Source: Pengzhenrongella frigida (lineage in GTDB: Bacteria; Actinomycetota; Actinomycetes; Actinomycetales; Cellulomonadaceae). From it: a stretch of DNA of 38,796 nucleotides. Made by a program: the position numbers and the translations under genes. The DNA lies in NCBI RefSeq assembly GCF_004168625.1, contig NZ_SDWW01000044.1, positions 1-38,796 of the forward strand. The letters are read 5' to 3'. This document shows, piece after piece, positions 1 to 38,796 of the stretch. The stretch's first letter is position 1, and each line of letters begins with the position of its first letter. The notes beneath the pieces were generated by a model. That model was not told the DNA's origin. It saw only the letters and a program-made list of their open reading frames with translations, and made no database searches.

Positions 1-1043
1 GCCTCGTTCGCGTTCTGCGCGATCTCCCGGATCGAGGCACCCATCTCTTCGGCACCCGCCGCGACCGTCTGCACGTTCCGGCTGACCTCCTCCGCCGCAG
101 CGGAGACGACCCCGGCGCGCGCGCTGGTCTCCTCCGAGCCGGCGGCCACCTGCGTGTTGGCGGCCGACATCTCTTCGGCTGCCGCGGCGATCGTGCTCGC
201 CGTCTCGCCGACCCCGACGAGGGTGGCCCGCAGGGCGAGCTGTGCGGCCCCGAGAGCCTGCGCCATGCGGCCGACCTCGTCCCGGCTCTCGACCTCGGCC
301 GGCACGGTCAGGTCGCCGGTGGCCATGGCCTCGAGCGAGACCCGCACCTTCTCGACCGCCCGACGGATGGCCTGGGCCGTCACGTAGCCGAGCGCGAGAA
401 CGACCACCAGGGCGATGCCGAGCGAGATCACCAGGGTGCGGACGGCGGTGGTGGCCTCCGCCGCCGCCTGGGTGGCGATGACGGTCGAGTACTCGGTCAC
501 CTGCGCCTCGACGAGCTCCAGGTTGTCGAGGAAGGTGTCCTTCAGCGGTTCCGTCACCTCGGCGAGGACCCGGGCGTACTCGGCCTGGTCACCGGTGAGC
601 GCAGCGGGTGTGAGGTCGGAGTCCCGGGCGGCCTTCCAGGCGGCCCAGCCGTCGACGAACTCGGCCCACCCCTCGTAGACCTCCGGGGCCGCGGCCTCGT
701 AGGCGGCGATGTTGGCGTCGACCTCGGCGTCGTTCTCGGCCTGGTCGGCGAGCCAGTCCGCCGTGGCGTCCGCCGGCACCGCCGCGATCTGGGCCGCGAT
801 CATCCGCGCCTTGAGCTGGTTCTGGTGCGCCAGGTTGAGCGGGATCTGGACCTCGGTCTGGGCGTGCTCCAGGGTCTTGCTGTCCGCCGCGATGGCCTGC
901 ATCGAGACGACGGCCATGGCCCCCGTCGCGACTGCGACGACCGCCAGCAGGCCGATCACCGCGAGGATCTTCGTCCGGATGGACCGGTCGGCGACGAGCC
1001 TCCCCCGTCGGACAGTCGGGTTCGTGGCGGTTGATGCACTCAT
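1..1043 (-). CDS. Methyl-accepting chemotaxis protein, C-terminus cut by the window edge
   Basis: A transmembrane chemoreceptor that passes ligand signals to the CheA-CheW complex. The first 347 residues are present; the rest of the signalling hairpin lies beyond base 1. The ATG at 1043 follows a clear AGGAG six bases upstream. In order: a short cytoplasmic tail, a first membrane helix around residues 26-46, an extracellular helical sensor of about 150 residues (four-helix-bundle type by size and pattern), a second membrane helix around 203-223, a HAMP domain (LEAMATGDLTV and the DEVGRMAQAL helix), then the start of the methylated coiled coil with repeated AAEEM/AGAEEM patterns. It is the last readable member of the cheA-cheW-mcp group but is separated from cheW by 169 bases with several hairpins, so it may be transcribed partly on its own. 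The ligand cannot be told from the sequence. Confidence 0.93.
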   Translation of the reverse strand, partial: MSASTATNPTVRRGRLVADRSIRTKILAVIGLLAVVAVATGAMAVVSMQAIAADSKTLEHAQTEVQIPLNLAHQNQLKARMIAAQIAAVPADATADWLADQAENDAEVDANIAAYEAAAPEVYEGWAEFVDGWAAWKAARDSDLTPAALTGDQAEYARVLAEVTEPLKDTFLDNLELVEAQVTEYSTVIATQAAAEATTAVRTLVISLGIALVVVLALGYVTAQAIRRAVEKVRVSLEAMATGDLTVPAEVESRDEVGRMAQALGAAQLALRATLVGVGETASTIAAAAEEMSAANTQVAAGSEETSARAGVVSAAAEEVSRNVQTVAAGAEEMGASIREIAQNANE

Positions 1044-1090
1044 GTTGACTCCTCGGCAGTGTGTCTCGACAGGAACTACGCCACGATCTC

Positions 1091-1205
1091 CGGTCGGCGA
1101 GATCTCCCGCCGACCGTCCCCTTGCCTCGCCGCACTCACCTCCCCGGACCAGGAGTCCGGGCCAAGCTGTTCACGGTCCAGCCGCCACGCGGGGCGCGGC
1201 TGGAC
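1091..1205 (-). terminator. Three hairpins between cheW and the chemoreceptor gene
   Basis: Three perfect stem-loops lie in the 169-base gap: a 10-bp stem (1176-1185 with 1196-1205), a 6-bp stem (1144-1149 with 1155-1160) and a 9-bp stem (1091-1099 with 1108-1116). On the minus strand they follow the cheW stop. None is followed by a strong U-run, so they may act as a leaky terminator or protect mRNA ends rather than fully stop transcription. No convincing promoter for the receptor gene was found in the rest of the gap. Confidence 0.45.
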
Positions 1206-1212
1206 GCTTCCG

Positions 1213-1632
1213 CTATGCCGCGGTGGCTCGTTCGACGTCGAGCGCGAGCAGCAGACCCTGGTCGAGCTTGTAGGCGCCCAGGATCACCTCGCGCAGCGCG
1301 GCCGGGAGCGTGTCCGGCGGGGTCTCGAACTTGGAGTCGTCGACGTCGAACACGTCGCCGATCTCGTCGACGAGAAGGCTGATCGCCTCACCGTTGACCT
1401 CGACGACGACCATCATCGGCTCGGCGTCCTCGGCCAGCGGAGCGAGTCCGAGCCGGGTGCGCAGGTCGATGGTCATGACGACCTGACCGCGCAGGTTCAC
1501 CAGTCCGGTCACGCCGGGCGGCGCGAGCGGGACGGTGGTCCGGGTGTGTGCGCGAAGCACCTCCTGGACCCGCAGGACGTCGATGCCGTACCTGGCCCCG
1601 GCGACCGTGAACGTCGCAAGCTGCGTGCTCAT
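1213..1632 (-). CDS. cheW: Chemotaxis coupling protein CheW
   Basis: CheW links chemoreceptors to the CheA kinase in the polar signalling array. The 139-residue product is one CheW domain of normal length, with the typical LATFTVAGARYGID start, the VTGLVNLRGQVV strand-turn and the ISLLVDEIGDVFDVD segment. The ATG at 1632 lies one base after the cheA stop (TGAGATG), so the genes are very likely translationally coupled. A longer frame reading from 1710 would overlap cheA by 77 bases and adds sequence foreign to the family, so it was not used. Confidence 0.96.
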   Translation of the reverse strand: MSTQLATFTVAGARYGIDVLRVQEVLRAHTRTTVPLAPPGVTGLVNLRGQVVMTIDLRTRLGLAPLAEDAEPMMVVVEVNGEAISLLVDEIGDVFDVDDSKFETPPDTLPAALREVILGAYKLDQGLLLALDVERATAA

Positions 1633-1633
1633 C

Positions 1634-4198
1634 TCAAACCCCCACGAGTGTGTCGAGCTCGGACCGCAGGGACTGACCCGGAAGGGCCGCCCCGCTGAAG
1701 TCACCGGCATCGTCGGATGCGGTGTCGGAGCGGTCGTCGAAGAACGTCGGATCGGCGGTCAGCACCGCCTGCGTGACATCCAGCCGCTCCGTCACCCGGT
1801 CCTTGAGGACGGTCGAACCGATCAGGCCGTGGCCGTCGATCTGACTGTGCTGGGCGGTGTCGTCGTCCACGATGTCGATGATCTCGTCGACCACGATCGC
1901 CACGCTGCGCGAGCCGCGGGTGTAGACGATGACGAGCAGCTCGTCGGCCTCGGCGTCACTCATGGCGCCGAGCAGGCGGTCGAGCCGCACGAGCGGGACG
2001 ATCGCGCCGCGGTACTGCACGACCTCGCGGCCACCGACGTGCTCGACCAGATCGCCTCGCAGGCGCTCGAGCCGGGTGACGGCTCCGAGCGGGATCGCGA
2101 CCCGGCGCCCGTCGCCGATTCCGGCGACCAGCACCTGCTCGGTCGCGCCAGCCGTGGCGGCCGAGGCCGAGGCCGACTCGCGGTCGAGGTCGAGCATCTC
2201 GGCGTTGAGCGAGCGACGCGCCAGCGCGCCCACGTCGAGGATCAGCGACACGCGGCCGTCCCCGAGGAGCGTCGCACCGGTGTAGACGCCGATCGCCTTG
2301 AGGCGGGCGGAGAGCGCCTTGACGACGATCTCCTCCGTGTTCAGCACCCGGTCGATGATGAGGCCGAACCGCTGGGTGTCGGCCTGCAGGACGGCGATGA
2401 CGGCGGGAGCGTCGGGCTCGCGGTTGTGCCCGGTCTCGAGCACGTCGCGCAGCTCGACCAGCGGCAGCAGGTCTCCCCGCAGGCGGTAGACCGGAGCGGA
2501 ACCGATGTACTCGATCGCCGTCCGGGCCTTCTGCCCATCGAGCGCGACGAGCTCGAGCAGGCTGACCTGCGGGATCGCATAGAGCTCGCCGGCGGACTCG
2601 ACCGTCAGTGCGGGCATGATCGCGAGCGTCAGGGGGATGCGCAGGCGCCAGGTCGTCCCGCGCCCGACCGCGGACTCGACGTCGACCTGCCCGCCGATGG
2701 CCTCGATCTTCGTGCGCACGACGTCCATCCCGACACCCCGGCCGGAGACCTTGGTGACGGCCTGAGCCATCGAGAAGCCCGGCAGGAAGAGCAGCTGGAG
2801 GAGATCGGGCTCGCTCATCCCGGCGACCTGCTCCGGGGTGCGCAGACCGCGCTCGACGGCCTTCGCGGCGATCCGCTCGGCGTCGATGCCCTTGCCGTCG
2901 TCCACGACGTCGACGACGACCTGGCCACCGGCGTGGTAGGCGCGCAGCGTCAGGACGCCGATGGCGGCCTTGCCCGCCGCGACGCGGTCGTTCGGTGCTT
3001 CGATGCCGTGGTCGATGGCGTTGCGGACCAGGTGGGTCAGCGGGTCCTTGACCGCCTCGAGCAGCGTGCGGTCGAGCTCGGTGTCACCGCCGACCATGTC
3101 GAGGCGCACCTGCCGCCCACAGGTCGAGGCAAGGTCGCGCACGATGCGCGGCATCTTGGCCCACACGTGGTCGATCGGCTGCATGCGCGTCTTCATGACG
3201 CCCTCTTGCAGCTCGGAGGCGATCAGGCTCAGCCGCTGCGAGGCGCGCACCAGGTCGACGTCGACGCTGCCGTCCGCGAGGCGGTTGAGCTGGTTGCGGG
3301 CGAGCACGAGCTCGCCGACCTGACGCATGAGCGCGTCCAGCAGGTCGACGTCGACGCGGATCGAGGCGTCGGAGGCGGTGCGGGGGCCGGGGGCGTCCGA
3401 CGCGGGCTCCTCCGTGACCGCCGCGGCCTGGTCGGCTGCGCGACCGCGCTGCGACGGAAGGATGGACCCGGACGGGGCGACCGCAGGCGGCACCACGACA
3501 GCGGGATCGGGGATGGTCACGATGGCCTCCAGGAGGGTGTCGAGGTCGAGCTCGTCGTCGTCGGCGAGGTCAAGGGCGGCGTCGGCGACGAGATCCTCGA
3601 CGTCCTGCACGAACGCGGCGTCGAGCTCGGACGCCAGCTCGGCGTCGGTCGCCTCGACGGCCACGGGCGCCGGCACGGGCACGAGATCGGCTTCGAGATC
3701 GGCTTCGAGATCGGCCTCGTGCTCGGGTGCGTCGGCCTCGTCGGGTGCTGCGGCGCTTTCGGGGGCGGCGTCGGTCGCGGCTTCCTCGGCCCCGGGCACG
3801 GTCACGACGGTGCGGTTCTCGAGCACCTCGTGGATCTGATCGATCACCGGATCGACGGCGATGTCGCCCTCGACCCCGGCCGCCTCGATCGACGCGAGGA
3901 TCTCGCGCACCGTGTCGACCATGCGCAGCAGCACGTCGGTCGTCGGCAGGTCCATCTGCCGCCGGCCCTCACGCAGCTGCACGAGCAGGTTCTCACCCGC
4001 GTGGGTGACCTTCTCGAGCAGCCCGAACGCCAAGAAGCCGCTCGTGCCCTTGATGGTGTGGATCGTGCGGAAGATGCTGCTGAGCAGCTCACGCGAGCCG
4101 GGCGACCCTTCCAGGGCCACCAGGTCCTGATCGAGCTGATCGAGGTTCTCGTAGCTCTCGACCAAGAACTCACGGACGATCTCGTCCATGTCATCCAT
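1634..4198 (-). CDS. cheA: Chemotaxis histidine kinase CheA with two C-terminal CheW-like domains
   Basis: CheA autophosphorylates in response to receptors and passes phosphate to CheY. The product has 854 residues. Domains: HPt (1-120) with phospho-acceptor His47 in HTIKG; a long acidic, Ala/Pro-rich linker (about 130-280) where a CheY-binding P2 domain would normally lie; dimerisation helices (280-345); ATPase domain (350-520) with the N box LVRNAIDHG, DDGKGID and GRGVGMD; a first CheW-like domain (525-665); then a second CheW-like domain (686-815) and an acidic tail. The ATG at 4198 has GGAGG six bases upstream; an upstream start at 4252 adds 18 residues unlike the family. The linker contains a 12-bp unit repeated three times (3683-3718) encoding EADL units. 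The tandem CheW domains and absence of a recognisable P2 set it apart from the enterobacterial form. Confidence 0.95.
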   Translation of the reverse strand: MDDMDEIVREFLVESYENLDQLDQDLVALEGSPGSRELLSSIFRTIHTIKGTSGFLAFGLLEKVTHAGENLLVQLREGRRQMDLPTTDVLLRMVDTVREILASIEAAGVEGDIAVDPVIDQIHEVLENRTVVTVPGAEEAATDAAPESAAAPDEADAPEHEADLEADLEADLVPVPAPVAVEATDAELASELDAAFVQDVEDLVADAALDLADDDELDLDTLLEAIVTIPDPAVVVPPAVAPSGSILPSQRGRAADQAAAVTEEPASDAPGPRTASDASIRVDVDLLDALMRQVGELVLARNQLNRLADGSVDVDLVRASQRLSLIASELQEGVMKTRMQPIDHVWAKMPRIVRDLASTCGRQVRLDMVGGDTELDRTLLEAVKDPLTHLVRNAIDHGIEAPNDRVAAGKAAIGVLTLRAYHAGGQVVVDVVDDGKGIDAERIAAKAVERGLRTPEQVAGMSEPDLLQLLFLPGFSMAQAVTKVSGRGVGMDVVRTKIEAIGGQVDVESAVGRGTTWRLRIPLTLAIMPALTVESAGELYAIPQVSLLELVALDGQKARTAIEYIGSAPVYRLRGDLLPLVELRDVLETGHNREPDAPAVIAVLQADTQRFGLIIDRVLNTEEIVVKALSARLKAIGVYTGATLLGDGRVSLILDVGALARRSLNAEMLDLDRESASASAATAGATEQVLVAGIGDGRRVAIPLGAVTRLERLRGDLVEHVGGREVVQYRGAIVPLVRLDRLLGAMSDAEADELLVIVYTRGSRSVAIVVDEIIDIVDDDTAQHSQIDGHGLIGSTVLKDRVTERLDVTQAVLTADPTFFDDRSDTASDDAGDFSGAALPGQSLRSELDTLVGV
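3683..3718 (-). repeat. 12-bp triple tandem repeat in the cheA linker
   Basis: Unit GAGATCGGCTTC on the plus strand, copies at 3683, 3695 and 3707; the last differs at one base. It encodes EADL repeats in the disordered acidic linker of CheA and could change in copy number without breaking the frame. Confidence 0.85.
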
Positions 4199-4413
4199 TG
4201 CTGCCTCCACACACCTCGGACCTGCGACTGCACGTCTGATCGACAGCAGCACGGTCGAGATGAGCGGTATGGGCCGGGATCACGTCGTGACTCACCCGGG
4301 CGGAGCGCACGGCTGGTCCCTGGACACCGGCGAGGCATCACCGCAGGACGGCGAACGCCCAGGTCAGAGGGCGCAACCGCGATTCGAGCCGGTGGACGGC
4401 CCGACGTCGGCGA
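4199..4413. other. Spacer between csrA and cheA
   Basis: A 215-base gap on the minus-strand path from csrA to cheA. It ends with the GGAGG ribosome site of cheA. No convincing coding frame, terminator or recognisable sigma-28 box was seen. Its length suggests that cheA-cheW has its own promoter, but none could be named. Confidence 0.4.
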
Positions 4414-4650
4414 TCAGGGGGTGCGGGGTGGCACCAGACGGCGCAGGGTGTCGACCGCGGCGTCGGTGGCGGCCGTGGCGGCCAGGTTCGCTGCCTTGAC
4501 GGCGTCGATGACCTCGGCGCGGTTGACGGCGATCGACCGCGGCGCGTCGATGCCGAGGCGTACGCCGTCACTGCGTACCTCAAGGATCGTGATGACGATG
4601 TCGTCACCGATCATCAGTCGCTCGCCCACGCGACGGCTCAGCACCAGCAT
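4414..4650 (-). CDS. csrA: Carbon storage/flagellin translation regulator CsrA
   Basis: CsrA is a small dimeric RNA-binding protein that covers GGA motifs in mRNA leaders and blocks translation; in flagellated Gram-positive bacteria its main target is flagellin mRNA, relieved by FliW. The first 50 residues match the family closely (MLVLSRRVGERLMIGDDI, then RLGIDAP and AVNRAEV). The protein has 78 residues with a short Ala-rich C-terminal extension. No clear Shine-Dalgarno precedes the ATG at 4650; the sequence GCCGATAG at 4669-4676 resembles a sigma-28 -10 box but lacks a matching -35. A FliW gene at 36,035 and CsrA-type sites in the fliC leader support a flagellin-control role. Confidence 0.96.
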   Translation of the reverse strand: MLVLSRRVGERLMIGDDIVITILEVRSDGVRLGIDAPRSIAVNRAEVIDAVKAANLAATAATDAAVDTLRRLVPPRTP

Positions 4651-4733
4651 GACGCCGAGACTATCCGACTATCGGCGCGAATCCCCCGGCGGGCTACGCC
4701 ACTCGAGCCGCCAGGGGGGCAACAAGCACGCCC

Positions 4734-6050
4734 TCAGTCCCACCGGGCCCCGGCCGCGAGCCGTTCGCTCAGCATCGCGGCCCACACCACGGGGGTCGCG
4801 GGCAGCCCGTCGATCCAGCCGATGGGCAGCCCGAGGTCCAGCATGGTTCCCGGTTCCTGGGTCTCGTGGACCGAACCCGCCGCCGCGACGTCGAACTCGC
4901 GGGCCCGTCCGACCACCCGCAGCCACGCGCGCAGGTCCGCCGTCTTGCGCCGCGCGTCCACGACCGCCCAGGCCTGATCGGGGCCCAGGTCGGCCAACAG
5001 CTCCGCGGCGACGGACCAGTCCTCGGGCTCGGAGCCGACGCCGACGGCGACGATGCTGACCTGCTCGCCGTCGGCGAAGCGCGCGCGGTGCTGCGCGGCC
5101 GCGGTCGGGCTGAGCAGGCGGCGGGCGTGCCCGGGGGCCGCGTGCATCTGGCCGGCGAGCACCACGTCGTGCGGGTCCTGGCGCAGCCGGATCGCGAACT
5201 GGGTCGCGACCTCGAGCGCCTGGGCCCCCTCGCCGACGACGGCGATGATCGAGCCCTGGTCGCGCAGCAGTGCGGGCGGCCGGACCAGCCGGCCGAGCAG
5301 GTCGGACAGCGGCATCGTCTCGTCGAGCCCGCCGGCGCCGAGCAGGGCGGCGGGGACGCCGAGCCCGAGCAGCGCGCGCCGGTCGCCGCCCCCGGCGCGC
5401 GGTGGCGCGGCCGTCGGCGCGGGAGTGGTGGTCGAGGTGGGGCCGGGCGGGGCCTCCCGGGGGAGGAACCGGGGATCGGGCGCCGCCGACGGCAGGTCTG
5501 CGTCCCCCGCATCGGCGCCGGCGTCCGGCACCTTCGGGACGTCGACGGGGTCCGGCGGCTTCGGCACGTCGGCCATGTCGTCGATCGAGGCGAGCAGGGT
5601 CGCGAACGTGTCCGCGTCGGTCGACACCCGTGGGCCGGTCGGCACCGCGGCCGGGGAAGAGCCGTCCGGAGGCCCGGTCGGGCTCGTGCCGGACGGGCTC
5701 GCCCCCGCTCCGGTCGCCGTCGCCGGCATCGGCATCGGCATCGGCACGAAGTCGGCCGCCGGTGCGGGCTGACCTGCGTCCCACGCCTCCTCGGCGTCGG
5801 CGGCGTCGAGAAGGCCGGCCAGCCCCGAGCCGACCGCCGGCAGGTGCACGCTCTGCCGCCGCGGGATCCGGGCGGGCCGGTCGGGAACCTCGACGGTCAG
5901 CTCGAAGTGCTCCTTCGCGAAGAACCCGGCCAGGCCCCCGGTGCGCACGCGCTCGGCGCGGACCACCACGGCGTTCGGCCCCATCTCCGCGCGGACGCGG
6001 TGCATGAGCGTCGCGAGATCGTCGCCGTCAAGCAGCAATCGCGTGGGCAT
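4734..6050 (-). CDS. FlhF-like protein with a degenerate GTPase domain
   Basis: The 438-residue product begins like FlhF, the SRP-type GTPase that places flagella: the MHRVRAEMGPNAVVVRAERV stretch corresponds to the LVREELGPDAVILS block of FlhF, followed by a GFFAKEHFELTVEV strand. A Pro/Ala/Thr-rich linker (about 95-225) leads to a C-terminal domain shaped like the FlhF NG domain, but the place of the P-loop (residues 269-278, IAVVGEGAQA) lacks the GKT needed to bind nucleotide, and no DTAGR motif is visible. It sits directly after flhA, where flhF is found in many bacteria; its ATG lies 23 bases inside the flhA end. Inference: a non-hydrolysing FlhF derivative with a scaffold or placement role. 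The family assignment rests on the N-terminal match and the position; the C-terminal assignment is weaker. Confidence 0.7.
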   Translation of the reverse strand: MPTRLLLDGDDLATLMHRVRAEMGPNAVVVRAERVRTGGLAGFFAKEHFELTVEVPDRPARIPRRQSVHLPAVGSGLAGLLDAADAEEAWDAGQPAPAADFVPMPMPMPATATGAGASPSGTSPTGPPDGSSPAAVPTGPRVSTDADTFATLLASIDDMADVPKPPDPVDVPKVPDAGADAGDADLPSAAPDPRFLPREAPPGPTSTTTPAPTAAPPRAGGGDRRALLGLGVPAALLGAGGLDETMPLSDLLGRLVRPPALLRDQGSIIAVVGEGAQALEVATQFAIRLRQDPHDVVLAGQMHAAPGHARRLLSPTAAAQHRARFADGEQVSIVAVGVGSEPEDWSVAAELLADLGPDQAWAVVDARRKTADLRAWLRVVGRAREFDVAAAGSVHETQEPGTMLDLGLPIGWIDGLPATPVVWAAMLSERLAAGARWD

Positions 6051-8079
6051 CTCGCACCGTCCCTACCGTCTCGATCCGAAGTCCCGATCCGGTCACCTCG
6101 GTGTAGGACAGTACTTGCAGATCGGGGCTGGCCAGCAGGACCAGCCGCCGCATCGCGGAGCGCAGCGCGGGCGCGCAGGTGAGCACGACGGGGAAGCCGT
6201 TCGCCTCCGCCACCGCCACGCACGTGCGCACCGAGCTGAGCACCCCGTCGACCCGGTCGGGGTCGAGCATGATCTGGGCGCCGCCCTCGGCGGGCCGCAG
6301 CGACTCCACGAGCTGCTGCTCGAGCATCGGGTCGACGACGATGACGCGCAGCACGCCGTCGTGCCCGTACGGGGCCGCGAGCGCGGGGCCGAGCGCGGTC
6401 CGGGCGGCGTTGACCAGCCCGGGCACGTCGGTGCCGACCTTCGCCCGCAGCGCGAGCGCCTCGTAGATCCGGCCCAGGTCGCGGATCGGCACCTGCTCGT
6501 CGAGCAGCCCGTGCAGCACGCGCTGGACCTCCCCGAGGCTGAGCAGCCCCGGCACGAGCTCGTCGACCACCGACGGGTTGACCTGCTTGACGCCCTCGGT
6601 GAGGACCCGGACGTCCTCACGGGTGAGCAGCCGCGACGCGTTCGCGCCGATGATCGAGCCGAGGTGCGTGATGAGCACCGAGACCCGGTCGATCACGGTG
6701 GCCCCGGACATCTCGGCCGCGTGCCGCAGCTCGGCGGGGATCCACTTGCCGGCCAGGCCGAAGACCGGCTCCTGGACCGCGGTGCCGGGCAGCGCCTCGA
6801 GCGAGTCACCGAGCGCGAGCATCCGCCCGACGGGCAGCTCGCCGCGGCCGACCTCGACGCCGGAGATCCGGACCGCGTAGGTCGAGCGGGGCAGGTCGAC
6901 GGAGTCGCGCGTGCGCACCGGCGGCACGACGACGCCGAGGTCGAGGGCGATCTTGCGGCGCAGCCCACGGACCCGGGAGAGCAGGTCGCCGTCGCCCCCG
7001 CCGACCAGGTCGACGAGGTCGGGCGCGAGCAGGATCTCGAGGGCGTGCACCCGCATCTGCTCGATCAGCGACTCGGGGCTGTCGGGCGACTGCGGGGCCA
7101 CCGGCGGGGCGGCGGTCAGCTCAGCGGCGGCCTCGGCCACGTCGCGGGCCTTGACCCGCTGGCCGCCGTAGATCAGCAGCGCGCCGATGATCATGAACGG
7201 CAGCTTGGGCAGGCCGGGGATCACGGCCAGGGCGACCGCGGCGACGCCGGCGATCTGCAGGGCCTGGCTCGACTGGGCGAGCTGCTTGCTCGCGGCCGAG
7301 CCGAGGTCGCCGTCGGCCGTGGCTCGCGTGACGATGATGCCGCTCGAGACCGAGAGCAGCAGGGCCGGGATCTGGGTGACGAGACCGTCGCCGATGGTCA
7401 GCAGGCTGAAGTGCTCGAGCGCCTCGCCGGCGGACATGCCCATCTGCAGCATGCCGATGACGAATCCGCCGATGAGGTTGATCAGCGTGATGATGATGCC
7501 GGCGATCGCGTCACCCTTGACGAACTTGGACCCACCGTCCATCGCGCCGTAGAAGTCCGCCTCGGCGCCGACGTCGGCCCGGCGCCGGCGCGCGGTGTCC
7601 TCGTCGATGAGCCCCGAGTTGAGGTCGGCGTCGATCGCCATCTGCTTGCCGGGCATGGCGTCCAGGGTGAACCGGGCCCCGACCTCGGCCACGCGCCCGG
7701 CGCCGTTCGTGATCACGACGAACTGGATGACGACCAGGATCATGAAGATCACGAGGCCGATCACGAGCGAGCCGCCCACGACGAAGTGCCCGAACGCCTC
7801 GATGACCTCCCCCGCGTACCCGTCGCGCAGCACCAGCCGGGTCGAGGCGACGTTGAGCCCGAGCCGGAACAGCGTGGCGACGAGCAGCAACGACGGGAAG
7901 ATCGAGAAGTCGAGCGGCCGCTTGACGTACATGGACGTCAGCAGGATCACGAGCGAGCCGATGATGTTGACGATGATCAGCAGGTCGAGCAGCTGCGCGG
8001 GGATCGGCACCACGAGCAGCATGACGATGCCGACGACGCCGGCGGGGACCGCGAGCCCGGCAATGTTCGTGTTCTTCAT
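6028..8079 (-). CDS. flhA: Flagellar export gate protein FlhA
   Basis: FlhA is the large export-gate subunit of the flagellar type III secretion system; it forms a nine-fold cytoplasmic ring that docks chaperone-substrate complexes. The 683-residue product has about eight membrane helices in the first 320 residues, the conserved cytoplasmic FHIPEP-type loop (ARFTLDAMPGKQMAIDADLN and the RRRADVGAEADFYGAMDG block), then a globular cytoplasmic domain. The ATG at 8079 (MKNTNIAGL) has GAGGA upstream. A frame extending to 8259 adds 60 Pro/Arg-rich residues that do not resemble FlhA. It is followed by the overlapping FlhF-like gene. Confidence 0.97.
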   Translation of the reverse strand: MKNTNIAGLAVPAGVVGIVMLLVVPIPAQLLDLLIIVNIIGSLVILLTSMYVKRPLDFSIFPSLLLVATLFRLGLNVASTRLVLRDGYAGEVIEAFGHFVVGGSLVIGLVIFMILVVIQFVVITNGAGRVAEVGARFTLDAMPGKQMAIDADLNSGLIDEDTARRRRADVGAEADFYGAMDGGSKFVKGDAIAGIIITLINLIGGFVIGMLQMGMSAGEALEHFSLLTIGDGLVTQIPALLLSVSSGIIVTRATADGDLGSAASKQLAQSSQALQIAGVAAVALAVIPGLPKLPFMIIGALLIYGGQRVKARDVAEAAAELTAAPPVAPQSPDSPESLIEQMRVHALEILLAPDLVDLVGGGDGDLLSRVRGLRRKIALDLGVVVPPVRTRDSVDLPRSTYAVRISGVEVGRGELPVGRMLALGDSLEALPGTAVQEPVFGLAGKWIPAELRHAAEMSGATVIDRVSVLITHLGSIIGANASRLLTREDVRVLTEGVKQVNPSVVDELVPGLLSLGEVQRVLHGLLDEQVPIRDLGRIYEALALRAKVGTDVPGLVNAARTALGPALAAPYGHDGVLRVIVVDPMLEQQLVESLRPAEGGAQIMLDPDRVDGVLSSVRTCVAVAEANGFPVVLTCAPALRSAMRRLVLLASPDLQVLSYTEVTGSGLRIETVGTVRDAHAIAA

Positions 8080-8212
8080 CGACTCGTCCTCGTTCGGGTG
8101 GGCCTGGTGGCTCGGGCGGGGCTGGCGGGGCGTGCGGGGCTGGCAGGGCGCGCGTGCCGGGCGGGCGGGGGGATCGCGTGGCCCGGGGGGCTCAGCGGTG
8201 GCCGGGGGAAGG
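8080..8212. other. G/C-repetitive spacer between flhB and flhA
   Basis: A 133-base gap, unusual in an operon where most genes overlap. It contains imperfect tandem copies of a GGGCTGGC(A/G)GGGCG-type unit between about 8118 and 8170 (plus-strand reading), giving a C-rich stretch in the mRNA. No gene or promoter was recognised. Confidence 0.5.
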
Positions 8213-9307
8213 TCACGCGGCCCTCCGGTCCGGGACGGTGTGCACGCCCTGGGCGGCACCGCGGCGGCGCAGCGACATGACGAACGCGAGGATCTTGGCG
8301 ACCTGGACGAACAGGTCCTCGGGCACCTCCTGGCCGAGCTTGCAGGCCGCGTTCAGCGCCCGCGCGAGCGGCACGTCCGCGACCATCGGCACGCGCTTGG
8401 CCGTGGCCTCCGCGCGGATGCGGGCGGCGACGTGGCCGGAACCCTTGGCCACCACCCGCGGGGCGCCGTGCCCGGGTTCGTACTTGAGCGCGACGGCGAC
8501 GTGGGTGGGGTTGACGAGCACGACGTCGGCCGTGGCGATCGCCGCCATCATGCGGTTGCGGCTCATCGCCAGCTGCTTGGACCGGATCGCGCCCTTGAGC
8601 AGCGGGTCACCCTCGCTCGACTTGCTCTCCTGCTTGATCTCCTGGGTGCTCATCATCGTCTGCTTCCGGTTCGTCTTCCGGATCACGAGGATGTCGAACA
8701 CCGCGAGGATCAGGCCCGCGGCGACGGCGGTGCGCATCAGGTCGGCGACGCCGCCGGCGGCGAGGTCGAGGACCTGGTGCAGGGACAGCCCGCCGGACGT
8801 CAGCAGCATCGGGGTGATGTTCTTGACGGTGACGAACAGGACCCCGGCCACGACGATCGTCTTGAGCAGCGCCTTGAGGCCCTGCCACCAGGCCTGCCCG
8901 CCGAACACGCGCTTGAGGCCCTTGACCAGGTTGAACTGCTTGAACGTGGGCTTGAGCTTCTTCGTCGAGAAGTAGATGCCGCCCTGCGCCGCGGAGCCAC
9001 CGATGGCGGCGATCACGACGACGACGAGCAGCGGCGCGATGGCCGGCAGGATCGTCGTCGTACCGTCGAAGAGCGCCTGGACGGCCACGGCCGGGTCCGG
9101 GTTGGCGATGATCGCGCGCACCACCGTGAGCTGTTGGACCGCGTTCGCGGTCCCGGTCGCGAGCACGGCGGACAGCGTCATCGCCGCCACCCCCATGCCG
9201 AGCCACGCGGACAGGTCCTGCGACCGCTGCAGCGCACCGTCGTGGCGCAGCTGCTTCATGCGCTTCGGGGTGGCCTTGTGGGACTTGTCGCCGGCGTCGC
9301 CGCTCAT
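8213..9307 (-). CDS. flhB: Flagellar export switch protein FlhB
   Basis: FlhB controls the switch from rod/hook to filament export. Four membrane helices fall in the N-terminal 210 residues, followed by a cytoplasmic domain with the self-cleavage motif NPTH at residues 266-269 (context VVLVNPTHVAVALKY). The N-terminus KSHKATPKRMKQLRHDG is typical. The 364-residue length is normal. The ATG at 9307 overlaps the fliR stop (ATGA). The C-terminal tail after about 350 is short and Arg-rich. Confidence 0.97.
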   Translation of the reverse strand: MSGDAGDKSHKATPKRMKQLRHDGALQRSQDLSAWLGMGVAAMTLSAVLATGTANAVQQLTVVRAIIANPDPAVAVQALFDGTTTILPAIAPLLVVVVIAAIGGSAAQGGIYFSTKKLKPTFKQFNLVKGLKRVFGGQAWWQGLKALLKTIVVAGVLFVTVKNITPMLLTSGGLSLHQVLDLAAGGVADLMRTAVAAGLILAVFDILVIRKTNRKQTMMSTQEIKQESKSSEGDPLLKGAIRSKQLAMSRNRMMAAIATADVVLVNPTHVAVALKYEPGHGAPRVVAKGSGHVAARIRAEATAKRVPMVADVPLARALNAACKLGQEVPEDLFVQVAKILAFVMSLRRRGAAQGVHTVPDRRAA

Positions 9308-10065
9308 CCGGACACCCCCATCAACGTGGTCATGGCCTCGCCCGTGAGGTGCGAGACCAGCTGCGGCAGCGCGACGAACGCGGTGCCGGCCAGCATCAGG
9401 GTCAGCAGGATCTTCAGCGGGAAGCCGAGCGCGAACGCGTTCAGCGCCGGGGCGACGCGCGTGAGCAGACCGAGGCCGACGTCGGCCAGGAAGAGGACGA
9501 CGGCGAGCGGGCCCGCGATCTGCAGCGTCGCGACGAACATCGCGGTGAGCCCGGCCGTGCTGGACGCGGCCATGGCCGCGAGGTCGAGCGACATGCCGAG
9601 CGGCAGCACGTCGAACGTGCGGACCAGCCCGAGGATGACGATCTGGTACCCGTCCGAGGCGAAGAGAAGGACGATCGCCGTCAGCTGGTAGAGCCGGGCG
9701 AACTGCGCACCGCTGAACTGGCCCATCGGGTCATAGGCCTGCGACATCTGGAACCCGGCCAGCAGGTCGATCAGCCCGCCGGCGGACTGCAGCGCGGCGA
9801 ACACCAGCGCGACGAGGAACCCGAGGGCGGCGCCGATCAGGACCTGCATGAGGAGCTGGCCGACGAACGCGGCGACGTCGGTCGGGTCGGACGCCGCCCG
9901 GGCGCGCGGCGCGATGAGCAGCGCCAGGGCGAGGGCGAGCATCACCCGGACGGTGTTGGGGATCCCGCGGTGGGCGAACGGTGGGGCGATGATGAGGAAC
10001 GTCACGATCCGGACCCCGGCCAGCATCACCGACTCGAGCCCGACCCACGGCAGGGCGAAGGTCAT
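9304..10065 (-). CDS. fliR: Flagellar export gate protein FliR
   Basis: FliR is an integral membrane subunit of the FliP5-FliQ4-FliR1 export gate. The 253-residue product is of usual length, strongly hydrophobic, with a typical RIVTFLIIAPPFAHRGIP start and several membrane helices to the C-terminus. It begins one base after the fliQ stop and its own stop overlaps the flhB start. Confidence 0.95.
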   Translation of the reverse strand: MTFALPWVGLESVMLAGVRIVTFLIIAPPFAHRGIPNTVRVMLALALALLIAPRARAASDPTDVAAFVGQLLMQVLIGAALGFLVALVFAALQSAGGLIDLLAGFQMSQAYDPMGQFSGAQFARLYQLTAIVLLFASDGYQIVILGLVRTFDVLPLGMSLDLAAMAASSTAGLTAMFVATLQIAGPLAVVLFLADVGLGLLTRVAPALNAFALGFPLKILLTLMLAGTAFVALPQLVSHLTGEAMTTLMGVSG

Positions 10066-10066
10066 G

Positions 10067-10342
10067 TCAGCCGCCGCTGAGCAGGGTCGGGATGCGGCTG
10101 AAGAGCTCCTCGGTGAAGCTGACGACCTCCGCGATCATCCAGTGCCCGGTCACGAGCAGCACGACCCCGACCGCGAGCGCCTTCGGCACGAAGCTGAGCG
10201 TGACCTCCTGCACCTGGGTGACGGACTGCAGCAGCGAGACCGCGAGGCCCACCACGAGCGCGGTGATGAGCACCGGAGCGCACAGCTTGGCGGCGAGGAC
10301 GAGGGCGTCGAGCCCGATGTCGAGAACGGCATTGGTGTCCAC
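10067..10342 (-). CDS. fliQ: Flagellar export gate protein FliQ
   Basis: A small export-gate subunit with 91 residues and two membrane helices (about 18-38 and 50-72), separated by the conserved SLLQSVTQVQEVTLSFVPK loop. Length and loop motif are diagnostic. It lies three bases after fliP and one base before fliR, the usual fliPQR order. Confidence 0.96.
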   Translation of the reverse strand: MDTNAVLDIGLDALVLAAKLCAPVLITALVVGLAVSLLQSVTQVQEVTLSFVPKALAVGVVLLVTGHWMIAEVVSFTEELFSRIPTLLSGG

Positions 10343-10345
10343 GGC

Positions 10346-11290
10346 TCAACCCGTCGCCGTATAGCTGCCGACCAGGGCCGTGATGATCAGGCCCCACCCG
10401 TCGACGAGCACGAACAGCAGCAGCTTGAACGGCAGCGCGATCATCGTCGGCGGCAGCATCATCATGCCCATCGCCATCAGCGACGAGGAGACCACCAGGT
10501 CGATCACCAGGAACGGCACGAAGATGACGAACCCGATGATGAACGCGCTGCGCAGCTCGGAGAGCATGAACGCCGGGATGAGCGTGAGGGTCGAGACGGA
10601 CTCCGCGTCCTCGGGGTTGGGCAGGTCCGCCGCGCGGGTCATCAGCGCGATGTCCTCCTCGCGGGTCTGCTTGAGCATGAACTCGCGCAGGGGCTCCTGA
10701 CCGACGTCGACGGCCTGCGAGAAGGTCGCGCTGCCGTTGAGGTAGGGCTGCAGCCCGACCGTGTTCACCTCGGACAGCACCGGCGCCATGATGAACAGGC
10801 TGAGGAACAGTGCGAGCCCGGCGAGGATCTGGTTGGGCGGCACGCCGGTGAGGCCGAGCGCGTTCCGCGTGAGGGCGAGCACCACGAAGATCTTGGTGAA
10901 GGCCGTCATCATCAGCAGCAGCGACGGGGCCACCGACAGGACGGTGAGCGCGAGCAGCACGGTGATCGAGCTGCTCGGGGTGCCGTTCACGCCGTTGAGG
11001 TCGACCGTGACGGACGGGTCCGCGGCGGGCGCGTTGGGGTCGACCGGGGCGGTCGGGTCCACGGGATCACCCGGAGCGGCGGGCAGGATCACGGTCGCCC
11101 TCAGCGCGACGACGGTGGCAGGTGCCGCGGTCGCATGCCCGACGGCGGTCGCGGGTGCGGCGATCGTGGGTGCCGCCGCCGTGGGTGCGGCGGTCGCGGG
11201 TGCGGCGCCCGCGAGCGCGAGCAGGACCGCGACCCCGGCGACCGCGAGACCGACCCGCAGCAGGTGCGGGGTCGGCGATGCGCCGCTCAT
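10346..11290 (-). CDS. fliP: Flagellar export gate protein FliP with signal peptide and long Ala/Thr/Pro extension
   Basis: FliP is the main gate subunit of the flagellar export apparatus. The C-terminal 200 residues carry the family signature (TAFTKIFVVLALTRNALG, PPNQILAGLALFLSLF, FVIFVPFLVIDLVVSSSLMA). The N-terminus has a signal peptide (about 11-35) followed by a roughly 65-residue low-complexity segment built from AAPT/AAPAT units and VDPTAPVDPNAPAADPS, expected to lie outside the membrane. This makes the protein 314 residues, longer than the usual 245 or so. The start overlaps the fliO stop (ATGA). Confidence 0.96.
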   Translation of the reverse strand: MSGASPTPHLLRVGLAVAGVAVLLALAGAAPATAAPTAAAPTIAAPATAVGHATAAPATVVALRATVILPAAPGDPVDPTAPVDPNAPAADPSVTVDLNGVNGTPSSSITVLLALTVLSVAPSLLLMMTAFTKIFVVLALTRNALGLTGVPPNQILAGLALFLSLFIMAPVLSEVNTVGLQPYLNGSATFSQAVDVGQEPLREFMLKQTREEDIALMTRAADLPNPEDAESVSTLTLIPAFMLSELRSAFIIGFVIFVPFLVIDLVVSSSLMAMGMMMLPPTMIALPFKLLLFVLVDGWGLIITALVGSYTATG

Positions 11291-11919
11291 CGGCGCACCG
11301 TGCGCTGCTGGACGACGTCGACCGCCCGCCGCCAGGTGTCGAGCGACAGGATCGAGCCGTGCAGCGCGCTGGCGCCGCGCGCGCTCGACGACGCGGCGAG
11401 GCCGGCGAGGTGCGCCAGCCCGGCCGGGTCCACCACGGTCGTCGGGAGCACCTGATCGTCCGCGGGCACGTCGTCCGCGAGCCGGTCGGACCCGTCGGCG
11501 TGCGGGCTGACCAGCTCCCCGACCAGCGGTCCGTCCGGGTAGGGGCCGACCAGCGTCGCCAGGTCGATCTCCTCGCGAAGCACGTAGGTCGCGTCGTCCG
11601 CGACGACGGAGGAGGTCACGAGCACCGAGGAGTCGCCCGCCAGGGGGGTCGGCACCGGCGCGGGGGCGGGCACGTCGATCTCGGTGAGGACCCGCACGCC
11701 CTGCTCGCCGACCCCGAGCAGCAGCACGCGCCCGGCGACCTCGACGAGCGCGATGCCGGAGCCCTTGCCGAGCGACTGCCGGCCGAGCACCGTCAGCGGG
11801 ATCGAGCGCGGCTTGCCGAGTCCCGACATCCCCGAGAGCTTGCGGCTCGCGAGCCAGATGAGGGCGAGCACGCAGGCGAGGGCGAGCACCACCCGCAGGC
11901 CCAGCAACGCGACGGACAT
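11287..11919 (-). CDS. fliO: Flagellar biosynthesis protein FliO
   Basis: FliO helps assemble the FliP gate ring. The 210-residue product has one N-terminal membrane helix (about 5-25) followed by the typical cytoplasmic block PLTVLGRQSLGKGSGIALVE and VLLLGVGEQGVRVL, then a variable acidic tail. It lies between fliN and fliP as in many clusters, with a one-base overlap with fliN (TGATG). Confidence 0.9.
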   Translation of the reverse strand: MSVALLGLRVVLALACVLALIWLASRKLSGMSGLGKPRSIPLTVLGRQSLGKGSGIALVEVAGRVLLLGVGEQGVRVLTEIDVPAPAPVPTPLAGDSSVLVTSSVVADDATYVLREEIDLATLVGPYPDGPLVGELVSPHADGSDRLADDVPADDQVLPTTVVDPAGLAHLAGLAASSSARGASALHGSILSLDTWRRAVDVVQQRTVRR

Positions 11920-12620
11920 CAGGCTGAGGCTTGGTCGGCCGAGATGATCTCCGTGATGCGGATCCCGTAGTCCTCGTCGACGACGACGACCTCGCCGCGG
12001 GCGATCAGTCGGCCGTTGACCATGATGTCCGCGGGCGATCCGGCGGCACGGTCGAGCTCGAGCACCGATCCCGGGATCAGCTCGAGGACCTGTCGGACGG
12101 GCAGGCGGGTGCGGCCGATCTCGGCGGTGAGCGTCATCTCGACGTCGTACAGCAGGCGCAGGTCGGTGCGCTGACGCGGGTCGCGCTGGTGCGGCACGGT
12201 GGCCTCGCGCGTGCGGTTGCGGACCCCGAACCAGGCCTGCGGCACGCCGTCGGCCAGGAGAGCGAAGGCCGTCAGGCCCTCCCCGACGAGGTCTGCGCCG
12301 ACGGGGCGGATCTCGGCCACGTCGAGCACGCCCGGACCGAACGCCACGGCGGCGGCCTCGAGGGCGGGGCGCAGCGCGTCGGCGAGCGAGATCGGGGTGC
12401 CGCCGGCGCCCGCGAGGGACTCCGCGACCGCGGTCTCGGCGACGAGGATGAGCTCGACGCTGCTGGCCCCGACGAACGTCGACACCACGGCAGCCGCCTC
12501 GGGTCCGGGGCCCCGGGCCGGATCGAGCGGCGCGACCGTCAGCGGGACGGTCGACGGCAGCAGGCTGACGAGCAGCTCGGCGGCGGCGCGGGCCTCGGGA
12601 GCAAGGGTGGGGGCGAACAT
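11919..12620 (-). CDS. fliN: Flagellar switch protein FliN with an extra N-terminal FliY-like domain
   Basis: FliN is part of the C-ring that sets rotation direction and docks FliH. The C-terminal 80 residues form a standard SpoA domain (YDVEMTLTAEIGRTRLPVRQ, LELIPGSVLELD, GEVVVVDEDYGIRITEI). The N-terminal 140 residues resemble the CheC-like domain of Firmicute FliY, although the helix where CheC phosphatases carry the E-x-x-N motif reads ALRPALEAAAVAFG, so no phosphatase site is evident. No CheY-binding EIDALL-type peptide is seen. ATG at 12,620 (MFAPTLAP) overlaps the fliM stop by one base; a GTG at 12,653 is less likely. Confidence 0.92.
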   Translation of the reverse strand: MFAPTLAPEARAAAELLVSLLPSTVPLTVAPLDPARGPGPEAAAVVSTFVGASSVELILVAETAVAESLAGAGGTPISLADALRPALEAAAVAFGPGVLDVAEIRPVGADLVGEGLTAFALLADGVPQAWFGVRNRTREATVPHQRDPRQRTDLRLLYDVEMTLTAEIGRTRLPVRQVLELIPGSVLELDRAAGSPADIMVNGRLIARGEVVVVDEDYGIRITEIISADQASA

Positions 12621-13552
12621 CAGGAGGTCTCCTCGGAGGTCACGACGACACACGCGAGGCGCGTGCCTTGGGTCCCGGCAGCGGCCCGGGCGAGAACGAC
12701 GCCGTCGACGACGACATCGAGGGGGCGAGTGGCGGGATGGCCCAGGCGGACGACGTCGCCGACCACGAGGCCGACGACGTCGGACGGGCGCACCGTCATC
12801 GGGGTGAACCGCACGGCGACCGGGACCGGGACCAGGCCCACGCCGGCGGTGAGCCGCGCGAGCGCGTTGTCGTGAGCGGCGAGCTCGGCGGACGTCCGGC
12901 TGTCGGTGTCGTCGCCGGCGCGCAGGCCCGCGAGCACGACGTCGGCCGGCAGCATCATCGTCGTGGTGTCCTCGAGGTCACCGACGTGCATCGTGAAGGT
13001 CGCGACGATGACGGGCGCCGAGGCCGCGACGGCCTGGACGAACTGCGGGCTGTACTGCACCGTCCGCACGTCGACCGTCATCGGCATGATCCCGGCGAAC
13101 GCGTAGGAGAAGTCCCCGAGCGAGAGCTGCAGGAGGTCGCGGACGAGCTGGAACTCGATCTCGGTGAGCTCCCGCTCGGCGTCGCCGATCACCATGCCCG
13201 GCCCGCCGAGCAGGAAGTCGACCCAGCTCATCGTCATCCCGCTGGGGATCTGGACGACGGCGGTCGCGCGGCTCGGCTCCACCGTGCACATGAGCATCAC
13301 GGTCTGCTGCGGGAGCGAGCGGACGTACTCCTCGTAGGAGCGCATCGTGACCGAGTCGATCGAGACTGTCGCGAGGGTGCGCAGGCGTGCCGAGAGCTGG
13401 TTTCCCCACTGGCGGGAGAAGTTCTCGAATGCCATCTCGAGGACCCGGCCGTGCTCGCGCACCAGGGTCATCGGTCGACGGAAGTCGTACGGCTGCGGGG
13501 GGCCGGTGTTGCCGCGCCGTTTGCGCGTCTGCTTCGTGTCCTGGACCGTCAC
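12620..13552 (-). CDS. fliM: Flagellar motor switch protein FliM lacking the CheY-binding peptide
   Basis: FliM links FliG to FliN in the C-ring. The 310-residue product has the conserved middle domain (YDFRRPMTLVREHGRVLEMA, QWGNQLSARLRT, then FSYAFAGIMPMTVDVRTVQ) and a C-terminal SpoA domain. The first 20 residues are Lys/Arg-rich (KQTRKRRGN) and do not contain the LSQxEIDALL peptide that normally binds phospho-CheY. The start is a GTG at 13,552 with only a weak ribosome site (AGAG); no upstream in-frame start was seen before a stop. A 149-base gap with three hairpins separates it from fliL. Confidence 0.95.
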   Translation of the reverse strand: MTVQDTKQTRKRRGNTGPPQPYDFRRPMTLVREHGRVLEMAFENFSRQWGNQLSARLRTLATVSIDSVTMRSYEEYVRSLPQQTVMLMCTVEPSRATAVVQIPSGMTMSWVDFLLGGPGMVIGDAERELTEIEFQLVRDLLQLSLGDFSYAFAGIMPMTVDVRTVQYSPQFVQAVAASAPVIVATFTMHVGDLEDTTTMMLPADVVLAGLRAGDDTDSRTSAELAAHDNALARLTAGVGLVPVPVAVRFTPMTVRPSDVVGLVVGDVVRLGHPATRPLDVVVDGVVLARAAAGTQGTRLACVVVTSEETS

Positions 13553-13621
13553 GAAACTCTGATCGGCCGCGGTCGCGCGGTTGTGAGGAACCGGTCGGCT
13601 CGTCCTTGCGACGGTGGTGGC

Positions 13622-13690
13622 ATCCCGATGAGACGCGGGATCGATGTGGCGCCCTCCATGGCGCCGTGAACTACCGGCATCCGTGCCGGT
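13622..13690 (-). promoter_or_regulatory. Three hairpins in the fliL-fliM spacer
   Basis: In the 149 bases between fliL and fliM lie three perfect stems: ATCCCG (13622-13627) with CGGGAT (13636-13641); GGCGCC (13648-13653) with GGCGCC (13660-13665); ACCGGCA (13673-13679) with TGCCGGT (13684-13690). No U-run follows. They may set the fliM level relative to motAB-fliL or mark an internal transcript end. Confidence 0.4.
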
Positions 13691-13701
13691 CGGGTATCAC
13701 C

Positions 13702-14220
13702 TCACTGGGTGACGAAGTCGGTCAGATAGACGTCCATCACCTCGCCCTCGTACGCCTCGGCGAGCTCGCTGACAAGTTCGGCCTTGAGCGCCTCGCGGGT
13801 CACCGGGTCGGAGACCTCCTCGACGGTGTGCCCGGAGAACAGGGCGATCGCGTGGTCGAGGGCCTTCGAGGTGTCCGGCGCTTCCTCGCCGACGTCGGCG
13901 GTCAGCTGCAGGCCGAGGCCGAGGCGAAGGTAGTGACCGTCGGAAAGGTTGATGCTCACGGCCTCGACCGAAACGACCGCGCCGGGAACGGGCGCAGGCT
14001 CCGCGGCCGGCTCGCCGCCGGGCTTGAGCAGGAAGAAGTAGGCCGCGCCGCCGACGGCGAGGACCGCGACCGCCGCCCCGATGATCAGGACGAGCTTCTT
14101 CGGCTTCTTCCCGCTCTTCTTCTTCTTCTTGGTGTCCGCGGGCGCTGCTTCTGCGACCTTGGACTCACGGATCCCACCGATGGGGCGCTTGGAGCTGGAG
14201 ATCACCCGTTGCTCACTCAT
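13702..14220 (-). CDS. fliL: Flagellar basal-body protein FliL
   Basis: FliL surrounds the stator units and supports torque. The 172-residue product has a Lys-rich cytoplasmic N-terminus (KKKKKSGKKPKK), one membrane helix (about 43-66) and an extracytoplasmic stomatin-like domain (INLSDGHYLRLGLGLQL, then the ALKAELVSELAEAYEG helix and VMDVYLTDFV end). It starts 7 bases after motB, with AAGGA upstream, so it belongs to the motA-motB-fliL group. Confidence 0.93.
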   Translation of the reverse strand: MSEQRVISSSKRPIGGIRESKVAEAAPADTKKKKKSGKKPKKLVLIIGAAVAVLAVGGAAYFFLLKPGGEPAAEPAPVPGAVVSVEAVSINLSDGHYLRLGLGLQLTADVGEEAPDTSKALDHAIALFSGHTVEEVSDPVTREALKAELVSELAEAYEGEVMDVYLTDFVTQ

Positions 14221-14227
14221 GGCGTTG

Positions 14228-15070
14228 TCATCCTTCGTTCGCTGCGATCACGATTGGTAGCAGGGCGCGTACCGGTTCGGCCAAGGGGCTGCGGATGACC
14301 AGGTCGACCCGGCGGTTGATGGCGAGCGAGTCGCTCCCGTCGGTGCTGGTCAAGGGTCGGGCGTCGCCAAAGCTGACCGCCGAGATCCGGCTGCCCGCGA
14401 TCCCGTCGACCTCGACCAGGTGGCGCAGCACCTGGGTCGCCCGGTCGGCCGAGAGCTCCCAGTTCGTCGGGTACCGACCAGAGATGGGGATCGCGTCGGC
14501 GTGCCCCTCGACCGAGATCTCGTCCGGGATGGACGAGATGGCAGGGCCGGTCGCGTTGAGCACGGTCTGCGCCGCCGGCTTGAGGACGGCGCTTCCGGTC
14601 TCGAAGAAGAAGTCGTTGGCGATCAGGCCGACGATCAGGCCGCGCGAGTCGATCCCGTAGCTGACCTGCTGGCCCACGCCCGCGGCCACGAGGTTCGCTT
14701 CGATCTGGTCCCGCATCGCCTCGAGACGCGCGAGCTCGGCGCGGGCGTCGACAAGGTTCTGCGCGTCCTCCGTGAGCTCGGCCGCGGGGGCGATCGGGTT
14801 CGTCTCGCCGGCCGGCTTGATGCTCGCCGGCACGGCGCCGGCGTCCTTCATGATGCCGGACGCACCCGTGAGGACCGTGGGCGAGGCGTTGCCGAAGCCC
14901 GCGGCGAGCGAGCCGGCGAGGGCCTCGAACTTGGTCTGGTCGACCTGGCTCATGGCGTACATCACGATGAACAGGCCGACGAGCACGGTCATCATGTCCG
15001 CGTAGCTGACGGCCCACCGCTCGTGGTTCTCGTGCTCCTCCTCGTGGACCTTGGGCTTCCGGCCGCTCAT
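14228..15070 (-). CDS. motB: Flagellar stator protein MotB
   Basis: MotB anchors the stator to peptidoglycan and supplies the ion-binding Asp. The 280-residue product has one membrane helix with the key Asp in SYADMMTVLVGLFIVMYAM, a plug-like segment, and an OmpA-type domain (FFFETGSAVLKPAAQ, EGHADAIPI, NWELSADRA, NRRVDLVI). Ion choice (proton or sodium) cannot be settled by eye. ATG at 15,070 overlaps the motA stop (ATGA). The same frame stays open far upstream inside motA, but that part is a shadow. Confidence 0.96.
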   Translation of the reverse strand: MSGRKPKVHEEEHENHERWAVSYADMMTVLVGLFIVMYAMSQVDQTKFEALAGSLAAGFGNASPTVLTGASGIMKDAGAVPASIKPAGETNPIAPAAELTEDAQNLVDARAELARLEAMRDQIEANLVAAGVGQQVSYGIDSRGLIVGLIANDFFFETGSAVLKPAAQTVLNATGPAISSIPDEISVEGHADAIPISGRYPTNWELSADRATQVLRHLVEVDGIAGSRISAVSFGDARPLTSTDGSDSLAINRRVDLVIRSPLAEPVRALLPIVIAANEG

Positions 15071-15840
15071 GCTGCAGCCTTCTTCGCCTTGCCCGGCTCG
15101 ACCGGCAGCAAGCTGCGCAGGCGTTCGCCGACGAGCCGCGGGTTGGCGCCGGCCTGGACCGCGAGCAGCCCCTCGACCGCGACCTCCATCTGCTGGCACT
15201 CGAGGTCGGACGCCCGCTTGAGGCGCGCCGAGAGCGGCAGCCACAACAGGTTCGCCGTGAGCAGGCCCCACAGGGTGGCGACGAACGCCGCGGCGATCAG
15301 GGGGCCGAGCAGGTCGGGCGACGACAGGTTCTCGAGCACGTGGACCAGCGAGACGACCGTACCGATGATGCCGATCGTGGGGGCATAGCCGCCGAGGTCG
15401 GCGAAGAACTTCGACGAGGTGCGGTCCTGCGCGCGCTTGGTCGCGATCTTGTCGTCGAGGATCATCCGGAGGTCCTCGGGATCGGTGCCGTCGATCGCGG
15501 CCTGCAGGCCGGACTTGAGGAACTCGTCGTCGATCTCCTTGGCCGCGTCCTCGAGGGCGAGCAGGCCCTCGCGCCGGGCGCGGTCGGCGAGGTTGACGAG
15601 GGTGTCGATCGTGGCCTCGGGCTTGGGCAGCTTGAGCGTGAACGCCTTGGGCAACGAACCGAACGCCCGCTTGACGTCCTTGAGCGTGCTGCCGGTCAGA
15701 CCGGCACCCAGGGTGCCGCCGATCACGAGGATCATCGGAGGCGGCAGGATGACGGACATCGGGCTCGAGCCCTCCATGATGATGGAGGCGAGGACCGCGC
15801 CGAACGAGACGACGATCCCGATGATCGTGGCGGGATCCAT
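15067..15840 (-). CDS. motA: Flagellar stator protein MotA
   Basis: MotA forms the pentameric ring of the stator and pushes on FliG. The 257-residue length is normal. Four membrane helices are present, with the conserved PTIGIIGTVV helix start and FVATLWGLLTANLLWLPLS end, and a charged cytoplasmic loop (DRARREGLLALED, DRTSSKFFADLGGYAP). Start overlaps the flbD stop by one base (TGATG). Confidence 0.97.
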   Translation of the reverse strand: MDPATIIGIVVSFGAVLASIIMEGSSPMSVILPPPMILVIGGTLGAGLTGSTLKDVKRAFGSLPKAFTLKLPKPEATIDTLVNLADRARREGLLALEDAAKEIDDEFLKSGLQAAIDGTDPEDLRMILDDKIATKRAQDRTSSKFFADLGGYAPTIGIIGTVVSLVHVLENLSSPDLLGPLIAAAFVATLWGLLTANLLWLPLSARLKRASDLECQQMEVAVEGLLAVQAGANPRLVGERLRSLLPVEPGKAKKAAA

Positions 15841-16136
15841 CAGAGCTGCCGGGGGTACAGCTGGACGGGCGGCGCGAGCGGCTCGTCGTCGTCAGGGAGG
15901 TCCGGGGCGCTGTGCAGGCCGAGGTGCTGCTGCACGTCCTGCGCGCGGGCCACGAGGGTCGCACGGTAGGTCGTGATCAGGTCGATGACCTCCGCCATCG
16001 GTTCAGTCACGATGAACTTGGTGCCGTCCACGAGCGTGAGGATCGTGTCCGGGGTGCTGTCGATGCGCTGAAGCAGATCGGGGTTGATCGCGAACTGCGT
16101 GCCGTTGAGGCGCGTCACGATAATCACGGTGGCCAT
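15840..16136 (-). CDS. flbD: FlbD/SwrD-family flagellar protein
   Basis: A small cytoplasmic protein found beside motA in many clusters; the SwrD member increases motor torque in Bacillus. The 98-residue product matches over the first 60 residues (VIIVTRLNGTQFAINPDLLQ, then TLVDGTKFIVTEPMAEVID). The C-terminal 35 residues are acidic and Pro-rich and specific to this organism. It is the first gene of the flbD-motA-motB-fliL group and lies 276 bases after flgE. Confidence 0.9.
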   Translation of the reverse strand: MATVIIVTRLNGTQFAINPDLLQRIDSTPDTILTLVDGTKFIVTEPMAEVIDLITTYRATLVARAQDVQQHLGLHSAPDLPDDDEPLAPPVQLYPRQL

Positions 16137-16239
16137 CCCTGGGTCGATCCTCCAGGCCCATCCATGGGCCCTGTACGTTCCTCATCGACCCGAAGGCCGA
16201 CGGTGTGAGCGTTCCACCGCCCCTGACTGCACCGCTTCA

Positions 16240-16282
16240 CCCCCCCCGACCCCCGCCCCACCCCGCACCGACCCCCTCCCCC
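16240..16282 (-). promoter_or_regulatory. G-quadruplex motif upstream of flbD
   Basis: The plus strand shows six C-runs of 4-8 bases within 43 bases (16240-16247, 16250-16254, 16256-16259, 16261-16264, 16272-16276, 16278-16282), so the coding strand and any mRNA leader carry six G-runs with mostly 1-2 base spacers. This fits a very stable G-quadruplex about 100 bases before the flbD start. Confidence 0.6.
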
Positions 16283-16302
16283 GCTTTCCAGAGGAAACTG
16301 CG

Positions 16303-16351
16303 CGGCCGGCGCACCGAACTCTCGCAAATCGTGAGTTCGGTGCGCCGGCCG
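16303..16351 (-). terminator. 19-bp perfect hairpin after flgE
   Basis: Arms 16303-16321 and 16333-16351 are perfectly complementary, with an 11-base loop. On the minus strand it lies about 60 bases past the flgE stop and before the G-run tract and flbD. No U-run follows, so it may be a factor-dependent end, a partial stop or an mRNA 3' end protector splitting flgE from flbD-motAB. Confidence 0.6.
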
Positions 16352-16412
16352 GACGGGGCTGGCGGGCGGCGAGCGTCGAGCGTCGGGCGGCGAACGCCGC
16401 CGACGAACCGGC

Positions 16413-17618
16413 TCAGCGCTTGAGGTTGACGAGCTCCTGGAGGAGCTCGTCCGACGTCGTGATCACGCGGGAGTTCGCCTGGAAACCGCGCTGGGCGATG
16501 ATCAGGTTCGTGAACTCGGCCGACAGGTCGACGTTCGACATCTCGAGCGAGCCGCCCGCGAGCTTGCCGCGCCCGCCGGTGCCCGCGACGCCGACCTGGG
16601 CGATGCCCGAGCTGACCGTGGTGCGGTACATCGAGCCACCGGCCTTCTCCAGACCGGTCGGGTTGGTGAACGTGGCCATCGACAGCTGCCCGATGGCCTG
16701 CTTGAGCCCGTTGCTGAACGACCCGAGGAGCGTGCCGTCGGGGGACAGCGAGAACGACTGCAGGTTCCCGGCCCCCTGTCCGTCCTGGGCCACGGCCGCG
16801 ACCGTGCTCAGCCCGGCGAAGCCGGTCAGGGCGGACAGGTCGACGGCGACGTCATCCGGTGCCGTCCCGATCGTGAACGTGGTCGGCGTGAGGATCGCGC
16901 CCGTGGCGGGGTCGAAGGTGACCAGACCCGTGGCCGGCGCCACGGGGAACGTCGCCGTGCCGTCGGTCGCCGCGACGCTCCAATCGCCGGCCGCCTTCGT
17001 GAACGTGAGCTTGAGGCTGCGCGTGTTGCCGAGGGAGTCGTACACGTCGATCGACTTGACCAGCGGCGCGGAGCCGTCCAGCGCGTCGGAGGGCAGGTTG
17101 CCGACGTAGGTCGCCGTCTTGGTCGCCTCGGCGCCCATCAGCGTGCTGATCGGCAGCTTGATGTCGGTGAGCGGGCCGTTCGGGTTGACCACCCCGTCCA
17201 CCGCGGCCCAGCCTTGCACGAGCGCGCCGTCGGGCGTGACCAGCTGGCCGAGGGAGTCGAAGTTGAACGAGCCCGCGCGGGTGAAGAACTGCTCGTTCCC
17301 GCTGCGCAGGGTGAAGAAGCCGTCCCCGTTGATCATCATGTCGGTGCTGCGGTTGGTGAGCTGGGCCGCACCCTGGGAGAAGTTGGTCGTGATGCCCGCG
17401 ACGCGCACGCCGAGCCCGACCTGGGCCGGGTTGGTCCCGCCGACGCCGGGCGCCGCCGCGCCGGCGTTGGTGAGCACCTGGGACAGCGTGTCCTGGAACT
17501 GCGTCTGCGAGGACTTGAAGCCGGTGGTGTTGACGTTGGCGATGTTGTTGCCGGCCACGTCGAGCATCGTCTGGTGGGCCTTGAGGCCGCTGATGCCGGA
17601 GAAGAGGGAGCGAAGCAT
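16413..17618 (-). CDS. flgE: Flagellar hook protein FlgE
   Basis: FlgE polymerises into the hook. The 401-residue product starts with the rod/hook family motif (MLRSLFSGISGLKAHQTMLD, then NNIANVNTTGFKSS) and ends with the conserved ANSRVITTSDELLQELVNL. Middle region: FFTRAGSFNFDSLGQLVTPDG, typical of the FlgE/F/G group. ATG at 17,618 has AAAGGAG upstream. It is the only FlgE/F/G-type gene in the window; length fits hook rather than distal rod. Confidence 0.95.
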   Translation of the reverse strand: MLRSLFSGISGLKAHQTMLDVAGNNIANVNTTGFKSSQTQFQDTLSQVLTNAGAAAPGVGGTNPAQVGLGVRVAGITTNFSQGAAQLTNRSTDMMINGDGFFTLRSGNEQFFTRAGSFNFDSLGQLVTPDGALVQGWAAVDGVVNPNGPLTDIKLPISTLMGAEATKTATYVGNLPSDALDGSAPLVKSIDVYDSLGNTRSLKLTFTKAAGDWSVAATDGTATFPVAPATGLVTFDPATGAILTPTTFTIGTAPDDVAVDLSALTGFAGLSTVAAVAQDGQGAGNLQSFSLSPDGTLLGSFSNGLKQAIGQLSMATFTNPTGLEKAGGSMYRTTVSSGIAQVGVAGTGGRGKLAGGSLEMSNVDLSAEFTNLIIAQRGFQANSRVITTSDELLQELVNLKR

Positions 17619-17646
17619 GGTGGATCTCCTTTGAGGGGAAAGGTGG

Positions 17647-18120
17647 TCAGGCGGCCGGGGTGGGGGTGACGGTCGTGGCGCTGATGGTCGAGATGGAGTC
17701 GAGCGGGATCTCCTTGCCGCCGACGGTGACCATCGGCACGGAGCCCGCGAACGACACGGACGTCACCGCGCCGGTGAGGGTCTCGGTTCCGCTGGTGTAG
17801 CTGACGTTCTGCCCGACCATGGCCGTCGCGGCGACCCGCATCTGCAGCGCGAAGCTCTCGCGTGACGTGGTCGACAGCTCGGTGAGGGCTTCCATCGACG
17901 CCATCTGCGTCGTCTGGGCCATGAGGGCGTTGGAGTCCATCGGCGAGCTCGGGTCCTGGTTGCGCAGCTGGGTGACCAGCAGCTCGAGGAACGCCTGCTT
18001 GTCCATCGTGCCGCTGGACGCCTCGATCGCCTTCTCGGCGCCGGCGTACAGCCCGCCGCCGACGACGGTGCTGGTCAGGGTGCTGCCGGCGCTCGCCGCC
18101 GTGATCGACTCGATGCTCAT
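17647..18120 (-). CDS. flgD: Hook cap protein FlgD (short form)
   Basis: FlgD caps the growing hook. The N-terminus is family-typical (MDKQAFLELLVTQLRNQDPS, then MDSNALMAQTTQMASMEAL). The C-terminus keeps a small beta domain (GQNVSYTSGTETLTGAVTSV) but lacks the larger C-terminal module, giving 157 residues against about 230 in enterobacteria; short forms are common in Gram-positive bacteria. ATG at 18,120 was chosen because residues upstream in this open frame are a shadow of fliK. Confidence 0.94.
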   Translation of the reverse strand: MSIESITAASAGSTLTSTVVGGGLYAGAEKAIEASSGTMDKQAFLELLVTQLRNQDPSSPMDSNALMAQTTQMASMEALTELSTTSRESFALQMRVAATAMVGQNVSYTSGTETLTGAVTSVSFAGSVPMVTVGGKEIPLDSISTISATTVTPTPAA

Positions 18121-18179
18121 GGGTGGTTCTCCAGCTCGTCGGTGGTGCGGGTTCGTGGCAGGTCGGGGGTCATCGGGTG

Positions 18180-19910
18180 TCACACCGTGATGTCGAGGCG
18201 GCTGGAGCGTGGCCCTGGGGGCTCGGTCGGGGACGCGGCACCGGCCGCGGCGCGGGCCCCTCCCGGGGTCGGCCGGTCGGATCCGGCTCCGCGGTCCGGC
18301 TGGCCACTGGGGTCGCGCCCGCCGAGCCCGAGGCCGTTGCCGCTCCCGGTGCCCGGCTGGTCCGACCCCGCCGCACCGAGCGACAGGTTCGCCTGCAGCC
18401 CGACGCCGGCGAGGTCGCGGCGCAGGTCGGGCAGCGCGGCGCGCAGCGCGTCCCGGGCGGCGTCCGTCCCGCCGAGCAGCTCGATCCGGACGCCGTCGGC
18501 TCCGATGTGCGCGAGAACGCGCACCGGGCCGATGGTGTCGGGCGAGACCCGGATGACCATGACGTGCTCGCCGTCGCCCGCGGTGCGCAGGGAGGCGATC
18601 GGGCCGGCGAGCTGCGTGGCCACCGGACGCTCGGGGAGCGGGCTGGCGAGCGGAACCGGTGTGGACGCGGCCGGGGCGGCGACCGGGGCGGCTCCGCCGA
18701 CCGGCGCGACCGCCGGCAGCGGTGCGGTCGCCGAGTCGCCGAGCGCTGCGACCGCCGCCGCAGCGTCGATCACGGCCGACGACGGCGCGACCTGGGGCGT
18801 GGGTGCGGCGAGTGCCGGCGTGGGCGCGATCGCGGCGGGCTCGCCGGCGGCGGCGGTCGCGAGCGAACGCTCCGAACCGGCCCGGCCCGCAGCACCCTGA
18901 CCCGCGGCGCCCTGACCCGCAGCGTCCTGGCCGGCGGAGGGGTTCCCCGCGCCGTTCCCTGCAGCACCGTTCCCCGCGCTTCCCGCGTCGTTCCCGGTGG
19001 CCGCCTGTCCCGTGACCCCGGCCGCGGCGTCGCCCGCCGCGGTCCCCGGGGCGCCCGGTGCGGGGGTCCCGGTGGCCTGCGGGTCGCCGACGGCGATCGT
19101 CGGGTCGGCGGCCGGTGCGCCGGTGGCCGGCGTGCCGGCGGGGAGACCGCCGACCGTCGCGGTGCCGGTGGTGCCAGCGATGGCCGCGGCGGCGGCAAGG
19201 GCGGTGGGCTGCACCAGGCCGGCCTGGGCAGCAGCCGCCTGAGCGGCGAGGGTCTGCGCGGCGGCGCTCTGTGCGGCGAGTGTCTGAGCGGCCGTGTTCT
19301 GCGCCGCGACGGTCTGCGCGGCGATCGTCTGGGCAGCCAGCGCCTGAGCGGCCAGGGCCTGGGCCGCGAGCGACCCGGTGCCGGCGGCTTGCGCGGGTGC
19401 GCCCTGCTCGTCGACGGCCTGGTCGTCCGTCAAGCCGGTCGCCGTGCCCGCGCCGGACGTGCGCGCCGACGTCGGTGCGAACGCACCGTCGCCAGACGCC
19501 GTCGGCCCGGAAGCCGCGGCGGTCGAGGCCCGCTCGACGGTGGACGACGTCGGCTCCGACCGCTGGGCCTCGTGCTGGCGCGCGTCGAGCCGCCGGGCGT
19601 CGAAGCGCTGCGCGTCGAGCTGTCGGCTGTCCAGGCGTTGACTCGCGGACCGCTGGGCGTCTGCCCGAGCATCCGATCGCTGGGCGTCGGACCGCTGCGC
19701 CTCGGACCGCTGGGCCTCGGACCGCCGAGTGGCCGTCCGGCGGACCTCCGCCCACCGCGCCTCGGCCGGCTGCGCATCGACGGCCGAATCGAGCAGCTCC
19801 GCGAACTGGCTCGAGGACCCGCTCGTCCGGTCCCGGCTCCCCGCCGCGCCGGAGCGCAGCGCCGCGGAGTCGGTGCGGGACGGAACGGCCGTCGTGGTCT
19901 GGAGGCTCAT
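18180..19910 (-). CDS. fliK: Hook-length control protein FliK with two repeat tracts
   Basis: FliK measures hook length during export and then triggers the FlhB switch. The C-terminal 120 residues resemble the Flg_hook domain (MVIRVSPDTIGPVRVLAHIG, RIELLGGTDAARDALRAALPDL, then an RRDLAGVGLQANLSL helix-strand), followed by a Gly/Pro-rich tail. The N-terminal 400 residues are low complexity: an Arg/Gln/Asp/Ala tract (62-117), ten AAQxx units (182-231) and Gly/Ala/Gln runs (about 290-340). The total of 576 residues is well above the 405 of Salmonella. It overlaps the peptidase gene by ATGA and ends 59 bases before flgD. Assignment rests on the C-terminal domain and position. Confidence 0.9.
   Translation of the reverse strand: MSLQTTTAVPSRTDSAALRSGAAGSRDRTSGSSSQFAELLDSAVDAQPAEARWAEVRRTATRRSEAQRSEAQRSDAQRSDARADAQRSASQRLDSRQLDAQRFDARRLDARQHEAQRSEPTSSTVERASTAAASGPTASGDGAFAPTSARTSGAGTATGLTDDQAVDEQGAPAQAAGTGSLAAQALAAQALAAQTIAAQTVAAQNTAAQTLAAQSAAAQTLAAQAAAAQAGLVQPTALAAAAAIAGTTGTATVGGLPAGTPATGAPAADPTIAVGDPQATGTPAPGAPGTAAGDAAAGVTGQAATGNDAGSAGNGAAGNGAGNPSAGQDAAGQGAAGQGAAGRAGSERSLATAAAGEPAAIAPTPALAAPTPQVAPSSAVIDAAAAVAALGDSATAPLPAVAPVGGAAPVAAPAASTPVPLASPLPERPVATQLAGPIASLRTAGDGEHVMVIRVSPDTIGPVRVLAHIGADGVRIELLGGTDAARDALRAALPDLRRDLAGVGLQANLSLGAAGSDQPGTGSGNGLGLGGRDPSGQPDRGAGSDRPTPGGARAAAGAASPTEPPGPRSSRLDITV
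19218..19367 (-). repeat. Ten tandem 15-bp units in fliK (AAQxx)
   Basis: Residues 182-231 of FliK are ten consecutive five-residue units beginning AAQ, with variable last two residues (AL, TI, TV, NT, TL, SA, AA, AG). DNA units diverge at wobble positions, so this is an old, selected repeat rather than a recent slippage product. Confidence 0.85.
19560..19727 (-). repeat. Arg/Gln/Asp-rich repeats in fliK
   Basis: Residues 62-117 of FliK repeat short units such as RSEAQ, RSDAQ, RLDAR and RFDAR. The high charge and Ala/Gln content suggest an extended helix. Copies are imperfect at DNA level. Confidence 0.75.
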
Positions 19911-20656
19911 GCGGCCACCCCTTCGCTCATCATGGTCAGGGCATAGCGCTGTAGGTCGACGGCGCTGGTCAGGGACGAGGTCCCCGCGTCGGTGGTCAGG
20001 GACGAGGTCCCCGCGTCGGTGACGGCCGCGGTCGCGGAGACGGCACTCGCGGCCGAGGCCTCCGGCAGCACCCGACGGATCGCCGTCGGGGTTTCGAACA
20101 CGTCGCGGACCGCGACGGACTTGCCCGGCTTGGGTGCGTCGATCATCCGGCCGTCACCCAGGTAGATGCCGATGTGGGAACCGCCGTCGAAGATGAGCAG
20201 GTCGCCCGGCTTGGCCGCGTCGAGCGACGCGACGGCGGTGCCGAGCGTGGCCTGGTCCCGCGCGACCCGGGGGACGTCGACGCCGAGGTCGGCCATCGCC
20301 CGCTGCACGAGACCGGAGCAGTCGAGCCCCGTCGCCGGGTTCTCGCCACCCCAGACGTACGGGACCCCGACGTACGCCATCGCGGCGTCGACGAGCCCTT
20401 GGCCGGACGCCGATCCCGTGCCGGCCGCAGCGGTCGTCGATCCCGCGGTCGTCGATCCCGCGGCCGTGGTCGCGCCGAGGCTCAGGCTCGCGATGAGGGC
20501 CTCGGCGAAGCTGGTCTCGGTCGCCGACGTCGAGGTGGTCGACGACGCGCCCGTGGTTGCGGAGACGGTCGTGGTCGCGGCATTCTGCGCGCGCACCGCC
20601 GTCATGAACCCCTGGATCTCGCCGATCCGGGCCTGCACGTCGATCATCCCGCTCAT
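19907..20656 (-). CDS. NlpC/P60-type peptidoglycan peptidase of the flagellar operon
   Basis: Likely cuts the peptide stems of peptidoglycan so that the rod can pass, a role filled by FlgJ in other bacteria. Residues 1-25 form a FlgJ/FliE-like helix-forming start (MIDVQARIGEIQGFMTAVRA); 30-85 is a Ser/Thr/Ala linker; 86-195 is the NlpC/P60 domain with Cys113 (LDCSGL), His161 (SHIGIYLG) and, in the third catalytic position, Asp173 (MIDAPKPG) instead of the usual His. There is no signal peptide, consistent with export through the flagellar channel (inference). The C-terminal tail has a duplicated TDAGTSSLT unit. Gene overlaps with fliJ upstream and fliK downstream (ATGA on both sides) tie it to flagellar assembly. 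Confidence 0.88.
   Translation of the reverse strand: MSGMIDVQARIGEIQGFMTAVRAQNAATTTVSATTGASSTTSTSATETSFAEALIASLSLGATTAAGSTTAGSTTAAAGTGSASGQGLVDAAMAYVGVPYVWGGENPATGLDCSGLVQRAMADLGVDVPRVARDQATLGTAVASLDAAKPGDLLIFDGGSHIGIYLGDGRMIDAPKPGKSVAVRDVFETPTAIRRVLPEASAASAVSATAAVTDAGTSSLTTDAGTSSLTSAVDLQRYALTMMSEGVAA
19967..20020 (-). repeat. 27-bp exact tandem duplication in the peptidase gene
   Basis: Two identical 27-base copies, 19967-19993 and 19994-20020, encode two TDAGTSSLT units in the C-terminal tail of the NlpC/P60 protein. Perfect identity suggests a recent duplication. Confidence 0.95.
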
Positions 20657-21147
20657 CGCCGCACCGCCGTCTCGGTCGCACGACGGTCGCCGGTAGCCCG
20701 ACGGTCGCCGGTGGCCGAGCCAGCCGCGCCCGTCCCGGCGTGGGCGCGGCGCGAGGCGATCTCGTCCAGCACGATCTGCTCGACCCGCTCGTCCTCGCGG
20801 TTGACGACGACCCGGTGCTTGTCCTCGAGCTTCTCGAGCCCGACAGAGAGCGAGCGCGCAGCCGACCAGGCACCGGTGTCGAGGACGACCCGCTCGCGTG
20901 CCCCGTCGACGGCCGTGGTCGCCTCGACGAGCAGCCCCCCGAGCGAGGCGCGCCCGGCGATGGCCGTAGCGAAGACCCGCTGGTCGCCGTCGGGCAGGGT
21001 GTGGCGGGCGAGGGCGAGCTGCGTGCCGTGCCGGTGCGCCTCGGTCACCCGCAGGCCGGCGTTCGCCTGAGCGAGGAGCGCCGCGGCCTGGTCCTCCTGC
21101 AGCTTGCGCAGGCGCAGCAGGCCGGCGAGCCGGAACGCGCGCTCCAT
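20653..21147 (-). CDS. fliJ: Flagellar export chaperone FliJ
   Basis: FliJ is the coiled-coil stalk that works with the FliI ATPase. The 164-residue product is mostly helical and charged, begins with FRLAGLLRLRKLQEDQAAALLAQA-type heptads, and is followed by a second long helix (LSVGLEKLEDKHRVVVNRED). It lies directly after fliI with a one-base overlap (TGATG). The C-terminus holds a short GDRRAT duplication. Sequence is weakly conserved in this family; position and coiled coil carry the call. Confidence 0.85.
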   Translation of the reverse strand: MERAFRLAGLLRLRKLQEDQAAALLAQANAGLRVTEAHRHGTQLALARHTLPDGDQRVFATAIAGRASLGGLLVEATTAVDGARERVVLDTGAWSAARSLSVGLEKLEDKHRVVVNREDERVEQIVLDEIASRRAHAGTGAAGSATGDRRATGDRRATETAVRR

Positions 21148-22508
21148 CAGGACACCCCCAGCCGGGCGACGAGGCCGCCGAGCTGCTGCCAGGAGTCGGC
21201 GGCCGGGATCTGCTCGTCCATGCCCTGGCGCAGGAAGTGGTCGATCGCGTCGGCGTGCGTGACGGCGGCGTCGACCAGCGGGTTGGTCCCGACGGCGTAC
21301 GCGCCGACGTCGAGCAGGTCCTGGGCCTGGCGCCGCGCGGCCATGACCCGGCGCAGCACCGTCGACAGGCGCCGCTGCTCGGGCGTGGTGACCCGGCCGG
21401 CGACCCGGGAGATCGAGGCGAGCGCGTCGACGGACGGGAAGTGCCCGGCGACGGCGAGCTTGCGGTCGAGCACGATGTGCCCGTCGAGGATCGAGCGGGC
21501 GGCGTCGGCGATCGGCTCGTTGTGGTCGTCGCCGTCCACCAGCACGGTGTAGAGGCCGGTGACCGACCCGGTCGGTCCGGTGCCGGCGCGCTCGAGCAGC
21601 CGGGCGAGCAGCGAGAACGTGCTCGGCGGGTAGCCGCGGGTCGCGGGCGGCTCGCCGACGGACAGGCCGATCTCGCGCTGAGCCATGGCGACGCGGGTGA
21701 GGGAGTCCATCATCAGCACGACGTCGGCGCCCTCGTCGCGGAACGACTCGGCGATCCGGGTCGCGAGGAAGGCCGAGCGCAGGCGCACCAGCGCGGGCTC
21801 GTCGGACGTGGCGACGACGACGACGGACCGCGCGAGCCCCTCGGGGCCGAGGTCGTCCTCGATGAACTCGCGGACCTCACGGCCACGCTCACCGACCAGC
21901 GAGATGACGGTCAGCTCGGCGTCGGTACCGCGCGCGATCATCGACAGCAGGCTGGACTTGCCGACGCCGGACCCGGCGAACAGGCCCAGGCGCTGACCGC
22001 GGCCGACGGTCGTGAGCGTGTCCATGACCTTGACGCCGAGGCTCAACGGCTGGGTGATCCGGGCCCGGGTGAGCGCGCCCGGCGCGGCGGCGTCGACGGC
22101 GACCTGGCCGCTCGCGCGCAGCGGGCCGCGGCCGTCGATCGGGCGGCCCATGCCGTCGAGGATGCGCCCGAGCAGCCCGCGGCCGACGGGCGCGGTCATG
22201 GGGCGACCGAGGCTGCGGACCGGTGCACCGGTGCGCAGGCCGTGGACGTTGGAGAGCGGCATGCAGCGCGCGAGGTCGCGCGTGGTCGCGACGACCTCGG
22301 CGAGCACGGTCCCGCCGGGAGTCCCTGCGCGCGCACCGGCCAGGGTGGGCTCGCCGATCTCGACCAGGCCGCCGACGGCGCAGTCCAGGCCGGCGACCTC
22401 GATCGCGAGGCCGATGACGGTGCGCACGGTGCCCACACGCTCGGGCCGGGCCGCGGCGAGCGCGAGGTCCCAGCGCGACGACGCGGGGGCGAGCAGGCCG
22501 GCGGTCAT
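21147..22508 (-). CDS. fliI: Flagellar export ATPase FliI
   Basis: FliI is the hexameric ATPase that energises substrate delivery. The 453-residue product is of normal length, with Walker A GSGVGKSS at 179-186, Walker B DVVLMMDSLT at 262-270, the arginine-containing ATRGYPPSTFSLLARLLERAG segment, and the family's GRILDGMGRPIDGRGPL block. The ATG at 22,508 overlaps the fliH stop (ATGA). Confidence 0.98.
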   Translation of the reverse strand: MTAGLLAPASSRWDLALAAARPERVGTVRTVIGLAIEVAGLDCAVGGLVEIGEPTLAGARAGTPGGTVLAEVVATTRDLARCMPLSNVHGLRTGAPVRSLGRPMTAPVGRGLLGRILDGMGRPIDGRGPLRASGQVAVDAAAPGALTRARITQPLSLGVKVMDTLTTVGRGQRLGLFAGSGVGKSSLLSMIARGTDAELTVISLVGERGREVREFIEDDLGPEGLARSVVVVATSDEPALVRLRSAFLATRIAESFRDEGADVVLMMDSLTRVAMAQREIGLSVGEPPATRGYPPSTFSLLARLLERAGTGPTGSVTGLYTVLVDGDDHNEPIADAARSILDGHIVLDRKLAVAGHFPSVDALASISRVAGRVTTPEQRRLSTVLRRVMAARRQAQDLLDVGAYAVGTNPLVDAAVTHADAIDHFLRQGMDEQIPAADSWQQLGGLVARLGVS

Positions 22509-23119
22509 CGCAGCTCCTCGAGGGCGCGCCGCGCACGGGCGACCGCCGCGCTGATCCGCGCGTCGAGGAAGCCGTCGGGGAACTGGGCGACCGCGTCGCC
22601 GGGAGACAGCGTGCGGTCGGCGACCAGCTCGACACCCACGGGCAGGTCGGCAAGGACGCCCGCCTCGAGCAGCACGGTCAGGTCCAGCGGGTGCAGGCGC
22701 ACGGTGTGCACGCCCACCTCGGCCGGGAGGCTGAGCGCGCGCGCCAGGGCGAGCCGCGCGCCGTCGTCGGACCCGGCCAGCTCGCGGCCGAGCACCGCCT
22801 CGGCGAGCGCGACGACGCCGTCGTCCAGGAGGTCGGTGACCTCGGTGACCACGGGGACGACCTGCGCCGAGATCGCCTCGGCGGCCCGCCGCAGCACGAC
22901 CAGCGCCGCCTGGGCGCGGGCGCCGCGAGCGAGCTCCGCGACGCGCTCGACCTCGTCGAGCGTCCGGCGCTGACCGGCGGCGGCCTCGGCCGCGGCCCGC
23001 GAGCCGGCAGCCCAGCCCGCGGCCCAGCCGGCAGCCCGCGCCGCCTCGGAACCGGCGTCGGCCTGCGCCTCGAGCACGCCGCCGACCGGCGACGGGCGGA
23101 ACCGCGTCGGGCTAGACAT
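22505..23119 (-). CDS. fliH: Flagellar export regulator FliH
   Basis: FliH binds FliI and tethers it to the C-ring. The 204-residue product has an Ala/Gly-rich helix with AAGWAAGWAAG repeats at about 33-48, matching the GxxxG helix of FliH, and a C-terminal domain (VHTVRLHPLDLTVLLEAG, VELVADRTLSPGDAVAQF). The ATG at 23,119 overlaps the fliG stop by 8 bases (ATGTCTAG). The open frame upstream to 23,377 is a shadow of fliG. Confidence 0.92.
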   Translation of the reverse strand: MSSPTRFRPSPVGGVLEAQADAGSEAARAAGWAAGWAAGSRAAAEAAAGQRRTLDEVERVAELARGARAQAALVVLRRAAEAISAQVVPVVTEVTDLLDDGVVALAEAVLGRELAGSDDGARLALARALSLPAEVGVHTVRLHPLDLTVLLEAGVLADLPVGVELVADRTLSPGDAVAQFPDGFLDARISAAVARARRALEELR

Positions 23120-24146
23120 ATTCGTCCTCGCCGTCGCGGCGGATGACGATCTGCCCGCTCTCCTCGAGGTGGCGGATGCCCTGGACGATGCCGGCGCGCG
23201 CCTCCTCGACCTGGGACATGCGGGTCGGGCCGAGCAGCTCCATCTCTTCGACGATGTTCTCGCGGGCCCGCTCGGACAGGTTCGTGAGGATCTTGTCCTG
23301 CACCTCGGGGGACGTGCCCTTGAGCGCGACCGACAGCACCGCACCCTCGACCGAGCGCAGCACGAGCTGCACGGCACGGTCCTCGAGCAGCACGATGTCG
23401 CCGAAGACGAACATCCGGCTGCGGACCTCTTCGGCCAACGCCTTGTCGCGGGCCTCGAGCCCCTCGAGGATCTGCTTCTCGGTGCCCGGGTCGGCCCGGT
23501 TGATGATCTCGACCAGGGGCTGCACGCCGCCGACGGCGGACGTCTCCTGGGGGGTGAGGACCGACGACGCCTTGCGCATCAGGTTCTCGGCGACGACGGC
23601 GACGACGTCGGGCGAGGCGCGCTCCATCAGGGCGATGCGATGGGCGACCTCCCCCTGGGTGACCGCGGGCAGCCCGGCGAGGATCGCCGAGGCGTGCTCC
23701 GGACGCAGGTGCGCGAGCACGAGCGCGACCGTCTGCGGGTGCTCGCCGGACAGCAGCGAGAGCACCTGCCGGGCGTCGGCGTTCTGCAGGAACTCGAACG
23801 GCTGGCCCGCCATCACGGTGGACAGCCGGTCCATGACGGCCCGGGCGCGGTCCGGCCCGAGCGACGCCTCGAGCAGCTGCTGGGCGTAGCCCATGCCGCC
23901 GCGTGCGATCAGGGTCGGCCCGGTGATCGAGACCGCGTGGAACTCCTCCATCACGCTGTCGGCGATCCGGGGGTCGAGGTTCTCGAGCCGGACGATCTCG
24001 GCAGTGATGTCGTCGATCTCGGCCTCGCTGAGCCGGGCCATGATGCGGGCGGCCCGCTCCCGACCGAGCTGCAGGAGCACGATGGCGGCCTTCTGGGTCC
24101 CGGTGAGGTTCGCCGAGTACGACGTCGGGACGGTGGCGACGGTCAT
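23112..24146 (-). CDS. fliG: Flagellar motor switch protein FliG
   Basis: FliG couples the MS ring to the C-ring and contacts MotA. The 344-residue product is of usual length, with TGTQKAAIVLLQLG near the N-terminus, the EHPQT motif (SGEHPQTVALVLAHL) in the middle domain, and the charged torque helix near the C-terminus (VLLEDRAVQLVLRSVEG). The ATG at 24,146 overlaps the fliF stop (ATGA). Confidence 0.97.
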   Translation of the reverse strand: MTVATVPTSYSANLTGTQKAAIVLLQLGRERAARIMARLSEAEIDDITAEIVRLENLDPRIADSVMEEFHAVSITGPTLIARGGMGYAQQLLEASLGPDRARAVMDRLSTVMAGQPFEFLQNADARQVLSLLSGEHPQTVALVLAHLRPEHASAILAGLPAVTQGEVAHRIALMERASPDVVAVVAENLMRKASSVLTPQETSAVGGVQPLVEIINRADPGTEKQILEGLEARDKALAEEVRSRMFVFGDIVLLEDRAVQLVLRSVEGAVLSVALKGTSPEVQDKILTNLSERARENIVEEMELLGPTRMSQVEEARAGIVQGIRHLEESGQIVIRRDGEDEYV

Positions 24147-25717
24147 CGCTTGTTGCCCGTCTGGAGCCAGCCGCGCAACAGGTCGGCCACTTCGGCGGGC
24201 TGGTCCTCGGCAAGGTTGCCGATCTCGGCCCGCTTGACCGCGGCCTCGTCGATCTGGGGCGCCGCGGGGATGAGCGCGAGCGTCTCGAGGCCCCCGAACG
24301 GCAGCATCGGGGTCTCGTTCACCATCTGCAGCTCGCCGAGGTCGAGCGCCTCGCGGCGCGCCTTGCCGGACTTCCGCTTGGCGATGACGAACGAGATGAG
24401 GAGCAGCAGCAGGATCGCGCCCGCGATGGCGCCCTGCTTGATCAGGTCCATCTGCGCGACCGCCTTGGCCTCGGCATCCGCCGCTCCGAGCGCCGCCTGG
24501 GCGGCCTCGGCGGTCGTGGTGTCGAACGCCATCCGGGACACCGCGACGCTGTCGCCGCGCGTCGTGTCGATGCCCGCAGCCACGGTGACCATCGTGGTCA
24601 GGTCGGTCATGTTGAGCGCGGCGCCGGCATCCTGGTCGACCACCACGGACACGGACTGCCGTCGGACGCTGCCGGGCGTCGTCGTGGTGTGCTCGGTGAC
24701 CTTGTCGACGGCCGGGTTCAGGTTCTCGCTGCCCTTGGTGTAGGTGCCGGTGCCGTCGGCACCGCCCGGGACGGCGATGTTGTCGGGGCCGAGGACGCCG
24801 GCGGCGGTACCGCCCGTGCCGCTGTACGTCTCGGTCGTGGTCGCCGACGACAGCGCCGGGACACCGGGCGTCGCGGTGAACGTCTCGCTCGTGAGGTCGG
24901 TGTTGTCGAGGTTGAGCTCGGCGTTGACGGTCACGACCGCCTTGCCGGCGCCGACGACGCGATCGAGCATGGCTTGCACCGATGCCGCGACCCGGGTCTG
25001 GTAGTCCGAGGTCTGCTGGTCGCCCATGCCACCGCCGGGCAGGCCGCCGACCGCAGAGAGCACGTGCCCCTCGGCGTCGACCACCGAGACGTCGGTGGGC
25101 TTCATGCCCTGCACCCCGGCCGAGACCAGGTGCACGATCGCGGTGACCTGCTCGGCCTGGAGCGTGGTGCCGCGCGAGGTCTGCAGGAACACCGAGGCCG
25201 TGGGGTCCGCGGTGTCGGAGACGAAGACCGTCTGCTCGGGCATCGCCAGCTTGACGGTCGCCGCCTCGACGCCGTTCATGGCGCCGATGGTCTTGGCGAG
25301 CTCGCCCTCCATCGCCCGGCGGTACGTCGTGGTCTGCTGGAACTCCGAGGCGGTCATGCCCATGTTGTCCAGCAGCGAGTAGCCCGCACCGTCGGTGGCG
25401 GCGGGCAGGCCCGCGGCTGCGGCCTTGAGCCGCATCGCGTACAGCTGGTCCTGCGGAACGAGGATCGTGCGGCCGCCGTCGGTGAGCTCGTACGGCACGC
25501 CCTCGCCGGTGAGCTGGTCGACGATGGCGCTCGCGTCGGCCGTCGAGACGTCCGCGAACAGCGGGCTCATCGTCGGCTTGGTGAGGTAGCTGGACAGCGC
25601 GATCGCACCGAGCACGACGCCGGCGATCCCGATCAGCCCGAGGGTGCGCTGCGCGATGGAGAACTGCTTGATGAAGGCCTGGAGGCGCCCGAGGGCGCCC
25701 GTGATCTGGGCGGGCAT
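24143..25717 (-). CDS. fliF: Flagellar MS-ring protein FliF
   Basis: FliF forms the membrane ring on which the motor is built. The 524-residue product has a first membrane helix at about 24-44, ring-building motifs 1 and 2 (PLFADVSTADASAIVDQL, RRAMEGELAKTIGAMNGVEAA, VKLAMPEQTVFV), a Thr/Gly-rich extracytoplasmic region and a second membrane helix near 430-450. The C-terminal tail contacts FliG. It begins at the fliE stop with a one-base overlap. Confidence 0.96.
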   Translation of the reverse strand: MPAQITGALGRLQAFIKQFSIAQRTLGLIGIAGVVLGAIALSSYLTKPTMSPLFADVSTADASAIVDQLTGEGVPYELTDGGRTILVPQDQLYAMRLKAAAAGLPAATDGAGYSLLDNMGMTASEFQQTTTYRRAMEGELAKTIGAMNGVEAATVKLAMPEQTVFVSDTADPTASVFLQTSRGTTLQAEQVTAIVHLVSAGVQGMKPTDVSVVDAEGHVLSAVGGLPGGGMGDQQTSDYQTRVAASVQAMLDRVVGAGKAVVTVNAELNLDNTDLTSETFTATPGVPALSSATTTETYSGTGGTAAGVLGPDNIAVPGGADGTGTYTKGSENLNPAVDKVTEHTTTTPGSVRRQSVSVVVDQDAGAALNMTDLTTMVTVAAGIDTTRGDSVAVSRMAFDTTTAEAAQAALGAADAEAKAVAQMDLIKQGAIAGAILLLLLISFVIAKRKSGKARREALDLGELQMVNETPMLPFGGLETLALIPAAPQIDEAAVKRAEIGNLAEDQPAEVADLLRGWLQTGNKR

Positions 25718-26031
25718 CAGGCCTGCATCCGCATGATCTCGGAGAACGCCTCGACGGCCTTGTTGCGGACGGCCGCGGTCAGCTCGAACGTCATCTTCGC
25801 CTCGCTCGAGGCGATGGTGTAGTCGTGGACGTTCTCGAGGTCACCGGAGACGGCCTTGACCGCGAGCGCGTCCGACGTCGACTGCAGGCCCTGCAGCGAG
25901 TCGACCGACGCGGTCATCACGTTGCCGAACGCCGCACCGCCCGCCGTCTGCACGCCTGCGGCGGCGTCGGCCGCGCCGAGATAGCCGGTGCCGGCCACGC
26001 CGGAGATTGCGCCAATCGCGGCGATGTTCAT
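25717..26031 (-). CDS. fliE: Flagellar rod/MS-ring junction protein FliE
   Basis: FliE links the MS ring to the rod. The 104-residue product ends with the family signature (EAKMTFELTAAVRNKAVEAF, then SEIMRMQA). The ATG at 26,031 overlaps the flgC stop by one base; the frame continues upstream only as a shadow of flgC. Confidence 0.95.
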   Translation of the reverse strand: MNIAAIGAISGVAGTGYLGAADAAAGVQTAGGAAFGNVMTASVDSLQGLQSTSDALAVKAVSGDLENVHDYTIASSEAKMTFELTAAVRNKAVEAFSEIMRMQA

Positions 26032-26435
26032 CAGGAACGTCCGATCTGCAGGGCTGCCATATAGGTCTCTTTGGCGCGGTCGACGACGGCGGCGTTGGCC
26101 TGGTAGCCGCGCTGGGCCATGATCAGCTGGGTCATCTGGCTGCCCATGTCGACGTCGGGGTAGCGCACGTTGCCCTCGGCGTCGGCCAGCGGGTTGTTCG
26201 GCTCGTACACGACCCGGCCCTCGGCGTCGCCCAGGGCGATCCCGGTGACGGAGACGCCGGCGGGCTCGGAGACGCCGCCGTTGGCCTGCGCGACGACGTA
26301 CTTGGCCTGGTAGGCGGCCTCGGTGGTCGAGGACGCGTTGTTCATGTTGGCGAGGTTGTCGCTGACGGCGTCGAGCCACTTGCGGTGCACGGTCAGGCCG
26401 GTGCTCGCGATGCCGATCGCCCCGAAGATGGTCAT
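26031..26435 (-). CDS. flgC: Proximal rod protein FlgC
   Basis: A proximal rod subunit of 134 residues with the family start (AIGIASTGLTVHRKWLDAVS, then DNLANMNN) and end (MTQLIMAQRGYQANAAVVDR, AKETYMAALQIG). The ATG at 26,435 overlaps the flgB stop. Order flgB-flgC-fliE is the usual one. Confidence 0.96.
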   Translation of the reverse strand: MTIFGAIGIASTGLTVHRKWLDAVSDNLANMNNASSTTEAAYQAKYVVAQANGGVSEPAGVSVTGIALGDAEGRVVYEPNNPLADAEGNVRYPDVDMGSQMTQLIMAQRGYQANAAVVDRAKETYMAALQIGRS

Positions 26436-26776
26436 CAGTTCGTCCGCAGCGCGATGCGCATGGTCGAGAACTTGCCGTCCATCGCTTGGGTCGCCAGCTG
26501 GTAGCGCAGGTTCGTGTCGACGTTGAGCAGCGTCTCTTCGTCCAGGTTGACGTTGTTGCCGTCCAGACGGGTCGGCTCCAGCGAGGAGGCGACCGTGGCC
26601 GTGACGTCCCCGGAGCCGTCCTTGACCGCAGCGGCGAGCGTGTCCTCGAACTGGACCTTGCCCGCGTGGAAGTCGGGCGTCGAGATGTTGGCGATGTTGT
26701 TCGCGATCACGCGCTGCCGCAGCGCAAGGCTGTCGAGCGCGCTGCTGATCGCTGAAGTCGCGACGGAATCGAACAC
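26435..26776 (-). CDS. flgB: Proximal rod protein FlgB
   Basis: A proximal rod subunit and first gene of the long basal-body operon. The family start (SALDSLALRQRVIANNIANI, then STPDFHAGKVQFEDTL) is present. Two GTG starts are possible; the one at 26,776 (MFDSVATS) is preferred since AAGGTGG lies about 10 bases upstream and the family commonly starts MFDS; the GTG at 26,788 adds four residues and has no ribosome site. The product has 113 residues. Confidence 0.93.
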   Translation of the reverse strand: MFDSVATSAISSALDSLALRQRVIANNIANISTPDFHAGKVQFEDTLAAAVKDGSGDVTATVASSLEPTRLDGNNVNLDEETLLNVDTNLRYQLATQAMDGKFSTMRIALRTN

Positions 26777-26854
26777 GAGGAAGACCACCTTGGCAAAAAT
26801 CAGGTGCTCGGCCGATCCGTGGCCTTCGGGGCGAGCAATCCATGCTCAGGGGCC

Positions 26855-26881
26855 TCATCGGCCGCGCGCCTACCGGCATAA
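26855..26881 (-). promoter_or_regulatory. Possible sigma-28 type promoter of the flgB operon
   Basis: On the minus strand the sequence reads TTAT-N15-GCCGATGA, about 80 bases before the flgB start. It has the same spacing as the fliC promoter and one mismatch to the known GCCGATAA -10 element, but the -35 is weaker. Candidate only. Confidence 0.35.
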
Positions 26882-26891
26882 GAGGTCCGCC

Positions 26892-26911
26892 GGAGGGAGT
26901 TTCATCCCTCC
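26892..26911 (-). other. Small hairpin upstream of flgB
   Basis: GGAGGGA (26892-26898) pairs with TCCCTCC (26905-26911) across a 6-base loop. It lies next to the possible flgB promoter and may be a second element of the terminator region after the fliS block. Confidence 0.4.
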
Positions 26912-26925
26912 CCCGGATGCACCAA

Positions 26926-26987
26926 CGCCGAGAGGGTTGCTATTCCACCCATTCCCTCAAATGGGTGAAAAAGTAACCCTCTCGGCG
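26926..26987 (-). terminator. Nested double-stem terminator between the fliD-fliS block and flgB
   Basis: An outer 13-bp perfect stem (26926-26938 with 26975-26987) encloses an inner 8-bp perfect stem (26946-26953 with 26960-26967). It lies about 40 bases past the stop of the FliT-like gene on the minus strand. No long U-run follows; the strong stem makes an RNA 3' end here likely. Confidence 0.65.
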
Positions 26988-27024
26988 GGGTTTCTCGGTT
27001 TCTCGGGCTGCTCAGCGAGCGAGG

Positions 27025-27366
27025 TCAGCCCGCGGTGTCGAGGTAGACCGGTGCCGCCTCGGGGGTGGCGCGGACCTGGTCGAGCACCTGCAGGTGCCGG
27101 CGACTGTGCTCGGCGGCCTCGGCAAGGGCGCGTGCGGCGTGCAGCTGGCGGTTCACGAGGGCCTGGGCCCGGTCCCGCAGCGGTGCGGGGAGCTGACCGA
27201 GGTTCGTGGGGGGCTGCCAGGTGGTGGCGGCCGGAGAGTGACCGGCGCGCAGCGCGGCCTCGATCTCCTCGACCCCGAGCTCGAGCTCAGCGAGGGCGTC
27301 CGACCAGGCGGCGTTCCACGTCGGGGCGGAGACTGCGGCAACCTTGCGCGCCATCACGATGGTCAT
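27025..27366 (-). CDS. Small FliT-like protein following fliS, function unproven
   Basis: A 113-residue, mostly helical cytoplasmic protein translated with fliS (ATGA overlap). It begins MTIVMARKV, has an acidic amphipathic helix (WSDALAELELGVEEIEAALR), a Pro-rich turn (WQPPTNLGQLPAPL) and a second long helix (LVNRQLHAARALAEAAEHSR). Size, helix content and position after fliD-fliS suggest a FliT-type chaperone for FliD or an accessory to FliS; there is no decisive motif. Confidence 0.8.
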   Translation of the reverse strand: MTIVMARKVAAVSAPTWNAAWSDALAELELGVEEIEAALRAGHSPAATTWQPPTNLGQLPAPLRDRAQALVNRQLHAARALAEAAEHSRRHLQVLDQVRATPEAAPVYLDTAG

Positions 27367-27824
27367 CCCACGCCGAGCTCACCGCCCACCGCGGACTCGC
27401 CGAAGGCGAGCGCCCGGGTGCGCTGGGTGGGGATGTTGGTCTGCGCCTCGGCCGCGACCGCAGCCGCCGCCTCGTGCCAGGCGTCGCGCAGCGGCACGAC
27501 GAGCGTGCTGCAGGCGGCGATCCGATCGGCGTCGCCCACGATCGAGGCGCCGACCAGCTCCTTGAGGAGGTACATGTACAGGTCCATGAGGCTCTGGCCG
27601 CCGGACCACTCGTCGATGTCGAGCGTCGAGGCGAGCCCCGAGATGATGTCCTGCGCGTGGTCGAGCTGCTTGTTTGCCTCGCCGCGGTCGCCGGCCCGCT
27701 GGGCGGCTGCGGCCCGATCGAGGTCGAGCACCAGGCGGTCGTAGAGCATCGTGAGGATCTGCTGGGGGCCCGCGGTCGTGATCGCGTTCTCCCGGAACCG
27801 GATACGGGTCAGGGCGAGATTCAT
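27363..27824 (-). CDS. fliS: Flagellin export chaperone FliS
   Basis: FliS binds the flagellin C-terminus and prevents early polymerisation. The 153-residue product has the family pattern (PQQILTMLYDRLVLDLDRAA, then LASTLDIDEWSGGQSLMDLY). The ATG at 27,824 has GAGAGGA upstream. It lies 34 bases after fliD. The C-terminal 30 residues are variable. It could serve both FliC and the decayed paralog, whose C-terminus keeps a flagellin-like end. Confidence 0.94.
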   Translation of the reverse strand: MNLALTRIRFRENAITTAGPQQILTMLYDRLVLDLDRAAAAQRAGDRGEANKQLDHAQDIISGLASTLDIDEWSGGQSLMDLYMYLLKELVGASIVGDADRIAACSTLVVPLRDAWHEAAAAVAAEAQTNIPTQRTRALAFGESAVGGELGVG

Positions 27825-27858
27825 GACGTCCTCTCGGAGGTGATGCTGGTGTTCCGGG

Positions 27859-29256
27859 TCACGAGTTGTTGCTGCCGGTCAGCGAGGTCAGCTGGCTGGT
27901 GAGCCAGTCGGACTGGGAGTTCAGCTTGCCGAGGGCGACCTCGAGGCCCGCGTAGCTCTTCTCCAGGGCCGCACGCCGCAGCTCGAGCCGGTTGTCCCAG
28001 CCCAGGACCTGGTCACCCAGACCCTTGACGTAGCTCTGCTGACTGGTGATCTTCAGCGAGAGTGCGCCCACGATCGGGTCGGACTGGTCGTCCGCGAGCT
28101 CTGCGACCCGAGCGGCCATCCCGCTGATGACGGACTGGACCTTCGCGGGGTCGGCGGCCAGGGCCGCGGAGAAGATCGTCGCGTCGAACGTGAAGGTGCC
28201 GTCCTTGCCGAGGACGATGCCCATCGACGACGGCGAGATCCCGTCCACCGGCGCCGAGGCCGCCGTGAGGAGGGACTGCTTGAGGGTGCGCACCGAGTTG
28301 TCGGCGGTGAAGATCCCGCCCGTGACGAGGGTGCGTCCGGTGCTGTCCGTCGTGGTGGAGGACTTCGTCCGCGAGGTGATCTCCGCGAGCACCGTGGAGA
28401 GGTTGGTGACGAGCCCAGAAGCGAGGGCCGTCAACGCGGCGTTGTCACGCTTGACGGTGAGGGTGACGGGATCCGCCTCGACCTTGGAGATCGTGAAGTC
28501 GACCCCCGTCAGGACGCCCGCGAAGGTGTTGGTGGCCGACGTGACGATCTGCTCGACGCCCGTGCCCTTCCACAGGGTGATCTGCGCGTCTGCCGCGTTG
28601 GTGATGGCGAAGGCGGGGGCCCGGCCCATCAGCGGCGTCGCCGCGGCCACGTCGGCAGCGGCGACCGAGCCGCTGTAGAGGTCGAAGGCCCCCGCGACGC
28701 CGGTCGACTTGCTCGAGAGCTGCAGGCGGGACTCGGTGGCGGAGATCTTGACCAGCGTCGCAGTGACGCCGGCATCGGCGTCGTTGATCGCGGTCGCGAG
28801 GCTCGCGAGGTCGGTGACCCCGGTCATCGAGATCTCCGCGACGGTCGGGCTCGCGGGCGATCCGGTCGCAAGCGTGAGCGTCGCAGGGGTAACGCCACCG
28901 AAGAAGCCGGTCAGGTCCGTCACGGCCGCACTGACCGAGGTCTGGCGCGTCGCGATCGCGTCGACCTGGAAGGTCAGCGATCCCGCCGAAGCGGTGGCGG
29001 AGGCCGACGACGTGACCGACGTGGCCGAGCTGGCCGAGGTCACCGCACCCCAGGAGGTGGCAGACGAGGCCTTCGTGGCTGAGTCGCCGAGCGAGGAGAC
29101 CTTCGTGTTGAGGGATTGCAGGGCGGTGACGAACGTGCCGGTCGTGCTGACCTTCGTCTTCAGCGCCGTCTGCGGGAGCGCCTCCAGCGTCATCAACTGG
29201 GTGATCATCGAGGTGGTATCAATGCCGCTGATCAGTCCATCGATCGCTGCGCTCAT
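27859..29256 (-). CDS. fliD: Filament cap protein FliD
   Basis: FliD forms the cap under which flagellin assembles. The 465-residue product has the family start (IDGLISGIDTTSMITQLMTL, then EALPQTALKTKVS) and a C-terminal coiled coil ending in LNSQSDWLTSQLTSLTGS. The middle is Ala/Thr-rich and variable. The ATG at 29,256 has GGAGG seven bases upstream; the open frame to 29,364 adds a Pro/Arg-rich stretch not found in FliD. Confidence 0.95.
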   Translation of the reverse strand: MSAAIDGLISGIDTTSMITQLMTLEALPQTALKTKVSTTGTFVTALQSLNTKVSSLGDSATKASSATSWGAVTSASSATSVTSSASATASAGSLTFQVDAIATRQTSVSAAVTDLTGFFGGVTPATLTLATGSPASPTVAEISMTGVTDLASLATAINDADAGVTATLVKISATESRLQLSSKSTGVAGAFDLYSGSVAAADVAAATPLMGRAPAFAITNAADAQITLWKGTGVEQIVTSATNTFAGVLTGVDFTISKVEADPVTLTVKRDNAALTALASGLVTNLSTVLAEITSRTKSSTTTDSTGRTLVTGGIFTADNSVRTLKQSLLTAASAPVDGISPSSMGIVLGKDGTFTFDATIFSAALAADPAKVQSVISGMAARVAELADDQSDPIVGALSLKITSQQSYVKGLGDQVLGWDNRLELRRAALEKSYAGLEVALGKLNSQSDWLTSQLTSLTGSNNS

Positions 29257-29325
29257 CGGGTACCTCCATCTCCTGGTGTCGTGATGCGGTCGCGCCGAGC
29301 TCGTGTCTGCCTGACGAGTGAAATG

Positions 29326-29371
29326 CCGATCGGTGGGGCGCGGACGCTTAGGTCCACGCCCCACCGATCGG
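29326..29371 (-). terminator. Terminator of fliC
   Basis: A 15-bp perfect stem (29326-29340 with 29357-29371) continues, after one mismatch, with a 4-bp inner stem and a 6-base loop. It lies about 95 bases past the fliC stop and before fliD, so it likely ends the abundant flagellin mRNA and lets fliD be controlled separately. Only a short U-containing stretch (CATTTC) follows. Confidence 0.7.
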
Positions 29372-29466
29372 TCATACCGGGTCGTGCTGTAGTGCTTTGG
29401 TGCTACCAGATCGGCTGAACTCTGAGCTCGTCCGCGTTGCAGGTAGCGCCGGTAGTGAAGGCAGGC

Positions 29467-30657
29467 TTACTGCAGGAGCTGCAGCACGCCCTGGGGGATC
29501 GACTTCGCCTGCGCGAGCATCGCCGTGCCGGCCTGCGAGAGGATCTGCGAGCGGGTGAAGCTGATCATCTCGGACGCCATGTCGGTGTCGCGGATGCGGC
29601 TCTCGGAGGCGGTCAGGTTCTCGACCGCGACGTTGAGGTTGTTGATCGTGTGCTCGAACCGGTTCTGCACGGCACCCAGGTTTGAGCGCGTGCTGGAGAC
29701 GGTCGTGATGGCCTTGTCGATGATGCCGATGGCCTCAGAGGCACCCGACGCCTGCGTGAACGTGACCGAAGCCGCGGCCACGGCAGAAGCGGTCGCTCCG
29801 GCTGCGGGGGTCTTGCCGGTGACCACGAGAGTGCTACCCGTGACCGTCGCGCTGGCGATGTCCGACCCGAACGCAGCGGTGACCGCGTTCTGCAGAACGG
29901 TGGTGCGGTCAGCGACGTCGGTGGTGCCGTTCGGCGCCGCGTACTTGATCGTCGACAGGTCGAGGCTCTTGGACCCGACCGTGATCGTGCCGTTGAGGTC
30001 GTCGAAGCCCGCAGCCGTCGCGAGGTCCGAACCACCCGTCGAAGCCGTCGTGACGGTACCGGCGGTACCGGCGACCGCGTTGACGACAGCGGCAGTCGTG
30101 GCGCCAACGGCGGTGCCGGTGACGTTGATGGCCGTGGTCCCGAGACCCGCAGCGGACATGCCCGTACCGGAGAGGTTGACGGTGATCGTCTCGCCGGCGT
30201 TCGCGCCCACCTGGAAGGTGCCGCTGCTGTACGTGCCGTCGAGCAGACGCGACCCGTTGAACTTGGTCGTGTCGGCGATGCGGGTCAGCTCCGAGTTGAG
30301 CTGGTTCACCTCGGTCTGGATGTTGGTCTTGGCGTCGGCGTTCAGCGAACCGGAGTTCGACGCCTGGACCGACAGGTCACGCATGCGCTGGAGGATCGAG
30401 TGGGTCTCGTTCAGCGCGCCTTCAGCGGTCTGGACGAGCGAGATGCCGTCCTGGGCGTTACGGACGCCCATCTTGATGCCGCCGATCTGCGAGCGCATGC
30501 CCTCGGAGATCGCCAGGCCGGCAGCGTCATCGGCCGCGCGGTTGATGCGGAAACCACTGGAGAGCTTCTCGAGCGACTTGCTCAGGTCGTTCTGCGTGGT
30601 GTTGAGGTTGCGGTACGCGTTGAGCGCCGCGACGTTCGTGTTGATCGAGAGAGCCAT
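29467..30657 (-). CDS. fliC: Flagellin, filament protein
   Basis: The filament subunit, 396 residues. The N-terminal D0/D1 region is fully conserved (SINTNVAALNAYRNL, LSSGFRINRAADDAAGLAIS, GVRNAQDGISLVQTAEGAL) and so is the C-terminal one (NLTASESRIRDTDMASEM, SQILSQAGTAMLAQA, ending VLQLLQ). The central variable domain (about 140-300) is Ala/Thr/Gly-rich. Its ATG has a perfect AGGAGG, a sigma-28 type promoter about 60 bases upstream, and CsrA-type GGA sites in the leader. A strong hairpin follows the gene. A diverged paralog lies just upstream at 30,910-31,821. Confidence 0.98.
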   Translation of the reverse strand: MALSINTNVAALNAYRNLNTTQNDLSKSLEKLSSGFRINRAADDAAGLAISEGMRSQIGGIKMGVRNAQDGISLVQTAEGALNETHSILQRMRDLSVQASNSGSLNADAKTNIQTEVNQLNSELTRIADTTKFNGSRLLDGTYSSGTFQVGANAGETITVNLSGTGMSAAGLGTTAINVTGTAVGATTAAVVNAVAGTAGTVTTASTGGSDLATAAGFDDLNGTITVGSKSLDLSTIKYAAPNGTTDVADRTTVLQNAVTAAFGSDIASATVTGSTLVVTGKTPAAGATASAVAAASVTFTQASGASEAIGIIDKAITTVSSTRSNLGAVQNRFEHTINNLNVAVENLTASESRIRDTDMASEMISFTRSQILSQAGTAMLAQAKSIPQGVLQLLQ

Positions 30658-30663
30658 GAGAAT

Positions 30664-30700
30664 CCTCCTGTTTGTGAACCGCTACCGCCCGTCCATGGGC
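30664..30700 (-). promoter_or_regulatory. CsrA-type binding sites in the fliC leader
   Basis: On the mRNA, GCCCATGGACGGGC (30700-30687) folds into a 4-bp stem with a six-base loop AUGGAC, showing GGA in the loop as known CsrA targets do. About 20 bases downstream, CAGGAGGAT holds a second GGA set that overlaps the Shine-Dalgarno (30669-30664). Two sites, one over the ribosome site, is the known layout in Bacillus hag mRNA. csrA and fliW are both in this window. Confidence 0.7.
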
Positions 30701-30711
30701 TGGCAGTGTGC

Positions 30712-30738
30712 TTATCGGTCCCCCGTGCTGGCCGTTAA
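30712..30738 (-). promoter_or_regulatory. Sigma-28 (FliA) promoter of fliC
   Basis: The minus strand reads TTAA (30738-30735), 15 bases, then ACCGATAA (30719-30712). The known flagellar sigma consensus is TAAA-N15-GCCGATAA. The predicted start of transcription is near 30,705, giving a leader of about 48 bases. fliA lies upstream in the same window. Confidence 0.8.
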
Positions 30739-30847
30739 GGATTCCCGCCAAGAAATCTCTACCGGGAAGGGCATCCCCCCGATCGGCCTAGTGGCGACCG
30801 GCGGATCACCGAGGCAACAAGCCGTGAAGACCCGATTCAATAAGGAA

Positions 30848-30878
30848 GCCCCACCCCTCCGTGACAGGGGGCAGGGCC
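30848..30878 (-). terminator. Possible terminator of the flagellin-like gene
   Basis: A GC-rich imperfect hairpin (CCCCT at 30854-30858 with AGGGG at 30866-30870, plus outer CCC/GGG pairs), about 30 bases past the stop of the flagellin paralog. On the minus strand it is followed by CTTCCTTATT, a T-rich stretch that is rare in this genome, which supports an intrinsic terminator. Confidence 0.5.
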
Positions 30879-30909
30879 TCTTCGCGCAGGTGCGATTCGT
30901 GCAGCTGGG

Positions 30910-31821
30910 TCAGTACAGCAGCTGAGCAACGCTCGGGGAGATCGACGCGGCCTGGGCGAGCATCGCCGCTCCGGCCTGCGCCACGATGTCCGCGGCCGTG
31001 ACCCTGACCTGTCCGGCCGCCGTGCTGTGGTCCCGGATCGGGGACAAGCGCGCGGAGGTCCCCGCGACCGCGAGGTCGGCCCCAGACTCGGACCCGTCCT
31101 GGACGGCGTTCGGATCGAGGCGGGCGGCGGCGTCCTGGACGGCATTCGGGTCAACGGGCGTGGTGGCGCCCTGGACGGCGTTCAGGTCCAGGTCGGTCGA
31201 GGTCGCCGCGGTCGCCGAGGTCGGCGCGGCGATCAGAGCCTTCGGGTCGACGTCGACGGCCTCGCCGGCGACAGCCGCGCTTGCGACAGCCGAGCCGAAG
31301 ACGGCCGCGATCGCGGCCCGGAGCTTGCCGGCACGGGCGGCGGGGCCGTCCGTCGGCAGGTACTCGACGGTGGTCAGGTCGAGGGTCTTGCGCCCGACCG
31401 TGATGATGCCCTTCGGTTCGATCACCGCAGGCGCCCGTTCGGGCTCTGGCTGAGCCAGGACACCCGAGGCACCGGCCGACACCACAGCCGAGCCACCGGC
31501 ACCGGTCCCCCGCCCGGCGGTCGCGACGGAGATCGATCCGGTCTTCCCCGCCCCCGCGCCGATCGGAACGGGACCCGAGGCGCCGTCGGGCACCTGGTGG
31601 CTGGTGAACGAGATCGTGTCCGTGATGGGCATCGCCGCGCGATCGATCGGCCCACCCCCGCTCTGGCGGGTCCCGGTCGCGTCCGGGTGCGGGGCACGAG
31701 ACACCGGGACGGGTGTGCGGCTCACGGACGTCGAAGCCTGGGTGGCCGGGTCCGGCTGCGCGGGAGCGACGTTCCGGTACGCGGTGCGTGCCGCGGCGTT
31801 GGTCGTGATCGTCAGGGCCAC
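30910..31821 (-). CDS. Decayed flagellin paralog, reading frame intact
   Basis: A 303-residue product clearly derived from FliC. Start: MALTITTNAAARTAYRNV against MALSINTNVAALNAYRNL. Middle: GIITVGRKTLDLTTVEY against GTITVGSKSLDLSTIKY, and VFGSAVASAAVAG against AFGSDIASATVTG. End: DIVAQAGAAMLAQAASI against QILSQAGTAMLAQAKSI. FliC residues about 28-97, with the first D1 helix and the NRAADDAAGLAIS motif, are missing, and the remaining helices are broken by Pro and Gly, so it should not polymerise as normal flagellin. Yet the frame is open over 303 codons, with a GTG start and GGAGGA ribosome site. It contains a 12-residue unit repeated three times. It could be a relic kept by chance, a secreted minor filament protein or a FliS/FliW/CsrA titrator; the last two are speculation. 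Confidence 0.8.
   Translation of the reverse strand: MALTITTNAAARTAYRNVAPAQPDPATQASTSVSRTPVPVSRAPHPDATGTRQSGGGPIDRAAMPITDTISFTSHQVPDGASGPVPIGAGAGKTGSISVATAGRGTGAGGSAVVSAGASGVLAQPEPERAPAVIEPKGIITVGRKTLDLTTVEYLPTDGPAARAGKLRAAIAAVFGSAVASAAVAGEAVDVDPKALIAAPTSATAATSTDLDLNAVQGATTPVDPNAVQDAAARLDPNAVQDGSESGADLAVAGTSARLSPIRDHSTAAGQVRVTAADIVAQAGAAMLAQAASISPSVAQLLY
31084..31191 (-). repeat. 36-bp triple repeat in the flagellin paralog
   Basis: Residues 211-246 are three 12-residue units, each with (D/L)xNAVQ at the same place (NAVQ at 214, 226 and 238). FliC has a single LGAVQ motif at the matching region (327-331), so the repeat probably arose from amplification of that motif. Confidence 0.85.
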
Positions 31822-31906
31822 GATGTCTTCCTCCGTGAGTGGGGCTGATACTGCTGAGCTCGCACGATCAGCCCACGCCCCCGGGACTGGCCGTGCCCGA
31901 ACGACG

Positions 31907-31944
31907 ATGCCCCGCTCCTACCGGTGACGGAAGGAGCAGGGCAT
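31907..31944 (-). terminator. Terminator of fliA
   Basis: ATGCCC (31907-31912) pairs with GGGCAT (31939-31944) and GCTCCT (31914-31919) with AGGAGC (31932-31937), with one mismatch between, making a 13-position stem about 25 bases past the fliA stop. It separates fliA from the flagellin paralog. The rest of the spacer (31,822-31,969) shows the GGAGGA site of the paralog but no clear promoter. Confidence 0.6.
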
Positions 31945-31969
31945 GGCCGAAACGCGCGATCCGAGCGTG

Positions 31970-32989
31970 TCAGGCGGTGGCGTACCCCGCGCCTTCGTGC
32001 ATGAACGCGTCGACCTCCTGAGAGTCCGGGCGCTGGCTGGGCAGCCGACCCGGTCCGGGCGTCGCGAGCTGCGAAGCGCGGGCCAGGAACGAGGCCTGCT
32101 GCGCGACGAGCTCGAAGTACGCCTTCCGGCGACGCTCGGCGACGCCGTCGGGCCGGTCGGCGGCGGGCACGAGCGCCGGCTCGAGGCTGGCGTTCATGCC
32201 GTCCTTCATCAGGGCGAGCGCCTCGGTGCGCAGCTGGCTGATGCGGGACTGCGTGACGCCCAGCTCGTCCGCGAGGTCGATGACGGGCCGATCCTCGAAG
32301 AAGAGCTGCTCGACGACGTACTTGAGCCGCTCAGGCAGGGACGTCACCGCTGCGCGCAGGTGCTGCAGCTTCTCGTTGACGAGGAGGGTCTCCTCGGGGC
32401 CCATGCTGGGCTCGGAGACGGTGTCGGCGATCGCGCTGTCGAATGCCTCGATGCTGAGGATGCGGCGGTCGGCGTCGCCCCGGGCGGCGTCGATCTCGGC
32501 CACGGTGGTGCCGAGCGTCGCCGCGAGCTCCTCGCGGGACGGCGTACGCCCGAACTGCGAGGTGAGCTCGTCGCGGGTGGTGCTGACGCGGCGTGCACGC
32601 TGGCGGGCTCCGCGGGAGACCCAGTCCATCGAGCGGAGCTCGTCGAGCAGCGCACCGCGGATGCGGAGCGCCGCGTACCGGGCGAAGGGAACCCCGGTCG
32701 TGACGTCGAACGCCTGGGCGGCCCGCACCAGGGCGAGCGACCCGGCGGAGGCCAGGTCGTCGCGCGACACATAGGAGGGGACACGGCCGAGCAGCTCGGA
32801 GACGTGATATCCCACAAGAGGGAGGTTCGCCGTCACGAGGGCGTCGATGCTTGCGTCGGGGTTGGGCACAAAGAGGTTCTCGTCCCCGGGGCACCCGGTC
32901 TTGAGGATCTGGGCGAAGCAAGTTCTCACAACCCCGACCGACCAGTCGATCGCCTCCGCGCTCCCCGCTCCGACCTGCGGCTTTACCAT
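31970..32989 (-). CDS. fliA: Flagellar sigma factor FliA with N- and C-terminal extensions
   Basis: A sigma-28 type factor that directs RNA polymerase to late flagellar promoters such as that of fliC. Region 2 (about 48-128: NLPLVGYHVSELLGR, GSLALVRAAQAFD, FARYAALRIRGALLDELRS), region 3 (135-175) and region 4 (212-265: LPERLKYVVEQLFFED, LADELGVTQSRISQLRTEAL) are complete. About 46 residues precede region 2 and 75 follow region 4, giving 339 residues against about 240 usually. The tail has a helix (AERRRKAYFELVAQQASF). The ATG at 32,989 has GGGAG six bases upstream. No FlgM anti-sigma gene is in the window. A CRP-type box lies 17-32 bases before the start. Confidence 0.93.
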   Translation of the reverse strand: MVKPQVGAGSAEAIDWSVGVVRTCFAQILKTGCPGDENLFVPNPDASIDALVTANLPLVGYHVSELLGRVPSYVSRDDLASAGSLALVRAAQAFDVTTGVPFARYAALRIRGALLDELRSMDWVSRGARQRARRVSTTRDELTSQFGRTPSREELAATLGTTVAEIDAARGDADRRILSIEAFDSAIADTVSEPSMGPEETLLVNEKLQHLRAAVTSLPERLKYVVEQLFFEDRPVIDLADELGVTQSRISQLRTEALALMKDGMNASLEPALVPAADRPDGVAERRRKAYFELVAQQASFLARASQLATPGPGRLPSQRPDSQEVDAFMHEGAGYATA

Positions 32990-33005
32990 AGATACTCCCT
33001 TAAAG

Positions 33006-33021
33006 TGTGACCTACGTCACT
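33006..33021. promoter_or_regulatory. CRP/GlxR-type operator between fliA and the flgN operon
   Basis: TGTGACCTACGTCACT matches the actinobacterial cAMP-receptor box TGTGANNTANNTCACA at every fixed position except the last. It lies 17-32 bases upstream of the fliA start and about 185 bases upstream of flgN, in the divergent spacer. From the position, binding would most likely act on fliA as a repressor or, from further away, as an activator of the plus-strand operon. Confidence 0.65.
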
Positions 33022-33203
33022 TCTGGTTCGTCGGTGTGGCGAACTTCGGGCTGGCACTATTCGCCTGGGTACGTCCGGGCGAGTCCGGAGCGTCCGTCGG
33101 AGTCCCACACTCGTTGGGTTCGAACCGTCACAATGGCCGGTGACCGTCCGATGAGACCCGTGAACTCGACTGACGAACACCGACCACATGAAGGAGATCT
33201 CGG
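33022..33203 (+). other. Leader region of the flgN-flgK-flgL-fliW operon
   Basis: It must hold the promoter of the plus-strand operon. A weak candidate reads TCAC-N15-TCCGATGA (33128-33154), with sigma-28 spacing but a poor -35. AAGGAGA just before flgN is the ribosome site. No other structure was recognised. Confidence 0.35.
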
Positions 33204-33686
33204 ATGGGTGTGGCAGAGCTGTCCGCCGTGCTGTGGCGGGAGCGCCAGCTGCTCGAGCTGTTGCTCTTCAAGCTCGAGGAAGAGCAGCTCGTGCTCTCCT
33301 CGGGACGCAGCCGCTGGCTCGGGCACGCCACGCGGGAGGTCGAGCAGGTGCTCGACCAGATCCGCGAAGCCGAGCTCGGTCGTGCGGTCGAGGCCGACGC
33401 CGCCGCCAGCGAGTTCGGGATCACGGCCGGCAGCGGGCTGCGTGACCTCGCAGCTGCCGCGCCCGCGCCGTGGAACGACCTGTTGACCAGTCACCGCGAG
33501 GCGTTCGTCTCGCTGACCTCTCAGATCCAGGACGTCGCGCAGGGGAACCGCGAGCTCCTCACGAGCTCGCACCGCGCCGCCCAGGAGACGATCCTCGGCC
33601 TCGAGGAGACCGTCCAGACCTACAACCCCCACGGAAACCCGTCGTCTGCGGGCGCCACCGCCCAGCTCATCGATCAGTCCTTCTAA
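33204..33686 (+). CDS. flgN: FlgN-type chaperone for hook-filament junction proteins
   Basis: FlgN guides FlgK and FlgL to the export gate. The 160-residue product is helical with the typical start (LWRERQLLELLLFKLEEEQL, then VLSSGRSRWLGHATREVEQV) and lies directly before flgK and flgL, its clients. ATG at 33,204 has AAGGAGA upstream. It ends with a TAA 13 bases before flgK. Confidence 0.88.
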   Translation: MGVAELSAVLWRERQLLELLLFKLEEEQLVLSSGRSRWLGHATREVEQVLDQIREAELGRAVEADAAASEFGITAGSGLRDLAAAAPAPWNDLLTSHREAFVSLTSQIQDVAQGNRELLTSSHRAAQETILGLEETVQTYNPHGNPSSAGATAQLIDQSF

Positions 33687-33699
33687 GGGGAGCGAACCC

Positions 33700-35109
33700 G
33701 TGAGCAGCTTCTCCGGTCTCAACACCGCCCTGAGCTCGTTGATCGCCCAGCGCCAGGCGCTGGACGTCGCCGGCCAGAACATCGCCAACGCGAACACGAT
33801 CGGCTACACCCGCCAGCGCGCCAACCTGGCCTCGGTCGAGGCACTTTCCTCACCGTCCATGTTCTCCGCCGGCCTGACCACCGGCAACGGCACCGGCGTG
33901 ACCGGCATCGCCCGGCTCGGCGACATCTTCCTCGACGCCCGGGTGCGGGCCGAGACCGGCAGCGCCTCGTTCGCGGCGACGAAGGCGGACGCGTATGCCC
34001 GCCTCGAGTCGACCATCGCCGAGCCCGGCGACCTGGGCGTGTCCGACGCTCTGCAGAAGTTCTGGGTCGGCTGGGAGGACCTCGGCAACAACCCCGGGTC
34101 CGCGGCGTTCCGCAACGTCCTGCTCGAGAACGCCACGGCCCTGACCCAGCGGATCTCCGCCGGCCACGCGGCGGTGGCGACCCAGTGGGGCCAGACGCGG
34201 ACCGAGCTCGAAGCCGCCGTCGTCGACGTGAACTCGTCCGCCGAGATGGTCGCCGGGCTGAACCAGTCCATCCGCGGGGTCCTCGTCTCGGGCGGCTCCG
34301 CGAACGAGCTCATCGACCAGCGCAACCAGCTGATCACCGGGCTGTCCTCGCTCGTGGGCGCGAGCGCGGTCGAGCGCTCGGACGGCACGGTCGACGTCCT
34401 GATCGGCGGCAACGCGATCGTGCGCGGCGACAAGGCCTACTCGATCGAGATCAACGCGAACTCGCTGACGATGGGCGCCGACGTGACCGTCAGCTGGAAG
34501 GGCGGCGCGCAGCTCGGCGCCGAGTCCGGGATGGTCGTCGGCATGGTCAACACGCTGGCGACCGCGGCCAAGGGCGGGATCCTCACCGGGGTTGCGGCGG
34601 ACTACGACACCGTCGCAGACAAGCTGATCTCCATGGTCAACACTCAGCACGGCTCTGCCGTGACCGCCGCGGGAGTCGCCGGGGGTGCCTTCTTCAAGCT
34701 CACGCCCGCCACGCCCGGAGCCTCGGCGGCAGCGAACTTCGCGGTCGCGATCACCAACGTCGACGAGATCGCCGTCGGCAAGCCCTTGGGCGGTGCGCTC
34801 GACGGATCCATGGGTGATGCGATGGCGCAGCTGGGCAAGGACAGCGGTGGCCCCGACGCACTGTGGACCGCTTTCGTCGCCGACATCGGGGTGACGTCCC
34901 GGTCCGCCAAGCAGAGCGCGGTCATCACGGAGGCCACGCGGAGCAATGCCGAGGGCCTGCAGATGTCGAACGCGAGCGTCGATGTCGATGAGGAAGCCGT
35001 CAACATGCTCACCTACCAGCGCGCCTACGAAGGCGCGGCCCGGGTGCTCACCGCGATCGACGCGATGCTCGACACCCTCATCAACCGCACCGGCCTCGTA
35101 GGGAGATGA
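33700..35109 (+). CDS. flgK: Hook-filament junction protein FlgK
   Basis: The first junction protein between hook and filament. The 469-residue product has the rod/hook start (SGLNTALSSLIAQRQALDVA, then GQNIANANTIGYTRQRAN), the WVGWEDLGNNP and NELIDQRNQLITGLSSLV blocks, and the family end (VDVDEEAVNMLTYQRAYEGA, ARVLTAIDAMLDTLIN). The start is GTG at 33,700 with AAGGGGAG upstream. Confidence 0.96.
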   Translation: MSSFSGLNTALSSLIAQRQALDVAGQNIANANTIGYTRQRANLASVEALSSPSMFSAGLTTGNGTGVTGIARLGDIFLDARVRAETGSASFAATKADAYARLESTIAEPGDLGVSDALQKFWVGWEDLGNNPGSAAFRNVLLENATALTQRISAGHAAVATQWGQTRTELEAAVVDVNSSAEMVAGLNQSIRGVLVSGGSANELIDQRNQLITGLSSLVGASAVERSDGTVDVLIGGNAIVRGDKAYSIEINANSLTMGADVTVSWKGGAQLGAESGMVVGMVNTLATAAKGGILTGVAADYDTVADKLISMVNTQHGSAVTAAGVAGGAFFKLTPATPGASAAANFAVAITNVDEIAVGKPLGGALDGSMGDAMAQLGKDSGGPDALWTAFVADIGVTSRSAKQSAVITEATRSNAEGLQMSNASVDVDEEAVNMLTYQRAYEGAARVLTAIDAMLDTLINRTGLVGR

Positions 35110-35111
35110 CC

Positions 35112-36029
35112 ATGATCGGACGCGTCACACAGCAGACCACGCAGCGCTCGACGCTGGCGAACCTGCAGAAGAACCTCGCCGTGATGGCGGACCTCCAGAA
35201 CAAGCTGTCCGGCAACACCAAGATCGCCAGACCGTCGGACGACCCGGCCGGCACGGCGTCGGCCATCACCCTGCGGGCCGAGCTGCGCGCGAACACGCAG
35301 GCCAGCCGCAACATCGACGACGGCAACGGTTGGCTCACCACGGGTGACACCGCACTGAACGCCTCGCTCGACGCGCTGCGGCAGGCCCGCGACCTCACGG
35401 TTCAGGGCTCGAACTCGGGCGCGCTGAACCCGCAGGCACGAGAGGCCCTCGCGGTCCAGCTCGAGGGTCTGCGGCAGACGCTGCTCAGCCAGGCGAACAC
35501 GACCTACCAGGGCCGGCAGATCTTCGCCGGGACCTCGAACGCCGCCGGCGCGGTGACGGTCGTCCCGGCCGACCCGGCCGTCGTCGGCAGCGTCGCGACC
35601 TACACGATGAACGGCACCGCCGACACGGTGAACCGTCGCGTCGACGCCAACACCCTCATCCGGGTGGACGTCGACGGCGCGAAGGCCTTCGGGGCCGGGG
35701 CCGCTTCGGTCTTCGCGACGCTCGACCGGATCGCTCTCACGTTGCGCTCGGGCGGTGAGGTCACGTCCGAGCTCGACACCCTGGACGCTCACCGCGACGC
35801 GATGCTCACCGAGCTCGGCGGGGTCGGCGCCCGCCAGTCACAGGTGCTCGGGGCCGAGACCCGCGCGCTCGCCACCAAGACCGAGCTCACGACCCAGCTC
35901 AGCAGCCTCGAGGACGTCGACCTGGCCGCCAGTGTCGTCGAGCTCCAGATGCAGGAGGTGGCCTACAAGGCCGCCCTGGGAGCAACGGCCCGCGTGCTCC
36001 AGCCCTCGCTGCTCGACTTCCTAAGGTGA
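35112..36029 (+). CDS. flgL: Hook-filament junction protein FlgL
   Basis: The second junction protein, flagellin-like at both ends (RVTQQTTQRSTLANLQKNL, then KIARPSDDPAGTASAITLR; end SSLEDVDLAASVVELQMQ and ALGATARVLQPSLLDFL). Two ATGs are close together: that at 35,106 overlaps the flgK stop but sits right on the AGGGAG site, while that at 35,112 has good spacing and gives the usual short start MIGRVTQ, so it was chosen. About 305 residues. Confidence 0.95.
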   Translation: MIGRVTQQTTQRSTLANLQKNLAVMADLQNKLSGNTKIARPSDDPAGTASAITLRAELRANTQASRNIDDGNGWLTTGDTALNASLDALRQARDLTVQGSNSGALNPQAREALAVQLEGLRQTLLSQANTTYQGRQIFAGTSNAAGAVTVVPADPAVVGSVATYTMNGTADTVNRRVDANTLIRVDVDGAKAFGAGAASVFATLDRIALTLRSGGEVTSELDTLDAHRDAMLTELGGVGARQSQVLGAETRALATKTELTTQLSSLEDVDLAASVVELQMQEVAYKAALGATARVLQPSLLDFLR

Positions 36030-36034
36030 GCACC

Positions 36035-36412
36035 ATGACCACTCTCGTCCATCCCGTCACACCGCTCCCGGGCCTGCCCGAGCACCTCGAGTACGAGCTC
36101 GACGGTCTCGACGACGACGGCACGCTCTTCGCGCTGCGCAGCGCGAGCAACCCCGCCGTGCGCCTGTTCGTCGTCCGACCCGAGGTGTTCTTCGCCGACT
36201 ACACCCCCACGGTCGGCGCCTCCACCCGCGAGGCGCTCGGCCTGGCCGACGGCGATGACCCGCTGCTGCTCGTCGTCGTCCACCCGGGATATGACCAGGT
36301 CCCGACGACGGCGAACCTGCTGGCCCCCGTCGTGATCAACCTCGCCACCGGCGCGGCCTGCCAGGTCGTCCTCGACGACAGCGGTTGGCCGATGCAGGCT
36401 CCGCTCGGCTGA
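36035..36412 (+). CDS. fliW: Flagellar assembly factor FliW, CsrA antagonist
   Basis: FliW binds CsrA and blocks it; when unexported flagellin builds up, flagellin takes FliW away and CsrA shuts its own mRNA off. The sequence shows the family landmarks: PGLPEHLEYELDGLDDDGTL, then FALRSASNPAVRLFVVRP, FFADYTP, TANLLAPVVINLATGAACQV and LDD at the end. The ATG at 36,035 (MTTLVHPVTP) is preferred by spacing from AAGG; an in-frame GTG at 36,026 overlaps the flgL stop and would add three residues. In many bacteria fliW is next to csrA; here they are more than 31 kb apart, at the two ends of the island. Confidence 0.92.
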   Translation: MTTLVHPVTPLPGLPEHLEYELDGLDDDGTLFALRSASNPAVRLFVVRPEVFFADYTPTVGASTREALGLADGDDPLLLVVVHPGYDQVPTTANLLAPVVINLATGAACQVVLDDSGWPMQAPLG

Positions 36413-36415
36413 CCT

Positions 36416-37660
36416 ATGACCCTCCCGATCAGCCCCTGGACCGACCCCAGCCCGACGCGCGCGGTGATGGCCGCCGGAGCCTCGACCGAGGTCACGGTGC
36501 ACCGCCAGCCGGTCGTGCGACAGGACCGGAACGTGCACGGGTACGCCGTGAACGTCGTCGTCCGCGCACCGCTGTCGCAGGCCCACTTCGGCGAACGCCT
36601 CGACGCCCTCGCCCAGGCGGAGTACGACAAGCTCGACCTGACGGCCCTCACCGGCGGGACCGTCGTCTTCGTCGGCGCCACGACCGGCCTGCTCACGGGG
36701 CGGTGGCCGGTGCCGAAGTCGGCAGGCGGGGTCGTCCTCGAGGTCCCGCGGCAGTTTGCCGACCGGGCAGACGCCGCCGTTCACCTCGGTCGGCTGCGCG
36801 CCGCCGGGGTTCCGTTGGCACTGGCGGACTACGTGGCCGGCGGCCGGCAAGACCTCCTCCTGCCCCTGGTGACGTTCACCAAGGTGGATCTCGGACGAGG
36901 CGCCGAGATCGCCGCACCGGCCATCGGCTACGCGCATCGCGCCGGGGTCCCGGTGATCGCCGAGCGGGTCGACAGCGAGGCCGCCGTCTCCTTCGGTGAG
37001 AGCCACGGCGTGGACCTGTACCAGGGCCCGCTGTTCCAGCGCGACACCCTGCCGACCGCCCGCGATTTCACCGCTGGCGAGATGCAGTGCCTCGAGCTCA
37101 TGCGCGCGCTGCACGGCCGCGAGGTCGACGCCGCGAAGGTCATCCGCATCGTCGGCTCGGATCCCGAGCTCATGATCCGCGTGCTGCACCTCGTCAACTC
37201 GAGCATCTTCGGGGGCGCGCACCGGATCGACTCGATCGGGCAGGCCGTCACCCTCCTCGGACCGCGTCACCTCGGGGCACTGGCCGCGTCGTCGCTCGTC
37301 GGTGCACGGGGCCACTCGATCGCCGGGCTCTGGTTCGTCCTGACGCGCGCGGTCGCCTGCCGAACCCTGGCCGACGACGACGCCGCGTACACGGTCGGCC
37401 TCCTCTCGGCCGTCGCCTCGCAGCTGCGCATCGCGCCCGCGGTGCTGGTCGCGCGTTCCGGGGTGTCCGACGACGTCGGCCAGGCCCTGCTCTCGCTGTC
37501 CGGGCCGTACGGACCGACCCTCGCCGCCGTGCTCGCGCACGAGGAGAACGATCACGCCGGCGTCGAGGCCTCCGGGCTCTCCCCGTTCGACGTCGCCCGC
37601 GCCTATCTGGCCGCGGTCGCCGATGCGCTCGGAACTGCCACCTCACTGTCCGGGTCGTGA
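36416..37660 (+). CDS. Degenerate EAL-HDOD signalling protein
   Basis: A 414-residue protein of the YuxH-type EAL-HDOD family. The N-terminal 200 residues follow the EAL fold (RQPVVRQDRNVHGY, then PLALADYVAGG and TKVDLGRGAE), but the E-x-L signature is replaced (GYAVN) and the metal-binding acids are mostly absent, so it should not cut cyclic-di-GMP. The C-terminal part (about 215-400) is an HDOD domain (VIRIVGSDPELMIRVLHLVN, SSIFGGAHRIDSIGQAVTLL, LGALAAS). It starts 3 bases after fliW and ends the flgN operon, which suggests a regulatory role in flagellar expression or placement. No partner can be named from sequence. Confidence 0.85.
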   Translation: MTLPISPWTDPSPTRAVMAAGASTEVTVHRQPVVRQDRNVHGYAVNVVVRAPLSQAHFGERLDALAQAEYDKLDLTALTGGTVVFVGATTGLLTGRWPVPKSAGGVVLEVPRQFADRADAAVHLGRLRAAGVPLALADYVAGGRQDLLLPLVTFTKVDLGRGAEIAAPAIGYAHRAGVPVIAERVDSEAAVSFGESHGVDLYQGPLFQRDTLPTARDFTAGEMQCLELMRALHGREVDAAKVIRIVGSDPELMIRVLHLVNSSIFGGAHRIDSIGQAVTLLGPRHLGALAASSLVGARGHSIAGLWFVLTRAVACRTLADDDAAYTVGLLSAVASQLRIAPAVLVARSGVSDDVGQALLSLSGPYGPTLAAVLAHEENDHAGVEASGLSPFDVARAYLAAVADALGTATSLSGS

Positions 37661-37680
37661 CCGGTGAGGCGCCGTAGGCT

Positions 37681-37935
37681 GTGACGGTGCCATCCGTCTT
37701 CGCGCTGATCATGAACCCCGACCAGCGCCGCCCCGACCCCGCGCCCCTCCCCATCGACCTGGTGAAGCTGATCCTCGTCGGGCTCGCCGCGTGGGTCGTC
37801 GCCCTGGCCGTGACCTGGATCCAGTACCGCGCCGGGTCCGGGCTGCTGCAGTCCGTGTGGACCTGCGTGGCCGGGGTCACCGGCGGACTGCTCGCGCTGA
37901 TCTGGGCGAAGGTGACCCGACCGCAGCTGGGGTAG
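37681..37935 (+). CDS. DUF2530 small membrane protein
   Basis: An 84-residue actinobacterial membrane protein of unknown role. It shows a PDPAPLPID motif followed by two membrane helices (about 28-47 and 57-76) linked by a loop with SVWTCVAG. The start is uncertain: GTG at 37,681, GTG at 37,687 or ATG at 37,711 (MNPDQRRPDPAP) are all in frame. It lies 20 bases after the EAL-HDOD gene but is not a flagellar family. Confidence 0.75.
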   Translation: MTVPSVFALIMNPDQRRPDPAPLPIDLVKLILVGLAAWVVALAVTWIQYRAGSGLLQSVWTCVAGVTGGLLALIWAKVTRPQLG

Positions 37936-37942
37936 CGGAGGC

Positions 37943-38578
37943 TCAGGCCACCGGACCGGCCGCACGCCCCCCGTAGGAGCGGACCAGATCCTGGACGACC
38001 GCGCGAGCGTTGCCGTCGCGGACGTCCCCCGGCACGGGCGGCAGGTAGTCGTCCCAGACCGCCATCATCGTCCCGCGCAGCTGTGGCATCCGGCTCGGCC
38101 GGGCGTAGAAGAAGATGTGCGCGTGCTCTCCCCCGTCACCCCACTTGCTGACATGGACCCGGGCGACGCTCGGCAGGGCTTCGATCGCTAATCCGAGAGC
38201 GACCATGATCTGCCCCATCTCGGCGGCGAGAGGCATCGGCAGCGTGGTGAAGTCGTGGTGGGCCAGCGGCGACAGGATGAGGATCAGCGGTGCCCCGCTG
38301 GACTCTGCGACCGCGATGCGCCAGTGATCGTCGCGCCAGACCTCGCCTACGGCCGCGGACCGTTGGTCGCCGCGGTCGCACCCGTCACAGGACGTCCCGC
38401 CCTCTCCGTGCCGGGGAAGCTCCGCTTGGGCGAGTGGTTCGAGGGGTCTGAGCCGCAGCCCCTCTGACTCGAACGGGAACACCTCCCAGGCCTGGAGCTC
38501 GGCGTTGGGTGCCAGGCGGCCTTCGGCATCTGCCGCGGACGCGACTCGCGCGTAGTAGACCTCGATCGACTCGGGCAT
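37943..38578 (-). CDS. HIT-like (histidine triad) family protein
   Basis: A 211-residue cytoplasmic protein. The C-terminal half resembles the HIT/GalT fold, with HVSKWGDGGEHAHIFFYARP carrying an HAH pair (His152, His154) preceded by a LAHHDF strand at about 106-111. An inserted C-x-x-C (Cys64, Cys67) in the N-terminal half may bind zinc. HIT proteins split nucleotide phosphate bonds, but the third active-site His is not clear, so the activity is uncertain. It converges with the DUF2530 gene and looks like housekeeping flank outside the flagellar island. Confidence 0.75.
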   Translation of the reverse strand: MPESIEVYYARVASAADAEGRLAPNAELQAWEVFPFESEGLRLRPLEPLAQAELPRHGEGGTSCDGCDRGDQRSAAVGEVWRDDHWRIAVAESSGAPLILILSPLAHHDFTTLPMPLAAEMGQIMVALGLAIEALPSVARVHVSKWGDGGEHAHIFFYARPSRMPQLRGTMMAVWDDYLPPVPGDVRDGNARAVVQDLVRSYGGRAAGPVA

Positions 38579-38738
38579 GCGGTCAACCTATCGGTGCGCG
38601 TCCGGGCCACCGGGTCGCCGCCCTGGACCTCCCCCGCCCAACCCTGCGCGAAGACTCCGCTTCCACAAGCCCCTCAACCTTCTTGTCCGGATCATCCCCG
38701 TCTGGTAGTATTCATACAGGTGTACTGTGTCGCTTAGC

Positions 38739-38796
38739 GTGGATATGGCACGCTCAAGATTGTCCGCTCAGGACCACAAAGACGGAGTTGCGGCAG
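38739..38796 (+). CDS. Possible start of a gene cut by the window end
   Basis: An open frame begins GTG GAT ATG at 38,739 and runs off the window, reading MARSRLSAQDHKDGVAA from the ATG at 38,745. The upstream 60 bases are less GC-rich than the rest and contain promoter-like TAGTAT and TACTGT. There is no clear ribosome site. Too short to identify. Confidence 0.3.
   Translation, partial: MDMARSRLSAQDHKDGVAA

Follow-up and report, generated by a model that had tools for sequence, protein, structure and literature searches.

Non-structural secreted flagellins are known from Campylobacter, where FlaC (PMC4863622) is reported, in the part of the paper drawn on here, to be expressed and secreted, and from Vibrio, where the same is reported, in a likewise partial view of the source, for non-structural flagellin-homologous proteins (PMC6692518). 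A third comparison is FljJ of Caulobacter (PMC7591256), presented in the sections of its report used here as a regulatory flagellin which has 49% identity to other flagellins and acts with FlbT. The main text of a survey of actinobacterial flagella (PMC10746217) does not contain the word Cellulomonas, and no degenerate flagellin paralog like the one described below appeared in the titles and abstract openings among the literature matches listed, which came mostly from outside subscription journals.

The locus lies in a 38,796-nt stretch of Pengzhenrongella frigida DNA (contig NZ_SDWW01000044.1; hereafter the window) and reads, on the minus strand, fliA, paralog, fliC, fliD, where fliD was named by reading and place, and sigma-70 regions and flagellin domains were assigned by Pfam. 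The paralog (30910..31821, minus strand; ORF list, sequence homology, and Pfam) is a 303 aa ORF with a GTG start, and a GGAGGA ribosome-binding site is read directly 7 nt 5' of the GTG (31829..31834, minus strand); the coordinates, strand, start, length, and ribosome-binding site are all as given in a preliminary description of this DNA. Upstream of it is a sigma-70 family factor with sigma-70 regions 2, 3, and 4 by Pfam (31970..32989, minus strand), flagellar by its place and presumably FliA. Downstream is fliC (29467..30657, minus strand), an intact flagellin of 396 aa by Pfam and structure model. The genes csrA (4495-4650, minus strand) and fliW (36059-36406, plus strand) are within the window as well. 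Taken as a whole, the paralog is a real and unusual flagellin relative, apparently coding for most of its history, without evident flagellin-type regulation, and probably incapable of forming a filament.

Compared with the bacterial flagellin FliC/Hag, defined by Flagellin_N and Flagellin_C, the paralog is alike in origin, fliC-adjacent position, end-to-end alignability, and C-terminal end, whereas it differs in its unmatched Flagellin_N, the deletion of much of its D1 core, the prolines in its helix columns, and the lack of a leader hairpin. With FlaC and the Vibrio proteins, so far as the partial accounts of them go, it would share a flagellin origin, an inability to build a filament, and possible flagellar export, and with FljJ, on a similarly partial account, it would share being a flagellin paralog unable to make a filament alone. 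In contrast, FlaC and the Vibrio proteins are reported as expressed and secreted, and the 49% identity and the link to FlbT belong to FljJ, whereas the paralog is a predicted protein whose divergence from its flagellin exceeds what the models of the flagellin families accept.

The homology of the paralog to FliC is beyond chance. The two proteins align from the first to the last residue with 34% identity over 297 aligned residues when FliC residues 27-67 and 88-107 are left out, the placement of the 20 residues between these two gaps being uncertain, and in a search the paralog matches the fliC of its own genome over residues 65-302 (E 3.9e-14, 53.6 bits). Likeness to FliC at the first 18 residues, which the preliminary description had claimed, is borne out by 67% identity over residues 1-18 (31768..31821, minus strand, by alignment). 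The same description had FliC residues of about 28-97 as gone; much of the D1 core is indeed missing, but through two gaps rather than one. Residues 136-200 (31222..31416, minus strand), which by alignment and model correspond to the outer (D2/D3) region of FliC, have 43% identity, residues 256-303 (30913..31056, minus strand; alignment and model) have 48% identity to the FliC C-terminal end, and the four regions outside these three segments have only 20-30%. The best matches of the paralog are the fliC genes of other genera, namely those of genomes G163 (a member of the family, matched over paralog residues 47-302 with E 1.9e-19 and 70 bits) and G197 (59.5 bits), both above its own fliC. Since these best matches lie in other genera and synonymous codons between paralog and fliC are saturated (61 of 100 identical versus 56.6 expected), either the split is old or the sites evolve fast. 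Placement of the paralog in a tree was rejected as untrustworthy because its branch is too long, with about 10 changes per column. Gene conversion with fliC was also considered and rejected: the longest common exact string is 13 nt, and 3 of 20 codon-shuffled controls also reach 13.

Searches among relatives returned fliC itself. In the family, 33 of 221 genomes (its own included, 10 candidates scored per genome) match the paralog protein at E <= 1e-6. Nine of the 32 matches in other genomes were compared with the window proteins and all nine lie within fliC, the frames of the remaining listed matches are 387 to 1566 codons long, and no second copy of the paralog was seen among the family matches examined. 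A search at the level of the order, covering 396 genomes from the larger group with 5 candidates scored each, gave nothing better than fliC, the match in genome G499 falling in that gene. Plasmids yielded no match to the paralog protein at E <= 1e-5 and, when searched with the whole fliC-fliA stretch, flagellin genes of 60-80% identity, none of which covered most of the stretch; 246 stretches of GTDB genome contigs fit a pattern, and 0 were confirmed as the paralog. The gap between fliA and fliC measures 122, 217, and 296 bp in the congeners G003, G002, and G004, which leaves no room for the paralog, and 102-175 bp in six other family genomes; in the congener G001, the contig starts 201 bp before fliC. 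The preliminary description had held that missing copies in close relatives would speak against a maintained gene, and this is in part what was found, the gene being absent from all three congeners with a readable gap. A separate gene in related species, as would be expected of a non-structural secreted flagellin, was seen neither in these three congeners nor among the family matches examined. On these genomes, the paralog appears lineage-restricted, seen in one genome only, which counts against the explanation that we prefer below.

Several lines of evidence bear on whether such a protein could enter a filament. Flagellin_N has no match in the paralog at E <= 10, and a genome-wide search with this domain retrieved fliC and flgL only. 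Flagellin_C is matched at E 1.4e-4 with 22.5 bits versus a cut-off of 23 bits by hmmscan, and with 24.5 bits in the genome search, while a search of NCBIfam gave weak flagellin matches only (best E 1e-4). The paralog has 15 prolines in the columns of the FliC terminal helices versus 0-2 in 62 FliCs, which agrees with the claim that its helices are interrupted by proline. Among the 77 columns with at least 95% conservation across FliCs that are also occupied in the paralog, it retains the conserved residue in 34 and differs in 43. The AlphaFold2 model of the paralog, built on a 26-sequence alignment, has a pLDDT of 50.5 and a pTM of 0.31. In contrast, a control with FliC and the same 26 sequences reached a pLDDT of 82.4 and a pTM of 0.65 and yielded long helices. 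In the paralog model, the pLDDT exceeds 60 only around residues 131-200 and 271-300 and is below 50 over residues 1-10, 15-132, and 201-271, and the D0/D1 coiled coil is not predicted. Residues 139-183 are modelled as strand-strand-helix (pLDDT 85-89 over 141-180) and a helix over 276-293 has moderate model confidence (block means 62-76), so that in the model confident structure is left only in part of the outer domain. A fold search of the PDB with this model gave 11 matches, none at E <= 0.001. Because Flagellin_N is unmatched, the helix columns hold 15 prolines, and the model is poor, a role as filament subunit is unlikely. A specific alternative, that the product is an exported and mostly disordered protein rich in Ala, Thr, Gly, and Pro, consisting of the two flagellin ends that serve export and chaperone binding and a small outer-domain module and freed from sigma28 and CsrA control, is one that we judge unlikely. 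The term decayed flagellin paralog, used in the preliminary description, is apt insofar as much of the D1 core is lost, the helix columns hold prolines, and the coding frame has stayed, but the open frame alone is weak evidence at this GC.

Selection on the paralog was estimated with a branch test on 8 of 63 distinct sequences over 296 codons, with the paralog fixed next to the fliC of its own genome, which was the best placement of three compared. The branch has a dN/dS of 0.51 (0.48-0.51 over the three placements), and a value of 1 is rejected with one class (2dlnL 7.2) as well as with three background classes (2dlnL 7.1), with p of about 0.008; these rates are rough since synonymous sites are saturated. 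This is the check that the preliminary description had proposed, and the value near 1 that it thought damaging was not obtained for the branch as a whole. Constraint like that of the background is also rejected (2dlnL 73), and constraint on the paralog is far weaker than on FliC, which counts against our preferred explanation. By region, the dN/dS is 0.57 at the termini, where it is indistinguishable from 1 (2dlnL 1.8), a further point against that explanation, and 0.36 in the rest (2dlnL 5.8 against 1); for residues 136-200 by themselves, the fit reached a bound and was set aside. Third-position identity above chance is 0.44 at the termini, 0.29 in residues 136-200, and 0.11 in the rest, so the conservation of the termini is not clean evidence of selection on the protein; the rest may also be misaligned.

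The open frame and its composition allow the possibility to be weighed that the paralog is a pseudogene, neutral since duplication and open by chance in high-GC DNA. The paralog has 303 open codons without stop or frameshift, and its fliC match over 65-302 is continuous and in frame, with residues 1-18 in the same frame, in a comparison that covered the paralog's own frame. A 36-bp tandem repeat of 2.5 copies (31095..31183, minus strand), with units around DPNAVQD, has a period that is a multiple of 3 and so preserves the frame, and GC by codon position is 0.711/0.628/0.885 against an intergenic GC in the window of 0.63 over 818 bp; all of this argues against such a pseudogene, as does the dN/dS. 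What agrees with it is that identity to fliC is flat by codon position (0.54, 0.57, and 0.55), a point against our preferred explanation too, and that long spurious ORFs are common in the region, where ORFs of 273 to 530 aa overlap known genes on the wrong strand or in the wrong frame within the same 10 kb. Neutral drift from fliC was also simulated in 5000 runs to a distance in agreement with the identity observed, 0.65 substitutions per site, and 1-23% of the simulated copies were free of stops, depending on the neutral GC. The argument that a relic this diverged should have collected stops is thus only weakly right, given these simulations, the spurious ORFs nearby, and a GC of 71%. A GC3 as high as that observed together with an open frame was reached in 0 of 5000 runs at a neutral GC of 0.63, 0.70, or 0.75; the share was 0.1% at 0.80 and 4.2% at 0.85, so at 0.85 lifelong neutrality is excluded less than firmly, which again counts against the preferred explanation. 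Nevertheless, with a branch dN/dS of about 0.5 and a GC3 of 0.89 that drift retains only if the neutral GC is about 0.85, neutral decay throughout the history of the paralog is disfavoured, and we regard the neutral pseudogene as improbable. Judging from codon composition and substitution rates, the paralog seems to have been translated, under weak constraint, for most of that time.

In its regulatory sequences, the paralog is unlike its neighbour. The fliC gene has a sigma28-like promoter, TTAA-N15-ACCGATAA, at -81 (30712..30738, minus strand), and its leader has a hairpin, GCCC-ATGGAC-GGGC (30687..30700, minus strand), that has the form of a CsrA site and is absent from the paralog by a scan of its leader. 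For the paralog, no sigma28-like promoter is evident, the best sites scoring 6 or 7 of 12, depending on which of two forms of the consensus is used, in a scan that is weak and unspecific (a score of 8 is attained by 27.8% of shuffled leaders and missed by 7 of 63 fliC leaders), and a sigma-70 scan of 29200-32100 found no promoter. The missing hairpin and the missing sigma28-like site were both counted against the preferred explanation. The 148-nt gap between fliA and the paralog folds unusually stably (z -4.2) and contains a strong hairpin with a 13-bp outer stem and no U tail (31907..31944, minus strand, by folding), perhaps the end of the fliA transcript, and this hairpin makes read-through from fliA doubtful. 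An inverted repeat, GGGCTGAT/ATCAGCCC (31842..31874, minus strand; by reading, folding z -2.2), lies in the paralog leader and is not of the CsrA type. The context of the ribosome-binding site, CACTCACGGAGGAAGA, looks closer to the fliC leaders of some relatives (loci L048 and L040) than to its own fliC leader. Pairwise alignment of the paralog and fliC leaders is uninformative. The terminator-like hairpin noted earlier 3' of the paralog is present (30849..30869, minus strand), but it is one of 2 sites in 29200-32100 where 0.7 are expected by chance, and the folding of 30850-30912 is ordinary (z 0.15).

These features bring in a dying gene, that is, a once-useful flagellin copy which has lost its promoter and leader and is drifting, but is too young to have gained stops or lost its codon bias. 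The lack of an evident sigma28-like site and CsrA-type hairpin would fit, as would the weak constraint, the occurrence in one genome, a codon index below that of fliC (0.665 in frame, with 0.32-0.56 in the other five frames, versus 0.748), and the flat codon-position GC of residues 91-135 (0.76/0.71/0.76); both GC3 and the open frame are compatible with neutral drift that is recent and amounts to no more than about 0.1 substitutions per site. The intact ribosome-binding site and the leader's own inverted repeat speak against it, and so short a drift cannot give about 10 changes per column, so that a long phase of altered constraint must have preceded any dying. We consider a dying gene a serious possibility, though one to which we lean less than to the following.

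Our preferred explanation, held tentatively and at somewhat short of an even chance, is that the paralog is a non-structural flagellin-like protein, translated and weakly selected for most of its history. A second fliC copy would have arisen between fliA and fliC and, with the loss of much of its N-terminal D1 coiled-coil core, would have lost the ability to polymerise, while codon-position composition and a dN/dS of about 0.5 suggest translation and weak selection over most of the time since; a codon index higher in frame than in the other five frames also counts in favour. Its best-preserved portions are residues 1-18, a section of the outer domain that is exposed, and the C-terminal end. 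The ends of flagellin serve export and FliS binding. If the paralog is expressed, the likeliest course would be that it enters the flagellar export route or binds FliS or FliW but stays out of the filament, and its synthesis would escape the control that sigma28 and CsrA have over fliC. A narrower proposal, that it is a specific regulator or decoy, comparable in principle to FljJ, which ties up FliS or FliW and in this way adjusts how CsrA controls fliC, draws on the partly kept C-terminal end (48%) and on the presence of both fliW and csrA in the window, but the terminal dN/dS is not below 1 by test, and we hold it to be very improbable. The paralog may best be read as a non-structural flagellin relative that is restricted to its lineage and weakly constrained, and that is possibly exported and possibly dying. 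Should it be expressed, it would reveal the minimum of a flagellin that suffices for remaining in the export pathway, and FliS, FliW, and export signals could be tested with a natural flagellin that lacks the polymerisation core; if dying, it would be a snapshot of a bacterial duplicate whose function and regulation are lost while its codons still look selected.

The hairpin of the fliC leader was also followed in 63 actinobacterial fliC leaders, which include three near-identical tandem copies. In 53 of the 63, a hairpin lies 39-50 nt upstream of the start codon, its stem at least 4 bp long and its six-base loop containing ANGGA; 56 of the 63 have one at any position in the leader, versus 2% of shuffled leaders. 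Among 54 named loci (window 30687-30700 and L053-L105), 44 have it, and their stems show compensatory changes, with both partners replaced in pairs 3 and 4 (C-G to T-A, G-C, or A-T; G-C to A-T or C-G). The hairpin is a likely CsrA site, with csrA and fliW in the same window; among the literature matches listed, no paper on such a hairpin in actinobacterial fliC leaders was named.

Other loci seen in the course of this work include fliA-fliC gaps of 1769-1863 bp in L047, L048, and L050, which were considered as carriers of the paralog and rejected, as they hold other long ORFs. These ORFs, of 517-548 aa (L047 7529-9103, L048 4394-5947, L050 7857-9503), look like glycosyltransferases by reading, possibly for flagellin. 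A weak Flagellin_C match in G208 (18.5 bits, below the cut-off) was set aside for want of any likeness to the flagellar proteins of the window, and the third match in G042, also weak, proved to be the end of a second FlgL where the contig stops. There, L181 (G042:C161) has two facing flgL copies (7583-8461 and 8822-9400), the second cut by the contig end, which reflect either a duplication or an assembly artefact. In L179 (G107:C9), a second flagellin C-terminal end at about 1501-1761 (76 bits, 56% identity to FliC over 84 residues) lies away from the main fliC in a 187-codon frame without an ORF of at least 120 aa, and is probably a broken copy, in contrast to the open paralog. Among the matches listed, tandem flagellin copies number three in G003 and four in G162, and since they are not rare in the family, a flagellin duplicate as such is not odd. 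The three in G003 (L040, 6471-9487) are full flagellins, and in the ~100 bases that precede the start codon their leaders look the same.
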